A DNA stretch of 64,000 nt from a gamma proteobacterium symbiont of Taylorina sp. Its GTDB lineage: Bacteria > Pseudomonadota > Gammaproteobacteria > GRL18. The position numbers and the translations under genes were made by a program. The stretch spans positions 181,264 through 245,263 of the forward strand of contig JAHXIV010000013.1 of assembly GCA_025655455.1 (NCBI GenBank), read 5' to 3'. The notes under the pieces are model-generated. The model had not been told where the DNA came from, did no database searches, and was given only the letters and a program-made list of their open reading frames with translations. Below, piece by piece: positions 1 through 64,000 of the stretch. Within the stretch, counting starts at the first letter, position 1. The number at the start of each line of letters is the position of its first letter.

Positions 1-647
<647 letters not shown>

Positions 648-661
648 ATGAGTAATAGATT

Positions 662-955
662 ATGCACATAATTTTTAATTTGTTCTATTTTATATTTTTT
701 ATTCTCCTGGTCTTTGCTGCTATGTTTCTGGGAGGAGTATCAGGGACAGCAGGCACTTTTTATTTGATGATTGAGAAAGGCGATATGCAGCAAAATTTAA
801 TTGTCGCTATTTCCGGCTTATGCGTACTTTGGCTCATTATCATCATGTTAAGCAGTCATAATAAAAAGGTGATAAAACGTAATAAACTGCGTGCAAAAAA
901 ACAAGCCGAATCAATAGTTCAAAAAAATAAACAGGAAAAACAAACTCATGGCTGA
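662..955 (+). CDS. Small membrane protein of unknown function
   Basis: 97-aa ORF with two hydrophobic segments and a basic C-terminus, between hemB and aroE; overlaps the aroE start by 8 nt. Confidence 0.6.
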   Translation: MHIIFNLFYFIFFILLVFAAMFLGGVSGTAGTFYLMIEKGDMQQNLIVAISGLCVLWLIIIMLSSHNKKVIKRNKLRAKKQAESIVQKNKQEKQTHG

Positions 956-1823
956 TATTTTTGACTTTGACCAGCCTGATCGCTATGCAGTGATGGGCAA
1001 TCCTATTAACCATAGTAAGTCACCACAAATTCACACGGCATTTGCCCTGCAGACTCATCAAAATATTGAATATACTGCAATTCATGTCGATGTCGGTGGT
1101 TTTGCTCAGGCTGTTGCACATTTTCAGGGACATGGCGGCAAAGGACTTAATGTCACGGTACCCTTTAAACTGGATGCCTGGAAATTATCCAATACCCTCA
1201 GTGATCAGGCAAAAAGAGCGGGGGCTGTGAACACACTTATTCTTGAGAGTAATGGTTCCATCCATGGCGATAATACTGATGGTATCGGTCTGGTTAATGA
1301 TATCATTGAGCATCTGGGCTGGTCTATAACACAACAAAGAGTGTTAATACTGGGAGCCGGGGGTGCTTCACGCGGTGTAATTGGCCCCCTTTTGGATAAA
1401 AACCCTGCGGCACTATTTATTGCCAATCGAACTGCATCCAAAGCCAAACAACTGGCTGCTGATTTTTCTGCTATAGATGAGAACCATCAGTCAGAACATA
1501 GCAATATTGAAATCAATGCAGGCGGCTATAATGATCTGACTGGACAGACATTTGATCTTATTATCAATGCCACTGCAGCCAGTTTACAGGGTGAAGTACC
1601 CCCTCTTCCTGAGGGTTTGTTAAATTCATCCTGTTATTGTTATGATATGATGTATTCAAAGCAGGCCACCGCTTTTATGCTCTATGCAAAACAGCAGGGC
1701 GTAGTTCATATCGCCGACGGTCTGGGTATGCTGGTTGGTCAGGCTGCAGAGTCATTTAATCTCTGGCGCAATGTTAAACCAGAGGTTGCTAATGTGATAC
1801 AGACTATTCGTCAGTCTATGTAA
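948..1823 (+). CDS. aroE: Shikimate dehydrogenase (NADP+)
   Basis: YAVMGNPINHSKSPQIHTAFA, NVTVPFK, NTDGIGL, LGAGGASRGV, DGLGMLVGQAAESF motifs. Confidence 0.96.
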   Translation: MADIFDFDQPDRYAVMGNPINHSKSPQIHTAFALQTHQNIEYTAIHVDVGGFAQAVAHFQGHGGKGLNVTVPFKLDAWKLSNTLSDQAKRAGAVNTLILESNGSIHGDNTDGIGLVNDIIEHLGWSITQQRVLILGAGGASRGVIGPLLDKNPAALFIANRTASKAKQLAADFSAIDENHQSEHSNIEINAGGYNDLTGQTFDLIINATAASLQGEVPPLPEGLLNSSCYCYDMMYSKQATAFMLYAKQQGVVHIADGLGMLVGQAAESFNLWRNVKPEVANVIQTIRQSM

Positions 1824-1850
1824 CTTTTTATTATTTAATCTTTTTCTATA

Positions 1851-3134
1851 TTGGACACTATGGCCACAAAAAAAATTTCAATTGATGATCTGAAAAAAGG
1901 GATGTTTATCCATGAGATTGATATTTCATGGATAAAGAGTCCTTTTTTACGTCACAGACGCAAAATTAATACCCAAAACGATATTCTTTTACTAAAAAAG
2001 GCTGGAGTAAAAGAATTAGTCATTGATTTGTCTCGTAGCGATATTATTCAACAGAAACCAGTCAAAAAAGAAGCTGCAGTAACGGCCAAGCAAGAAAGTG
2101 GACAGGAAAAACAAACAGTTCAGGATTCTGCAATAGAACTCTCTGCTACAACTCCCGATCAAAGCAATATAAAGAAAAAAATTAAGCTAAAAGATGAACT
2201 CAAAGTTGCTAAAGTACTGCAGGGAAAAATTAGCAAGCTTGTTAATCAACTGGGCGCTTCAATTCAAAAGGGGATCCCTCCCTCAGTTAAACAAATCACT
2301 CCTATTCTCAATGAAACTCGTGAAAGTCTACAGCGCAACGATCAGGCACTGCTGACTATGCTGCATTTATATCGTCAGGATATAAAACTTAGTGATCACG
2401 GCTTTGGTGTTTTTGCTGTTGTCCTGCCTCTGGCTATGCGCATGAATTGTTCTGAAGAAGAAATCAATGAACTGGGATTAGCTGCGCTGCTTCATGATAC
2501 CGGCTGGTCACGTTTACCCATGCACCTGCTCGGTAAAACAACTCGATACACACCCTCTGAATTAAAATTAATCAGACAACATCCTGCTATTGTAGAAAGT
2601 GTATTAAACAAAAGTCAGGAGTTTTCTGATCATGTCAAAAAACTGGTAAAACAACATCATGAACTCATTGATGGCAGCGGCTATCCTGACAAACTCAAAA
2701 AAAATAGTATTTACAAACTCGTTGAAATTTTTCAGGTGGCCGATTTTTACGATGAACATATTCACGGTTTAACTGATAAACCGGGTATGTTACCAGTCAA
2801 TGCACTTAAATTATTATACCAGGCTGCTAAAAAAAACCGTTATAATGAATTTGTTGTCAGTGAATTAATTCATGTAATGGGTATTTATCCTGTCACCAGT
2901 GCCGTTCAGCTCAATACTGGTGAAAAAGCAATTGTAGAAGAAATAGACAAGGATAATCCTCTATTACCCAGGCTGAAAATTATTTACGAAGCCGATGGAC
3001 AGGTATGTGCATCAGATAAATTTTTGAATATGGCTGAACAGGATAGTAATAATATTCGTTCCATAACCAATGTCATTGAACCTCTTGATGAAAAGGAAGA
3101 CCCACTGGGCTTACTACAGGTTGTTAATGTATAA
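1851..3134 (+). CDS. HD-GYP domain c-di-GMP phosphodiesterase with N-terminal DUF3391-like domain
   Basis: ISIDDLKKGMFIHEID N-terminus; LLHDTGWSRLP and QHHELIDGSGYPDKL (HD and GYP signatures). Confidence 0.88.
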   Translation: MDTMATKKISIDDLKKGMFIHEIDISWIKSPFLRHRRKINTQNDILLLKKAGVKELVIDLSRSDIIQQKPVKKEAAVTAKQESGQEKQTVQDSAIELSATTPDQSNIKKKIKLKDELKVAKVLQGKISKLVNQLGASIQKGIPPSVKQITPILNETRESLQRNDQALLTMLHLYRQDIKLSDHGFGVFAVVLPLAMRMNCSEEEINELGLAALLHDTGWSRLPMHLLGKTTRYTPSELKLIRQHPAIVESVLNKSQEFSDHVKKLVKQHHELIDGSGYPDKLKKNSIYKLVEIFQVADFYDEHIHGLTDKPGMLPVNALKLLYQAAKKNRYNEFVVSELIHVMGIYPVTSAVQLNTGEKAIVEEIDKDNPLLPRLKIIYEADGQVCASDKFLNMAEQDSNNIRSITNVIEPLDEKEDPLGLLQVVNV

Positions 3135-5010
3135 GACTTCAATAGCAAACCAAACCGCCTTTAAGCTCTATCAGAAATTGTCTGATGGTGTTATCCACAT
3201 TGATACACAGCGCAAGATTATCGCCTTAAATCCAGCCGCTGAAAAAATACTAAAATGGCAGCAAGCAGATATTCTTGGCCGCAATGCCCATACCACACTG
3301 TGTGCACTGGAAGGACGTTATCAACACACGGCTGAAAATTGTCCGCTGGAAAATAATAACGGACAAGGACAAGAGCAGGAACAACAAACCCAGGAGTATA
3401 TCTGGCTTGATAAAGAAGGGGTTTATATACAAATTGATGCAAAAAGAATAGCGCTGGATGCAAACAATCAAGGCGGGAATATTCTCTTATTCCGTGACTG
3501 CACTGAATCGGGTTATAGCGAGAGTGAAATAAAACGCCTCTCTCTTTTTGCAGAATTGAATCCAGCACCTATTTTACAATTAGATGAAGACGTTATTATT
3601 CACTACGCAAATCCAGCCATGACAGAAGTGATGATTGAATCCGGCTTTGATGAGATGGGTAGACCTAATATTTTACCTGATAATATTGAAGCCTTATTAA
3701 AACGCTGCATTCATCATAATGAAACCATTGAAGCCATAGAAAGTGAGTCGGCAGGAAAATGGTATTTGTGGAATCTACATCCCTTTGAACAACATACACA
3801 TACGCTTGTTCAGGCCTATGCTATTGATATTACAGAACGTAAAAAATATGAACAGAAGTTAAAACAATTAAAAGAATTAGCAGAAACTCATAATGAGCAA
3901 AAAAGCAGCTTTGTTGCCAATATGAGCCATGAACTCAGGACACCCATGAGCGGTGTTATTGGTTTAAGTGATTTACTACTGGACACACCTTTAAATAATG
4001 AGCAGAAAGATTTTGTCCATAAAATTCATTCATCTGCCACCTCTCTGCTCTTTATCATTAATGACATTCTTGATATTTCCAAAATAGAATCCGGCAAGTT
4101 GGGCATCGATCCCATCCAGTTCAATTTTCATGAACTCATTGCTGATATCATTGATCTCATGCAGCACAAGGCAAAAGAAAAAAAGATTGCACTAAGTTAT
4201 CATATTGATAAGAAAATGCCCCGCTTAATCATTGCTGACAACACTCGAATTCGACAAATCCTACTCAACTTTATCAGCAACTCAATCAAATTTACCAGCC
4301 GGGGTTCAGTACTGCTTGATATTCTGTGTCATGATATCACTGAGCAATCCGCTGTCTTCAGCATTCAGGTTAAAGATACAGGCATCGGGATCCCTGAACA
4401 TAAAATTGATACTGTTTTTGAAAAATTTAACCAGGCTGATTCATCAACCTCCAGAAATTATGGTGGCACAGGGCTGGGACTTTCTATCAGCAAAGAGCTG
4501 GCACATTTAATGGGTGGTGAAATAGGCCTGAATAGCATCGTAGGCGAAGGTTCAACTTTCTGGGTCAAATTTAGTTTCCCCATCGGGAATGATCCCGTTA
4601 AGCTTAGCAAAAAGACCATTGAACAAAATGACAAGCTGCAATTGCATATTCTCCTGGCAGAAGATAATAAAGTGAATCAGATTGTGGCAAAAAAATTACT
4701 GGAAAAATCAGGCTGTACTGTTGATATTGCAGAAAATGGTCAATTAGCCATCGATGCATGGCAGAATAAACACTATGATGCCATTTTTATGGACTGCCAA
4801 ATGCCTGTCATAGATGGTTATGAAGCGACAAAAATCATAAGAGAGAAGGAAAGTGCAACCCATACACACATTCCAATTATTGCACTCACCGCCAATGCAA
4901 TGGATGGTGAAAAGGAGATTTGTTTTGCGTCAGGAATGGATCAATACTTAACCAAACCAATTGATACCAGGCTACTACAACAAACTTTGCAGAACATTTC
5001 TGTAAAATAG
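3127..5010 (+). CDS. PAS-containing hybrid sensor histidine kinase / response regulator
   Basis: SFVANMSHELRTPMSG H-box, N/G boxes, C-terminal REC (HILLAEDNKVNQ...MDCQMPVIDG...KPID). Start ATG 3127 overlaps the upstream stop by 8 nt. Confidence 0.9.
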   Translation: MYKTSIANQTAFKLYQKLSDGVIHIDTQRKIIALNPAAEKILKWQQADILGRNAHTTLCALEGRYQHTAENCPLENNNGQGQEQEQQTQEYIWLDKEGVYIQIDAKRIALDANNQGGNILLFRDCTESGYSESEIKRLSLFAELNPAPILQLDEDVIIHYANPAMTEVMIESGFDEMGRPNILPDNIEALLKRCIHHNETIEAIESESAGKWYLWNLHPFEQHTHTLVQAYAIDITERKKYEQKLKQLKELAETHNEQKSSFVANMSHELRTPMSGVIGLSDLLLDTPLNNEQKDFVHKIHSSATSLLFIINDILDISKIESGKLGIDPIQFNFHELIADIIDLMQHKAKEKKIALSYHIDKKMPRLIIADNTRIRQILLNFISNSIKFTSRGSVLLDILCHDITEQSAVFSIQVKDTGIGIPEHKIDTVFEKFNQADSSTSRNYGGTGLGLSISKELAHLMGGEIGLNSIVGEGSTFWVKFSFPIGNDPVKLSKKTIEQNDKLQLHILLAEDNKVNQIVAKKLLEKSGCTVDIAENGQLAIDAWQNKHYDAIFMDCQMPVIDGYEATKIIREKESATHTHIPIIALTANAMDGEKEICFASGMDQYLTKPIDTRLLQQTLQNISVK

Positions 5011-5310
5011 GGCAATTATCAGGCGATGCCATTAGATAATAATCCACTCATATAATAAGTTTAACTTTGGATCAAAAAATGCGGTATCAGCTTTTACATT
5101 GGGAATTATTTTAGCCGCCATAGTAATCACCCTGTATCAGGCAGTATATACACAATTACTCTTATACGTTATATTATCTTATATCTAAAATAGTCTCTAA
5201 TTAATTATTTTTAATAAGAACATTATAAAAAAACAGACCTCTATCACATTTTTATTGTTTATTTTCTTGCGTAAAATTTAGCATAATAATTTGAAAAAAA
5301 GAAGCAATCT

Positions 5311-7083
5311 ATGCCTCAAAATTCATCTCTAAGACAATACTTTTTTATTCTTTTAATTATAATTTCCCTGTTAATTTCATTATTTCATCCCACTAAATTC
5401 TGGGATAACCGCTTACTGGATTTTCAGTTTAAGCTGCTGCGCAGCAATAACACTATTACTCTCAAGCAGGATGTGGTTTTAATTGGCATTGATGAACAAA
5501 GTTATCAGCAGTTTAAAGAACCCTTCGCACTCTGGCATGAACATTTAGGTCATACACTCAAAGCACTGACACAGGCAGAACCGGCTGTTTTCGGCATGGA
5601 TTTAAGTATGCCGGATCGCTCTTTTAATCCTATTTTACCAGGCCAGGATCAAAAACTGCTCAGCAGTATGCTAATGTTTAAAAAAACCGCCCCTCTGGTG
5701 ATTGGTTTAACGGTAAATCAGGATGGCAGTACGCGAAAAATTTATCCCCCCTACTTATCAGTTGCGGGTAAAAAGGGGGTCGGCTATGTGCTATGGAAAC
5801 TGGGTGATGATAGAGTCGTAAGAAGATTTACACCAAAGATCAAACAAAGCCAGCAGCAGGTTTTTACATTATCCGGACAAATGTCTGATAGCCTGGGCAT
5901 CCAATCCATCCCATCCGGCTTAATTAACTATGCCGTGGGTACAGCAATCAACTATATTTCAATACAACAGGTTATCCAGTGGTATCAGCAGGGGAATATT
6001 CAACGCCTGCAGGAAGAATTTAAACATAAGGTTGTGCTTCTGGGTTCAGTATTACCTTTTGAAGACCGGCATTATCAGCCTGTTAATCTGGCCGCATGGG
6101 AAACAGAGAATAATAATTTTGTACCGGGTGTTTTATTACATATACAGGCACTGAGAAACATACTCAATAATAATTTTGTTCAGGAGGTTTCATGGCTCTG
6201 GATATTAGTGTTGAACCTTTGTCTTACTCTACTCTGGTGGTTTAAAACTAATCCGCTTAAATTAGTCTTGCTCAGTCTGTTCTTAACAGGAAGTCTGCTG
6301 CTCAGCCAGTATTATTTATTACCTCAGCTGATTTATATCCCTGTATTATCCAGCATAGCAATCACACTGATAGCATTATTCGGCAGACAATTACTGGAAA
6401 TGTTCTTTATGGCAAAAGAACGGCAGAGATTACGCAATGCCTTTGGCGGTTATGTCAGCCCAGATGTCCTCAGTGATATTCTTAATGGCGAGCTGCAGCC
6501 CGGCATTCATGGAAAAAAGCAACAGGTTTGTATGCTCTTTTCAGATATTCGCAACTTCACCGGTATCAGCGAAAAAATGCAGCCTGAGGATATTATTAAA
6601 TTTTTGAATATTTATCTGGAAGCTATGACAGAAGCCATCCAGAATAATGAAGGGACGATTGATAAGTTTATGGGTGATGGAATTATGGCCTTTTTTGGTG
6701 CGCCTAAAATTCTCAAAAATCCTGCCGCCAATGCCTTTGCAGCAGCACAGGATAAATTAAAAAAATTACAGCTGGTGAATCAGGAGTTTTCACATAAAGA
6801 TATGCCTGAACTTAAAATTGGCATTGGCCTGCATTTAGGTGATGCCGTCATCGGTAATATTGGATCTGAAAAGAGAAATGAATATACTGCAATAGGGGAT
6901 GTGGTGAATACTGCCAGCCGTCTGGAAGGCTTAACTAAACAGGCAGGCTATCCTATTGTTGTTTCTGAAGATGTCATAAAAGCACTACCGAATACTGTAG
7001 AATTTGATAATCTGGGTGAAATGCCTGTTAAAGGCAGATCACCTGTCCCGGTATTCGGCTGGCCTGCAAAAAATAAATTATAG
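5311..7083 (+). CDS. CHASE2-domain adenylate/guanylate cyclase
   Basis: N-terminal TM + CHASE2-like region (FQFKLLRSNNTITLKQDVVLIGIDEQSYQ), three TMs, class III cyclase CMLFSDIRNFTGISE...DKFMGDGIMAFFGAP...GDVVNTASRLEGL. Confidence 0.9.
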   Translation: MPQNSSLRQYFFILLIIISLLISLFHPTKFWDNRLLDFQFKLLRSNNTITLKQDVVLIGIDEQSYQQFKEPFALWHEHLGHTLKALTQAEPAVFGMDLSMPDRSFNPILPGQDQKLLSSMLMFKKTAPLVIGLTVNQDGSTRKIYPPYLSVAGKKGVGYVLWKLGDDRVVRRFTPKIKQSQQQVFTLSGQMSDSLGIQSIPSGLINYAVGTAINYISIQQVIQWYQQGNIQRLQEEFKHKVVLLGSVLPFEDRHYQPVNLAAWETENNNFVPGVLLHIQALRNILNNNFVQEVSWLWILVLNLCLTLLWWFKTNPLKLVLLSLFLTGSLLLSQYYLLPQLIYIPVLSSIAITLIALFGRQLLEMFFMAKERQRLRNAFGGYVSPDVLSDILNGELQPGIHGKKQQVCMLFSDIRNFTGISEKMQPEDIIKFLNIYLEAMTEAIQNNEGTIDKFMGDGIMAFFGAPKILKNPAANAFAAAQDKLKKLQLVNQEFSHKDMPELKIGIGLHLGDAVIGNIGSEKRNEYTAIGDVVNTASRLEGLTKQAGYPIVVSEDVIKALPNTVEFDNLGEMPVKGRSPVPVFGWPAKNKL

Positions 7084-7155
7084 ACAGCAACACTCATTGA
7101 AGCTATTATCTTAGAAAACATATTAATAGTTCAAATTCCGGGCATTGGAGACAAT

Positions 7156-7983
7156 ATGAAAAAAATAATACAACTCTGTTTTTTCCTAATCATTAACAGT
7201 TTTATTACCACTGCTTTTGCATCACCTGCTGCAATGGTGACTGATAAACAGGGAAAGGTTGATATAGCAGGTAGTGAACTGCCTCTATTTTTAGAGCTGG
7301 AAACAGGGACTTTACTAAAAATGTCTGCTCAGTCCAAAATGACTCTGGTTTACCTTGATTCCGGCAAAGAATATTCCCTGCAGGGTCCCTTATCAGTGAC
7401 TATCGGCAAGGACTCTCCCTCTGCTGATCAAAAAACGATTAAAGCCTCCAACGAGTTATATTCTACTGCCATTATTGCTTCGACATCTGATTACAGCCAG
7501 GCGGCGATTGTCATGAGAGCCGCTGGTGATCAAGTGAATATATTACAAATTATTCAACCCAGAAACACTAAATTATTGAATAAAAAACCTGAGTTATCCT
7601 GGCAGTCTCTAGGCAAGGGCTATACTTATCGCGTTGAGGTCTTATCCGCAGATGGGGATTCACTTTATTTGACAGAGACCCAGTCTGATTCCGTACAAAT
7701 TCCCAAAACAATTAATTTGCCAGAAAATGATCTGATTAGCTGGGAAATAGAAGCCACCCGAGGCACTAGAACTCATTACAATTCAGCAGATTTTATTATT
7801 GCTGACGATAAAACAGCACAGAGAATAAAAAAAGCCGCCCCTAAAAAAGAAAGTTTTTCACAACTGGCATTCTATGCCGGAATGCTGGAAAAAAATGGCT
7901 TTAACCAGGATGCAAGAAAGTACTGGCTGAAACTCAATCGACTCAGACCCGGAAATGATGAAATTCAAAAGAAGATCAAATAA
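7156..7983 (+). CDS. Secreted FecR-like domain protein
   Basis: Signal peptide; weak FecR-like pattern (LETGTLLKMSAQSKMTLVYLDSGKEYSLQGP); next to a CHASE2 cyclase. Confidence 0.55.
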   Translation: MKKIIQLCFFLIINSFITTAFASPAAMVTDKQGKVDIAGSELPLFLELETGTLLKMSAQSKMTLVYLDSGKEYSLQGPLSVTIGKDSPSADQKTIKASNELYSTAIIASTSDYSQAAIVMRAAGDQVNILQIIQPRNTKLLNKKPELSWQSLGKGYTYRVEVLSADGDSLYLTETQSDSVQIPKTINLPENDLISWEIEATRGTRTHYNSADFIIADDKTAQRIKKAAPKKESFSQLAFYAGMLEKNGFNQDARKYWLKLNRLRPGNDEIQKKIK

Positions 7984-8008
7984 TACCATTTAGATTATTT
8001 TGCAAAGC

Positions 8009-8398
8009 CTATACCGGAAGGGTCATGACATCTTCAAAGGCTAATAAACGCTTGTTTTTGTCAATACAGATTAATTCAATCACACCAGTGATGGCTGGCT
8101 TTGCCGCACCTTCTTTCCAAATATCCTGATGTAAAATAGCACGAAACTGACTGTCCATTTTAAAAGTGGTGCGTACATCCAGCTTATCTCCAAATTCAGC
8201 GCTATCTGTATATTTTACATTTACTGAATAAACGGCAAATCCAATGCCTTTTTCATTCCATAACCTGACCAGTAGATCGGTGCCCAGTAATGCCTCGCGA
8301 GCACGTTCAAAATATTTGAGGTAATTGGCATAGTAAACCACCCCTGAATGATCAGTATCTTCGTAATAAACCTGTACAGGAAAGTGGTGGCATTGCAT
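8009..8398 (-). CDS. YbgC-like acyl-CoA thioesterase
   Basis: VYYEDTDHSGVVYYANYLKYFERARE hotdog-fold signature. Confidence 0.92.
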   Translation of the reverse strand: MQCHHFPVQVYYEDTDHSGVVYYANYLKYFERAREALLGTDLLVRLWNEKGIGFAVYSVNVKYTDSAEFGDKLDVRTTFKMDSQFRAILHQDIWKEGAAKPAITGVIELICIDKNKRLLAFEDVMTLPV

Positions 8399-8427
8399 TT
8401 ATCAGCCCCTTTTAAAGGTAATGGGGT

Positions 8428-8958
8428 TTAAGATAGATAATCATTTTTTAATTTAACATAATGATCCGCAGAGTATTGCAGGCCATCAATTTCCTCATCA
8501 CTTAAGGCGCGTGCTCTTTTAGCCGGACTGCCCACATACAGATAACCACTTTCCAGCCGCTTACCAGGAGAGACCAGAGCACCTGCCGCCAGAAAGACAT
8601 TCTTTTCCAGATGCACCCCATCCAAAATAATCGCCCCCATCCCAATCAGGCAGTTATCTTCAATGGTACAGCCATGCAGAATCACATTATGACCTACAGT
8701 CACCTGCTCACCAATAATCAGTGGATATCCACCCGGATGCTTCTCTGCATGATCATGCGTCACATGCAGAACACTGCCATCCTGAACATTACTATGCGCA
8801 CCAATCTTTATCCAGTTCACATCACCACGAATCGTCGTATTAGGCCAGATTGAACAATTATCCCCAATCTCCACCTGCCCAATCACCTGAGCCGACACAT
8901 CCACAAATACATCCTTACCAATTTTAGGACTAAACTCTTTATAATTTCTAATACCCAT
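8428..8958 (-). CDS. Gamma-carbonic anhydrase-like hexapeptide-repeat protein (YrdA family)
   Basis: Left-handed beta-helix hexapeptide pattern (DVSAQVIGQVEIGDNCSIWPNTTIRGDVNWIKIG...GHNVILHGC). The ORF track extends upstream to 9024; MGIRNYKEFSPKIG is the probable start. Confidence 0.88.
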   Translation of the reverse strand: MGIRNYKEFSPKIGKDVFVDVSAQVIGQVEIGDNCSIWPNTTIRGDVNWIKIGAHSNVQDGSVLHVTHDHAEKHPGGYPLIIGEQVTVGHNVILHGCTIEDNCLIGMGAIILDGVHLEKNVFLAAGALVSPGKRLESGYLYVGSPAKRARALSDEEIDGLQYSADHYVKLKNDYLS

Positions 8959-9035
8959 TGTCTCACTCAATAAATTGTTTGTGTGTAAAAAACCGTGACT
9001 GATGAGGTGCTTAACCAAAACCATTTGCCGAACGC

Positions 9036-10388
9036 CTATCTCATTGTTACCAGTTCCTCAGCACTGCAAGGATGAATGGCCACGGTATTATCAAAATCTT
9101 CCTTGGTCGCACCCATTTTAATCGCCACAGCAAAACCCTGCATCATCTCATCACAACCGGGACCAATGATATGACAGCCAATAATTTTTTCTTTAGCCCC
9201 CACACAAACCAGTTTCATTGCAGTCGGCACCTTATGTTCAGTAAAGGCATGAGACATGGGGGTAAAACAGGTACTATAAACTTTCACTGATTCACCATGG
9301 GTTTTACGTGCCTCTTTCTCACTCAGACCAATGGTGGCAATCGGAGGATGGCTGAAGACCACTGTAGCAATGTTATTATAATCCAGCTTACGATCCGGCA
9401 TATTATTAAACAGTCGATCAGATAAACGCCGTGCAGCGGCAATGGCAACGGGAGTCAGTGCGGCCTTGCCATTCACATCTCCCAATGAATATATACCCTT
9501 GATATTAGTTTCTTCATATTCATCACTGGGGATAAAACCGCGCTCGTCCGTACTGACACCTGCTGCCTGAAGGTTCAAATCAGCCGTATTCGGTGTTCGG
9601 CCAATAGCCCATACCAAAGCATCCACATTATTGACCTGTTGATTATTACTGCAATGCATGGTCAGCCTGTCTTGCGCATCTTTTTCCACCTTCTCAACTT
9701 CAGTGGTGGTGAGCAAAACAATATTAGGATCATCCTGAATCACTTTGGCCAGAGTACCATTGAGTATAGAATCAAAATTGCCCAATACATGACCCTTGCG
9801 GATTAATAAAGTCACCTGACTGCCCAGACTGCTCATCAGGCCGGCAAGTTCAACGGCAATATATCCAGAACCCACAATAGCGATATGTTCAGGCTGTTCT
9901 TTTAAAGCAAAAAATCCATCTGAGGTCAGTCCCAGTTCAGCCCCTTCAATATCAGGTATGACAGGGTATCCACCTGGAGCAACCACAATATGATCGGCGC
10001 TGTACTGTTCACCATTTACCTCCAGTGTATTGGCATCAACAAAACTGGCTTTACCTTCAATATAATCTATATCTGAATCTTTCAGATAATTACCATACCA
10101 GTTAATAATCCCTGAAATATAGCCTTCACGCTGATCTATCAGCTTACTCCAGTCCAGGCCATTATTAGTCACATCAAAGCCATAATCACGCGCATCTGCC
10201 ATGCCATGAGCCAGATTAGCAGCATTCCACATTACTTTTTTGGGCACACAACCAATATTGACACAGGTGCCGCCCACTTTACTACTTTCAATAACCGCAC
10301 ATTTTTTTCCATATTGAGCCGCACGTTCTGCCGCTGAAAGTCCACCACTACCAGCACCAATAGAAATTAAATCATAATGTTTTAACAT
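9036..10388 (-). CDS. gor: Glutathione-disulfide reductase
   Basis: [30 protein letters not shown] redox disulfide, C-terminal [12 protein letters not shown]. Confidence 0.93.
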
Positions 10389-10504
10389 AAAAGAATACCC
10401 GAAAGATTGTGTTTGTTTAATTGTATTTTCTAGGTTTAAGAAAATATTTAAATAATTATCCGATAAAGTGGTGATAAATGCTATTATTATTCACTCACTG
10501 AATA

Positions 10505-11044
10505 GTGGAACCCACAAATTTGATGATTGATAAAAAATTACTGCAGATTATAAAAACCACCTTCCGGTTAAACTGGAAAGGTGTACATGGCTTATCTCAC
10601 TGGGCCAGGGTACGGGTCAATGGCTTGCTTATCGCTCAACAAAATGGCGCCAATCAACGGGTCATCGAGTTGTTTGCCTTTCTACACGATGTAAAACGGG
10701 AAGCAGAATTCAATGATCCTGAACATGGTGAGCGGGCTGCCCGATTTATTGAGAATTTATCCAATGATCTGCTTGCTATTAATGATCAGGAAAAACAATT
10801 ATTATGCTATGCCTGCGAATATCATAGCAAGGGGCTGGTTGAAGGAGATTTAACCGTCAGAAGCTGCTGGGATGCGGATCGACTTGATTTAGGAAGGGGT
10901 GGACAACGACCTGACACAAAAAAATTATGTACTGATATTGCAAAGCGGGCTTCATTTTTTGAAAAAGCTTATCAACGAGCCATTTATCAGCATATATCTA
11001 AATCCGTACCAGCCACAGTACAAACATGGAAACCTGCGCTTTAA
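10505..11044 (+). CDS. HD-domain hydrolase
   Basis: HGLSHWARV, AFLHDVKRE, EYHSKG, DADRLDLGR. Confidence 0.75.
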   Translation: MEPTNLMIDKKLLQIIKTTFRLNWKGVHGLSHWARVRVNGLLIAQQNGANQRVIELFAFLHDVKREAEFNDPEHGERAARFIENLSNDLLAINDQEKQLLCYACEYHSKGLVEGDLTVRSCWDADRLDLGRGGQRPDTKKLCTDIAKRASFFEKAYQRAIYQHISKSVPATVQTWKPAL

Positions 11045-11082
11045 AGAAATATCATTTTATAAAAAAGAATACAGGAAATTAA

Positions 11083-13134
11083 ATGACAGATTTATCCAAT
11101 AATCCCCTACTGGACTTTAACGGGCTGCCGCGTTTTGCTCAGATTGAAATTGCACATATTATACCGGCTATTGAATATTTACTGGCAGAAAACCGATCTC
11201 AGCTTGAACAATTATTAGCTGAAAGCAATAAACCCTTCAGCTGGGATAATTTACTACAGCCTATGCAGGAAATGGATGATCGACTGAGTCGCGCCTGGTC
11301 ACCTGTCAGCCACCTTAATTCTGTTAAAAACTCAGATGTATTACGTACTGCCCATGAACATTGTCTGCCATTATTAAGTGAATACCATACAGAACTGGGA
11401 CAAAACTGCAGACTGTTTACAGCCATAAAATCTATTGCCGACAGTCCCCTATATCCATCACTTTCTCAGGCACAAAAAAAAATTATTGAAAATAGTTTAC
11501 GGGATTTTCATCTGTCAGGGATTGATCTGAATGATGCTGATAAAAAACGTTATAAGACTATAAAACAACAACTGTCAAAATTAAAATCCAGTTATGAAAA
11601 TAATGTACTGGATGCAACCAACGGCTGGAGTGAAACCATTTGTGAGCCGCTGCAGCTAGTCGGCCTGCCTGATTCTGCATTAGCTCTGGCCAGGCAAACA
11701 GCAGCCAGAGATTGTGCAGAAGGGTGGGTTTTTAATCTGGAATTTCCCAGTTATTTTGCCATTATGACCTATGCTGAGCAACGTGAACTGCGCCAGAAAT
11801 TTTATATCGCCTATTCAACCAGAGCTTCTGAGCAAGGCCCTAATGCCGGTCAATGGGACAATACAGAAAATATGGAAAATATCCTGAAACTTCGTCAGGA
11901 ATTGGCTCAGTTATTAAATTTTGAAAATTGGGCTGAGTACTCTCTGGCAACAAAAATGGCTGGGTCAGTGGATGAAGTGGTTGATTTTTTACAGCAACTG
12001 GCTGAGAAATCAACAAAAATGGCAGAAAAAGATATTTCTGAATTAATGATATTTGCAAAAACACATCTGCACATTGATAAATTACAGGCATGGGATCTCA
12101 ACTATGTAGCAGAGAAGCTACGTCATCACCGCTACGATCTCTCGCAGGAAATTCTAAAACCCTATTTCCCTGAGAATCAGGTTATTGAGGGACTTTTTTC
12201 TATTGTCAACAAACTTTATGCGATTAAAATCAATGCCGTTGCCGGCATAGAAACCTGGCATCCAGATGTCCGCTTCTATGAAATTAAAGATATTCATGGT
12301 AATTTACGCGGACAATTTTATCTGGATCTCTACGCCAGGCCTCATAAACGTGGTGGTGCATGGATGGATGAGTGTATTGTCCGTCATGCACAAAACGGCT
12401 TAGTGCAAATTCCTGTCGCCTATCTCACCTGCAATCTGACACCACCTATTGCTGATAAGCCTGCATTATTTACCCACGATGAAGTCATTACCCTGTTTCA
12501 TGAATTTGGTCACGGTTTACATCACATGTTAACGCAGATTAATTATGCCGGTGTTTCCGGTATCAATGGCGTACCCTGGGATGCTGTTGAATTACCCAGC
12601 CAGTTTATGGAAAACTGGTGCTGGGAAAAAGAATCTCTGGCTTTAATTGCCCGACATTATCAAACTGGTGAGGTTTTACCTGATGAACTTTTTGAGAAAA
12701 TGCAGGCAGCCAGAAATTTCCAGTCCGGCATACAGATGCTGCGACAATTAGAGTTTGCCTTATTTGATTTTAATTTACACAGGTATTATCAACTCAATGG
12801 CAAGCCTCAGATTCAACAAACCCTGAATAAAATCAGACAGGAAATCTCGGTATTTTTACCCCCTGAAATCAATCGTTTTCAACATGCTTTTTCACATATC
12901 TTTTCCGGGGGCTATGCCGCTGGTTACTATAGTTATAAATGGGCAGAAGTTTTGTCGGCAGATGCTTTTTCTCTTTTTGAAGAAAAAGGTATTTTTGATC
13001 ATAAAAGTGGTGAGGATTTTCTGCATTATATTCTTGAAATGGGCGGTAGCGAAGAACCAATGGATTTGTTTATTCGTTTCAGAGGTCGCAAACCCAATAT
13101 TGATGCATTGCTCAGACATTCTGGAATATTGTAA
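11083..13134 (+). CDS. prlC: Oligopeptidase A (M3 metallopeptidase)
   Basis: LFHEFGHGLHHMLT zinc motif; full-length M3 architecture. Confidence 0.95.
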   Translation: MTDLSNNPLLDFNGLPRFAQIEIAHIIPAIEYLLAENRSQLEQLLAESNKPFSWDNLLQPMQEMDDRLSRAWSPVSHLNSVKNSDVLRTAHEHCLPLLSEYHTELGQNCRLFTAIKSIADSPLYPSLSQAQKKIIENSLRDFHLSGIDLNDADKKRYKTIKQQLSKLKSSYENNVLDATNGWSETICEPLQLVGLPDSALALARQTAARDCAEGWVFNLEFPSYFAIMTYAEQRELRQKFYIAYSTRASEQGPNAGQWDNTENMENILKLRQELAQLLNFENWAEYSLATKMAGSVDEVVDFLQQLAEKSTKMAEKDISELMIFAKTHLHIDKLQAWDLNYVAEKLRHHRYDLSQEILKPYFPENQVIEGLFSIVNKLYAIKINAVAGIETWHPDVRFYEIKDIHGNLRGQFYLDLYARPHKRGGAWMDECIVRHAQNGLVQIPVAYLTCNLTPPIADKPALFTHDEVITLFHEFGHGLHHMLTQINYAGVSGINGVPWDAVELPSQFMENWCWEKESLALIARHYQTGEVLPDELFEKMQAARNFQSGIQMLRQLEFALFDFNLHRYYQLNGKPQIQQTLNKIRQEISVFLPPEINRFQHAFSHIFSGGYAAGYYSYKWAEVLSADAFSLFEEKGIFDHKSGEDFLHYILEMGGSEEPMDLFIRFRGRKPNIDALLRHSGIL

Positions 13135-13259
13135 AAAAACAGTTACGATGATTTAGCAGCTCTATAAAACAGACCTTATGTGGCTGTATGCTAAGATACC
13201 AGGAGCCGTCAGCAAATAAGACAGCGGATCAATTTTATGTTTGATAAGAGCCTGTCCAA

Positions 13260-14153
13260 CTAGCCAATCTCTACCTTATTTCTTCCATTTTCCTTGGCCT
13301 TATATAATAATTTGTCTGCAATCAGTATACAATTTGTTAAATCCACAAGATTATCACCCTGCATAGAACAAACGCCCATAGAAATAGTAATGGGAATTTT
13401 ATGATCCCTGTATATAAATTCTGCAGATTCAACAGCCTGACGTATCCGTTCTGAAATAAGCACCGCTTCTTCAGCAGTTAAATCTTTGAGTAATAAAATA
13501 AATTCCTCGCCACCATAACGTCCTAATAAATCATTTTTTCTTTTATGCTTAAGTAAAATGGCAGCAAGTTGCTTCAAAATATAATCACCTGCCAGGTGAC
13601 CATAGTTATCATTTACTTTTTTAAAAAAATCAATATCCAACATTATCATTGTTAATGGTAAGTCTGTATTTCTAGCATATACTATTTCCTCATCTGCTCT
13701 TTTCATAAACCATAAGCGGCTGGAAATTTCTGTTAATGCATCGGTTGCTGCTGCTTTATATAATTCTTTTTCAGTATCGATTTGAGCTTCAGATTTAAGT
13801 GAAAATACCAGTTTGCTTTCCCCAATATGAACGACAGATCCTGCAACTGCAGTTAAATTGTTGATTTTGTTGCCTTCAATATATGTCCCATTTGTAGACC
13901 CCATATCTTCAATAATAAAGGCATTAGCCTTTAGGGTCACTTTTATGTGGATACGTGATATCTGTTCGTCATTAATAATAAAATCTGCATTACTTCCTCG
14001 CCCAATAGTCACTGAAGAGGTAAATGGAAATATTCTACCCTTATCTATACCATGAATGACAGAAATAACGGGTTTTAAAGTTATCTCTTTGGAATAAGCA
14101 GGATCTTCTAATATTAAATTTTTATGAATAACAGTCACTTTATCTTTACACAT
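13260..14153 (-). CDS. FHA-GGDEF diguanylate cyclase
   Basis: FHA (IGRGSNADFIINDEQISRIHIKV...DMGSTNGTYIEG) followed by GGEEF. Confidence 0.92.
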   Translation of the reverse strand: MCKDKVTVIHKNLILEDPAYSKEITLKPVISVIHGIDKGRIFPFTSSVTIGRGSNADFIINDEQISRIHIKVTLKANAFIIEDMGSTNGTYIEGNKINNLTAVAGSVVHIGESKLVFSLKSEAQIDTEKELYKAAATDALTEISSRLWFMKRADEEIVYARNTDLPLTMIMLDIDFFKKVNDNYGHLAGDYILKQLAAILLKHKRKNDLLGRYGGEEFILLLKDLTAEEAVLISERIRQAVESAEFIYRDHKIPITISMGVCSMQGDNLVDLTNCILIADKLLYKAKENGRNKVEIG

Positions 14154-14267
14154 ATTTAAACCTAAAATTAGTTGAATATACTGCCCCTGATTTTAATCTA
14201 CTTTTTTTATTTCTTAAAGACTATAATGTGCTTAAACATAATAAATATGAAGAAAATAAAGACTGTT

Positions 14268-15731
14268 ATGAAATATAATGACTTACGTGAATTTATAGAC
14301 AAACTGGAACAACTGGGTGAGCTTAAACGCATCAGTTATGAGGTTGATCCGAATCTGCAAATGACAGAAATATCCGATCGCGTTTTACGTGCAGGCGGCC
14401 CTGCCTTATTATTTGAGAATCCTGTTGGTCATTCCATGCCGGTTTTAACCAATCTATTTGGTACTCCAAAACGTGTTGCCTTGGGGATGGGTGAAGAACA
14501 TGTATCTGAATTACGTGAAATTGGCAAACTATTAGCTTTTTTAAAAGAGCCAGAACCGCCAAAAGGTTTTAAAGCAGCTCTGGAAACTTTGCCTATTTAT
14601 CGCAAAGTCTTAGATATGGCACCCAAAATTGTCAGAAAAGCAGCCTGTCAAAAAATTATCTGGCAGAATGATGAAGTGGATCTGAATCACTTGCCCATTC
14701 AGACCTGTTGGCCGGAAGATGCCGGTCCTTTAATTACCTGGGGCTTAGTGGTTACTAAAGGACCGAATAAAGATCGTCAGAATATTGGTATTTATCGTCA
14801 GCAGGTGATTGCTAAAAATAAAGTCATTATGCGCTGGCTGGCACATCGTGGTGGTGCATTGGACTATAAAGAATGGCTTGAACAACATCCAGGCGAACGC
14901 TTTCCTGTTTCAGTGGCTCTGGGTACCGATCCCGCCACCATTCTAGCGGCGGTTACCCCGGTTCCTGACAGCTTATCAGAATATGCCTTTGCCGGTTTAT
15001 TGCGCGGTTCTAAAACGGAACTGGTGAAGTCCATCAGTAACGATCTGCAAGTCCCTGCCAGCAGTGAAATTGTTTTAGAAGGCTATCTTGAAGCCGGTGA
15101 AGAGGCTGCAGAAGGACCTTTTGGCGATCATACCGGTTATTATAACGAAGTGGACAATTTTCCCGTATTTACCATTGAAAAGATTACTATGCGTGAGGAT
15201 CCAATTTATCATAGCACCTATACCGGTCGTCCACCTGATGAACCGGCAGTATTGGGTGTAGCATTAAATGAAGTATTTGTTCCGATACTGCAAAAACAAT
15301 TCCCTGAAATTATCGATTTTTATCTGCCGCCGGAGGGCTGTTCCTATCGTATGGCCGTGGTCAGTATCAAAAAACAATACGCAGGTCATGCCAAACGAGT
15401 CATGTTTGGTATCTGGTCATTTCTAAGACAATTCATGTACACAAAATTTATTATTGTGTGTGATGATGATGTTAATGTCAGAGACTGGAATGATGTCATC
15501 TGGGCCATGACCACGCGCATGGATCCAGCCAGAGATACCTTATTAATTGAAAACACCCCAATTGATTATCTCGACTTTGCTTCCCCTGTGTCAGGACTGG
15601 GATCAAAAATGGGCATGGATGCAACCAATAAATGGCCGGGTGAAAGCAATAGGGAGTGGGGACGAGCCATTGTGAAAGATGATGCTATTGTAAAAAAAGT
15701 GGATGAGATATGGGATAAATTAGGCTTGTAA
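14268..15731 (+). CDS. ubiD: UbiD family 4-hydroxy-3-polyprenylbenzoate decarboxylase
   Basis: [22 protein letters not shown] start (ATG at 14268); [37 protein letters not shown]. The ORF-track start at 14172 is an upstream extension. Confidence 0.95.
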
Positions 15732-15734
15732 TAT

Positions 15735-15775
15735 AAAGACTTAACCCCCTCCCTGAAAGAGGGAAGGAATTTTGC
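15735..15775. terminator. Possible hairpin terminator after ubiD
   Basis: ccctccctgaaagagggaagg stem-loop followed by aatttt. Confidence 0.35.
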
Positions 15776-15799
15776 GTGGGCTTATTGAGAGCTTAGCTA

Positions 15800-17329
15800 T
15801 CAATTCAGCAATTCTCTGATTTTTGGAAATAAGTCACTCACTATCATGCCATTTTTACCTTCTTTTGCTGCATGGTCACCTGCTTTGGCATGTAAGCAGA
15901 CAGCAACATGCACGGCATTGTAAACAGATAATTTCTGTGCCAGCAAAGAGCCGATCATCCCGGTCAGACAATCGCCCATACCGGAACTTGCCATACCCTC
16001 ATTACCATAGGGACAAATACTGATTTCATCATTAATATCAACCAGTGTACCGGCTCCTTTAAGAATAAAGAGACCATAGTATTTTTCTTTTAATTTCTTG
16101 ATCATTGCAAACCGATCTGTTGATTCAGAAGGACAATGCGGCTTAATTTTTAATAAACGACAGGCTTCACCAAAGTGCGGAGTATAAATAATTTCTTTAT
16201 TTTGCATCACCATATTATGTTTTGCCATGATATTCAGCGCATCAGCATCAATGACACAATGTACTTTTCCAGTCTTGCCGGACTGATTATAATCGGGTTG
16301 TTTTTTAAGAAATTTTAAGACCTTGTCTAATAAGCTGATCCCCCATTGACCGGTTCCCAGTCCCGGACCAATAGCAATAGCCGTTGCATGATTAAGCAGT
16401 TGTTCCAAATCATCTCCGGATTCAACTCCGTGAACCATCAGTTCAGGCCGGGCGCTGGTAATGGCATTGACATTTTCAATATGGGTTGCAATACTCACCA
16501 GGCCAGCCCCCGATCTCAATGCTGCTTCTCCGGCAATACGGCAGGCTCCTGCCATACCATAATCTCCACCGATAATCAGCAAATGACCATGATCCCACTT
16601 ATGACTGACCGGGCTGCGATGAGGTAATGCCCTTGAAATTTCAGCCCACTCCATCAATCGTGCATCAGGATCCATTGAACGATAAAGCTCTTCAGGCACT
16701 CCCAGAGAAGCAAAGTGAATGGCACCACAATAACGCCGTGATTCAGCTGTATACATGCCTGTTTTTTGCCCGATAAAGGTTATCGTATGTGTTGCATGGA
16801 CTGCAATACCATAAGTTGACCCCGTATTGGCATCCAGACCTGAAGGAATATCAACAGAAATGACCGGCTTATTACTCAGATTGATTTGTGCCACTGCATC
16901 ATACCACTCATCTTCCAGATTACGATTCAGACCCGTACCAATTAATGCATCAATGACTAAATCTGTGGCTGAAAAATGCGTATCAACAATGGTATTAATG
17001 CTGCCGCCGCACTCTATCCAATCGATATAAGCCTGATGAGCATCACCCGACAGGTGTTCCACATCAAAGACCGAGATTAAATTCACTTTTATATGAGGTT
17101 CATTTTTATGCAGTTTTACCAAACGTGCCAGCACATAACCATCCCCTGCATTATTCCCTGCACCGCAAATAATTGTTATATGAGTGATACCGGGATAATT
17201 GAGAAAAATAAAATCCAGCAGTGCCTGTGCAGCTCGATTCATTAGCTCATAACTATTGTCCACTATGCCCTGTTCCACCATCAGGTAGTCCAGACTACGC
17301 ACAGTTTCTCGGGAATAACAAAAGTGCAT
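15800..17329 (-). CDS. nnr: Bifunctional NAD(P)HX epimerase/dehydratase (NnrD/YjeF)
   Basis: YjeF_N (CGAGNNAGDGYVLARL) and carbohydrate-kinase-like dehydratase domain (GNEGMASSGMGDCLTGMIGSLLAQ). Probable start Met26 of the ORF (MHFCYSRETVRSLDYL); the extension to 17404 overlaps a hemW-derived remnant. Confidence 0.9.
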   Translation of the reverse strand: MHFCYSRETVRSLDYLMVEQGIVDNSYELMNRAAQALLDFIFLNYPGITHITIICGAGNNAGDGYVLARLVKLHKNEPHIKVNLISVFDVEHLSGDAHQAYIDWIECGGSINTIVDTHFSATDLVIDALIGTGLNRNLEDEWYDAVAQINLSNKPVISVDIPSGLDANTGSTYGIAVHATHTITFIGQKTGMYTAESRRYCGAIHFASLGVPEELYRSMDPDARLMEWAEISRALPHRSPVSHKWDHGHLLIIGGDYGMAGACRIAGEAALRSGAGLVSIATHIENVNAITSARPELMVHGVESGDDLEQLLNHATAIAIGPGLGTGQWGISLLDKVLKFLKKQPDYNQSGKTGKVHCVIDADALNIMAKHNMVMQNKEIIYTPHFGEACRLLKIKPHCPSESTDRFAMIKKLKEKYYGLFILKGAGTLVDINDEISICPYGNEGMASSGMGDCLTGMIGSLLAQKLSVYNAVHVAVCLHAKAGDHAAKEGKNGMIVSDLFPKIRELLN

Positions 17330-17372
17330 ATAATTATAGCGTTCAGGTTTTGAGTGATGACCAGTTGCAGTA

Positions 17373-17510
17373 ATGCCCCTATAAGAAAATGGCTTGTAAT
17401 TCATTGAGATATTGAAGACCCCGCTGAGTTAGTTTGGTACAATGAAATTAAAAATAAAGATCATAATATAATAATTGATTTTCATCCCCATCATAGAGGA
17501 ACTCTCAAGA
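17373..17510 (-). pseudogene. Decayed 3' fragment of a hemW-like gene
   Basis: 17373-17429 matches 25843-25899 (the hemW 3' end including its stop) with only about 3-4 mismatches. The remnant reads FHCTKLTQRGLQYLNELQAIFL* versus hemW LHHIKPTQRGLQYLNELQAIFL*. More distant similarity upstream (aaagatcataat.. versus aaagatcatgat..) is tentative. Confidence 0.75.
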
Positions 17511-17535
17511 TAAGTAAAAGTTTGCTGTACCTAAA

Positions 17536-20500
17536 CTACTTATCTGAAACATTGTTCGACAACTCTGAAAGTGTTTTATAGTGATTATAACGTTCATCAA
17601 CATCATGCTGCGATTCCTTGAGCATCTTTTCTGCAGCATCTGGATGTGTTCGCCATAACATACTGAAGCGCGTCTCATTCTTTACAAATTCCTCATAGGG
17701 GACTGAAGGTGCTTTGGAGTCAAGTTTTAACGGATTTTCTCCCTTCTCCACCTTTCTGGGATCATAACGCAGCAGCGGCCAATGACCACTATTCACCGCC
17801 AGATCCTGCATCTGATGATTGTTGGCCAAATCATTTCCCCAGGCAATACAGGGCGCATAGGCAATAATAATTGAGGTTCCAGGATAGGATTCAGCCTCAA
17901 TAAAGGCACGCAGAGTCTGAATATCTTTATTACCATAGGCAACCTGAGCCACATAGACATTCTCATAACTCATAGCGATCATCGCCAGATCTTTCTTGGT
18001 ACCTGGTTTACCTGCTGCAGAGAATTTGGCCACCGCACCTTTGGGGGTCGCCTTGGAAGTCTGACCGCCCGTATTGGAGTAGACCTCGGTATCCAGTACC
18101 AGAATATTAACATCCTTGCCCGAGGCAAGCACATGATCAAGACCACCAAAACCAATATCATAAGCCCAGCCATCACCACCGATGATCCATACACTGCGTT
18201 TCACCAGATTATCAGCCAGTGAAATAAGGCTTTTTGCCTCAGGACTCTGCTCTCCCTTTAGTGCCTTTCTAATCTGTTCTACCCGTTCACGTTGCTCATA
18301 GATTCCTGTTTCACTACTTTGATCAGCACTATAAATTTTTTTGATCAAGCTCTTAGACAATTGTGGTACAAATTTCTGGAGCAGTTCTTCAGCCTGTTCT
18401 CGCTGCTTATCAATGGCAAGTCTCATGCCAAGACCAAATTCGGCATTATCCTCAAATAACGAATTATTCCAGGCCGGCCCACGCCCCTCGTTATTGACCG
18501 ACCAGGGCGTGGTAGGCAGGTTACCGCCATAAATGGAAGAACAGCCGGTAGCGTTGGCTACCACCATGCGATCACCAAACAGCTGAGTAGCAAGACGAAT
18601 ATAGGGGGTCTCACCGCAACCGGGGCAAGCACTGGGGAATTCAAATAGCGGCTGCAGCAGCATCGCCTCCTTAATGACGTTAGTACGTACAGGGCGACGA
18701 TCATACTCAGGTATCTTTTCAAAGTAGGCCCAGTTCCCCTTTTCACTCTCTTTTAGTGAGGTGTATGGTGCCATATTAAGAGCCCGATGTTGTGGATTTT
18801 TCTTATCTTTCGCAGGACAGATCTCCACACAGAGACCACAACCGGTACAGTCTTCAGGTGCAATCTGATAGCTAATATGCCAGTCTTTCGGGAAACCTTT
18901 GCCACGTACCGGGACATGTTTGAATGTTGCAGGGGCATCATTGATTAAGGCAGGATCAAAAACCTTGCTGCGGATCACACTATGAGGACAAACAAAGGGG
19001 CATTTGCCGCAATGAATACAGAGTTCCTCATCCCATACAGGGATCTCCTCGGCAAGGTTACGCTTTTCCCAACGGCTGGTGGCTGTGGGATAACTGCCAT
19101 CCAGCGGTAATTGACTCACCGCCAGATCATCGCCCCGACCGGCAATGATTTCCGCCGTCACATCCCGTACAAACCGGGGCGCCTCTGCAGCAACAATTGG
19201 CGGCAGACTTTTTCCTGCCACTATCTCTGCGGGGATCTCAATCTGCTGCATCTGCGTTAAAGCCATATCAATAGCATTAGTATTCTGATCTATCATTGTC
19301 TGACCACGTTTGCCGTAGCTGTGAATGACCGCTTCCTTGATTGCCTTAATCGCCTGTATCTGCGGTATAATATCTGAAATGGCAAAGAAACAGGCCTGCA
19401 TAATGGTATTGATGCGTCTGCCGAGATTATTTTTTTTAGCTATTGCATAGGCGTCGATAATATAGAACTTAATATGCTTGTCTATTATCCGCTGTTGAAT
19501 CTTCATTGGCAATGATGGCCAAACTAGTTTGGATGATACCGGTGTATTAAGGAGAAAACTGGCTCCCTGATCTGCCTTGGCAAGTATATCAAAGCGCTCC
19601 AGAAACTGAGTCTGATGACAGGCAACAAACTGTGCAGCCTCATCACCCAGCAGATAACTGGAGCGAATTATTCCAGGAGCAAATCGTAGATGTGATACGG
19701 TCACTGCCCCTGATTTTTTGGAATCATAAACAAAATAACCCTGCGTCTGCAGATCAGTCTCTCTGCCAATAATCTTAATAGCATTTTTATTGGCACTAAT
19801 GGTACCGTCAGCCCCCAGACCATAGAAGACAGCACCAATAACCCCATCTGTTTCACGATAGTGGTAGTGATGATCCCACGTAAGACTGGTATGAGTCACA
19901 TCGTCATCAATACCAATGGTGAACTGGTTTTTAGGCTTATCTTTAGCGAGTTCATCAAATATTGCTTTAACCATACCCGGGGTGTATTCTTTTGATGACA
20001 GGCCATAGCGCCCGCCGATAATTTTGGGCATCCTCTTAATATCCCCTGCAGCATAAGCCTCCGCCATTGCAGTAAGCACATCTTTATAGAGCGGTTCACC
20101 ATTTGCTCCCGGCTCCTTGGTACGATCAAGTACCGCAATGGAACAAACTGTTTTGGGGATTGCTGCCAGCAATGCTTCAGAATCAAGCGGGCGGAACAGA
20201 TGAACCTTGACCACCCCCACTTTTTCATTGTGCTTGTTGAGGTGTTCCACCGTTTCGTGAGTAGTCTCTGCCGCCGAACCCATGATGACAATTACCCGTT
20301 CAGCATCATTGTCACCATTATAATCAAACAGGTGATATTGACGCCCGGTCAGCTCAGAAAAATGATCCATTGCCTGTTGAATAATCTGCGGCATCTTCTG
20401 ATAGAAGGTATTAACACCTTCCCGAGCCTGAAAGAATACATCAGGATTTTGTGCAGTACCACGTACTACAGGGTGTTCAGGACTCATTGCCCGTTTGCGG

Positions 20501-21120
20501 TGCTCCTCAACCCAGTCATTATTAACCATTGCCTTAACAGTTGTACGATCCACCGCCTCAATTTCAGCTAACTCATGTGAGGTTCTAAAACCATCAAAGA
20601 AGTGGATTAGCGGTACCCTGCCCTCCAGTGTTGCAGCCTGAGTGATGAGTGCCATATCCATCACCTCCTGCACAGAATTAGCGGCCACTATCCCAAATCC
20701 GGTGGTACGTGCAGCCATCACATCAGAGTGATCACAAAAGATAGACAGAGCCTGTGTTGCAATTGAACGCGCTGCCACATGAAAGACTGTGGGGGTCAGT
20801 TCACCGGCAATTTTGTACATATCAGGCAGCATTAACAAAAGCCCTTGTGATGCGGTAAAAGTAGTGGTCAATGAGCCTGCTTGTAGTGAGCCGTGAATAG
20901 TGCCGGCAGCACCACCCTCACTTTGCATCTCAACAATTTTTGGAACAGTTCCCCAGATATTGGTCTGCCCCTGCGCAGAAAAGCTATCGGCATGTTCCCC
21001 CATCGGAGATGCAGGGGTGATGGGATAGATAGCGATGACTTCATTACACAGATGAGCGATTGTTGCTGCTGCTTCATTACCATCAATAACGACCCTCTTT
21101 TTATCACTCATTAGCATCAC
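17536..21120 (-). CDS. nifJ: Pyruvate:ferredoxin (flavodoxin) oxidoreductase
   Basis: 1194 aa; VIDGNEAAATIAHLCNEVIAIYPITPASPMGEH; 2x[4Fe-4S] CIHCGKCPFVCPH and CTGCGLCVEICPAK; ACPGCGETPYIRLATQLFG; TPP-binding GGDGWAYDIGFGGLDH. Confidence 0.96.
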   Translation of the reverse strand: MMLMSDKKRVVIDGNEAAATIAHLCNEVIAIYPITPASPMGEHADSFSAQGQTNIWGTVPKIVEMQSEGGAAGTIHGSLQAGSLTTTFTASQGLLLMLPDMYKIAGELTPTVFHVAARSIATQALSIFCDHSDVMAARTTGFGIVAANSVQEVMDMALITQAATLEGRVPLIHFFDGFRTSHELAEIEAVDRTTVKAMVNNDWVEEHRKRAMSPEHPVVRGTAQNPDVFFQAREGVNTFYQKMPQIIQQAMDHFSELTGRQYHLFDYNGDNDAERVIVIMGSAAETTHETVEHLNKHNEKVGVVKVHLFRPLDSEALLAAIPKTVCSIAVLDRTKEPGANGEPLYKDVLTAMAEAYAAGDIKRMPKIIGGRYGLSSKEYTPGMVKAIFDELAKDKPKNQFTIGIDDDVTHTSLTWDHHYHYRETDGVIGAVFYGLGADGTISANKNAIKIIGRETDLQTQGYFVYDSKKSGAVTVSHLRFAPGIIRSSYLLGDEAAQFVACHQTQFLERFDILAKADQGASFLLNTPVSSKLVWPSLPMKIQQRIIDKHIKFYIIDAYAIAKKNNLGRRINTIMQACFFAISDIIPQIQAIKAIKEAVIHSYGKRGQTMIDQNTNAIDMALTQMQQIEIPAEIVAGKSLPPIVAAEAPRFVRDVTAEIIAGRGDDLAVSQLPLDGSYPTATSRWEKRNLAEEIPVWDEELCIHCGKCPFVCPHSVIRSKVFDPALINDAPATFKHVPVRGKGFPKDWHISYQIAPEDCTGCGLCVEICPAKDKKNPQHRALNMAPYTSLKESEKGNWAYFEKIPEYDRRPVRTNVIKEAMLLQPLFEFPSACPGCGETPYIRLATQLFGDRMVVANATGCSSIYGGNLPTTPWSVNNEGRGPAWNNSLFEDNAEFGLGMRLAIDKQREQAEELLQKFVPQLSKSLIKKIYSADQSSETGIYEQRERVEQIRKALKGEQSPEAKSLISLADNLVKRSVWIIGGDGWAYDIGFGGLDHVLASGKDVNILVLDTEVYSNTGGQTSKATPKGAVAKFSAAGKPGTKKDLAMIAMSYENVYVAQVAYGNKDIQTLRAFIEAESYPGTSIIIAYAPCIAWGNDLANNHQMQDLAVNSGHWPLLRYDPRKVEKGENPLKLDSKAPSVPYEEFVKNETRFSMLWRTHPDAAEKMLKESQHDVDERYNHYKTLSELSNNVSDK

Positions 21121-21221
21121 CTCATAAAGTGTTAAAGCCTGAAAACCAGAGCTTAAACCTCATTTGTTTTTTTGTGCCCTTTTCTTTACCAGAATCAGCC
21201 GATATTTTCAAACTTTCTAAT

Positions 21222-22445
21222 TCAAAGTTGAAAAACAATCAGATCAGCAGCCTTTTTGCCGGCAATAATGGCACCTTCATGCAAGCCATCATAAAGATAG
21301 GCTCCTGCATGACAGGTATTATTATCACCATTATCAGCAATAATTTGATCTCTGTATTTAAAGGATTTTACCGTATACATCGGGGTATGATGTTCGGCAC
21401 GATAGATGATTGATTCTTTACTAATAAGACTATCAAGATTAAAGGATAAATTGTATCTTGGGCTGGCTTTGAGTCCGCAGAGTCGATTCAGGCAGGCATT
21501 ATATCCCCAGCCATCTTTAGTCTGGAAAAAATCAAATTCTGAAGCCTGACTGATACCATAATTTTTATAAATCAATAAATCCGTATGAACAATGGTGTGT
21601 GCCCTGTTTTCTTGCCAAGATCTAAAATACACCTGTTCTTTTTCAGTTGAATCTGAAAGTAATTTTAGAACCTGATCAGGCGGAACTGCAAATATAATCT
21701 TATCAAAAAATTCTGTCTGTTTATTGCCTATACAAATACTGACCCCGCTCTCTGAGCGACTAATATTACTGATATCAGCATTCACTACCACTTCACCATT
21801 AAATTGCTGCAGTATTTTTTCTATATAGCTATAGGCTCCACCTTTAATATGATACCAGTCAGCCTGCACATAATGAGATAAGGCTGAAAGTGCCAGTTCT
21901 GCCGGTATTCTATTGACCCATTTATAGGGAATAGAGTAACAATACATGGTAAGAAGCTTTAACCAGGAGTTTTTAATACTATGCTCTTTGACATAATATG
22001 CCATCGACTGTCCATGAAACTCGGATGATTTTTTATAACGGGCTGTTAACCATAAACCCGCTGCTGATAAATAAACAAAAACTAATTTTATTAATTCAAA
22101 AATACGCAATAAACCACGAATATTCTTAGCAATGACCGTGCGTGATAAGTAACGTTTACCCTCTTTATTAAAAATAGATGAGCCGACATTAATAGGTTCC
22201 AGTTCAACTTCTAATTCTTTCATCAAGGATAAAAAAGTATGAAACTCAGATGAAAATTCAACCACACCGCCTTCTAATATAATATCGGGATCAAGATTGT
22301 TTACCTTAACATTCTTATTCAGGGTACGAATATGACCACCCAATATTGCCTGTTTTTCAAAAACAGTCACCTGATGTCCATTTTTATTAAGGTAGTAGGC
22401 TGCCGTCATGCCACTGGCACCACCACCGATAATAGCAACCTTCAT
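21222..22445 (-). CDS. FAD-dependent amine-oxidase-like oxidoreductase (NAD(P)-binding Rossmann)
   Basis: MKVAIIGGGASGMTAAYYLNKNGHQVTVFEKQAILGGHIRTL dinucleotide-binding motif; C-terminal GAYLYDGLHEGAIIAGKKAAD. Confidence 0.8.
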   Translation of the reverse strand: MKVAIIGGGASGMTAAYYLNKNGHQVTVFEKQAILGGHIRTLNKNVKVNNLDPDIILEGGVVEFSSEFHTFLSLMKELEVELEPINVGSSIFNKEGKRYLSRTVIAKNIRGLLRIFELIKLVFVYLSAAGLWLTARYKKSSEFHGQSMAYYVKEHSIKNSWLKLLTMYCYSIPYKWVNRIPAELALSALSHYVQADWYHIKGGAYSYIEKILQQFNGEVVVNADISNISRSESGVSICIGNKQTEFFDKIIFAVPPDQVLKLLSDSTEKEQVYFRSWQENRAHTIVHTDLLIYKNYGISQASEFDFFQTKDGWGYNACLNRLCGLKASPRYNLSFNLDSLISKESIIYRAEHHTPMYTVKSFKYRDQIIADNGDNNTCHAGAYLYDGLHEGAIIAGKKAADLIVFQL

Positions 22446-23971
22446 AGTATTTTATCACCTGATAATGTTTGATAAAGTTTTGCCCCGGTCCAGAAGGTAC
22501 CGGCAAAACCGGCAAAACCGGAAGAGGCATTACAGAAATACAGATTATTAAGTGATGTTTTGTGATTTAGCCGCCTGATGTTCATATTTTCAGGTGTCAG
22601 GATGGAACCATAGGAATTACCCTGAGGACACCAGCAGAATCGTTTATTGGTCGTAGGGCTTCCAGTTATTTTAAAGACCAGATGTTTTCTAAAGTCAGGG
22701 ATATAGTTTTTTTCAACTACATCAATCATTGCATTGAGTATTTCTTTCTTTTTCTTTCTATAAGCAGGCTTATCAGACTCTCTGAGGTTTTTAAAATAAT
22801 CATAATCAGCCACAGTTAAAAATTCTATAATTTGTTCACCAGGCGGTCTGTCTGAACTATCCTCTGTTAAAAATCCCGGCGTACAAATGGCAAAGCTCGG
22901 ATTGCTATAATCATGCTCCTGATACATGGTTTTAAATGATTCATTCAAATCAACGCTGCCGCTATGAAATACATTCCACTTTCCAAAACCATATTTTTCC
23001 AGATCAATATCTTTGACAGCACAATAAGCCATAAAATTAGAAGCTGAATATTCATAATCCAGTTTCTTTTGTATACTATGAGATAACTTTTCCATTCCAA
23101 TCATATCCGCAGCCAGTTTAGGATCCATATTGCAAATGATATTTTTTCCTGGATACTCATAATCCTGACCACTCATTAAATCTTTTGCTATCACACTGCT
23201 AACTGTTTTATTGTCAATAACAAAGTCCATAACTTCCTGGTTGTACACTATCGAGCCATTATTGCTTTCAATGACTTCAACAAGCGAGTTGATCACATGT
23301 TCAAAGTGTTTAGTCGGAAAAAAAGCACCTTTTTGATAACCGGTAAATAATAGTACCCAGGCATGGAAGGACAGTTGATTGGGTGGTAATAAAAAATCAG
23401 GCCATTGCAGTGCCAATAAAGTTTGCGCTTCTTTAGGCAGGCAAAATAAATCAAAAACCTCCTGTATAGTATTTTTTCGATACTTAAATACACTGATGGC
23501 TGCCTGTGGTAATTTAAACAGGTTTCGATTGAAACCTGCTGAAGATAAATGGTCAAATGCTCTACTTACTTTTTCAACTGTTATAATAAAGCGTTTAATA
23601 TTGTCGCTGGAATCAGGAAAAAGCCGACTTAATCGACTGATCAACAGTTGATTATCACCGGTTATTTCAAGTGAATAACCAGGCATTTTCATATGATCAT
23701 AACCATTGGGATCATACTGTTCAAATGTTACTTTTTTGTTAAGATTTAAGTGACTAAGAATACGATTGACGGTTTGCCCTTCACCACAGCCCCAAACATA
23801 ATGCAATTGTGCATTAAATTTATATTTTTTTCCCATTGTAAAAGTATGACCAAATCCACCGGGGAATTCATGTGCTTCAATAATCCGGACTTTTTTTCCT
23901 GCCTTCGCCATCAGAGCACCAAAAACCAGTGCCGACAAACCACTACCCACTATTAAATAGTCTGGTTTCAT
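22442..23971 (-). CDS. Phytoene desaturase/CrtISO-like FAD oxidoreductase
   Basis: DYLIVGSGLSALVFGALMAKAGKKVRIIEAHEFPGGFGHTF; C-terminal YFCNASSGFAGFAGTFWTGAKL; 4-nt overlap with the downstream oxidoreductase. Confidence 0.78.
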   Translation of the reverse strand: MKPDYLIVGSGLSALVFGALMAKAGKKVRIIEAHEFPGGFGHTFTMGKKYKFNAQLHYVWGCGEGQTVNRILSHLNLNKKVTFEQYDPNGYDHMKMPGYSLEITGDNQLLISRLSRLFPDSSDNIKRFIITVEKVSRAFDHLSSAGFNRNLFKLPQAAISVFKYRKNTIQEVFDLFCLPKEAQTLLALQWPDFLLPPNQLSFHAWVLLFTGYQKGAFFPTKHFEHVINSLVEVIESNNGSIVYNQEVMDFVIDNKTVSSVIAKDLMSGQDYEYPGKNIICNMDPKLAADMIGMEKLSHSIQKKLDYEYSASNFMAYCAVKDIDLEKYGFGKWNVFHSGSVDLNESFKTMYQEHDYSNPSFAICTPGFLTEDSSDRPPGEQIIEFLTVADYDYFKNLRESDKPAYRKKKKEILNAMIDVVEKNYIPDFRKHLVFKITGSPTTNKRFCWCPQGNSYGSILTPENMNIRRLNHKTSLNNLYFCNASSGFAGFAGTFWTGAKLYQTLSGDKIL

Positions 23972-24041
23972 TTTATTGTCCTGGATTTAAATGGGGGTCG
24001 TATAATATATACCCAAGCTACTCTGAATCCCTCAAATAGGG

Positions 24042-25745
24042 TTAAAGAGGCGTATCAACTTCCTCATCTATCATATTATAGTTGTATACACGGTTTCGTC
24101 CTGCCTGTTTGGCTGCATATAAAGCAGCATCAGCAGCAGTCACCAACGCTTGCGGCTTATCTGCGTGTTCTGGACAGGAAGCAATACCAATACTGACCGT
24201 TAACGAGATTTGCAAACCATTACCAATATCCCATTGTTCACTCGACATCCTTTCACATAGGCGTTGAGCAAACATTGAAGCTGCGGTCGAATCAATTTCC
24301 GGCAGCAATATAGTGAATTCTTCACCGCCATAGCGATACACGTGGTCAGCTACCCTCGCCTGAGCTGTCAGACGATTTCCTAATTCCCGTAAAATTGCAT
24401 CACCAGCTGGATGCCCATAGGTATCATTCACCTGCTTAAAATGATCGATATCAATCATAAGCAATGATACCGGGCGATGATAGCGTGTATACCGCCCAAT
24501 CGACTCTTTCAGCTCAAGATCAAATTGACGACGGTTGTACAGATCTGTCAGGCCGTCATGTGTTGCCATTTGATGCAGCTTAAATTCATTCTGAGCCATC
24601 CGTTTGGCAATACGACCAACAAACCAATAAAAGAATATGATTAAAATAGCCGCTGCGATAACCAGCACACCCGAGCCAATCAGCACAGTTTTTTTAACCT
24701 GCTTCATATTGCCGGAGGTGTCAACAAGCATCACCAGGGCACCAACAGGTCGCCCGGATACATCCGGCAATATTTGGATAATGGCATATTGATTGCCCAC
24801 TATAAAGTGGGACTTAATCGCCCTATATTGTTTATTGAAGTCCATTTCCATAATGAATGCTGACAGCACTTCCGGTAGAAACTGTTTTCCGTGCATACTG
24901 ACAACGATTTGTGGAAAACGATTCCAGTCCGACACCTTGCCGAAGGTACGCATGCCGCTTTCCCAACCTTTTTGATCGAGGTATTTTTTATTGATCAGTA
25001 CAAAAATGTCCAATCCAAAAAGATTGCGAATCGAGTCAATCGTTTGATCCACTTCCATGCCCAATTCTACAAAACCAAGCAGTTTTCGGGTTTTTTCTTC
25101 ATACCATGGCTGGACATAACGTAATGTCAGGGTTCCCAATGGACCGAGTTCAATGCCATAGGCATCTGTCCCACCCTGCTGGGCAGTCAGCGTGGTCTGA
25201 CGATTAATCGTATCACCGTATTTTTCCGGTTTGTGTACACGTAACAGATTGACACGCTCTGCATCGGTAAAATAAAAATGGGTGATACCATAATGACGAT
25301 TAATATTTTCATAGATGGGAATAGAACGCTGCAACAGGCTCAAACGGTCGTGCTTTGCAAGGGCAGCACTCAGTTTTGAGTCTGTCTTGAGCACATCCAT
25401 TACAGTTTGCAGCGCTTTAGCATCCTGCTGAATGCTATTTTGAAAGAGGTTATTTGTGGTTGATTTTAACTCTAAAACACCACTATTAATAGTCCGGTAT
25501 TCATGAAAATAGACGATGATGATAATGAGTAAAACTGCGAAAGAGAGTGTAATAATAATGGGTGTAAGAAATTTAAAACGCAGCTGGGTAATATATTGTC
25601 TAACCTTAGCATCAACATTGTCAGAGGAAAAAATCTGTGCTTCAGCGGGTGTTTTTATCGATTCATTGGGAGGTTGATTATTCATCATACTACCTATCAT
25701 ATTCACATATATTATTTTATAACACAAACACCGCAGTCTGACCAT
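24042..25745 (-). CDS. Membrane GGDEF diguanylate cyclase with periplasmic double-Cache-like sensor
   Basis: Two TMs flanking an extracytoplasmic region (HYGITHFYFTDAERVNLLRVHKPEKYGD), C-terminal YGGEEFTILLPE. Confidence 0.88.
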   Translation of the reverse strand: MVRLRCLCYKIIYVNMIGSMMNNQPPNESIKTPAEAQIFSSDNVDAKVRQYITQLRFKFLTPIIITLSFAVLLIIIIVYFHEYRTINSGVLELKSTTNNLFQNSIQQDAKALQTVMDVLKTDSKLSAALAKHDRLSLLQRSIPIYENINRHYGITHFYFTDAERVNLLRVHKPEKYGDTINRQTTLTAQQGGTDAYGIELGPLGTLTLRYVQPWYEEKTRKLLGFVELGMEVDQTIDSIRNLFGLDIFVLINKKYLDQKGWESGMRTFGKVSDWNRFPQIVVSMHGKQFLPEVLSAFIMEMDFNKQYRAIKSHFIVGNQYAIIQILPDVSGRPVGALVMLVDTSGNMKQVKKTVLIGSGVLVIAAAILIIFFYWFVGRIAKRMAQNEFKLHQMATHDGLTDLYNRRQFDLELKESIGRYTRYHRPVSLLMIDIDHFKQVNDTYGHPAGDAILRELGNRLTAQARVADHVYRYGGEEFTILLPEIDSTAASMFAQRLCERMSSEQWDIGNGLQISLTVSIGIASCPEHADKPQALVTAADAALYAAKQAGRNRVYNYNMIDEEVDTPL

Positions 25746-25848
25746 TACTTACTAATAAGTCTAGTCTATTTTTTCAATATTATCATCACTTAAAAGAAAT
25801 CTTGTGCTTAGATTGTTATTAAGTTTTACATGATATGCTGATATGCCT

Positions 25849-27003
25849 TTATAAGAAAATAGCTTGTAATTCATTGAGATATTGAAGACCCCGCTGAGTG
25901 GGCTTGATATGGTGAAGCTGCCACTGAATTAAATCCAGTGCAATTGCTTTTTGTAATCCTTTTTCAAGATGATTAATCGCCAGTCCTGTGTGACGGGTAA
26001 ATAATTCAGAACTAAAGCCATCCACCAGGCGACTGGCATTAAGCATAAATTCAAAACAAAGATCATGATGAGAAAGTCGATCCTCCCCATGCATAGTTGA
26101 ATTTTCCATATATGTAAAAGGATGTTTTTCCTTCCAGCGACGCTTCACCTGCTGTTGCTGAGCATTGGATATTTTTCCATGAGCACCAGCACCAATGCCC
26201 AGATAATCACCAAATTGCCAATAATTCAGATTATGTCGACATTGGTAATTCTCTTTAGAATAAGCTGAGATTTCATAATGCTGAAATTTATTTTCAGCCA
26301 ATAACTGCTGACACTGCAGCTGCATTTCATAAGTTAAATCATCTTCAGGTACCGGCGGCGGATGACTATGAAATAGTGTATTAGGCTCTATGGTTAATTG
26401 ATAATGGGAGAGATGGCTTGTTTGAAAATTAATAGCCTGCTGCACGTCTATAATTGATTCTTTCAGTGTTTGACCGGGCAATCCATACATCAGATCCAGA
26501 TTGATATTATCAAAGCCCGCTGCTTGCGCCCGTTCTATAGCCTGACATGCCTGCTGACTATTGTGGATACGACCAATTTTTTGTAATAAGACATCATTAA
26601 AACTCTGAATCCCCATTGATAAGCGGTTAATTCCGGCACTGTAAAATTCCGCAAATTTAATCTGATCCACAGTACCGGGATTGGCTTCCATAGTAATTTC
26701 TGCCATCGGGGGAACTTTAAGCAATGCTCTGATATGACTTAAGAGTCTATGTAATTGTTCCGGTTCAATTAAACTGGGCGTTCCTCCGCCAATAAAAATA
26801 CTCTGTATACTTCTGCCCCAGATATCCGGTAATTGCTGTTGTAAATCTATCAGCAGAGCATTAACATATTGTTCATCTCTTTGCCGGGATTCAAGTTTGT
26901 AATCAATGGCATGGGAATTAAAGTCACAATAGGGACATTTTTGTACACACCATGGATAATGTATATAGAGTGATAAGGGTGGTAATGTGGTAAAATTTAA
27001 CAT
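25849..27003 (-). CDS. hemW: Radical SAM heme chaperone / coproporphyrinogen III oxidase-like protein
   Basis: LSLYIHYPWCVQKCPYCDFNSH; FIGGGTPSL; EITMEANPGT; GLPGQT. Confidence 0.94.
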   Translation of the reverse strand: MLNFTTLPPLSLYIHYPWCVQKCPYCDFNSHAIDYKLESRQRDEQYVNALLIDLQQQLPDIWGRSIQSIFIGGGTPSLIEPEQLHRLLSHIRALLKVPPMAEITMEANPGTVDQIKFAEFYSAGINRLSMGIQSFNDVLLQKIGRIHNSQQACQAIERAQAAGFDNINLDLMYGLPGQTLKESIIDVQQAINFQTSHLSHYQLTIEPNTLFHSHPPPVPEDDLTYEMQLQCQQLLAENKFQHYEISAYSKENYQCRHNLNYWQFGDYLGIGAGAHGKISNAQQQQVKRRWKEKHPFTYMENSTMHGEDRLSHHDLCFEFMLNASRLVDGFSSELFTRHTGLAINHLEKGLQKAIALDLIQWQLHHIKPTQRGLQYLNELQAIFL

Positions 27004-27044
27004 AACTTTATTATCCTAAGCATATCTGGTATCGGAGTCAAATT

Positions 27045-27896
27045 GTGTTAATAGATTTTACAAAAATGCATGGCCTGGGTAATGATTTTGTTGTTATTGA
27101 TGCCATTTCTCAAAATATAAATTTAACAATTGAACAGATCTGTTTTATTGCTGACCGTCACTTTGGTATTGGCTGTGACCAATTATTGCTGGTAGAACAC
27201 TCTGATTCAGCTGATGTTGATTTTAAATACCGAATATTTAATGCTGATGGTGGTGAGGTTGAACAATGTGGTAATGGTGCACGCTGTTTTGCCCGTTTCG
27301 TGCAGGAAAAAAAACTGACCTCTAAGAATACAATCATTGTGGAAACCTGCAGCGGAGTCATTACTCTAAGGCTTAATGAACGGGGAATGGTGACAGTAGA
27401 CATGGGTCAGCCAGCTTTTGATGTCAAACAACTGCCCTTTTTAGCTGCATTAGATGATTCTCAGCAAGATAATCGTTATAATCTCACCATAATAACAAAA
27501 ACAGGTTCAGAGACTCTGGAATTTTCAGCGGTTTCAATGGGAAATCCTCATATTACCTTAAAGAGTGACGATCTGGATCATTATCCTGTACAGGAAATAG
27601 GACAAATATTAGAATCCCACCCCAGTTTTCCACAACGGGTCAATGTCGGATTTATGCAGATTCTTAATCAGCATCAGATACGACTACGGGTTTATGAACG
27701 TGGTTCTGGTGAAACCTTAGCCTGTGGTACTGGTGCATGTGCCGCTGTTGCCAATGCAATCAGTCGCAATTGGCTGGTATCACCGGTTGAAGTCGTACTG
27801 CCTGCAGGCAGTTTACACATACAATGGCAGCAGGGACAGTCACTGATGATGACCGGTCCGGCAAGTTTTGTTTATGAAGGTCAAATAATACTATGA
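27045..27896 (+). CDS. dapF: Diaminopimelate epimerase
   Basis: FTKMHGLGNDFVVID; NADGGEVEQCGNGARCFARF; ERGSGETLACGTGACAA. Confidence 0.97.
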   Translation: MLIDFTKMHGLGNDFVVIDAISQNINLTIEQICFIADRHFGIGCDQLLLVEHSDSADVDFKYRIFNADGGEVEQCGNGARCFARFVQEKKLTSKNTIIVETCSGVITLRLNERGMVTVDMGQPAFDVKQLPFLAALDDSQQDNRYNLTIITKTGSETLEFSAVSMGNPHITLKSDDLDHYPVQEIGQILESHPSFPQRVNVGFMQILNQHQIRLRVYERGSGETLACGTGACAAVANAISRNWLVSPVEVVLPAGSLHIQWQQGQSLMMTGPASFVYEGQIIL

Positions 27897-28615
27897 ATGC
27901 AAGCAGTGAATTAGAAAAAGAAACAACTGAGATTGAACAGAATAATGCTCAGGACGAACAAACTGTAATTAATTATTTAAATACACACCCGGATTTTTTT
28001 AATCATAATCCTTCCTTATTAGCCAATATAAAAATTGCTCATAATAGTGGTTCAGCCATCTCACTGATTGAACGACAGGTTGATATCTTAAGACAGCAGA
28101 ATAAACAGCAGAAGATTCAACTGGCAGAATTATTTGAAATCGCCAATGAAAATGAACAGTCTAATCAAAAAATTCACAAACTGATCCTCGCATTACTGGA
28201 CAGCAAAAACCTGAGCACCAGTGAAAAAGCACTCACTAAAGTACTGTGTAATGACTTTTCTGTCGATGCAATTTCTCTAAGAGTTTTCGTTGAACCGAAA
28301 ACCAAACAGGCACAACAGTTTTTTATTGCAAAAGATTCCCCGGTTGCCAATCAGCTGGACAAACTACTCTACACCCGCAAGCCTCAATGCGGCTATTTTA
28401 AAAATCTGCATCTAGAGGAATTATTTGCAGAGCAGGCAGAATCGCTGGCTTCATTTGCGGTATTACCACTATTTGTAGAAAAAAATAATTGTTTTGGTGT
28501 GTTAATTATGGGCAGTCATAATATTCGACGTTTTAGCGCCGATATGGGGACTTTGTTTTTAGAACGGATGAGTGAAAGTATCAGCCATATTTTAATTTCT
28601 TTTGTAAAGAAATAA
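27893..28615 (+). CDS. DUF484 family protein
   Basis: VINYLNTHPDFFNHNPSLLANIKIAH; 4-nt overlap with dapF, the conserved dapF-DUF484 arrangement. Confidence 0.9.
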   Translation: MNASSELEKETTEIEQNNAQDEQTVINYLNTHPDFFNHNPSLLANIKIAHNSGSAISLIERQVDILRQQNKQQKIQLAELFEIANENEQSNQKIHKLILALLDSKNLSTSEKALTKVLCNDFSVDAISLRVFVEPKTKQAQQFFIAKDSPVANQLDKLLYTRKPQCGYFKNLHLEELFAEQAESLASFAVLPLFVEKNNCFGVLIMGSHNIRRFSADMGTLFLERMSESISHILISFVKK

Positions 28616-28632
28616 TTTTAGCAGATATGAAT

Positions 28633-28706
28633 GGGGTCGGAGTCAAATGACATGAGTACTGAATTTAATGGATTTTCGATAGTATATGTCATTTGACTCC
28701 GACCCC
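28633..28706. repeat. REP-like hairpin with perfect 21-bp inverted repeat
   Basis: ggggtcggagtcaaatgacat ... atgtcatttgactccgacccc. Confidence 0.9.
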
Positions 28707-28723
28707 TCCCTGCCTCCACCATA

Positions 28724-30223
28724 TTAGATCAAAGCCTCCAGCTCATCCAGATTGCGTATGACTTCCTTATTCAAATCAATATGTCGTTTACTGATACTGA
28801 GATTGTTTCCTTTAAACACTTCTAATGCTTCGAACTGATTCATATCAATATCAATATGTTCTTTATTGAGAACAACAAAATCATCCCCATGGATTCTGAA
28901 TATCATTGATGGAGCACAATTTGTATGCAGGTAATCCACCAGTGAGTTTAAAATATTATTACCTTCCGACCAGCCGTGTTTTTGATTATATTGAGTGAAA
29001 TTATGCAGATAAAACAGATTGATACAGCAATATTCCTTATCAAAACTATTGTGATTTAAAATAAAGTTAAGATAATCAGTATTGTAGGCACTGGTTATCT
29101 GATCGCTATAAAAATAAGCAAAGCGTTCTTTTTCCAGTTCAGTCACGGGCATCTGACTGGCTGAATCATCCAGTTTAATCGTTGCTAAAACTATAACAGC
29201 ACTTTGCACCACTGTCGGATGAAACTGCTTGCCTGACAAGGCCTTCAGCTCTTCAACAGCAGTAGCAATATCTTTGCGTCCTTTGTAGATACGATTGGTG
29301 GTCATGGCATCAAAGGCATCAGCAACAATCATAATTCTTGCCAGTTCAGGGATATCATCACCTTTAACACCCTGAGGATATCCCGTACCATCATGTTTTT
29401 CATGATGATAGATAACAATATCGGCCAGTTTTTTATACATTGGAATTCTGGAAATCAGAGCATAACTAACGCTGACATGCTGCTGAATCAGTTTATATTC
29501 CAGCCCACTGAGCTTTCCCGGCTTAAGCAGCACAGTATCCGGTGTGGCTATTTTACCGATATCATGCAGTATTCCAGCATGATAAATCAGCTCACATTCT
29601 TCTTTACTATAACCCATCTCACCAGCAACCAGTTTGCAATAGTGAGCAACACGCTGTGAATGTCCCCCGGTATAGGTATCACGATCTTCAACCATTTCGA
29701 TAAAAGCCATAATGGTATTTTCATAGTTCTTAATTTTCTCATCTTCCAGTGCCAGCAGAGCCTTTGTACGCTGTTCAACCATTTCCACAAGATGATCTTT
29801 ATATTCATTATTTTCTTTATAAGCCACCAGTTTTCTGACAGTTTTATAAAGTGTTGCATTCATCTGGGCGTAATCAACCGGTTTAATAATATAACCGGTA
29901 ATACCCAGACGAATCGCATCAATAAAGTAACTGGCATCACTATAGGCTGAAACAATAATAACTTCCTGCTCTTCATTGAATGTCTTAATTCCCTTTACCA
30001 TCTCCAGACCATTCATATTAGGCATATGAATATCTGTTATGACAATATCATAGTCGTGCTGATAATATTGTTCCAGACCCTGCTGTCCATCTTCAGCAAT
30101 ATCCACCTGAGTAAATATTTTCTTTAGGTAAAGCCCGATGGCATGACGTAACTCTTCATCATCTTCAACATAAAGAATTTTAATACCAACAGCCAGCGAT
30201 TTTAATGCTCTGACATCAGTCAT
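28724..30223 (-). CDS. Response regulator: REC - HD-GYP - degenerate GGDEF
   Basis: REC (KILYVEDDEELRHAI..TDIHMPNMNG..KPVDY), HAGILHDIGK and HHEKHDGTGYPQG, C-terminal RIHGDDFVVL in place of GGDEF; paralog of 44763-46298. Confidence 0.9.
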   Translation of the reverse strand: MTDVRALKSLAVGIKILYVEDDEELRHAIGLYLKKIFTQVDIAEDGQQGLEQYYQHDYDIVITDIHMPNMNGLEMVKGIKTFNEEQEVIIVSAYSDASYFIDAIRLGITGYIIKPVDYAQMNATLYKTVRKLVAYKENNEYKDHLVEMVEQRTKALLALEDEKIKNYENTIMAFIEMVEDRDTYTGGHSQRVAHYCKLVAGEMGYSKEECELIYHAGILHDIGKIATPDTVLLKPGKLSGLEYKLIQQHVSVSYALISRIPMYKKLADIVIYHHEKHDGTGYPQGVKGDDIPELARIMIVADAFDAMTTNRIYKGRKDIATAVEELKALSGKQFHPTVVQSAVIVLATIKLDDSASQMPVTELEKERFAYFYSDQITSAYNTDYLNFILNHNSFDKEYCCINLFYLHNFTQYNQKHGWSEGNNILNSLVDYLHTNCAPSMIFRIHGDDFVVLNKEHIDIDMNQFEALEVFKGNNLSISKRHIDLNKEVIRNLDELEALI

Positions 30224-30624
30224 TATATATTTTGTCTGTCAGACAACTTTTCCAGAATATGAGTCATATTCTCTATATTAACCGGCTTTCTCAAATAACT
30301 GTCACAAAGCGCAATCAGCTCATCAGTGCCCAGTTCAGGGGAACCGGTCATTGCCGCAATATAAACATCATTATCAATGGATCTGATGGCCTGAATTAAT
30401 TCCCAGCCCGTTGACTTCGGCATTTTAATATCAGTAAAAACAACATTATAATGCCCATATTCCTTAAACATCCGCAGAGCCTCTTCCCCGTCAATTGCAG
30501 TATCTACCTTGTTAAAGAATTTTTTCATAAACTGTAATGAGCCGTCCAGCACAGCTTCCTCATCGTCAACCACCAGAACATGAAGTCCCTGTAACTTGTC
30601 ACGCATTGTTTTCATATCCGGCAT
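30223..30624 (-). CDS. Stand-alone REC response regulator
   Basis: HVLVVDDEEAVLDGSL..VVFTDIKMPKSTGWEL..LRKPVN; paralog of 44350-44766. Confidence 0.9.
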   Translation of the reverse strand: MPDMKTMRDKLQGLHVLVVDDEEAVLDGSLQFMKKFFNKVDTAIDGEEALRMFKEYGHYNVVFTDIKMPKSTGWELIQAIRSIDNDVYIAAMTGSPELGTDELIALCDSYLRKPVNIENMTHILEKLSDRQNI

Positions 30625-30645
30625 TCAACACATCCTTATTCTAAA

Positions 30646-32757
30646 CTAAGCAACCGGAATCTCGATCCGCATACAGATTCCATCTTCAACATTCTCTATA
30701 CTGATTGTACCATTTAAATGTTTCTCTACAATGGTTTTTGACATATAAAGCCCCAGTCCCGCCCCATTTTTTTTATCTTTCGTGGAAAAATATGGCTCAA
30801 ATATCTTGTCGATAATGGCTTTATCAATCCCTCCGCCATTATCACAAATCGTAGTTATAATATGCTCTGCTGCATCGTGAATCACTACATCAATTCTGCG
30901 ATCTTTAGTACGATTCTCCAGCAAAGCCTCTTTGGAATTTTTCAGCAGATTGATATAAACCTGTAATAATTCACGAGAAAAGGTGGTGATCTTACGACAA
31001 TTATTATTTTTGACAGACAAAGTGATCAGACTATTTTCCAGACTTTTACCAATAATGGTCTCGGCCTCAGCCATCACGTCTCCCAGTTCAACTTCATCAG
31101 TTTCTTTATTGGGACGGAAAAAATTACGAAAATCATCAATTGTCTGTGACAGATGATCTGTCTGTTTTAATATACTCTGCGCATATTCTTTAAAGGCAGG
31201 TGTTGAAACATCATCCAGTTCAATATCCACCAGCATATTATTGGCTCCCATGGCAATTACCGTAATGGGCTGACGCCATTGATGGGCAATCATACCAATC
31301 ATCTCTCCCATAGCAGCATGACGGGACTGGGCAATCATGATTTCTTCTTGTTCATGCAGTTCCAGCTCTAATTGTTTGAGCTGAGAAATATCAGTATGGA
31401 AACCCACCATACGAATTGCATGACCATTTTGGTCAAAAATAGTCTTGCCGCGAGCCAGTATCCACATCCAGTGCCCGTCTTTGTGTTGCAGACGGTGAAT
31501 ATTTTCTAATAAGCGACCTGGTTCCTGCTGAGCCTGTAATACTTCACGTTTAGCTTGATCAATATCATCAGGGTGTACCCGAACTGACCATGATTTATAA
31601 TCATTATTTAGTTCTTTATCGGTATAACCCAGCATTGATTTCCATTTTTTTGAGAAAAACACCTTATTGCTGTTAAGATCCCAGTCCCACAGACCATCCT
31701 CGGTACCATTGATAGCATATTCATATTGTTCCCGTGTTTCATCCAGCCGGTAAACCACCCGTGCAATAATCCATGCCACATAGATCAATAAACTCAAAGT
31801 AATAAAACCAATGAATAAAGTCCAGTTTCTTAATTCTTTGATTGATGCATAGGCTTCATCTGTATCCTGCTTGACCACCAGACCCAAACGTGAAAAAGGG
31901 AGATAACGCCAGGCCGCCAGTACCTCATTACCACGATAGTCAGTAACAATTCCAGTGCCTGAATCACCCTGAACGGCTTTCTGAATAGCGATGCCATTAG
32001 CTGAACCTGAAGGTACAGACTGCTTAAATGCCGTTTTTGGATCATGACGTAGCAGATTAAGAAAAAGTGCTTTTCCTGCAACTTGTGAAGCAATAATTAC
32101 CTCACCGGTTTGCCCCAAGCCACTATAGCTCTGAAGTAATTGATACATTTCAGTGGTATCGATCTGAATAGCCAGAACACCGATAATTTTTCCCTCATAA
32201 AGTATGGCATCAGCCATAAAAGCTGCCGGTTCAAGCGAGGGTTCATAATAGTGAAAATCTGACATACCTGAGTCACTAAAATTTAAGGCACTCTTAAATA
32301 CTTTAGCCAGCTCACTATGTTTATAGGGACCACTGATAAGATTGGTATTTAGATCAACTTCTTTTCTGATAGAAAAAATAATATCACCCTCAGGTGTAAT
32401 CATAAAAATGTCATAAAAATGGTTCGTATCAAGTAACGGAGCTAAAAACTGATCATATGATTTTGCCTTTTGAATAAAATATGGAGAATTGATGCCCTTT
32501 TCCAGATAGGCAGCAAATAACCTGGGGGCTTTTTCAGACAATAATGAATTACTCGAAACTCGTCTGAGTTCCTTTCTGGTATGAAAAAACTCATGGTGAA
32601 TACTGATGGCCTGGCGTTTGGCATGAACTTTCAGATCATCCAGTATTTCATTTTGAATTGTCACAACTGCATGCTTATAGTTCATATAACTGACAATCAC
32701 AAAGGGAAGCAATCCTGCCAGCAGCAGCAATAGAGTGACTTTTTTTACAATAGTCAT
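30646..32757 (-). CDS. Sensor histidine kinase with extracytoplasmic Cache-like and PAS domains
   Basis: N-terminal TM, ~250 aa extracytoplasmic region, PAS (YEYAINGTEDGLWDWDLNSNKVFFS), kinase core AQSRHAAMGEMIGMIAHQWRQPITVIAMGANN..GLGLYMSKTIVEKHLNG. Confidence 0.9.
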   Translation of the reverse strand: MTIVKKVTLLLLLAGLLPFVIVSYMNYKHAVVTIQNEILDDLKVHAKRQAISIHHEFFHTRKELRRVSSNSLLSEKAPRLFAAYLEKGINSPYFIQKAKSYDQFLAPLLDTNHFYDIFMITPEGDIIFSIRKEVDLNTNLISGPYKHSELAKVFKSALNFSDSGMSDFHYYEPSLEPAAFMADAILYEGKIIGVLAIQIDTTEMYQLLQSYSGLGQTGEVIIASQVAGKALFLNLLRHDPKTAFKQSVPSGSANGIAIQKAVQGDSGTGIVTDYRGNEVLAAWRYLPFSRLGLVVKQDTDEAYASIKELRNWTLFIGFITLSLLIYVAWIIARVVYRLDETREQYEYAINGTEDGLWDWDLNSNKVFFSKKWKSMLGYTDKELNNDYKSWSVRVHPDDIDQAKREVLQAQQEPGRLLENIHRLQHKDGHWMWILARGKTIFDQNGHAIRMVGFHTDISQLKQLELELHEQEEIMIAQSRHAAMGEMIGMIAHQWRQPITVIAMGANNMLVDIELDDVSTPAFKEYAQSILKQTDHLSQTIDDFRNFFRPNKETDEVELGDVMAEAETIIGKSLENSLITLSVKNNNCRKITTFSRELLQVYINLLKNSKEALLENRTKDRRIDVVIHDAAEHIITTICDNGGGIDKAIIDKIFEPYFSTKDKKNGAGLGLYMSKTIVEKHLNGTISIENVEDGICMRIEIPVA

Positions 32758-32758
32758 A

Positions 32759-34066
32759 TTATCGTTCTCCCTGTGCGTTCAGCAAGGATTTTGCCCACTG
32801 TTCGTCCCAGCCATTATAGAAAGACTGCAGTAAGTGTTCCCATTGATTTTTTGTACGACTGGGGGGATAGATAATAGGAGTCACCCTTTTATCAGACTGC
32901 CATACCATCTTAAAACTACCGTCACCCTGTACTCTGCCAAGCCGGGACTTTTTCCACACATGTCTATTATGACTGGCAATATAGACCATCCCTTGAGGGG
33001 CACGATAACTTTCACTTAAAGTAGCTGAGAGCACATCAGTAATAGTAATATTACCAACATTGTTAACTGCATTAGCCCAGAGATTGACTGCGATATAAGC
33101 AGACTCCATTGGATCGCTCAGTATCTGATCCCTTCCAAAGCGCTGTCTGAATGCGTTGATAAAGGCCTTATTCTCATCACTATCGATACTTTGGAAGTAA
33201 TTCCAGGCAGCATAGTGTCCCTGCATATTCTGCACACCAATCTGCATGACCTCCTGCTCAGTCACACTATAGGAAATGACCGGGATCTGCTCAGCACGGA
33301 TGCCGGCTTTATGCAGTGCCTTAAAGAAAGCAATATTGCTTTCACCATTGATAGTATTCAAAATCATATCGGATTTTGATGCTATAATCTGCTCAACTAT
33401 GGCATCAAACTGATCACTGCCCAGCGGCCGATACGCTTCACCAAGCACCTCAGCGCCCAGAGCTTTGGCATAATCATTAATAATGGCATTGGCAGCACGT
33501 GGAAAGATGGTGTCCGAACCCACCAGAAACAGTGTATTACCGAATTTTTCTATCAACCAGTGCAAACCGGGAATGATCTGCTGGCTTGGGTTTGCCCCCG
33601 TATAGATAATATGCTTTGAAATTTCCAGACCCTCGTATTGCAAAGGATAAAACAGCAGATGATTGTGGGCTTCAATAATCGGTTTGATAGTTTTACGACA
33701 GGCGGAAGTCCAACAGCCGAAAATCACCGCCACTTTTTCTTTTGTAATTAATCGCTCGGCCTCTCTGGCAAAGACTGACCAATCTGATTGACCATCGACA
33801 ATAATCGGCTCGATTTGACGCCCCAGCAGACCTCCTGATGCATTGATCTGTTCAATCGCCAGTAACGTAGCATCTGCAACTGAACGTTCACTGATTGCCA
33901 TAGTACCGCTGAGTGAGTGCAGTATCCCCACTTTAATGGGATCTTTGAAAGACATCGGTGCTTTGAGCATAAACCACCCGAACATAAATGCCATCATCAA
34001 CACCGCCAGCAAAACCATCAGGCCGCGTCTTTCAATTGCTTTATTATCAGCACTGCTTGGTTTCAT
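32759..34066 (-). CDS. Membrane-anchored UrtA/AmiC-like periplasmic binding protein
   Basis: TM anchor then IKVGILHSLSGTMAISERSVADATLLAIEQINASGGLLGRQIEPIIVDGQSD...GCWTSACRKTIKPI...LLFYPLQYEG; no transporter genes adjacent. Confidence 0.85.
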   Translation of the reverse strand: MKPSSADNKAIERRGLMVLLAVLMMAFMFGWFMLKAPMSFKDPIKVGILHSLSGTMAISERSVADATLLAIEQINASGGLLGRQIEPIIVDGQSDWSVFAREAERLITKEKVAVIFGCWTSACRKTIKPIIEAHNHLLFYPLQYEGLEISKHIIYTGANPSQQIIPGLHWLIEKFGNTLFLVGSDTIFPRAANAIINDYAKALGAEVLGEAYRPLGSDQFDAIVEQIIASKSDMILNTINGESNIAFFKALHKAGIRAEQIPVISYSVTEQEVMQIGVQNMQGHYAAWNYFQSIDSDENKAFINAFRQRFGRDQILSDPMESAYIAVNLWANAVNNVGNITITDVLSATLSESYRAPQGMVYIASHNRHVWKKSRLGRVQGDGSFKMVWQSDKRVTPIIYPPSRTKNQWEHLLQSFYNGWDEQWAKSLLNAQGER

Positions 34067-34088
34067 GCTTTGTTTTCTCCCGCTGCGA

Positions 34089-35576
34089 TTACACCTCTGT
34101 TTTTTCCATAATAGGAATCGCTATTTTAAAACATACTCCCTTCTCTTTATTCGCAACCTCAAGACTGCCCTGCAGGTGTTTTTCAACAATGGTTTTAGAC
34201 ATATACAATCCAAGTCCCGTACCAATTGTTTCACCCTTGGTGGTAAAATAGGGATCAAATATCCTGTCAATGATCGCTGTATCAATACCACCACCATTAT
34301 CACAGATGGTAGTAATAACATGCTCATTATCATCAGCTATCAGTACATCAATCCAGCCATTCTCTATTACATTATCAACCAATGCCTCTTTGGCATTTTT
34401 AAGCAGATTAATATAAACCTGCAGTAATTCACGTGAATAGGTTTTTACTATATAACCATTACTGTGTCTGATAGTGAGTTTAATATTACTATGCTCCAGG
34501 CTTTTGCCAATGATTTTTTCAGCTTCATACATCACCTGTTCAAGTCTGACTTCATCTTTTTCTCTATCAGGACGAAAAAAGTTTCTGAAGTCATCAATGG
34601 TGGTGGAAAGGTATTCTGTTTGTTTGAGTATACTATACGACTGATCCTTGATACTCTTATCACTCACATTCTCCAGTTCAACATCTGCCAGCATATTATT
34701 AGCACCCATAGCAATCACTGTAATCGGCTGCCGCCATTGATGCGCTATCATGGCAATCATTTCACCCATAGCAGCATGACGGGATTGCGCCAGCATGATT
34801 TCATCTTTTCTGTGATTTTCCTGTTCCAGTCTGTGCTGTTCGAGCAATGATTTTTTTGCATTGCTATAGGTATAAAATAAACCGATAATAACAATAATAT
34901 AAAAAACCAGATACACAGCTATCAGTTTATAAACCGCACTAGAGGTATCATTATTATATTTTTTCATGGGAATCGTGACAGAAACACCACCACGGATATC
35001 ACCGACTTTATAGCCCTGATGAGCATGGCATTTTAAGCAGGTTTTTTTAACCACCAGTGCTTTCATATAATAGATATAGTCTTGTCCCTCTTTGGCAACA
35101 AACTCATGCAGCTCTGTCTGCTGACCCTGATCAAATAATTTTAAAGCTTTGATTTCCCAGTCACTGGGCTTATTGTTCGGATTGAGTAATTTTAAACTGG
35201 TAATATGCCCTTTTGCACCATACATTCCTTCATAGTCCATCAATTGCCGCAGGGCATAGGCAGGATTCATCAAGGTCAGTTTTTTACCGCTGGTCGTCAC
35301 CAGATCACGGTCTTTGATATGGGCAAGATAAGGATTCGGAGGAGTTCTTTTGGTGGGTGTCACATAAACACCGCCATGACTGGCAATCCACTTTCTGAAC
35401 ATCAGATCTTTAATAAATGAATTTTTGGCATGTTCTAAAGCTGCGCTTTTATGATGTTCAATCTCATGGTAAATCCCCGATGCCAGAGAAATAGTAATCA
35501 CAGCCATTAAAATCAGCAAAATAGAAAGATAGTGCTGTTTTAATTTTTTTTGCTTGAAGGTAATTGATTCATTCAT
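34089..35576 (-). CDS. Sensor histidine kinase with DUF3365-like heme-binding (CxxCH) periplasmic domain
   Basis: TCLKCHAHQGYKVGDIRGGVSVTIPM; kinase core AQSRHAAMGEMIAMIAHQWRQPITVIAMGANN. Start probably MNESITFK (35576) rather than 35615. Confidence 0.86.
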   Translation of the reverse strand: MNESITFKQKKLKQHYLSILLILMAVITISLASGIYHEIEHHKSAALEHAKNSFIKDLMFRKWIASHGGVYVTPTKRTPPNPYLAHIKDRDLVTTSGKKLTLMNPAYALRQLMDYEGMYGAKGHITSLKLLNPNNKPSDWEIKALKLFDQGQQTELHEFVAKEGQDYIYYMKALVVKKTCLKCHAHQGYKVGDIRGGVSVTIPMKKYNNDTSSAVYKLIAVYLVFYIIVIIGLFYTYSNAKKSLLEQHRLEQENHRKDEIMLAQSRHAAMGEMIAMIAHQWRQPITVIAMGANNMLADVELENVSDKSIKDQSYSILKQTEYLSTTIDDFRNFFRPDREKDEVRLEQVMYEAEKIIGKSLEHSNIKLTIRHSNGYIVKTYSRELLQVYINLLKNAKEALVDNVIENGWIDVLIADDNEHVITTICDNGGGIDTAIIDRIFDPYFTTKGETIGTGLGLYMSKTIVEKHLQGSLEVANKEKGVCFKIAIPIMEKTEV

Positions 35577-35637
35577 TTTTTGACCAGTTACACGCATTGA
35601 TGCAGTTCGTTGCACTCAGTGCATCCTACAACATGAT

Positions 35638-35815
35638 ACCTCTTGAGTAACAAAAAATTGGCACAAATAATTTTAAGCCATTTTAATGTTACTAAAAATA
35701 ATTCGTGCCAATTTATTTGGCTGCGGGCACTTCTAAGTAACAAAAATGTGTCCTCCATCATTTATAGAAATTTTATGTTACTACAAATGATGTTGGCTGA
35801 AGACTCTTGAAGAAT
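35638..35815. repeat. Hairpin-array repeat, copy 1 (inverted relative to copy 2)
   Basis: Alternating AGTAAC/GTTACT motifs at 35646, 35688, 35736, 35777; 35644-35720 nearly identical to the reverse complement of 55980-56056. Confidence 0.88.
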
Positions 35816-35951
35816 TATGAGTATATGTGACCCCGGTTATGCTTAATATTTTGGACTATTTCGAAAAGTCTACTACTTTAGTACAAATTTAACAATGACA
35901 TAGATCGGATATTAGTGTAAGATTTTTTAAACCTATTAGATATTTGTAATA

Positions 35952-36845
35952 ATGAAAAAAACCATTGAAAAATTTATTCATTATCTTAAAGTTGAACGTC
36001 AACTTTCACCTCATACACTGAGTGCTTATCAACGCGATCTGACTCAGGCTGCAGAATACTTTGCTGAACTGGAGATTGATTGCTGGTTTGGTATTAATAG
36101 CCACCAATATCGTGCCTATATCGCCAGACAGCATCGTAAAAACTGCTCCGGAAAAACAATTCAACGACAACTCTCCTCACTGCGCCGCTTATATGAATTC
36201 CTGATCAAAGAACAACTGGTAACAAACAATCCACTGAAAGGCCTTAAAGCCCCAAAAACCGGGCGTAAGCTGCCCAAAGCACCGGATATAGAACAAATTG
36301 AGCATTTATTACAGAACACTGATAATGATACATTACACGTCAGAGACAGGGCAATGTTTGAGCTGATCTACTCATCAGGCTTGCGCTTATCTGAACTGAC
36401 CGGGGTGGATTGTATTGATATTAAATTTCAGGATAAACAATTAAGAGTGCTGGGTAAGGGTAATAAAGAACGTGAACTCCCTATCGGCAGAAAAGCAATT
36501 GAGGCTTTAAGGCAATGGATAAAAGTCAGAGCTAACCTGGCCAAATCTGACGAACAGGCTCTGTTTGTCTCGCGTTTTGGCACCCGCATCTCACAGCGTG
36601 GTGTACAGCAGCGTCTGGAAAAAATGGCTATCGAACATGGCCTGCCCATTCATCTGCATCCCCACATGTTACGCCATTCCTTCGCCAGTCATCTGCTGGA
36701 ATCCAGTGGTGATCTCAGGGCAGTACAGGAATTACTGGGACATGCCGATATTTCAACCACACAGATCTATACTCATCTGGATTTCCAACATCTGGCTGAA
36801 GTCTATGACAAGGCTCACCCCAGGGCCAGAAAAAAGAAAATTTGA
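35952..36845 (+). CDS. xerC: Site-specific tyrosine recombinase XerC
   Basis: FIHYLKVERQLSPHTLSAYQRDL; SGLRLSELTG; HPHMLRHSFASHLLESSGDLRAVQELLGHADISTTQIYTHLDF. Confidence 0.95.
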   Translation: MKKTIEKFIHYLKVERQLSPHTLSAYQRDLTQAAEYFAELEIDCWFGINSHQYRAYIARQHRKNCSGKTIQRQLSSLRRLYEFLIKEQLVTNNPLKGLKAPKTGRKLPKAPDIEQIEHLLQNTDNDTLHVRDRAMFELIYSSGLRLSELTGVDCIDIKFQDKQLRVLGKGNKERELPIGRKAIEALRQWIKVRANLAKSDEQALFVSRFGTRISQRGVQQRLEKMAIEHGLPIHLHPHMLRHSFASHLLESSGDLRAVQELLGHADISTTQIYTHLDFQHLAEVYDKAHPRARKKKI

Positions 36846-36880
36846 AAGTTGCTGATTATTCATCTATATTTAGTCTATTC

Positions 36881-36924
36881 GGGGTCAGAGTCAAATGGCA
36901 CAAGCACCATTTGACTCCGCCCCC
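36881..36924. repeat. REP-like hairpin of the same GGGGTCRGAGTCAAATG family
   Basis: ggggtcagagtcaaatgg cacaagca ccatttgactccgcccc, imperfect inverted repeat. Confidence 0.85.
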
Positions 36925-36926
36925 TG

Positions 36927-38834
36927 TTGAATATAACAAAGAATTTATCATTGAAAAAAAACTCTATCACATCCATTAAACACTCAATTCTTCTGCCGCT
37001 CGGGAGTTTTTATATTATTATTGTGGTGTTATTTTTCATGGCCGTTTATTTTATAGAAACAGACAATCAAAAAACCAAATCACTGGAAATTCTAAACAAT
37101 ATCGAACAAAGTTTTTTACGTAAAATAGATGATACTGCTCACCTGCTCTCCAGCCAGATCTATGTGATTGAACAAAGTCAGTGTATTCAAACAGCACTGT
37201 CTCAGGAAAATATATCAGAGCGTAAAAATAAATTACTTTTCTGCAGTCAAAAGTTTTTTTCAATTCTTGAAGATATGTTCCTTGTTACAGAAATCAATTA
37301 TTTTTCTGATAAGCAAAAGTATCTATTGCGTATTAACAATTCAGATGACGAATTTATTGGCGGATATTATGACACTATTCATCAGCCTGATGACTCTTCT
37401 CTTAAACAAGCTAAAGCCGATGGTTTTGTTCAAACCAGAGCTATTAATACCAATGAATTAAGTTATGGAATACAACTCAGCCATGATACTGCTGAAGAAC
37501 AGTCAAAATTAAGACTCGTTACTTCAAGAATAATCAACTCAGAATCTCTGCCCCCTGTCTATATTGAAATTAAGTTAGATATTTCTCTGCTGCTTGACAG
37601 CATTGAAAATACGGAAAATATTTCTTTATTGACCATTATTGAAAAAGAGAAGATGCAGCAGGATCATATTGATAATAAAGTACATCAACATAGTATTAAT
37701 TTTGCTGAATTATCGGGACATACTATTATCTATGGGGAAGATTTTCTCGATATCTCCAATAGCCATGAATTAAATGAACTCAGCCAGCAGCTCAGTAATA
37801 CACAGAAGCAGCAAATCGTTAATCAGATTGTACTGAACGGGGAATACTATAGTGCCGGTAATTTTATTCTACTGGATGAAGGCGGGCATAATATCGGACA
37901 TATTATTTCTCTCCAAAATAATACCAGGGATGTTCAAGCCCTCAATCAGCTCTATTCAGAACTGATTATTATTATCAGTATTTTAAGTCTCACCCTGTTT
38001 TTTATTTTTAATCGTTATCTGAGTCAGATTGATGCCCGTTTAACGACTGCCTATACTGCATTACTGGATGAAATTGAAGAAAATAAAAAAGCCCATGAAC
38101 AAATCAAGGCTCAGGATAAGCTAATTATGGTGCAGTCACGCCATGCAGCCATGGGAGAAATGATCTCCATGATTGCTCATCAGTGGCGGCAGCCGCTCAG
38201 TGTAATTGCGATGCAAGCCAATAATATTCTGGCTGATCTTGAGTTCGATGAACTGCAGGCTCACACACTTAATAAAGAGATGAACGATATACTGCATCAG
38301 ACTCAGCATCTTTCAAAAACCATTGATGACTTTAGAGAGTTTTTCAGGCCCGGAAAGAACAAAGAGGAGTGTCTTGCACAGGATGTGATGGAAGAATGTT
38401 TCACCATTATCGGTAAGAGTCTGGAAAACAATAATATTGAAATACTCAAAAATTATCAAAATGATCGGCTTTTATTAATCTACAGCAGGGAATTATTACA
38501 GGTTTTAGTTAATATAGTGAAAAACGCTAAAGATGTTTTAGTTGAGAAGAAAGAAACTGATCGTCAGCTCAGTGTTGAAATCTTTGAGAAAAAACTTGAA
38601 AAAAATCAATATCTGCAGATTTCTATTACAGATAATGCCGGTGGTGTCAAAGAAGAGCTGCAGCATAAGATATTTGAACCTTATTTTTCAACCAAGGGGG
38701 TTCAGTCCGGTACAGGACTGGGCTTATATATGTCAAAACTGATTATTGAAAAACATATGAATGGAAAAATTGCTGTGCATAATATTAATGATGGTGCACA
38801 ATTTACCATACAATTACCCGTAGACGGGCATTAA
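36927..38834 (+). CDS. Sensor histidine kinase (two-TM periplasmic sensor)
   Basis: Kinase core VQSRHAAMGEMISMIAHQWRQPLSVIAMQANN..GTGLGLYMSKLIIEKHMNG. The ORF-track start is a TTG directly after the hairpin; the true start is uncertain. Confidence 0.87.
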   Translation: MNITKNLSLKKNSITSIKHSILLPLGSFYIIIVVLFFMAVYFIETDNQKTKSLEILNNIEQSFLRKIDDTAHLLSSQIYVIEQSQCIQTALSQENISERKNKLLFCSQKFFSILEDMFLVTEINYFSDKQKYLLRINNSDDEFIGGYYDTIHQPDDSSLKQAKADGFVQTRAINTNELSYGIQLSHDTAEEQSKLRLVTSRIINSESLPPVYIEIKLDISLLLDSIENTENISLLTIIEKEKMQQDHIDNKVHQHSINFAELSGHTIIYGEDFLDISNSHELNELSQQLSNTQKQQIVNQIVLNGEYYSAGNFILLDEGGHNIGHIISLQNNTRDVQALNQLYSELIIIISILSLTLFFIFNRYLSQIDARLTTAYTALLDEIEENKKAHEQIKAQDKLIMVQSRHAAMGEMISMIAHQWRQPLSVIAMQANNILADLEFDELQAHTLNKEMNDILHQTQHLSKTIDDFREFFRPGKNKEECLAQDVMEECFTIIGKSLENNNIEILKNYQNDRLLLIYSRELLQVLVNIVKNAKDVLVEKKETDRQLSVEIFEKKLEKNQYLQISITDNAGGVKEELQHKIFEPYFSTKGVQSGTGLGLYMSKLIIEKHMNGKIAVHNINDGAQFTIQLPVDGH

Positions 38835-38836
38835 TA

Positions 38837-41065
38837 ATGTTGATAATAAAATTCAAAAAGATTAACCATCCCGGATCAAGCCATCTTCTCTCCCTGCTGT
38901 TTTTATGCTACTGCTTATTTCCATCTATAGTCATAGCTGCTGACGACACAATTCAGAAAACCTATAAAATTGGTGTACTGGCATACAAAGGTAAAGAATC
39001 TGCAGTCAAACGATGGACTGCCCATGCCGATCTATTATCACAACGTTTATCTCCCCTGAGATTTGAAATAGTCCCCCTGACTTATAAACAGGATGAATTG
39101 ACACAGGCAGTCATCAATCGACAGGTGGATTTTGTGATCACTAATCCCGGTCATTATACTGAACTGGAACTGGGAGGACATGTATCACGCATGGCAACCC
39201 GTCGTATGTCAGGACCACAGGGGATACTCGATCTATTTGGTGGTACAGTGATTTGCCTTCCTGAAAAAATCAATATTAATACTTATGCTGATCTGGTCGG
39301 TAAAACAATTCTGATTCCCTCTCAATCCAGTCTGGGGGGATGGCAGGTTCACTTAAGAGAAGCCATGGCTCAGGGTGTTGACTTGCGTAATGAAGCTCAG
39401 ATTACAGAATTAAAGAATCATATCAAAGTAGTCAAGGCCATTCTATCAGGACAGGGGGATGCAGGTTTTATACGATCAGATCTGATTGAATCATTGCTGG
39501 CAAAAAATATTCTGCAGTTAAAACAAATAAAAATTGTTAATCAAAGACAGGAGTCCGGCTATCCATATTTACTCAGCACCCGGCTTTACCCTGAATGGCC
39601 CTTTGCGGTGGTAAGCGGTACTTCTACCGAACTGGCCAAGCAGGTATTGCATATTTTAATGACAATAAATCCTGATGACAGAGCGGCTAAAGAAGGCAAA
39701 CTACACGGTTGGACAATTCCCGGTCATTATAGTTCAGTCAGTGATCTTTTTCGTGAGACGGAATTAGGTCCTTTCAAACAAAACAAAGTTACCTTACAAA
39801 CAATTCTTAAACAATACTGGCAGGAGATAACTGTATTAACAATTATCCTGTTCTTTATATTAATTTTTATTATTCTGAAATATTCCCGTATTAACCATCA
39901 TCTCTATCGGGAAATTGAAGAACGTAAACAAGCAGAGGATAAACTAAGTATACTATCCAAAGCCATGAATCAGAGTCCGGTATCAGTTATTATTACTGAT
40001 GCTGAGGGGAATATAGAATATGTTAACAGGGCTTTTGAACAAGTCACGGGGTATATGCTGACAGAGGTAATGGGGGAAAATCCACGCATACTCAAATCAG
40101 GTGTCACTCCAATACAAGTCTATCAAGATATCTGGCAATCCATTTCTAACGGAAAGTTATGGCAGGGTGAACTGCAAAACAAAAAAAAGAGTGGTGAATT
40201 ATTCTGGGTATATGTTCATATTGCTCCGGTTCAGGATAATTCCGCTGCAACATGTCATTATATTGCCGTCGAAGAAGATATCAACTTGCGTAAACAGCAG
40301 GAGCAAGAACAACAAACAGCCATTGAAAAAATCAAAGCACAGGATGAACTCATTATGACACAATCACGTCATGCTGCAATGGGTGAAATGATTTCCATGA
40401 TCGCCCACCAATGGCGTCAACCTATTAGTGTGATTGCTATGGAAGCCAATAATATGCTGGCTGATATTGAGTTTGATGAAATTGAACCGGAAGCTTTTTC
40501 CAGAGATGCCAAAATGATTATTGAGCAGACTCAGCATTTATCAAAAACCATTGATGATTTCAGAAATTTTTTCAGACCTGGAAAAAAGAAAGAACAGGCT
40601 ATACCCAAAGATGTTATGGAAGAATGTTTTTCTATTGTGGGTAAATCTCTGGAAAACAATAATATTGAGGTGATAAAAAATTATCAGAGTGTTCGTTCTT
40701 TATTGATTTACAGCAGAGAATTATTACAGGTTTTTATTAATCTTATAAAAAATGCCAAAGAAGCACTGACCGAACATCAGAGTAATAGACGTAAAATTCT
40801 TATTGATATTTTTGAAAAAAAAGAACAAGATAGTTATTATTTATTGATTCATGTCACTGATAATGCCGGCGGTATTACAGCAAAAATTCAGAATAAAATT
40901 TTTGAACCTTATTTTTCAACTAAGGGTAAACAATCAGGCACAGGTCTGGGACTTTATATGTCTAAAACAATTATTGAAGAACACTTAGATGGAAAACTCG
41001 AAATAAATAATACAGATGATGGTGCTCAGTTTAGCATAAAACTACCGATAGGAGCCATCAGCTAA
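38837..41065 (+). CDS. Sensor histidine kinase with PhnD-like periplasmic binding domain and PAS domain
   Basis: Signal/TM, KIGVLAYKGKESAVKRWTAHADLLSQRL...VDFVITNPGHYTELE (PhnD-like), PAS (NQSPVSVIITDAEGNIEYVNRAFEQVTGY), kinase core TQSRHAAMGEMISMIAHQWRQPISVIAMEANN. Confidence 0.9.
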   Translation: MLIIKFKKINHPGSSHLLSLLFLCYCLFPSIVIAADDTIQKTYKIGVLAYKGKESAVKRWTAHADLLSQRLSPLRFEIVPLTYKQDELTQAVINRQVDFVITNPGHYTELELGGHVSRMATRRMSGPQGILDLFGGTVICLPEKININTYADLVGKTILIPSQSSLGGWQVHLREAMAQGVDLRNEAQITELKNHIKVVKAILSGQGDAGFIRSDLIESLLAKNILQLKQIKIVNQRQESGYPYLLSTRLYPEWPFAVVSGTSTELAKQVLHILMTINPDDRAAKEGKLHGWTIPGHYSSVSDLFRETELGPFKQNKVTLQTILKQYWQEITVLTIILFFILIFIILKYSRINHHLYREIEERKQAEDKLSILSKAMNQSPVSVIITDAEGNIEYVNRAFEQVTGYMLTEVMGENPRILKSGVTPIQVYQDIWQSISNGKLWQGELQNKKKSGELFWVYVHIAPVQDNSAATCHYIAVEEDINLRKQQEQEQQTAIEKIKAQDELIMTQSRHAAMGEMISMIAHQWRQPISVIAMEANNMLADIEFDEIEPEAFSRDAKMIIEQTQHLSKTIDDFRNFFRPGKKKEQAIPKDVMEECFSIVGKSLENNNIEVIKNYQSVRSLLIYSRELLQVFINLIKNAKEALTEHQSNRRKILIDIFEKKEQDSYYLLIHVTDNAGGITAKIQNKIFEPYFSTKGKQSGTGLGLYMSKTIIEEHLDGKLEINNTDDGAQFSIKLPIGAIS

Positions 41066-41084
41066 TTTTAAATGAGAAAATCTA

Positions 41085-42425
41085 ATGGGCAACTTTTACA
41101 AATTGATAATTGTTATAGTCCTTATAATAATTACAACTGCTCTGTATTTACATAAAGACACTCTTAATCAGGATCCCGGACTTTATGTCGGTTCAGAGAA
41201 ATGTAAGGATTGTCACCAGACTCAACACTCTGCCTGGCATGACTCCCTGCATCCTAAAATGTTTAAACCCGTTGAAAATCCAGAGGAAATTCTGGGTGAT
41301 TTTGACAGTAATAATCCCCTCGTGACATTCCGCAAAGAAGACATTGATTTTGTTATTGGCAGTAAGTGGGAACAGGTCTATGCACACATGATCGATGGTG
41401 AGTATTACCCCTTTACCGCAAAATGGCTGGTTTTGACACAGCAATGGGTACCCTATAAAGTCAACAACTGGAAAGAAACCCCTTTATCAGTTAAATGTAA
41501 TGGCTGCCATACCACAGGATTTAATCCACAAACCTATGAATTTTCAGAATTTGGTATTGGCTGTGAAGCCTGCCATGGACCAGCTAATCTGCATGTGCAG
41601 AATCAAACAATTGAAACTGCTGCTCAGTGTATCATCTGTCATGCAGACGATAACAGGCATGCAGATAATGAGGCTAAAAAAGATATTATTGTTTCCTATA
41701 AATCTGCCGTCTGTGGACAATGTCATAGCCGCGGATCACAGTCAGTTGATAATGAACATATGACCATAAAATTCAATTTCCCTCTGGAATATATTCCGGG
41801 TAATGAAATTAACACTGCATTTAAACCTCTGACCCAAAGCCAGGACAAAAAAGGGCAATTCTGGTGGGGTAATGGTATTTCAAAAAATAGACATCAGGAA
41901 TATGCTGATTTTGCCCGTTCCAAACATGCTAAATCACTCAAAAATCTTAAAGAAAAACGCAGGGAAGATTGTGGTGATCCTGGAACTAATTGTCTGCAAT
42001 GTCATTCCACCGATTATAGAATGGCTGATAAGGATAACAAACCCACTCTGGATGAGGCAAAAGAAGGAATTACCTGTATTGCCTGCCACGAACCCCATAG
42101 CATTGACAAAAAATATCTCAGAGACAGTGTCGGCGCTCATAAGTGTAAAGAATGTCATGCAAACTCTTTATCCCGCTCAACCATAGAAAGCGGCAAACCA
42201 CACACACCCTGTCCAACAGGACAGGTGCAATGTGCTGATTGTCATATGCCGAGAATTGTTTCCACCGGAGGAACTTTCTCATTAAGGAGCCATGCTTTTA
42301 AAATTATTCCTCCCGAGGCAACTGAGAAATATCAAATGCCTAATTCCTGTCAGAATGGCAACTGTCATAAGGACAAAGATTTACAATGGGCAAAAGATGC
42401 TTATCGTGATTATTATTTGCAATGA
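41085..42425 (+). CDS. Multiheme c-type cytochrome (cytochrome c554-like), membrane-anchored
   Basis: N-terminal TM; nine CxxCH motifs (CKDCH, CNGCH, CEACH, CIICH, CGQCH, CLQCH, CIACH, CKECH, CADCH) plus a terminal CQNGNCH. Confidence 0.93.
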   Translation: MGNFYKLIIVIVLIIITTALYLHKDTLNQDPGLYVGSEKCKDCHQTQHSAWHDSLHPKMFKPVENPEEILGDFDSNNPLVTFRKEDIDFVIGSKWEQVYAHMIDGEYYPFTAKWLVLTQQWVPYKVNNWKETPLSVKCNGCHTTGFNPQTYEFSEFGIGCEACHGPANLHVQNQTIETAAQCIICHADDNRHADNEAKKDIIVSYKSAVCGQCHSRGSQSVDNEHMTIKFNFPLEYIPGNEINTAFKPLTQSQDKKGQFWWGNGISKNRHQEYADFARSKHAKSLKNLKEKRREDCGDPGTNCLQCHSTDYRMADKDNKPTLDEAKEGITCIACHEPHSIDKKYLRDSVGAHKCKECHANSLSRSTIESGKPHTPCPTGQVQCADCHMPRIVSTGGTFSLRSHAFKIIPPEATEKYQMPNSCQNGNCHKDKDLQWAKDAYRDYYLQ

Positions 42426-42437
42426 CAAAGCATACAA

Positions 42438-44297
42438 ATGAAAATTATTTTCTATAAAAAAATTCGTTTTAAGTTCATTGCTGCATTTGTTACAGTGATG
42501 CTGGCAAGTTTTGTGCTAAGTTATTTTATTAATATTAATGCCATACACAAGAGCATTAAAACAACGGCCAAACATCAGTTTAATTCAGCACTACACCTGA
42601 CGGAAAACTTTATAGATTTTGTTGGACAAACCTCACAAATCTGGGTACACCACATTATCAATGAAGGTCGGCTTACCAGGCTGCTAATAACAGGAGAGCC
42701 CGATCAAATAAAACAAATGCTGGATTTGGAAAGACAATCAGTAGCTGCTGATACCATTATTCTATTAGATAAAAAAGGTCGTGTGATTACACAAAGCGGT
42801 AGTATTCGTGAAATAGGTGACTCTCTGTCATCGCTGGATATTGTAAAGAATATTATTGTTCCCGCAGCAAATCAATCAAATAAGAAAATCACTACCATCA
42901 GCAGAGAACTGGATAATTTTATTATTTATTCCCGTGGTGAAATTCTGGATCAGCAGGAAGAATTGCAGGGAATTCTACTGGTCGGCTATTTTATCACGGA
43001 AGAATTTCTTGATAATATTAAAAAAAATACCAATATTGATCTGGCCATAGTGGGTAATACGGCAATTATGGGTTCAACAAAATGGGCGGACAAGCAGTAT
43101 ATCAGTGAACTGCCGCTGCCTTTTTTAACTTACCAGAGAATACTGGAACACGACTTATTCAGCAATATCCGCTTTATGGGGAGAAACTATCTCATTGCAG
43201 CTAAAAAAATGAAATTTATCGAGTCTTCATTTTCAGGTTCAATCTTAATGGCACTGCCTGCTGAAAAATTTACTGACATTGAAACAAAAATTGTTAAAGA
43301 TATGGCTCAGTTATTTCTGTTTTTACTGGTTTTTGTCATTGTGATTGTATTCTTTTTTTCAAAGCCTTTTTTAAAATCCATAGAAAAACTCAGTACAGTT
43401 TCCTCTAGTTTAGCTGATGGTAATTTTGCTTCTCGGGTTAAAATAAAATCCCGTGATGAATTTCAACAGGTCGCAGATAATTTTAACAGCATGGCAGAAG
43501 AAATTGAGAAAAAAACACTGGCTCTTCATCAGTTAAACAAGAACCTGGAAAACAGAATTACAGAAGAAGTACAAAAAAGTCATGAAAAAGATCAATTAAT
43601 CATGGCACAATCCCGTCATGCCGCCATGGGTGAAATGATTTCCATGATTGCCCACCAGTGGCGTCAGCCCTTATCTGTGATTACCATGACAGCTAATAAT
43701 ATCCTTGCTGATATTGAATTTGAACAGGTCAATAATAAGGATTTGGAAAACGAAGCTCAGGCAATGATTAAACAATCCCGTTATCTATCCAATACTATTG
43801 AAGATTTTAGAAATTTTTTTCGCCCGGATAAGAAAAAAGAGCTGTCAAAACCTGAAACTGTGTTAGAAAGTAGTTTTGAAATAATTGGCAAGGCACTGGA
43901 AAATAATAATATTAAAATCACCCGTCATTATAGTATTCATTCCCCTATATTAATGTATATTCAGGAAACTATGCAGGTCTTTCTTAATATTCTGAAAAAT
44001 GCTCAGGAAGCGATGGTTGAGTCTATTGAAGAAAACAGAGAAATTGATATTTGTATTACAGAGAATGATACTATGATTGAGACCACTATTTGTAATAATG
44101 GTGCTAGTATTAATGAAGATATTCTAGTTAAAATTTTTGAACCCTACTTTAGTACAAAAAGTAAAAAGAATGGCACCGGACTGGGTTTGTATATGTCAAA
44201 GATGATCATAGAACAACATATGAATGGTATAATTATTGCCTATAACGATCATGATAAAGCCTGTTTTAAGATTGCTTTGCCAAAAAACAATGAGTAA
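42438..44297 (+). CDS. Sensor histidine kinase with Cache-like sensor and HAMP domain
   Basis: TM-periplasmic-TM, HAMP (SSLADGNFASRVKIKSRDEFQQVADNFNSMAEEI), kinase core AQSRHAAMGEMISMIAHQWRQPLSVITMTANN. Confidence 0.9.
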   Translation: MKIIFYKKIRFKFIAAFVTVMLASFVLSYFININAIHKSIKTTAKHQFNSALHLTENFIDFVGQTSQIWVHHIINEGRLTRLLITGEPDQIKQMLDLERQSVAADTIILLDKKGRVITQSGSIREIGDSLSSLDIVKNIIVPAANQSNKKITTISRELDNFIIYSRGEILDQQEELQGILLVGYFITEEFLDNIKKNTNIDLAIVGNTAIMGSTKWADKQYISELPLPFLTYQRILEHDLFSNIRFMGRNYLIAAKKMKFIESSFSGSILMALPAEKFTDIETKIVKDMAQLFLFLLVFVIVIVFFFSKPFLKSIEKLSTVSSSLADGNFASRVKIKSRDEFQQVADNFNSMAEEIEKKTLALHQLNKNLENRITEEVQKSHEKDQLIMAQSRHAAMGEMISMIAHQWRQPLSVITMTANNILADIEFEQVNNKDLENEAQAMIKQSRYLSNTIEDFRNFFRPDKKKELSKPETVLESSFEIIGKALENNNIKITRHYSIHSPILMYIQETMQVFLNILKNAQEAMVESIEENREIDICITENDTMIETTICNNGASINEDILVKIFEPYFSTKSKKNGTGLGLYMSKMIIEQHMNGIIIAYNDHDKACFKIALPKNNE

Positions 44298-44349
44298 CTG
44301 AAAAAAGATAACCCTCTCCCTGAGAGAGCGGATTTACAGGAAACTACAG

Positions 44350-44766
44350 ATGATTGATAAAAAAGCCTTGCGTGAAAAAGTCAGACCACTAAAACTACTC
44401 TATGTTGAGGATGAAGCACCATTAAGAGAGCAGGGTGAGATTTTTTTCAAAAAATTTTTTAATACGGTTGCATCAGCACGCAATGGAGAGGAAGGTTTGT
44501 CCCTGTTTAAAGCTTCTGCACTATCCCATCCTTTTGATGTAATCATTAGCGATATAAAAATGCCTAAAATGTATGGCGATATTATGCTCAATAAGATCCT
44601 GGAGATTAGTGATGCAAATAAACACACAATTTTTTCTACTATTCTGACTGCTACCATAGAAGAGAGAGAAATAAATGGGATCTATGACCTTTTTTTACTT
44701 AAGCCCGTTGAATTTGAACAGATGTTTGAATTATTACAGCAAATTGAAGCAAAATTTCAATTATGA
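44350..44766 (+). CDS. Stand-alone REC response regulator
   Basis: KLLYVEDEAPLREQGEIFFKKFF..DVIISDIKMPKMYG..LLKPVEF; paralog of 30223-30624. Confidence 0.88.
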   Translation: MIDKKALREKVRPLKLLYVEDEAPLREQGEIFFKKFFNTVASARNGEEGLSLFKASALSHPFDVIISDIKMPKMYGDIMLNKILEISDANKHTIFSTILTATIEEREINGIYDLFLLKPVEFEQMFELLQQIEAKFQL

Positions 44767-46298
44767 GCCTGCTGAAAGAACTGCGCCAGGCAGCACAGAA
44801 CATCAAACTTTTATATGTTGAAGATGAACCATCACTAAGGGATTCAGTAAGTCGCTATCTGGGTAAAATTTTCCCCCATCTGGACATCGCAGAAAATGGC
44901 GAAGAAGGCTTATCGCTCTATCAGGATAATCAATACGATATTATTATTACTGATATTGAAATGCCTAAACTCAATGGTATAGAAATGTCAAAGGCCATCA
45001 AAGCCATTAATGCAGAACAGGATATTATTATCACATCAGCTTATACCAACCCGGAATATTTTGTCGATGCCATTAAGGTGGGCATTACCGGTTATATTAT
45101 CAAACCAGTTGATTTTTCTCAGGTGAATCAGATCCTCAGTAATACCATTATCAAAATTAATCGCTTTAAGGAAAACGAAGAATATAATAATAATCTGGAA
45201 CAACTGGTTGCAGAAAAAACCAGAGAATATAAACAATTACAGGACGAAAAAGTTCATAACTATAAGAAAAGCCTTTATTCTATTGTCAATATGATTGAGG
45301 ACAGAGATGCTTATACCGGAGGCCATAGTATCAGGGTGGCTGAGTACAGCCAGATTATTTCACGGGCTATGAACTATTCTGATGACGAGGTAAAAAAAAT
45401 ATATCAGGCCGGTATGCTGCATGATCTGGGTAAACTGGCCACACCGGATTCTATTTTACTTAATCCGGGCAAACTCAACTCTCTGGAATATAAGTTAATT
45501 AAAGAGCATGTATCAGAAAGCTATAATCTTTTGAAAAATATTCCCATGTTTTCTGAACTGGCTGATATTGTCGGAGAACACCACGAACGTCACGATGGCC
45601 ATGGTTATCCTCATGGCAAGAAAGGGGATGAAATTCTACCACTATCACGTATTATGATTGTTGCTGATGCTTTTGATGCAATGACCACTAATCGAATTTA
45701 TAAAGGACGTAAATCAATAGCAGAAGCACTAGAAGAAATAAGGGATCTGAAAGGCAAACAGTTTCATCCCGATGTGGTTGTTATTGCATTAGATGCTTTA
45801 AAAGATATTCAGCTGGAAGATAACATTTCCCAACTTCCTCAAACTGATCTGGAAAAAGAGCGTTTTTCTTATTTCTTTAAAGATGTCGTTACCCAGGCCT
45901 ACAATAGAAACTATCTGGATATTGTATTAACACGCAATAGCTTTGACAGGGAATATGATTGTATTAATATTGTTTATCTGCACAAATTCTCTGCCTACAA
46001 TCATAAACATGGCTGGAACAAAGGAGATGAACTGCTCAAAGATGTAGCCTTATGCCTCAATAATCATTTTCCTAACAGCCTGATTTTTAGAGTTCATGGG
46101 GATGATTTTGTTATTTTAAGTAAAGCTCAGATTGATATTGATGAGCAGGCCATTAATTTATTACCTCTTCTCAATAATGCTGAGATCACAACCAGCATTG
46201 TCCACCATAATTTAACAGAGGAGAGAATAGAAAATATGAATATTATGGATCGTTATCTTTTATCACCTATCTCTGAACTGCAGAAAAGTTCTAATTAG
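44763..46298 (+). CDS. Response regulator: REC - HD-GYP - degenerate GGDEF
   Basis: KLLYVEDEPSLRDSV..TDIEMPKLNG; HDLGK and HHERHDGHGYPHG; C-terminal FRVHGDDFVILSK; 4-nt overlap with the upstream REC gene. Confidence 0.9.
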   Translation: MSLLKELRQAAQNIKLLYVEDEPSLRDSVSRYLGKIFPHLDIAENGEEGLSLYQDNQYDIIITDIEMPKLNGIEMSKAIKAINAEQDIIITSAYTNPEYFVDAIKVGITGYIIKPVDFSQVNQILSNTIIKINRFKENEEYNNNLEQLVAEKTREYKQLQDEKVHNYKKSLYSIVNMIEDRDAYTGGHSIRVAEYSQIISRAMNYSDDEVKKIYQAGMLHDLGKLATPDSILLNPGKLNSLEYKLIKEHVSESYNLLKNIPMFSELADIVGEHHERHDGHGYPHGKKGDEILPLSRIMIVADAFDAMTTNRIYKGRKSIAEALEEIRDLKGKQFHPDVVVIALDALKDIQLEDNISQLPQTDLEKERFSYFFKDVVTQAYNRNYLDIVLTRNSFDREYDCINIVYLHKFSAYNHKHGWNKGDELLKDVALCLNNHFPNSLIFRVHGDDFVILSKAQIDIDEQAINLLPLLNNAEITTSIVHHNLTEERIENMNIMDRYLLSPISELQKSSN

Positions 46299-46303
46299 TA
46301 CAG

Positions 46304-46342
46304 ATACCCATACAACTTGAGAATTCAGCTAGTTTGGATATA
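46304..46342. repeat. REP-like palindrome, degenerate copy
   Basis: atacccatacaacttgagaattcagctagtttggatata, aligns base for base with 56845-56883. Confidence 0.7.
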
Positions 46343-46346
46343 TCTA

Positions 46347-46814
46347 TCAAAAATCAAGACCAATAATCATCGGACGATTTTTAACTTGATGTTCTTTAAT
46401 AATACTGAACCCTTCATGAACCTGTATGTCACAATCTTCCGATGTATAGTGATCCTTAGAAATATGTGAACGTAAAATACTGATAATCTGTTCAGTCTCT
46501 GTTGCTGTTACAAAACGAGTAATCATATTGGAAAAACCGTATTTGTCATCATACAACTCAACAACAATACGATTAACCTGTTCTACATCATCAGCATGAG
46601 CGTAGACACTTTCATTATCCTCAAAGGTTTTCTTGTTAACCCACAGGCATAACTTAACATCCTTAATGGTCGATTCATGCCGGTTAGTCATTAGATGTTC
46701 CCAGAGACGAAAATTGCTGAGTTCAATCAGGCGGACTGACAATTCCTTGTATCGATTAATCACATTACATCTGATCAGCTTCTCAGTATCCGGAAACAGG
46801 TTTTCTAAAGACAT
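46347..46814 (-). CDS. Hypothetical protein beside flagellin
   Basis: 155-aa ORF on the flagellin strand, plausible cytosolic composition; family not recognised. Confidence 0.6.
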   Translation of the reverse strand: MSLENLFPDTEKLIRCNVINRYKELSVRLIELSNFRLWEHLMTNRHESTIKDVKLCLWVNKKTFEDNESVYAHADDVEQVNRIVVELYDDKYGFSNMITRFVTATETEQIISILRSHISKDHYTSEDCDIQVHEGFSIIKEHQVKNRPMIIGLDF

Positions 46815-46863
46815 CTACAATATAGCTCCATATATTATATTCATTAACTCGTCAGATAAACTC

Positions 46864-47688
46864 CTAAAGGGAACCCAATAAACTCATAACCTGTTGCTGC
46901 GAGAATGTTGCCTGACTATGCATCGCACTTGCTGCATTGTTAAGCAATAAGTTTTTTGTATGCTCACTCATCGTTCTGGCATAATCGGTATCTAAAATAC
47001 GACTTTTTGATGCTGACAGATTCTCTTCAGTGTTTTGCAGGTTTCGACTGATACTCTCAAAACGGTTCATTGTCGCACCATATTCAGCACGTTGAGTACT
47101 CACCTGCGCCATAGAATCATCCGCAACAGCAAGAAAAGCCTGAGAACCTGCCTGTGTTGACAAGTCTGCAGAGAAAAAGCCGTTATTACTTAAGCTGCCC
47201 TGTAAGTCTGCAGTTTTTACTGTGACTTTATCGGCAGCGGTCGCATTGGAACCGACCTGAAATTCCATTTCAGAATCCTGATTCAGTAACTTCTGACCAT
47301 TAAATTCTGCGGCACCGGTCAAACGTTTCACTTCATCCTGTACCATGGAAAATTCAACCTGCAGTGCAGATCTATCCGTGTCACTCATAGTGCCGTTAGA
47401 ACTTTGCATTGCCAGCTCACGTCCACGCTGCATCAAATCATTAATCTGTCCCGTGAAACTATCTGCAGTTTGTGCCATAGAGACACCATCATTCACATTA
47501 CGGTAAGCCTGGGAGGAGCCGATAATCTGAGCAGCAAAACGTTCAATTATTGCAAGGCCTGCCGCATCATCTTTGGCACTATTAATACGTTTCCCGGAGG
47601 CCAGCTGCTGAAATGTAGTTTTAAGATTATTCTCACTGCTATGCAGAGCGCTATTAACATTATTTGAAGCATAAATACCGATACCCAT
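46864..47688 (-). CDS. Flagellin (short, D0/D1 only)
   Basis: SSENNLKTTFQQLASGKRINSAKDDAAGLAIIERFAAQI and C-terminal ENLSASKSRILDTDYARTMSEHTKNLLLNNAASAMHSQATFSQQQVMSLLGSL; probable start MGIGIYASNN. Confidence 0.93.
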   Translation of the reverse strand: MGIGIYASNNVNSALHSSENNLKTTFQQLASGKRINSAKDDAAGLAIIERFAAQIIGSSQAYRNVNDGVSMAQTADSFTGQINDLMQRGRELAMQSSNGTMSDTDRSALQVEFSMVQDEVKRLTGAAEFNGQKLLNQDSEMEFQVGSNATAADKVTVKTADLQGSLSNNGFFSADLSTQAGSQAFLAVADDSMAQVSTQRAEYGATMNRFESISRNLQNTEENLSASKSRILDTDYARTMSEHTKNLLLNNAASAMHSQATFSQQQVMSLLGSL

Positions 47689-47885
47689 AATAACCTCCAA
47701 TCTTGCAATTCGTTACTCTTATCAAACATAAACCTGTCCACCATCTTAATTTGCGGGTGAAGATTTTTGCACAACGACAGTGGGCAACTTTATTAGTCGA
47801 TGACTCTCATTATGAACTCAAAAAGCAAATTTTTCTATAGCATCAAGTAAATAATTTGAAGCACATCACTATTTTGAATGTTTAT

Positions 47886-48209
47886 TCAAAAACTGGCATA
47901 AAAAAAGACAAATCTCCCCTTCTCAAAATCAATTTTTAGACAGGCACCATGATATATTCCATAATCCACATAACCCGGAATCGCTGAATTTTCATGACAC
48001 TCACTGGAATGCTGGGGTGATTCAAAATCACGATCCCGGTCATACCAGGACAGTAGCATATAATCCTCCAGTTTTTCCTCAGCAATTTGATTGGCTCGCT
48101 GCATAGCAGCCTGATAATCATCTATCTGCACATCAGCAGTAAAATCCACAATCTCAACATTAGAGTAGTCATGGGGTTGAATATTACAATGACTTATTTT
48201 TTCTGACAT
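47886..48209 (-). CDS. Conserved hypothetical protein
   Basis: 107-aa ORF (QRANQIAEEKLEDYMLLSWYDRDRDFESPQHSSECH); looks like a small conserved family, not named with certainty. Confidence 0.6.
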   Translation of the reverse strand: MSEKISHCNIQPHDYSNVEIVDFTADVQIDDYQAAMQRANQIAEEKLEDYMLLSWYDRDRDFESPQHSSECHENSAIPGYVDYGIYHGACLKIDFEKGRFVFFYASF

Positions 48210-48250
48210 AATTTGACCTTGATTTTGGCTTTATAGAAGAAACAATCCAC

Positions 48251-49624
48251 CTACTTTACTACTACTGTCTTAATATTCACAAACTCAAGAATCCCATATT
48301 CACCAATCTCCCTGCCATAACCCGATTTTTTTGTCCCGCCAAAGGGTAATCTGGGATCACTTTTAACAAAATCATTCACCACACAAGTGCCGGCATTAAT
48401 GACATTACGTGCCAGATACCGGCCTTTTTCACTATCTTCGGTAAAGATAGCAGCACCCAGTCCATATTCTGTATCATTGGCTAAACTAATGGCCTCGGCT
48501 TCATCTTTAGCAGGGATAATACAGGAGACAGGACCAAATAGTTCTTCTGTAAAGGCGATCATGCCTCTTTTGACGTTACTTAAAAGCGTGGCCGGATACC
48601 AGGCTCCCGGTTTATCCGGTATTTCACCCCCCAGTTTTAACTCCGCACCCTGCTCTACACAATCAAGCACCTGCTGATGTAATTCATCGCGTAAACGGCT
48701 TTTTGCCATGGGTCCTAAATTTGCCGTCGCTTCAAGGGGGTCAGACATTGTATAAGTCTGCAAAAAGCGGATGATTTTCTCTTCAAATTCCTCTTGAATA
48801 GACTCAACCACAATAAAGCGTTTTGCTGCAATACAAACCTGCCCACCATTGAGCATTCTTGATATTCCACAACAGGAGACTGCCGCATCAATATCTGCAT
48901 CCGCAAGAATAATATAGGGATCACTGCCACCTAATTCCAATACACTTTTCTTTAAATTTCTTCCCGCCTCCATTGCTACCGACTGGCCTGCCCGTTCACT
49001 ACCAGTGATAGTCACTGCCTGTATTTTCGGGTGAGCAATAATATCAGCAGAAGTATCTGAAGCGGTTAATAAGACACGAAAAACATGTTCAGGAAAGCCT
49101 GCATCAATAAATAATTGTTCTATTGCCAGGGCACAGCCAAAGACATTGGAAGCATGTTTTAAAAGTACTGTATTACCTGCCATAATTGTGGCAGCAGCAC
49201 CGCGAATCACCTGCCAGAAGGGAAAATTCCAGGGCATGATCATAAAAATAATCCCCAGTGGCTGAAAGCTGACAAAACTTTCACTATTTTCAGTTTTTAT
49301 CTGTTTATCCGCCAGATAATATTCTGTCTGCTGAGCATAATGTTCACAAACCCAGGCACATTTTTCTATTTCCATTGCCCCCTGACTCACCGGTTTTCCC
49401 ATTTCAGTCGCCATCAGTCGGGCATACTCCGCTTTACGCTCTCTCAGTAATTTTGCCATCTGAAAAAAGTAAGCGGCACGATTTGAAAAGCTCAGTTCCC
49501 GCCAAATCTGAAAAGCATAATCAACGGCATCAATAAGCGGAGTAATTTCGTGCATTGCCCAATCAGGGTATTCCTCTATTATTGAGCCATCAGCAGGATT
49601 AATTGATTGGATTATCGGTTTCAT
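48251..49624 (-). CDS. NAD(P)-dependent aldehyde dehydrogenase, succinate-semialdehyde dehydrogenase-like
   Basis: PWNFPFWQVIRGAAATIMAGN; ELGGSDPYIILADAD; NGGQVCIAAKRF catalytic Cys; KKSGYGREIGEYGILEFVN. Confidence 0.9.
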   Translation of the reverse strand: MKPIIQSINPADGSIIEEYPDWAMHEITPLIDAVDYAFQIWRELSFSNRAAYFFQMAKLLRERKAEYARLMATEMGKPVSQGAMEIEKCAWVCEHYAQQTEYYLADKQIKTENSESFVSFQPLGIIFMIMPWNFPFWQVIRGAAATIMAGNTVLLKHASNVFGCALAIEQLFIDAGFPEHVFRVLLTASDTSADIIAHPKIQAVTITGSERAGQSVAMEAGRNLKKSVLELGGSDPYIILADADIDAAVSCCGISRMLNGGQVCIAAKRFIVVESIQEEFEEKIIRFLQTYTMSDPLEATANLGPMAKSRLRDELHQQVLDCVEQGAELKLGGEIPDKPGAWYPATLLSNVKRGMIAFTEELFGPVSCIIPAKDEAEAISLANDTEYGLGAAIFTEDSEKGRYLARNVINAGTCVVNDFVKSDPRLPFGGTKKSGYGREIGEYGILEFVNIKTVVVK

Positions 49625-49657
49625 AGGATATTCCCAAAGTTTTAGGTTAAACTAACA

Positions 49658-50311
49658 ATGATCAGTAAAAAAGGAAATTTTATGTTTATTCTATCAAAAT
49701 TTAAATTCATATTTTTTGCATTAAACATCACTATTATACTCAGTGCCTGTTCCTCTGCACCTTCGATCAGCTCACTCATTGGCGGGCGTCATGAATATGA
49801 TTATGCCCAAAATTTTGAACAGATGAAACAATATAATTTTAGCCCTATTTCAAACACACTGGAAGCCAACCCGGATTTTAATTTTATACGCAGTTCCGGC
49901 GCAATACTGGCCATTGAAAATAGTATGGCAGCCAAAAAAATCACCAAGCAGCGCAATGTCTTACCTGATTTTTGGGTCAATTACTATTATACCGGTTCTC
50001 AAAGCATGACTGTAGGCAGTCTCAACCAATTCTTTCACTATAACCTCGGACTCGCATGGGATGATAAATATGGAACGGGTCAGGGTATTGCAAACACCAG
50101 TCATAGTTTTTCCAGTGGTACTTTAATCATTGATATTATTTCGACCAACAACAACCAGTTAATCTGGCGTGGTTCTGCTCCGATAGGAATATCAGCCAAA
50201 CATAGCGATAGAAAAAAAAGAGAAGCATTACAAAAAGCAGTTGCCGTGATCATGTATCCATTCCCACCGGAAAATGACTTCAGTTCATTAAAACATGCAG
50301 TGCCTGATTAA
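49658..50311 (+). CDS. DUF4136-like lipoprotein
   Basis: Lipobox-like ILSACSSAP; YDYAQNFEQMKQYNF; C-terminal KREALQKAVAVIMYPFPPE. Confidence 0.72.
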   Translation: MISKKGNFMFILSKFKFIFFALNITIILSACSSAPSISSLIGGRHEYDYAQNFEQMKQYNFSPISNTLEANPDFNFIRSSGAILAIENSMAAKKITKQRNVLPDFWVNYYYTGSQSMTVGSLNQFFHYNLGLAWDDKYGTGQGIANTSHSFSSGTLIIDIISTNNNQLIWRGSAPIGISAKHSDRKKREALQKAVAVIMYPFPPENDFSSLKHAVPD

Positions 50312-50396
50312 TTAAACAAAAAGTTATCAGCACCGTGATTTACTGGGTGTTTTGTATATACTTGATAGTTACTTATTATGTTCAAGGGGCTATATT

Positions 50397-51476
50397 ATGA
50401 ATACTTACTTTATTAAAGAATCAGACTTTAATAATTTTATTGATAATATGCTGCTGCAGCTGCCTGTCATTGCACCTGTGCTTAGTTCAGAATCAGTTGA
50501 ATCTTTCTTTTCTTTTGAGTTTCTGAAAAATCATGATGAGTTACGACTGGATTATGATATTACTATCCTCCCGCCAAAAAAAGCCTTTTTTCCTCCCCGA
50601 CAAGTAATTATTGAGTTCAGCCACGGCAAATTTCATGGTACGGTCAATGCAAAAAAACAGGTTTTACTGGGTGTTCATCCCTACGATATTAAAGCCATTG
50701 ATCAGACCGATTTTCTATTTACAGAAAATTATGAAGATATTAATTATACCGCCTATCGTAATGCCACCACACTGGTTTGTTCCAATATTCAAACTATTTC
50801 TAAACGGGCTTTTTGGGGATCCATTAGCCATGATGTTCCTGCCAGAGGTCACGATGCCTTTTTGACTAAACTAACCGATTTGAATGAAGCTGAAGAAGAA
50901 GGCTATTTATTTGAAGTTTTTAATGAAAAAGGTCACGAACTACTCTCTTTTGGTCAATTTTTACTCGCTACTGAATTACAGATTCAACAGGCAAAAAGTA
51001 TCAATGAATCTATCAAAGACAAATGTCCACAACAATTAAACTATTCACAAGATGAGATGGCAAATACTATTTGTCGTAGTTTTAACAATACAGCACTATG
51101 GGATGAGCTCGCTCAGGATTGTTTTTCCTGTGGTTCCTGCAATACCACCTGCCCCACCTGCTATTGTTTTAATGTCGAAGACAGCTGGAATATTGATCAG
51201 CAATCCGGCCAACGAACACGCTATTGGGATTCCTGTATGACGGAAGACTTTGCTAAAATTTCATCTGCTGATGGACAAAGTGAAAATTTTCGTAAAACCA
51301 CTGCTGCACGAATGCGTCATCGTATCATGCGAAAAATGGTCTATCTCAATGATAAACTGGGAACACAGGCCTGTGTTGGCTGTGGGCGTTGTTCAATTGC
51401 CTGTACTGCTGATATTGCTGATCCCGTCAATATTATTAAGCGGATCATGGAGGAAGCGGCTAATGACAGCCTTTGA
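50397..51476 (+). CDS. [NiFe] hydrogenase (group 3b-like) 4Fe-4S electron-transfer subunit, HydB-like
   Basis: CFSCGSCNTTCPTCYCFNVED and CVGCGRCSIACTADIADPVNII; first gene of the hydrogenase operon. MNTYFIKE is the probable start. Confidence 0.88.
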   Translation: MNTYFIKESDFNNFIDNMLLQLPVIAPVLSSESVESFFSFEFLKNHDELRLDYDITILPPKKAFFPPRQVIIEFSHGKFHGTVNAKKQVLLGVHPYDIKAIDQTDFLFTENYEDINYTAYRNATTLVCSNIQTISKRAFWGSISHDVPARGHDAFLTKLTDLNEAEEEGYLFEVFNEKGHELLSFGQFLLATELQIQQAKSINESIKDKCPQQLNYSQDEMANTICRSFNNTALWDELAQDCFSCGSCNTTCPTCYCFNVEDSWNIDQQSGQRTRYWDSCMTEDFAKISSADGQSENFRKTTAARMRHRIMRKMVYLNDKLGTQACVGCGRCSIACTADIADPVNIIKRIMEEAANDSL

Positions 51477-52302
51477 AAATAAAAAAGCTGAAAATATTTT
51501 CCTGCCTCGAGAAGCTGTCATTTTAAACATAAAGGAAACCAGTCAACTTGAAAAACACTTTACCTTAAGAAATGCTGATGCTTCCAAAATGATCTTTGAA
51601 CCAGGACAGTTTTTGGAAGTCTCTTTATTTGGTTATGGTGAGATACCGATTGGTCTGGCCAGCTCTCCTACACGAGAAAATTCTTTTGATATTGTGATAC
51701 GCACAGTTGGACGAGTATCCACTGCAATCAACCAACTCAAAGAAGGTGATTCACTCTATATTCGAGGACCTTACGGCAATGGATTTAAACTTGAACAATT
51801 AAGAAGCTACCCCATTCTGGTGGTTGCAGGAGGTGTCGGCGTCTGCCCGACACGCAGTCTGATCCAATACATTATGGATCGACGTGAGGAATTTAAAAGC
51901 TTTACTCTTTTTTACGGAACTCGCGATCCTTCTCAGCAATTATTTTTAGAAGACTTAAAACAATGGCGTTGCAGTGACAAAGTTGAATATTATGAAACGG
52001 TGGATAAGGCTGATGAACACTGGGAAGGTCCGGTAGGACTAATTACAGAATTATTTAAGAAAACAAGCATTGCTGCTGAAACCAGAGTCATTATCTGTGG
52101 TCCACCAATTATGTTTAAATTTGTGATTTATGAATTAGATAAAATTGGTATTGCACATAATCATATTTTTGTTGATCTGGAGCGTCGTATGAAATGTGCT
52201 ATTGGAAAATGTGGTCATTGCCAGATCAACAATAAATACGCCTGTCTTGACGGGCCGGTTTTTGCATTAAGTGATATCAGTAATCTTGAGGAGGCATTTT
52301 AA
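51463..52302 (+). CDS. [NiFe] hydrogenase FAD/NAD(P)-binding diaphorase subunit, HydG-like
   Basis: FEPGQFLEVSLFGYGEIPIGLAS; GPYGNGF; VVAGGVGVCPTRSLI; MKCAIGKCGHCQINNKYACLDGPVF. Start ATG 51463 overlaps the upstream gene; the ORF-track N-terminus (51250-) is spurious. Confidence 0.9.
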   Translation: MTAFENKKAENIFLPREAVILNIKETSQLEKHFTLRNADASKMIFEPGQFLEVSLFGYGEIPIGLASSPTRENSFDIVIRTVGRVSTAINQLKEGDSLYIRGPYGNGFKLEQLRSYPILVVAGGVGVCPTRSLIQYIMDRREEFKSFTLFYGTRDPSQQLFLEDLKQWRCSDKVEYYETVDKADEHWEGPVGLITELFKKTSIAAETRVIICGPPIMFKFVIYELDKIGIAHNHIFVDLERRMKCAIGKCGHCQINNKYACLDGPVFALSDISNLEEAF

Positions 52303-52303
52303 A

Positions 52304-53080
52304 ATGGCAAATAATAAAGCTAAAGTTGCCTTTTTTGACTTTGCCAGTTGTGAAGGCTGTCAGATTGAATTAACCAATTACGGTGATAAAGATTTTCTGG
52401 AACTTTTACAGCATATAGAGATTGTAGAATTTCGTGAAGCCATGAGCGAGAAAACCTCTGATCCCATTGATATTGCCTGTATTGAAGGAAGCTATACCCG
52501 CCAGGCAGATTGTCAACGTCTGCTGGATATTCGATGCAGGGCAAAGGTTGTGATTTCCTATGGCCAGTGTGCAGGCACTGCTGGAATCAATGCCTTAAAA
52601 AACCATCAAGCCGATTATCAATCTTTTGTTTATGACAGGGATGCCGGGATGCCTCATCTGGACTCTGATAATGCCAAACCCATCTCATCTATTATAAAAG
52701 TGGATTATCAGGTACCGGGTTGTCCAGTGAATAGATATGAATTTTTAGATATTATCAGTCATTTACTGCACGGCAAAGAACCGGTCATTCCTAATTATCC
52801 TGTCTGTGTTGAGTGCAAACGTAATGAAACCATCTGTCGATTCCTGGCTGGTGATCATTGCATGGGTATGGTCACACGTGCAGGCTGTGGAGCACCCTGC
52901 CCCGCTGATGGTATTCCCTGTGAAGGGTGCCGGGGCTTTGTTGATAATCCAAATCAGTATGCACTGTCCAAAGTATTACATGAGAAAGGCGGATTGAGTT
53001 TGCATAGAGCTGAAAGTAAGTCCTTACTTTTTAATGCGAATGAACGTGATAATGCGAATAAGGAGTCGGAGATAGACTAA
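52304..53080 (+). CDS. [NiFe] hydrogenase small subunit, HydD-like
   Basis: FFDFASCEGCQIELTN; IACIEGSYTRQADCQRL; YGQCAGTAGINAL; VPGCPVNRYEFLDI; start ATG 52304. Confidence 0.92.
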   Translation: MANNKAKVAFFDFASCEGCQIELTNYGDKDFLELLQHIEIVEFREAMSEKTSDPIDIACIEGSYTRQADCQRLLDIRCRAKVVISYGQCAGTAGINALKNHQADYQSFVYDRDAGMPHLDSDNAKPISSIIKVDYQVPGCPVNRYEFLDIISHLLHGKEPVIPNYPVCVECKRNETICRFLAGDHCMGMVTRAGCGAPCPADGIPCEGCRGFVDNPNQYALSKVLHEKGGLSLHRAESKSLLFNANERDNANKESEID

Positions 53081-54402
53081 TGAATAACACAAAAATTGAT
53101 GTTAACATTGATATCAAGCATCTCACCCGAGTGGAAGGTCATGGTAATATTATTGTTAACGTCAGCAATGGAAAAATTGAAAAATGTCAATGGCAGGTAC
53201 CGGAAAGTCCGCGTTTTTTTGAGGCGATGGTACGCGGCAGACATTATTCTGAGGTGGCACGTATCACCAGTCGTATTTGCGGTATCTGCTCTATTGGTCA
53301 TACACTGGCATCGGTTAAAGCTACTGAAGCCGCTTTAGGCATTATAGTCAGTGAACAGACTTCCAAATTACGCCAATTACTCAAACATGCGGAAAACTTT
53401 GATTCGAATGTACTGCATGTTTATATTCTGGCCGCGCCTGATTTATTAGGTGCAAAATCAGTTTTTCCTTTAATTCAAACTCATACGGATATCATTAGAC
53501 GCGCCTTAAATTTAAAACGTCTGGCACATGAATGGGGTTCGGCCATTGCCGGTCGAACCACACATCCCACAACAGTTGTACCGGGTGGTTTTAGTAAACT
53601 CCCGGATATACAGGCATTAAAAGAATTAAAACAGAAATTAACAGCAGCGATACCTGATTTAGCAGCAACTGTTGAAACTATACTATCAATTACTGATCAA
53701 ATTCCTGATTTTAACCGCCCAACTGAATATATCTCCTTATCTAATGATAATAACTATGCAATATATGATGGTCATATACAGTCTATTTTATCTGACGGTT
53801 ACAAACAGCGTTATCCCGTAGCTGATTACCTGTCCATTACCAATGAATATGTCAGCCAATGGTCAACGGCCAAATATTGTAAAAATAAATTAGACAGTTA
53901 TATGGTGGGTGCTCTGGCAAGGCTAAATAATAATTATGCACAGCTGAAACCACAGGCAAAACTCGCTGCAGAAAAATTCAATTTGAGTTCCCTTTGCACG
54001 AACCCCTATATGAATACCATTGCACAGGTAGTGGAACTGGTCAATGATGTTTATACTTCGTTAGAATTACTGGATGATATCATTAGTCATGGTATTCATC
54101 ATGAAATATTAGTTGAGCCGGAAAAATATGGTCAGGGTATTGCGTCAGTGGAAGTCCCCAGAGGCATATTATTTCATGACTATCAATATACTGAAGATGG
54201 ACTCTGCAGCGGAGGAAATTTTGTCATCCCGACCAATCAGAATCATGCCAATATCCAGTATGACTTTGAAAAGTTATTACCCGAATTATTAGAGCAGAAC
54301 AAAACTGAAGCAGAAATTGAACTGGCACTGGAAATGCTGGTACGTGCCTATGATCCCTGCATCTCCTGTTCTGCCCATTATTTAAAGGTTAAGTTTGTCT
54401 AA
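53080..54402 (+). CDS. [NiFe] hydrogenase large (catalytic) subunit, HydA/HoxH-like
   Basis: LTRVEGHGNI; L1 RICGICSIGHTLASVKATEAALG; L2 DPCISCSAHYLKVKFV. Confidence 0.95.
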   Translation: MNNTKIDVNIDIKHLTRVEGHGNIIVNVSNGKIEKCQWQVPESPRFFEAMVRGRHYSEVARITSRICGICSIGHTLASVKATEAALGIIVSEQTSKLRQLLKHAENFDSNVLHVYILAAPDLLGAKSVFPLIQTHTDIIRRALNLKRLAHEWGSAIAGRTTHPTTVVPGGFSKLPDIQALKELKQKLTAAIPDLAATVETILSITDQIPDFNRPTEYISLSNDNNYAIYDGHIQSILSDGYKQRYPVADYLSITNEYVSQWSTAKYCKNKLDSYMVGALARLNNNYAQLKPQAKLAAEKFNLSSLCTNPYMNTIAQVVELVNDVYTSLELLDDIISHGIHHEILVEPEKYGQGIASVEVPRGILFHDYQYTEDGLCSGGNFVIPTNQNHANIQYDFEKLLPELLEQNKTEAEIELALEMLVRAYDPCISCSAHYLKVKFV

Positions 54403-54448
54403 TAGAATATCAGCGACCATTAATTGACTACAGGGCATTGACCTGGCA

Positions 54449-54922
54449 ATGAATTATATAATCGGTATGGGCAATGTGATGCGTAGTGATGATGGTGTTG
54501 GATCAGTCATCATTGAATACATTCAGGAAAATGATCTTGAAGATAATTTCTGTGCTTTGGATTTTGCCGGCAACGCCTGGGGATTACTGCCTTTATTAAA
54601 TGCAGAGACAGAAAAAATTCTTATTATTGATTGTGCACAAATGGGACTAATAGCCGGTAATTTTCAATTTTTTTCTCTGAATTCAATCCACACTCAAAAT
54701 AAACTCACCATTGAAAATCATGAAAGCAGTATTGCTCAGATTACCAATCTGGCTGGCAAAACTGATTATATCATACCTGAAATCAGCATCATGGGTATTG
54801 AACCGGAAAGCATGGAATTTAGCCAGCAACTCTCAACAAAAATTTTAAGCCGATTAACTGATTATGCACAGGAAGCCATTCGATTCATTCATACAGATCA
54901 CAATTCATTTAGTAAAATATAA
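54449..54922 (+). CDS. Hydrogenase maturation protease
   Basis: MNYIIGMGNVMRSDDGVGSVIIEYIQ; LDFAGNAWGLLPLL; directly downstream of the large subunit. Confidence 0.88.
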   Translation: MNYIIGMGNVMRSDDGVGSVIIEYIQENDLEDNFCALDFAGNAWGLLPLLNAETEKILIIDCAQMGLIAGNFQFFSLNSIHTQNKLTIENHESSIAQITNLAGKTDYIIPEISIMGIEPESMEFSQQLSTKILSRLTDYAQEAIRFIHTDHNSFSKI

Positions 54923-54972
54923 CCTGAGACAGAAAAAGCCAAAATATTCTTATCTAAAAACTGACTGATTCA

Positions 54973-55863
54973 TCATTTTAATTCCTGTCGAAATAGCTGT
55001 ATTAATAACTCAATATTATTAACTCCCGGGTAGTTGGGTCGAGTAATAAAAGCTATTTTTCTATGTGGGCCTGGCTCATTTAAGTGGACAGCTTTCAATT
55101 CTGAATTCCCGGATAATAATTGTTGCAGCGCCATTGCAGGCACCAATGTCGTTCCCATATTCCCGGCAACCATTTGCACCAGCATATTCAAACTGGTAGA
55201 TGCGAGTGATGAATTAGTTTCTCTGGAAGATAGTTTACAGATGGCCAGAGCATGATCTTTTAAACAATGTCCATCTTCCAGCAGCATCAAATGAGACAGG
55301 TCGAGTTCAGCAGCAGTAATTTCTACTTTCTTTGCGAGTGAATCATTACAATGAGTTACCCAATAAAAGTCTTCTTGACAAAGCTCAAATGCAAGCAGAC
55401 CTTCAGTATTATAGGGTAATGCCAGAATTGCAGTATCCAGTTCACCCGTTCTCACTTTATTAACCAGCACATGGGATTGCTCCTCAATAATAGTTAACTG
55501 AAAGTCAGGATATTGCTGACGTACATTGGGCAATACCAGTGGTAATAAATAGGAACCAATAGTAGGAATAATACCAAGTGACATTGCGCAGCTTAATGGT
55601 GTTTTTAATGTCTGGCCAAGCTGAGATAAATCATTCATCTGGAGTTTTATCTCATGTGCTTTTTCCAGAAACTGTTCTCCAATGGATGTTGTAAGTACTT
55701 TTTTATTATCACGCTCAAAAACCTGAAAACCTAATTGTTTCTCCATTTCAGTAATTGCTGTACTTAAGGCCGATTGTGAGACGGAACAAAGCTCAGCTGC
55801 TTTCTTAAAATGCAGGGTCTGTGCTACAGCCAAAGCATATTTGATTTGCTTTAATGAGATCAT
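54973..55863 (-). CDS. LysR-family transcriptional regulator, OxyR-like
   Basis: MISLKQIKYALAVAQTLHFKKAAELCSVSQSALSTAITEMEKQLGFQVFERDNKKV HTH; LLEDGHCLKDHALAIC resembles the OxyR redox-Cys region. Confidence 0.85.
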   Translation of the reverse strand: MISLKQIKYALAVAQTLHFKKAAELCSVSQSALSTAITEMEKQLGFQVFERDNKKVLTTSIGEQFLEKAHEIKLQMNDLSQLGQTLKTPLSCAMSLGIIPTIGSYLLPLVLPNVRQQYPDFQLTIIEEQSHVLVNKVRTGELDTAILALPYNTEGLLAFELCQEDFYWVTHCNDSLAKKVEITAAELDLSHLMLLEDGHCLKDHALAICKLSSRETNSSLASTSLNMLVQMVAGNMGTTLVPAMALQQLLSGNSELKAVHLNEPGPHRKIAFITRPNYPGVNNIELLIQLFRQELK

Positions 55864-55865
55864 AG

Positions 55866-56135
55866 AAGTTACTTAGAAGCCTTTAGCCAAACTTGAACTT
55901 GGCCACCATCATTTATAGTAACATTAAATTTCTACTAAATGATGGTGGAAAAATTTAAGTTACTTAGAAGTGCCCACAGCCAAAAAAATTGGCACGAATT
56001 ATTATTAGTAACATTAAAATGGCTTAAAATTATTTGTGCCAATTTTTTGTTACTCAAGAGTCTTTAACCCAAAAATAAATTTTTTGTCCTGAATCTAAAA
56101 AAATCAAGGACTTAAGGTTTTGTTATCCAAGAGCC
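55866..56135. repeat. Hairpin-array repeat, copy 2
   Basis: GTTACT/AGTAAC alternate at 55868, 55917, 55959, 56007, 56049 (spacing 49/42/48/42); perfect 13-bp stem ccaccatcattta/taaatgatggtgg (55903-55915/55936-55948); second stem aaaaaattggcac..gtgccaatttttt; weaker third unit to ~56135. Confidence 0.88.
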
Positions 56136-56300
56136 GTCATAATATTCTATTTTGTCTATTAATAAAAGAACTTGTATTGCTTACATCCTGTACAACAACG
56201 TGATAGTAATTTAATCATCAGTTTTTTAGAACACTATTATCGATTATTTTAATTATATTTTATCAGAAAACTCTTCTATGATTTGTCTTGTGGTAACCAA

Positions 56301-56336
56301 GTTAAAACAAAAGTTAAAACAAAAGTTAAAACAAAA
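56301..56336. repeat. Three tandem copies of a 12-bp repeat upstream of the rubrerythrin gene
   Basis: (gttaaaacaaaa)x3, 29 bp before the start codon. Confidence 0.95.
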
Positions 56337-56364
56337 ATTAAATCTTATTTTGGAGGATTAACTC

Positions 56365-56781
56365 ATGGAATTAAAAGGTAGTAAAACAGAACAACACCTA
56401 AAGGATGCATTTGCTGGTGAATCTCAGGCTAACAGACGTTATTTGTACTTTGCATCTAAAGCTGACATTGAAGGCTATAACGATGTTGCAGCACTTTTTC
56501 GCTCAACTGCTGAGGGTGAAACCGGTCATGCTCATGGACATCTGGAATATCTTGAACAATGTGGTGATCCTGCCACCGGCATGCCGTTCGGTGCCACAGC
56601 AGATAATTTAAAAACAGCTGTTGCAGGAGAGACCCACGAATATACGGATATGTATCCTGGTATGGCTAAAGATGCAAGAGATGAAAGTTTTGATGAAATT
56701 GCAGACTGGTTTGAAACTTTAGCAAAAGCAGAACGTTCACATGCTAATCGTTATCAGAAAGCATTAAACGAAATGGAGTAA
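56365..56781 (+). CDS. Rubrerythrin-like ferritin-fold protein without rubredoxin domain
   Basis: HLKDAFAGESQANRRYLYFASKAD; TAEGETGHAHGHLEYL; AGETHEYTDMYPGMAKDAR; AERSHANRYQKAL; no CxxC pairs. Confidence 0.93.
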   Translation: MELKGSKTEQHLKDAFAGESQANRRYLYFASKADIEGYNDVAALFRSTAEGETGHAHGHLEYLEQCGDPATGMPFGATADNLKTAVAGETHEYTDMYPGMAKDARDESFDEIADWFETLAKAERSHANRYQKALNEME

Positions 56782-56843
56782 ATCTTCATGGACAGGCAGG
56801 TTCAGGAGTTTATCCGGGCTTGCCTGCTTTGATTTAATAATTC

Positions 56844-56884
56844 TATACCCAAACGACTTGAAAATGCAGGTTGTTTGGGTATAT
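56844..56884. repeat. REP-like palindrome
   Basis: tatacccaaac gacttgaaaatgcaggtt gtttgggtata, perfect 11-bp arms. Confidence 0.88.
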
Positions 56885-56903
56885 ATCAAGGGAAGTAAAT
56901 ATT

Positions 56904-58238
56904 ATGAGCACAACACGAGAAGGCAATCTACAAGCCCCGACACGTCATCCGATTAACTGGAAAAACATAGAATATTATAATGAAAATTCATTATTTGATG
57001 AATTGGAGCGAGTGTTTGATCTTTGCCATGGATGTCGTCGTTGTGTCAGTTTATGTCAGTCTTTCCCAACCTTATTTGATTTGGTTGACGAATCAGAAAC
57101 TTTTGAAGTTGATGGTGTAGACAAAAAAAATTATTGGCAGGTGGTTAATCATTGTTATCTTTGTGATCTCTGTTATATGACTAAATGTCCTTATACACCA
57201 CCACATGAATGGAATCTGGACTTTCCTCATTTAATGCTCAGAGCAAAAGCTGTTAAATATAAAAAAGGGGATGTCAAAATCCGTGATAAAATTTTAACCA
57301 GTACCGATACAGTGGGTAAACTGGCAGGAATCCCAGTGATATCAGCTATTGTCAACACAGTCAATAAAATTAAACCGGGACGAAAAATCCTTGAAGCTGT
57401 CCTGGAAGTTCATGCGGATGCTAAATTACCTGAATTTCATTCCAATACTCTGCGCAACCGGCTGGCTTCACGGATCAATAAAACTTCTACAGGCCTGCCT
57501 GCAGGATCAACAAAGGGCAAGGTTGCTTTATTTGCCACCTGCTATGGTAATCGTAATGAACCTGCCATTGGTGAAGATCTGGTTGCTGTTTTTGAACATA
57601 ATAATATTCCAGTGACCCTGGCTGCAAAAGAACAATGCTGCGGTATGCCCAAACTGGAATTAGGTGATTTGGAAGCCGTCGAACAAGCAAAGAATGTAAA
57701 TATCCCTGAACTGCTTAAACTGGTTGATAAAGGTTGGGATATTGTTGCACCTGTACCTTCCTGTGCCCTGATGTTTAAACAGGAGCTGCCCTTGTTATTC
57801 CCGGATGATGAAGCGGTTAAAAAAGTCAGTGAAGCAATTTTTGACCCGTTTGAATATCTGATGCATCGTCACAAAAAAGGACATTTAAAACTGGATTTCA
57901 AGAAACCATTGGGCAAGGTAGCTTATCATGCAGCCTGCCATCAACGGGTTCAAAATGTAGGTTCTAAAACCAAAGAAGTATTATCTCTGATACCAGAGAC
58001 TGAAATTACGGCTATTGAACGTTGTTCAGGTCATGATGGAACTTATGCAGTAAAAAAAGAATATCATGATGCCGCCATGAAAATTGTAAAACCGGTTGTT
58101 AATCAGGTCAAACGTGTAGCGGCTGACCATTATGGTAGTGACTGTCCCATGGCCGGGCATCATATTGAACATGCGCTGGATGATGGCAGTCATACTCAAC
58201 ATCCCATGAGTCTGCTCAGAACGGCTTATGGCATATAA
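56904..58238 (+). CDS. CCG-domain Fe-S oxidoreductase (GlpC/HdrD-like)
   Basis: Two ferredoxin-type clusters CHGCRRCVSLCQSFP and CYLCDLCYMTKCPYTPPHEW; CCGMPKLELGD and CSGHDGTY CCG-type motifs. Confidence 0.9.
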   Translation: MSTTREGNLQAPTRHPINWKNIEYYNENSLFDELERVFDLCHGCRRCVSLCQSFPTLFDLVDESETFEVDGVDKKNYWQVVNHCYLCDLCYMTKCPYTPPHEWNLDFPHLMLRAKAVKYKKGDVKIRDKILTSTDTVGKLAGIPVISAIVNTVNKIKPGRKILEAVLEVHADAKLPEFHSNTLRNRLASRINKTSTGLPAGSTKGKVALFATCYGNRNEPAIGEDLVAVFEHNNIPVTLAAKEQCCGMPKLELGDLEAVEQAKNVNIPELLKLVDKGWDIVAPVPSCALMFKQELPLLFPDDEAVKKVSEAIFDPFEYLMHRHKKGHLKLDFKKPLGKVAYHAACHQRVQNVGSKTKEVLSLIPETEITAIERCSGHDGTYAVKKEYHDAAMKIVKPVVNQVKRVAADHYGSDCPMAGHHIEHALDDGSHTQHPMSLLRTAYGI

Positions 58239-58270
58239 ACCTTGTATATTAAAAACAGGAGAAATTACAA

Positions 58271-58852
58271 ATGACAAATTTAAAAGCATCAAATCTTTAT
58301 AGTCTGGAAGAATATGCCAGAGTTCGCCCTGAATTTCGAACTAGAGTGATAGAGCATAAAAAAAATCGCAGAGTGTCTATTGGCGAGTATGCAGCCCTGT
58401 ATTTTGAAGATGAGCTAACCATGCAATATCAGGTTCAGGAGATGCTAAGAATTGAACGTATTTTTGAGCAGGATGGTATTGAGGAAGAACTGGATGTATA
58501 CAATCCACTGATTCCTGATGGCAGTAACTGGAAAGCCACATTTATGATTGAATATTCAGATATTGAACAGCGTAAAGAAGCTCTGGCAAAACTAATTGGT
58601 GTAGAAAAAGTACTCTATATTCAGGTGGCAGATTTTGACCGGGTATATCCTGTTACCAATGAAGATTTGGAAAGAGAAACAAAAGAAAAAACATCAGCTG
58701 TTCATTTTGTTCGATTTGAATTAAGTGATGAAATGGTTTCTTCGGCAAAACAAGGGGCAGCAATTACAGCTGGCATTGATCATCCAGAGTACAGGGAGTC
58801 CAGTTTAATTCCCAATAATGTACATGCATCATTAGTCAGTGATTTACATTAA
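58271..58852 (+). CDS. DUF3501 family protein
   Basis: SLEEYARVRPEFRTRVIEHKKNRRVSIGEYAALYFEDELTMQYQVQEMLRIERIFE; downstream of the rubrerythrin/Fe-S pair. Confidence 0.88.
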   Translation: MTNLKASNLYSLEEYARVRPEFRTRVIEHKKNRRVSIGEYAALYFEDELTMQYQVQEMLRIERIFEQDGIEEELDVYNPLIPDGSNWKATFMIEYSDIEQRKEALAKLIGVEKVLYIQVADFDRVYPVTNEDLERETKEKTSAVHFVRFELSDEMVSSAKQGAAITAGIDHPEYRESSLIPNNVHASLVSDLH

Positions 58853-58907
58853 TCCTAACAGGTAAACTTATTATTTAGGTGGAGGAGTCCATATAAGGTT
58901 TTCAGGT

Positions 58908-60260
58908 TTATTTAAATATAGTGCCCAGCCCTGAACTGGAATCGATAAAAATAATCGCATCAAACTGGTCAGCCAGATGAGTATAGCTGTAATGTGAGTC
59001 CATCTCATCATCTGGTCGATAAACAACACCAACATGACGCTGTAATCTGGATTGATTAAGATATTGTGATAAATCAGCTGACTGATGAAGATAGAGCACA
59101 AAATGCGGTATCGCCAGCTGGTGAAAAAGCGCTTCATTACTATAAGGATGAGCAGCTAATAATCTTTTTATTTTAGCTGGAAGATTCCAGTCATCAGCAG
59201 CCATGACCTTTCCGGAATAAGTCAGCATACCAATAGAAAACATTTGTTCTCCAAATGTCTGTCGCAATAACTGCCCTATGTTCAATTGAGCCCGGTCTGC
59301 CATTTCTGTGGCACGTGCATCACCAGTATGAGAATTATGCGCCCAGATGATTGTTTTGGGTTTATTTAGATGATCAGCAGAGGCCAGTAAAGATTCCATC
59401 ATATGCCGATCCCTTTGATTCCACGATACAGTATCATCATCAAACCAATATTGCAGCCTAAAGCTCTTTTCTGTATTTTTCATTACCCGGGCATTTTGCT
59501 GAGCATAAAAGAATCCATCATCATCAATAGACTTGTATTGTTCAGGACAAGGATAACGACAGTCAGAAAAATCCAGATATTGTTCAATGACTGCCTTTTC
59601 ACAACTCAATGACTGATCCCGTCTGACAGCCTTACCATAGCGGTGTAGATTATTATTGAACAGAGCAAAACATTGATAGCGTTGATACGCCTGCTGTGCA
59701 GCTTGAGAAGAAAACAGCTGCAGATAATCAATCAGTTGCTCTCTGGACTGATTAAAACTATAAATATCCATACCATGTACACTGACTTTTTGTTCACCTG
59801 CTGGTAAGTTCTCATTATACTTTTTCAGCCATACAATAAAATTAAGCATTTCAACATTATTCCATAACCAGACTGCATCAGGATTTGAGCTATGCAAAAC
59901 TTGCCTTGCTGAGAGCGATGTTTGTGATTGAATATATTGATTCAGTGTATAGACATTAGGCCAGTCCCCTTCCAAAACTACCAACTTAAAATTCTTTTCC
60001 TGAATAAGACGTTTGCTTATATTAATACGCTGCTGATAAAATTCATGAGTACCATGGGTTGAATCCCCAATAAGTACCAGTGGTTTTTGTCCGATATGCA
60101 GGATAATATCTTCACTATCATCCAGAGAATTCAAGGGAATCACTGATTGTCTCAATAAATCCATCGGAGTCTGGCTAGTTGATACATAGCGATCTCCTTT
60201 TGCATCAAATACAAATAAAATAGCCATAAAAGATAGAACTATCAGTTGTAATTTCAACAT
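58908..60260 (-). CDS. Erythromycin esterase-like family protein, secreted
   Basis: Signal peptide; LIGDSTHGTHEFYQQRINISKRLI; VVLEGDWPNVYTLNQYIQ; IIWAHNSHTGDARATEM. Confidence 0.88.
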   Translation of the reverse strand: MLKLQLIVLSFMAILFVFDAKGDRYVSTSQTPMDLLRQSVIPLNSLDDSEDIILHIGQKPLVLIGDSTHGTHEFYQQRINISKRLIQEKNFKLVVLEGDWPNVYTLNQYIQSQTSLSARQVLHSSNPDAVWLWNNVEMLNFIVWLKKYNENLPAGEQKVSVHGMDIYSFNQSREQLIDYLQLFSSQAAQQAYQRYQCFALFNNNLHRYGKAVRRDQSLSCEKAVIEQYLDFSDCRYPCPEQYKSIDDDGFFYAQQNARVMKNTEKSFRLQYWFDDDTVSWNQRDRHMMESLLASADHLNKPKTIIWAHNSHTGDARATEMADRAQLNIGQLLRQTFGEQMFSIGMLTYSGKVMAADDWNLPAKIKRLLAAHPYSNEALFHQLAIPHFVLYLHQSADLSQYLNQSRLQRHVGVVYRPDDEMDSHYSYTHLADQFDAIIFIDSSSGLGTIFK

Positions 60261-60381
60261 AAATTGACCTCAGTTTTTAATAAACTATTTTTTGTAATTG
60301 CTCAGTTTTTTTGCTTCTTCACATTATTGCGTACTTATAGTCTTCTTTACAACCATAACGGACAAAAGCTCAAGAGACAAA

Positions 60382-60440
60382 AAAAGGGAGCGTTCGGGAA
60401 TGGTGTGACGTGCTTAGAAATATGGTGTTAATTTCAGGGT
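60382..60440 (+). repeat. Left copy of an inverted intergenic repeat
   Basis: gggagcgttcgggaatggtgtgacgtgcttagaaatatggtgttaatttcaggg matches the reverse complement of 63800-63853. Confidence 0.88.
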
Positions 60441-60745
60441 AGAATTATTTTTGTATCCATTTCCTGTTAGCTGCCATTCCCACCACTAAAAATGAGGTAG
60501 CGAAATGGTTTTTAAATCTGTCAGCAGTCGACCCCAAGCCGTCTTTTAGAGAAATCTAATATTACTTTTTATTTTGAATAAGCGGACACTTTAGCCTCAT
60601 TTTAGTTAGGGTATTATTTAATTTCCATTCATGCTAACATCGGTTTTTTATGGTTTTGTATTCTTAATATATGTTTTTTATCCGAGCTAACATGTTGTTT
60701 ACTCACAAAAAACCAATTAATGGATACTTTTATGAGTGATAATAT

Positions 60746-63187
60746 ATGAAGTGTAAAAAACTAAGCCTTTTATTTATAGTCTGTTCTGTATTTATTCTAA
60801 ATATAGTATTGAGTAATTCATTTGCTAATTCTTATCAAACAGAAGATGAGAATATTAGAGTACTCATTCAAACAAATTTCAGTAACAATCTTAAACAGCA
60901 TAGTCAAAATAGAAGTACCCTAGCAAGCATATCCTCTATGCCAACATCAGTTGGTAGTCCAAGTTATTCTAGTACAGTTACTTGGCTTTCAGATAAAGCA
61001 ACATTTACTTTTTGGCGTGAAACTGTTGATAGTAAGCGCCGATTATTTATTAAAGTAATACCGATTAGTAGTAGCTTTTTCTTTTGCCCAGGAGGCGGTC
61101 AGTTTTCTGTGCTTCAAAGTGGCATTGATTATGGCGAGGCTTTAAATGTAGGTGGGTCATTCTGTGATTACTTAAGTAGCTCAGAAATATTTGTTGTAGA
61201 GCAGTGGAGATATAAAACGACATTCGATGAAGATAAAGCATTTACACTTTCTCATGACAGTGGCTCATTAACTGTAAACAGTTACAGTACCACAACATCA
61301 ACATCAACATCAAGTTCTTCAAGTAGTTCTTCATCGTCTAGTTCATCAGGAAGTACAACTAATTCAACTTCTTGTTCCGGTTTATTATCAGTTTTACTTG
61401 GTGGTACTTGTAATAGTTCTAGCTCTAGCTCTTCTTCAGGTGCATCAATAATTACAGGAAAAGAGGCTTTTTTTAAATATTTACTGGCACTAGCATATAA
61501 AAATGCTGGGCTTGAGGTGGATGAATTAGAAATGGAAGTCAAAGACACAGTGGTTACAATGCCGTCTTCCTATAAAACTTCTATGAAGTTTCAGTTTGAC
61601 CCAACTAATATTCCCGAAACAACTCAAGGTGTTGATGAGAATTCGATTCAGATATTACTAAATCCTGTTGAAAATTTAAACAATGTAAAAATAAATACAC
61701 TTGAGTTTTCTGTTAAGTCAATAAAAGTAGCGATTGACTTATATCCAGTTATCAACCAACAAAATAAATTAATCCAAGTTCTTGAAGATATTGATGGCGT
61801 ATTTAAAGTCTATGAGGATAAAGGGTGGTTATCTATTATACTGGAAGATAAAACAAGCCTGTCATTATATGCAGATGCGAATCATACACAAGTTCAAACC
61901 AAAGCATATTCATCTCTTTCTTTCGAAAATCCTAAAGAAAATGGGTATGATTCCAATGATGTTAATGGTGATGGAATTGATGACGTAATCCTAATACAAG
62001 ATGGTATTGCTCAATTAATGTATGTGCTTGCCGATCGAACTGATAATGAAGACATGAATGGGGATGCAGATATATTCTTTAATTGGATTGAAGCTAATTA
62101 TCCTGAATACTTTCCACCGACAAGTCAGAAGAGTCAAACCGTTGATGGATGGTATTATCGTATATATTCGGATGATAACTTAAGAAGTACAAAGCAAAAT
62201 AAACAAAACTTGTCTGGTGTTCAAAAATCCAGTAGTAATGTTTACATAACAGGCTCTAGCTTTAATAATCAAGTTTTAAATTTAGGTGGTCTTGCACCAT
62301 TAATGAAATCAGTTGGTTTAACACCCTCTGTACCTGAGTGCTATAAGAACAATAGAAAAATACATGTATGTCCTATTTTCAATAGTACCAATGGTGATAA
62401 AGCAGGAAATGGAAATCAATATCAAAAGTGCCAAACTGATGGTACTTGGGGTAATTATAGTAATTGTGAAGCGGTTGAGTGCTTTTCTGGTTACAGACTT
62501 TTGGATGATTTGTGTATTGCTACCAAATGTGATGCAGAAGATTTTGAGGTAGATAAATGCTATGTTACTGGCGGCGAAGGTACTCAAAGAAGAGATTGTC
62601 AAAACAATGGAGAATGGGGAAGTCGTGGTTATTGTGAAATAACTCAGTGTTATACAGGTTATCATCAAGTGGGACTATATAATTGTGAGCCTGATGATGA
62701 TGAAAAGGAAGAGGAACCAACTCCTGAGTGTACTACTGATAAAACTTTATCCTGCTCAATAACAAATGGAACAGGAAGTAAAATTCAGTACTGTTCCAGT
62801 GATGGTACTTGGAGTAGCACAAGTAGCTGTAAAGTAGTAAGTTGTAGCAGTACCCATGAAATTTCTGGAAATTCTTGTGTTGAGAAAACGGTTGTTACTA
62901 CTCCAAGTAATTCAATAGTAGGTAAATGGATTTTACCAAATGCTGAATATTGGGATACTTTAATGACTTTAAATGCTGATGGTACTGGTTTCTACATATA
63001 TGGTTCTAGTGGTAATGAAAAAACAGTTCTATTTACTTACACAACCTCAAATGGAGGATTTCAAAGAGATTATTCCAGAGATCCAATAAAATCAGGTTCT
63101 GATAGTTATCCAAGTGCATTAGTAACATCAAGTTCCTTAATCTTGACCAATTCTTATGGAGCAAAGGTTACCTGGCATAGGCAATGA
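60746..63187 (+). CDS. Secreted 813-aa Ser-rich / Cys-rich modular protein
   Basis: Signal peptide, poly-Ser tract, DVNGDGIDDV Ca-binding-like loop, FFNWIEANYPEYFPP...GWYYRIYSDDN segment, three C..C..DGTWG..C/C.TGY modules, C-terminal beta-rich domain SIVGKWILPNAEYWDTLMTLNADGTGFY. Confidence 0.82.
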   Translation: MKCKKLSLLFIVCSVFILNIVLSNSFANSYQTEDENIRVLIQTNFSNNLKQHSQNRSTLASISSMPTSVGSPSYSSTVTWLSDKATFTFWRETVDSKRRLFIKVIPISSSFFFCPGGGQFSVLQSGIDYGEALNVGGSFCDYLSSSEIFVVEQWRYKTTFDEDKAFTLSHDSGSLTVNSYSTTTSTSTSSSSSSSSSSSSSGSTTNSTSCSGLLSVLLGGTCNSSSSSSSSGASIITGKEAFFKYLLALAYKNAGLEVDELEMEVKDTVVTMPSSYKTSMKFQFDPTNIPETTQGVDENSIQILLNPVENLNNVKINTLEFSVKSIKVAIDLYPVINQQNKLIQVLEDIDGVFKVYEDKGWLSIILEDKTSLSLYADANHTQVQTKAYSSLSFENPKENGYDSNDVNGDGIDDVILIQDGIAQLMYVLADRTDNEDMNGDADIFFNWIEANYPEYFPPTSQKSQTVDGWYYRIYSDDNLRSTKQNKQNLSGVQKSSSNVYITGSSFNNQVLNLGGLAPLMKSVGLTPSVPECYKNNRKIHVCPIFNSTNGDKAGNGNQYQKCQTDGTWGNYSNCEAVECFSGYRLLDDLCIATKCDAEDFEVDKCYVTGGEGTQRRDCQNNGEWGSRGYCEITQCYTGYHQVGLYNCEPDDDEKEEEPTPECTTDKTLSCSITNGTGSKIQYCSSDGTWSSTSSCKVVSCSSTHEISGNSCVEKTVVTTPSNSIVGKWILPNAEYWDTLMTLNADGTGFYIYGSSGNEKTVLFTYTTSNGGFQRDYSRDPIKSGSDSYPSALVTSSSLILTNSYGAKVTWHRQ

Positions 63188-63348
63188 TAAGGATATAGGT
63201 ATCAGGAGCAAATAAACTTAATCATTTGGCTTTTATTTGAATGCAATTAAGGGGACGGAGGGATTAAACAATGACCAACTATAATAAACGGTAAAATAAT
63301 TGAAAATGGCTGTTAACTGGAAGTGAGACCAAGAACTGAACCAACCCT

Positions 63349-63516
63349 TCAATTACTGCCATAGGTCAAAACCACCAAATTCATCAGCATTTTAAAATGG
63401 CCGATATGGAGTAAATCATATTTCTTTATCCGGTAGTCAAACGTCGCCTCATTGGTAATAGCGACCAGATTGAGTGCCTTAAATACTGGATGTTTTCTCG
63501 ATTTTAAAATGGCTGC
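63349..63516 (-). pseudogene. Short decayed coding remnant
   Basis: Minus-strand open frame AAILKSRKHPVFKALNLVAITNEATFDYRIKKYDLLHIGHFKMLMNLVVLTYGSN* with an in-frame stop immediately upstream; no start codon or RBS evident. Confidence 0.35.
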
Positions 63517-63704
63517 TTATTGAACTGGATTTCAACATTGATAATACCTGCCAATTAGTACTAAGGGACGTTAGTGTTTATTCAAGTTCAATATATTTCA
63601 CGGGATAAATTCTTAGAAATAAAAATATTCATGATCAGCAAGTATATGTTTTTCTGTCTTTTTTCTTCAGCTCTTGCTCTTCGCATCCAGGAGAGAGAAT
63701 GATG

Positions 63705-63858
63705 TAGGAGTGATTTGGAATATAGTGTTATGTTTCAGGGGATTGTGAAAACACGGATGTTTTCACATAGCGGCACATGGATGTGCTTGAAGCGCCCCCT
63801 GAAACATAACACCATACTCCTAAGCACGTCACACCATTCCCGAACACCCCTTTTTTTA
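63705..63858. repeat. Right copy of the inverted intergenic repeat, forming a cloverleaf-like palindrome
   Basis: Outer arms tagtgttatgtttcagggg / ccccctgaaacataacacca; inner hairpins gtgaaaaca-cgga-tgttttcac and gcacat-gg-atgtgc. Confidence 0.85.
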
Positions 63859-63901
63859 AAAGTATGCCAGAACATCTGGCTAGATAGCTTCTAATAGTTA
63901 C

Positions 63902-64000
63902 CTATTTTTTTAAATATCGAATGATCGCTTTCTCCAGTTCAACAAGAAACAGTACCGAAGAGGCAACCAGGATAATACGCAACCACATAACAGCATCGAG
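63902..64000 (-). CDS. C-terminus of a cation-transporting P-type ATPase (truncated by window edge)
   Basis: Reverse strand reads LDAVMWLRIILVASSVLFLVELEKAIIRYLKK*, resembling the terminal helix of P-type cation ATPases; not in the ORF track. Confidence 0.55.
   Translation of the reverse strand, partial: LDAVMWLRIILVASSVLFLVELEKAIIRYLKK

Follow-up and report, generated by a model that had tools for sequence, protein, structure and literature searches.

The Y1 HUH transposases of the IS200/IS605 elements cleave DNA 3' of a short target, and this target remains as the left flank of the inserted element. The palindrome-associated transposable elements (PATEs) of Haloquadratum walsbyi are linked to IS605-type elements with similar ends (PMC3119063). 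In addition, the REP/BIME palindromes, moved by RAYT (TnpAREP), are thought to move as single strands (PMC8266576, PMC3733652, PMC2817692). Here we describe a hairpin array located in a 64,000-nt stretch of DNA, which as a whole is referred to as the window. With moderate confidence, we interpret the array as a cluster of ~90-nt non-autonomous mobile elements, moved as folded single-stranded DNA in an IS200/IS605-like (PATE-like) manner.

The hairpin arrays in the window

The array comprises three copies, arranged head-to-tail, of a hairpin repeat of ~90 nt that is dispersed in the genome, namely unit A, unit B and a decayed third unit (Table 1). The alternation of GTTACT and AGTAAC with a spacing of 49/42/48/42 nt, described in an earlier note on this DNA, is reproduced, and the linker and loop motifs are conserved as first described. 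Long inverted repeats with 26-nt arms of 85% complementarity are located at 55890-55915/55936-55961 and 55983-56008/56023-56048. On either strand, none of 200 shuffled sequences folds as well as the array region, and the window contains the pattern AGTAACN{20,50}GTTACTYARRAG four times, where 0 occurrences are expected. The description as an array of hairpins holds for two good units but not for the decayed third, whose folding is not above that of shuffled sequences (z = +0.79). Just 5' of the rubrerythrin gene, a 12-bp tandem repeat, AAGTTAAAACAA, is present in 3.7 copies (window 56299-56342).

Table 1 Features of the arrays, the dispersed family and the RAYT genes. Coordinates without a prefix are positions in the window.
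Feature	Location	Strand	Remarks
Upstream flank	55868..55879	+	GTTACTTAGAAG; abuts the 5' side of unit A; host target or remnant end of a lost unit
Unit A	55880..55970	+	Covariance-model match, E = 3.8e-13; left end CCTTTAGCC; stem CACCATCATTTA; loop AGTAACAT; right end GTTACTTAGAAG at 55959-55970
Unit B	55971..56060	+	Covariance-model match, E = 2.3e-13; left end TGCCCACAGCC; stem AAAAAATTGGCACGAATTATT; loop AGTAACAT; right end GTTACTCAAGAG at 56049-56060
Third unit, decayed	56061..56133	+	Left end TCTTTAACC; right end GTTATCCAAGAG; short stem; AGTAAC loop absent
Second array, A-type unit	35730..35803	-	Internal deletion of the outer stem; E = 7.9e-8
Second array, B-type unit	35640..35729	-	Stem same as 55971-56060; E = 3.4e-13
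Unit at folP-glmM	L298; G000:C1:185502-185589		3' end supplies the end of folP
Fused A-left/B-right units	L018:991-1080, L063:1464-1554, L289:1500-1591, L301:1504-1575		
~40-nt loop hairpin	L001:1552-1591, L022:1552-1591, L023:1551-1590, L089:1804-1843, L344:860-900, L141:3008-3046		CACAGGATAAGGTAGAGTAAGAAACAGCAACTCTACCTAA
RAYT1	L200:1006-1848	-	280-aa RAYT-like protein with C-terminal HTH; orthologues L222-L240
RAYT2	L199:1177-1869	-	230 aa; HUH intact; flanked by palindromic GGGGTCAGAGTAAAATTAT repeats

A second array (35640-35803, minus strand) carries both stems of the array at 55880-56060, in the same order. The stems of A and B differ, yet they recur as a pair, indicating that A and B represent two subfamilies and that no covariation exists between neighbouring units. 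The earlier note had taken the fixed linkers with different stems as a covariation-like signature. This interpretation fails for adjacent units, between which there is no compensatory change, but such change is real inside subfamily A, where it exceeds a shuffle control. Moreover, the array does sit between the OxyR-like and rubrerythrin genes, but this setting is incidental, as the locus is not conserved and the rubrerythrin gene has no adjacent LysR gene in three of three relatives checked.

The dispersed family and its target preference

The covariance model, built from 34 units and run on the genome of origin (4.5 Mb) with 150 candidates scored, gives 92 matches, a few of which are antisense matches to the same palindromes, so that at least ~89 units are present. 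BLAST and pattern searches find dozens of copies in this genome, the pattern matching 48 times and its reversed form 0 times. In four sister species, the model matches at least 37, 25, 17 and 15 times, and in other congeners it gives few matches or none. Outside the genus, one weak model match is found among 15 genomes, the exact pattern occurs once each in two genomes (one occurrence is probably due to chance), and one further unit is present in a sister genus (locus L238). The lack of further copies in relatives, or stems conserved no better than chance, had been named beforehand as evidence against a selected structure; tens of copies are present in sister species, and the stems of subfamily A rise above the shuffle control. 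Phage and plasmid records contain no unit match, and none of 16 pattern matches in viral contigs is unit-like by profile. In a pattern scan of genome contigs, the matches listed are mostly due to chance, and the profile-confirmed units among them lie in gammaproteobacterial records with one exception, labelled Neomarinimicrobiota, which is probably a binning error. Replication-strand bias of the units, assessed with 3-kb flanks, is not significant.

Units occur singly or in A-B, B-A, B-B, B-C and A-A-A-A arrays. Some units are fusions, with a left half of A type and a right half of B type meeting at the AGTAAC loop, a product that deletion between the repeated loops of A-B arrays would be expected to yield. 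In addition, units of both subfamilies from at least two species harbor a ~40-nt hairpin at one fixed position of the loop, which may be a different repeat inserting into the units or another version of the loop.

The sites are intergenic and the genes beside the ~90 copies are unrelated, which argues against a protein-binding array, for example one of operators for the neighbouring OxyR-like regulator. Such an array would agree with the regular inverted GTTACT/AGTAAC spacing beside a LysR-type gene, and with the units of genome G009, in which loop and end shift jointly (AATAAC with GTTATT). Given also that the locus is not conserved and that operators can function without extended paired stems and strand-specific wobble pairs in them, we find a protein-binding role scarcely credible.

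The ends of the family are fixed, with CCTTCAGCC, TGCCCACAGCC or TCCTTAACC on the left and GTTACTYARRAG on the right. Units occupy four core junctions in this genome (iscS-iscU, folP-glmM, tilS-pyrG and ispA-dxs), each of which is present without a unit in 8-10 relatives. The sequence to the left of the unit at iscS-iscU, CATTAGAAG, includes the iscS stop codon, and one relative has CATTAGAA there, demonstrating that the flank left of the unit is host DNA. At folP-glmM, the last codons and the stop codon of folP are now derived from the 3' end of the unit. No target duplication is visible at the four filled junctions, in a comparison with relatives whose sequences have diverged too far to be matched base by base. 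Clear terminal inverted repeats are likewise not seen (ends CCTTCAGCC / TGCCCACAGCC versus ACTYARRAG), with a weak partial match in A units. As far as they go, both observations disfavour DDE-type MITEs, short inverted-repeat elements that are cut and pasted as double-stranded DNA. The units share with MITEs their small size, palindromic form, intergenic location and high copy number, and their ends show weak inverted similarity (CTTC...). Strand-specific wobble retention, described below, has no role in a double-stranded mechanism, and we regard a MITE origin as very unlikely.

The left flank of the units reads approximately TTAYTYARRAG and resembles the unit's own right end, GTTACTYARRAG. 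Among the 68 A- and B-type units without a recognised unit on their left, the flank terminates in AG in 65 and has T at position -7 in 62. A-type left ends are preferentially found behind AAGAG, and B-type left ends preferentially behind TTAGAAG, TTATAAG or TTAAAAG (p = 4e-7, position -3). The right ends are reversed, being mostly TAGAAG in A and CAAGAG in B (p = 3e-10). Moreover, mixed units, in which the left end is of type A and the right end is B-like, have targets that differ from those of the pure B units (8 versus 23 units, p = 0.008), suggesting that target choice goes with the left end; these target statistics come from a small sample, in which related insertions are non-independent and part of the flanks may derive from units since lost. 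No guide sequence pairing with the cleavage site was recognised by eye.

Strand-specific folding

For the stem count, the two arms of each unit were aligned and G.T and A.C were scored alike, with the fixed ends left out. In the stems, a restriction chosen after the count including the fixed ends had been seen, G.T outnumbers A.C by 191 to 23 on one strand, and by 76 to 19 when distinct contexts are counted (p = 3e-9). Per unit, 85 units have more G.T and 2 have more A.C. The bias is present in the genome of origin and, counted separately, in the other genomes. With the fixed ends counted, the numbers are 337 and 212 (contexts, 188 and 129), and this weaker bias results from an invariant AGCC/GTTACT mismatch in the ends. 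The large excess of G.T over A.C on one strand indicates that this strand folds, although strand-biased cytosine deamination may contribute to it. The strand keeping the wobble pairs is the one with the target on the left, as in the top strands of IS200/IS605.

Folding as RNA would leave an equal signature. The units could accordingly be structured RNAs or cis-acting transcript elements, such as terminators, stabilisers or processing sites, with selection acting on the folded RNA. This reading predicts G.T (G.U) retention and compensatory changes equally well, and it agrees with a slight excess of units sense to both flanking genes (39, against 23 opposite to both). Those 23 sites nevertheless oppose both neighbours, and a further 21 lie between divergent genes (5 lie between convergent ones). 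An Rfam scan of the window gives 0 matches above the gathering score. In addition, the units have a defined insertion target, the same junctions are empty in relatives, and the locus in the window is not conserved. Taken together, an RNA element appears distinctly improbable. The free orientation relative to genes, combined with the target rule, favours DNA over RNA as the folding molecule, and we infer that the units fold as DNA.

Candidate enzymes, proposed mechanism and known systems

A cognate transposase carrying the ends of the units, for which a search had been proposed, was not found among the Y1/TnpB loci examined in the genus. At the examined loci, neither the Y1-family genes, here and across the genus, nor the TnpB fragment present here are bracketed by units, and the TnpB loci fetched contain no unit. 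No RAYT gene at the loci examined is flanked by units, and only at L238 does a unit lie ~1.3 kb upstream of a RAYT gene.

Three candidate genes were rejected. RAYT1 was considered in view of AAAGAGCCTTCAG, located immediately 5' of the gene in this genome. It is mostly single-copy, its orthologues (62-70% identity, in the genus and a sister genus) are conserved also in species without detected units, and its HUH motif is lost throughout the group, being replaced by S[YF]Q in most members, with His in place of the tyrosine in this genus. Judged by these residues, RAYT1 resembles a transposase that has been retained after losing its catalytic activity. RAYT2 is flanked by palindromes of a different kind, the GGGGTCAGAGTAAAATTAT repeats, which probably represent its own REP family. 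The IS200 TnpA has its own end hairpins.

Three readings of the array had been proposed earlier, a structured RNA, a protein-binding array and a mobile element folding as a single strand. The third agrees best with the data and the other two are disfavoured, in view of the ~90 dispersed copies, the junctions empty in relatives, the target resembling the unit's own 3' end, and the strand-specific folding. The units have probably spread through the genome by jumping as folded single strands. An enzyme working like the Y1 HUH transposases of IS200/IS605 would excise the folded strand and insert it elsewhere. Since the right end of every unit is a good target, the next unit may land directly behind it. 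In particular, the preferred target of A is AAGAG, the end of B, and that of B is TTAGAAG, the end of A, so that A-B arrays would accumulate. Recombination at the repeated ends and loops, by deletion or fusion, would later remodel the arrays. Both the step of array growth and the mobilising enzyme are what we infer from the features described above. The mechanism is IS200/IS605-like in its working; membership in IS200/IS605 is not claimed, because units do not bracket any of the Y1 or TnpB genes examined.

The same mobile elements could instead be moved by another machine, either a tyrosine recombinase, of the integron type or another, that recognises attC-like folded sites, or an IS91- or IS110-like enzyme. 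Integron attC sites are likewise recombined as a folded single strand in a strand-specific manner, with free stem sequence and in tandem arrays, and the genome contains 33 phage-integrase matches. The boxes of attC (RYYYAAC / GTTRRRY) are however unmatched, as the right end of the units is GTTACTY and the left ends of A and B lack RYYYAAC. Moreover, no cassette genes lie between the sites, units are scattered singly across the chromosome, and the one integrase locus scored (L204) reaches 53 bits against the TIGR02249 integron-integrase cut-off of 265. We consider another machine rather unlikely.

As a tentative extension of this mechanism, A and B may constitute a mutually targeting pair of minimal, gene-free hairpins, in which the left end of each selects the terminal sequence of the other. 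Together they would form ordered A-B arrays and depend on an enzyme for single-strand transposition that has so far not been connected with elements of this kind. If the mobile-element reading is true, the units form a genus-wide, gene-free family that moves as single strands with a readable target code, providing a natural data set on target choice by the left end. In addition, the count of G.T versus A.C offers a simple test for the folding strand that needs nothing beyond sequence and is usable on other palindromic repeats of obscure origin. For annotation, the family accounts for hairpin arrays that would otherwise be mistaken for regulatory RNA.

Among known systems, PATEs are, like the units, short, gene-free, palindromic near their ends and present in many copies; they have no terminal inverted repeats or target duplication, neither of which is clearly seen in the units (PMC3119063). 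In contrast to PATEs, the units have no IS605-type parent with shared ends among the Y1/TnpB loci fetched in the genus, and each of them is a single long hairpin; they also line up head-to-tail in arrays and fall into two subfamilies with reciprocal preference of end and target. The units resemble IS200/IS605, as exemplified by IS608 (PMC5934647), in that insertion occurs 3' of a short target kept on the left, one strand folds, and target choice is associated with the left end. They differ from IS608 in lacking a transposase gene, in having a target longer and looser than a tetranucleotide, and in possessing one hairpin, whereas IS608 has one per end; guides are not recognised in the units. 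REP/BIME share with the units the dispersed intergenic palindromes, the ~100 copies and the clustering (PMC8266576, PMC3733652, PMC2817692). The units are longer, however (~90 nt, against 20-40 for REP), lack a GTAG or CGTC tag at the foot (ends CCTTCAGCC / TGCCCACAGCC), are arranged head-to-tail rather than alternating, and flank no RAYT gene at the loci examined.
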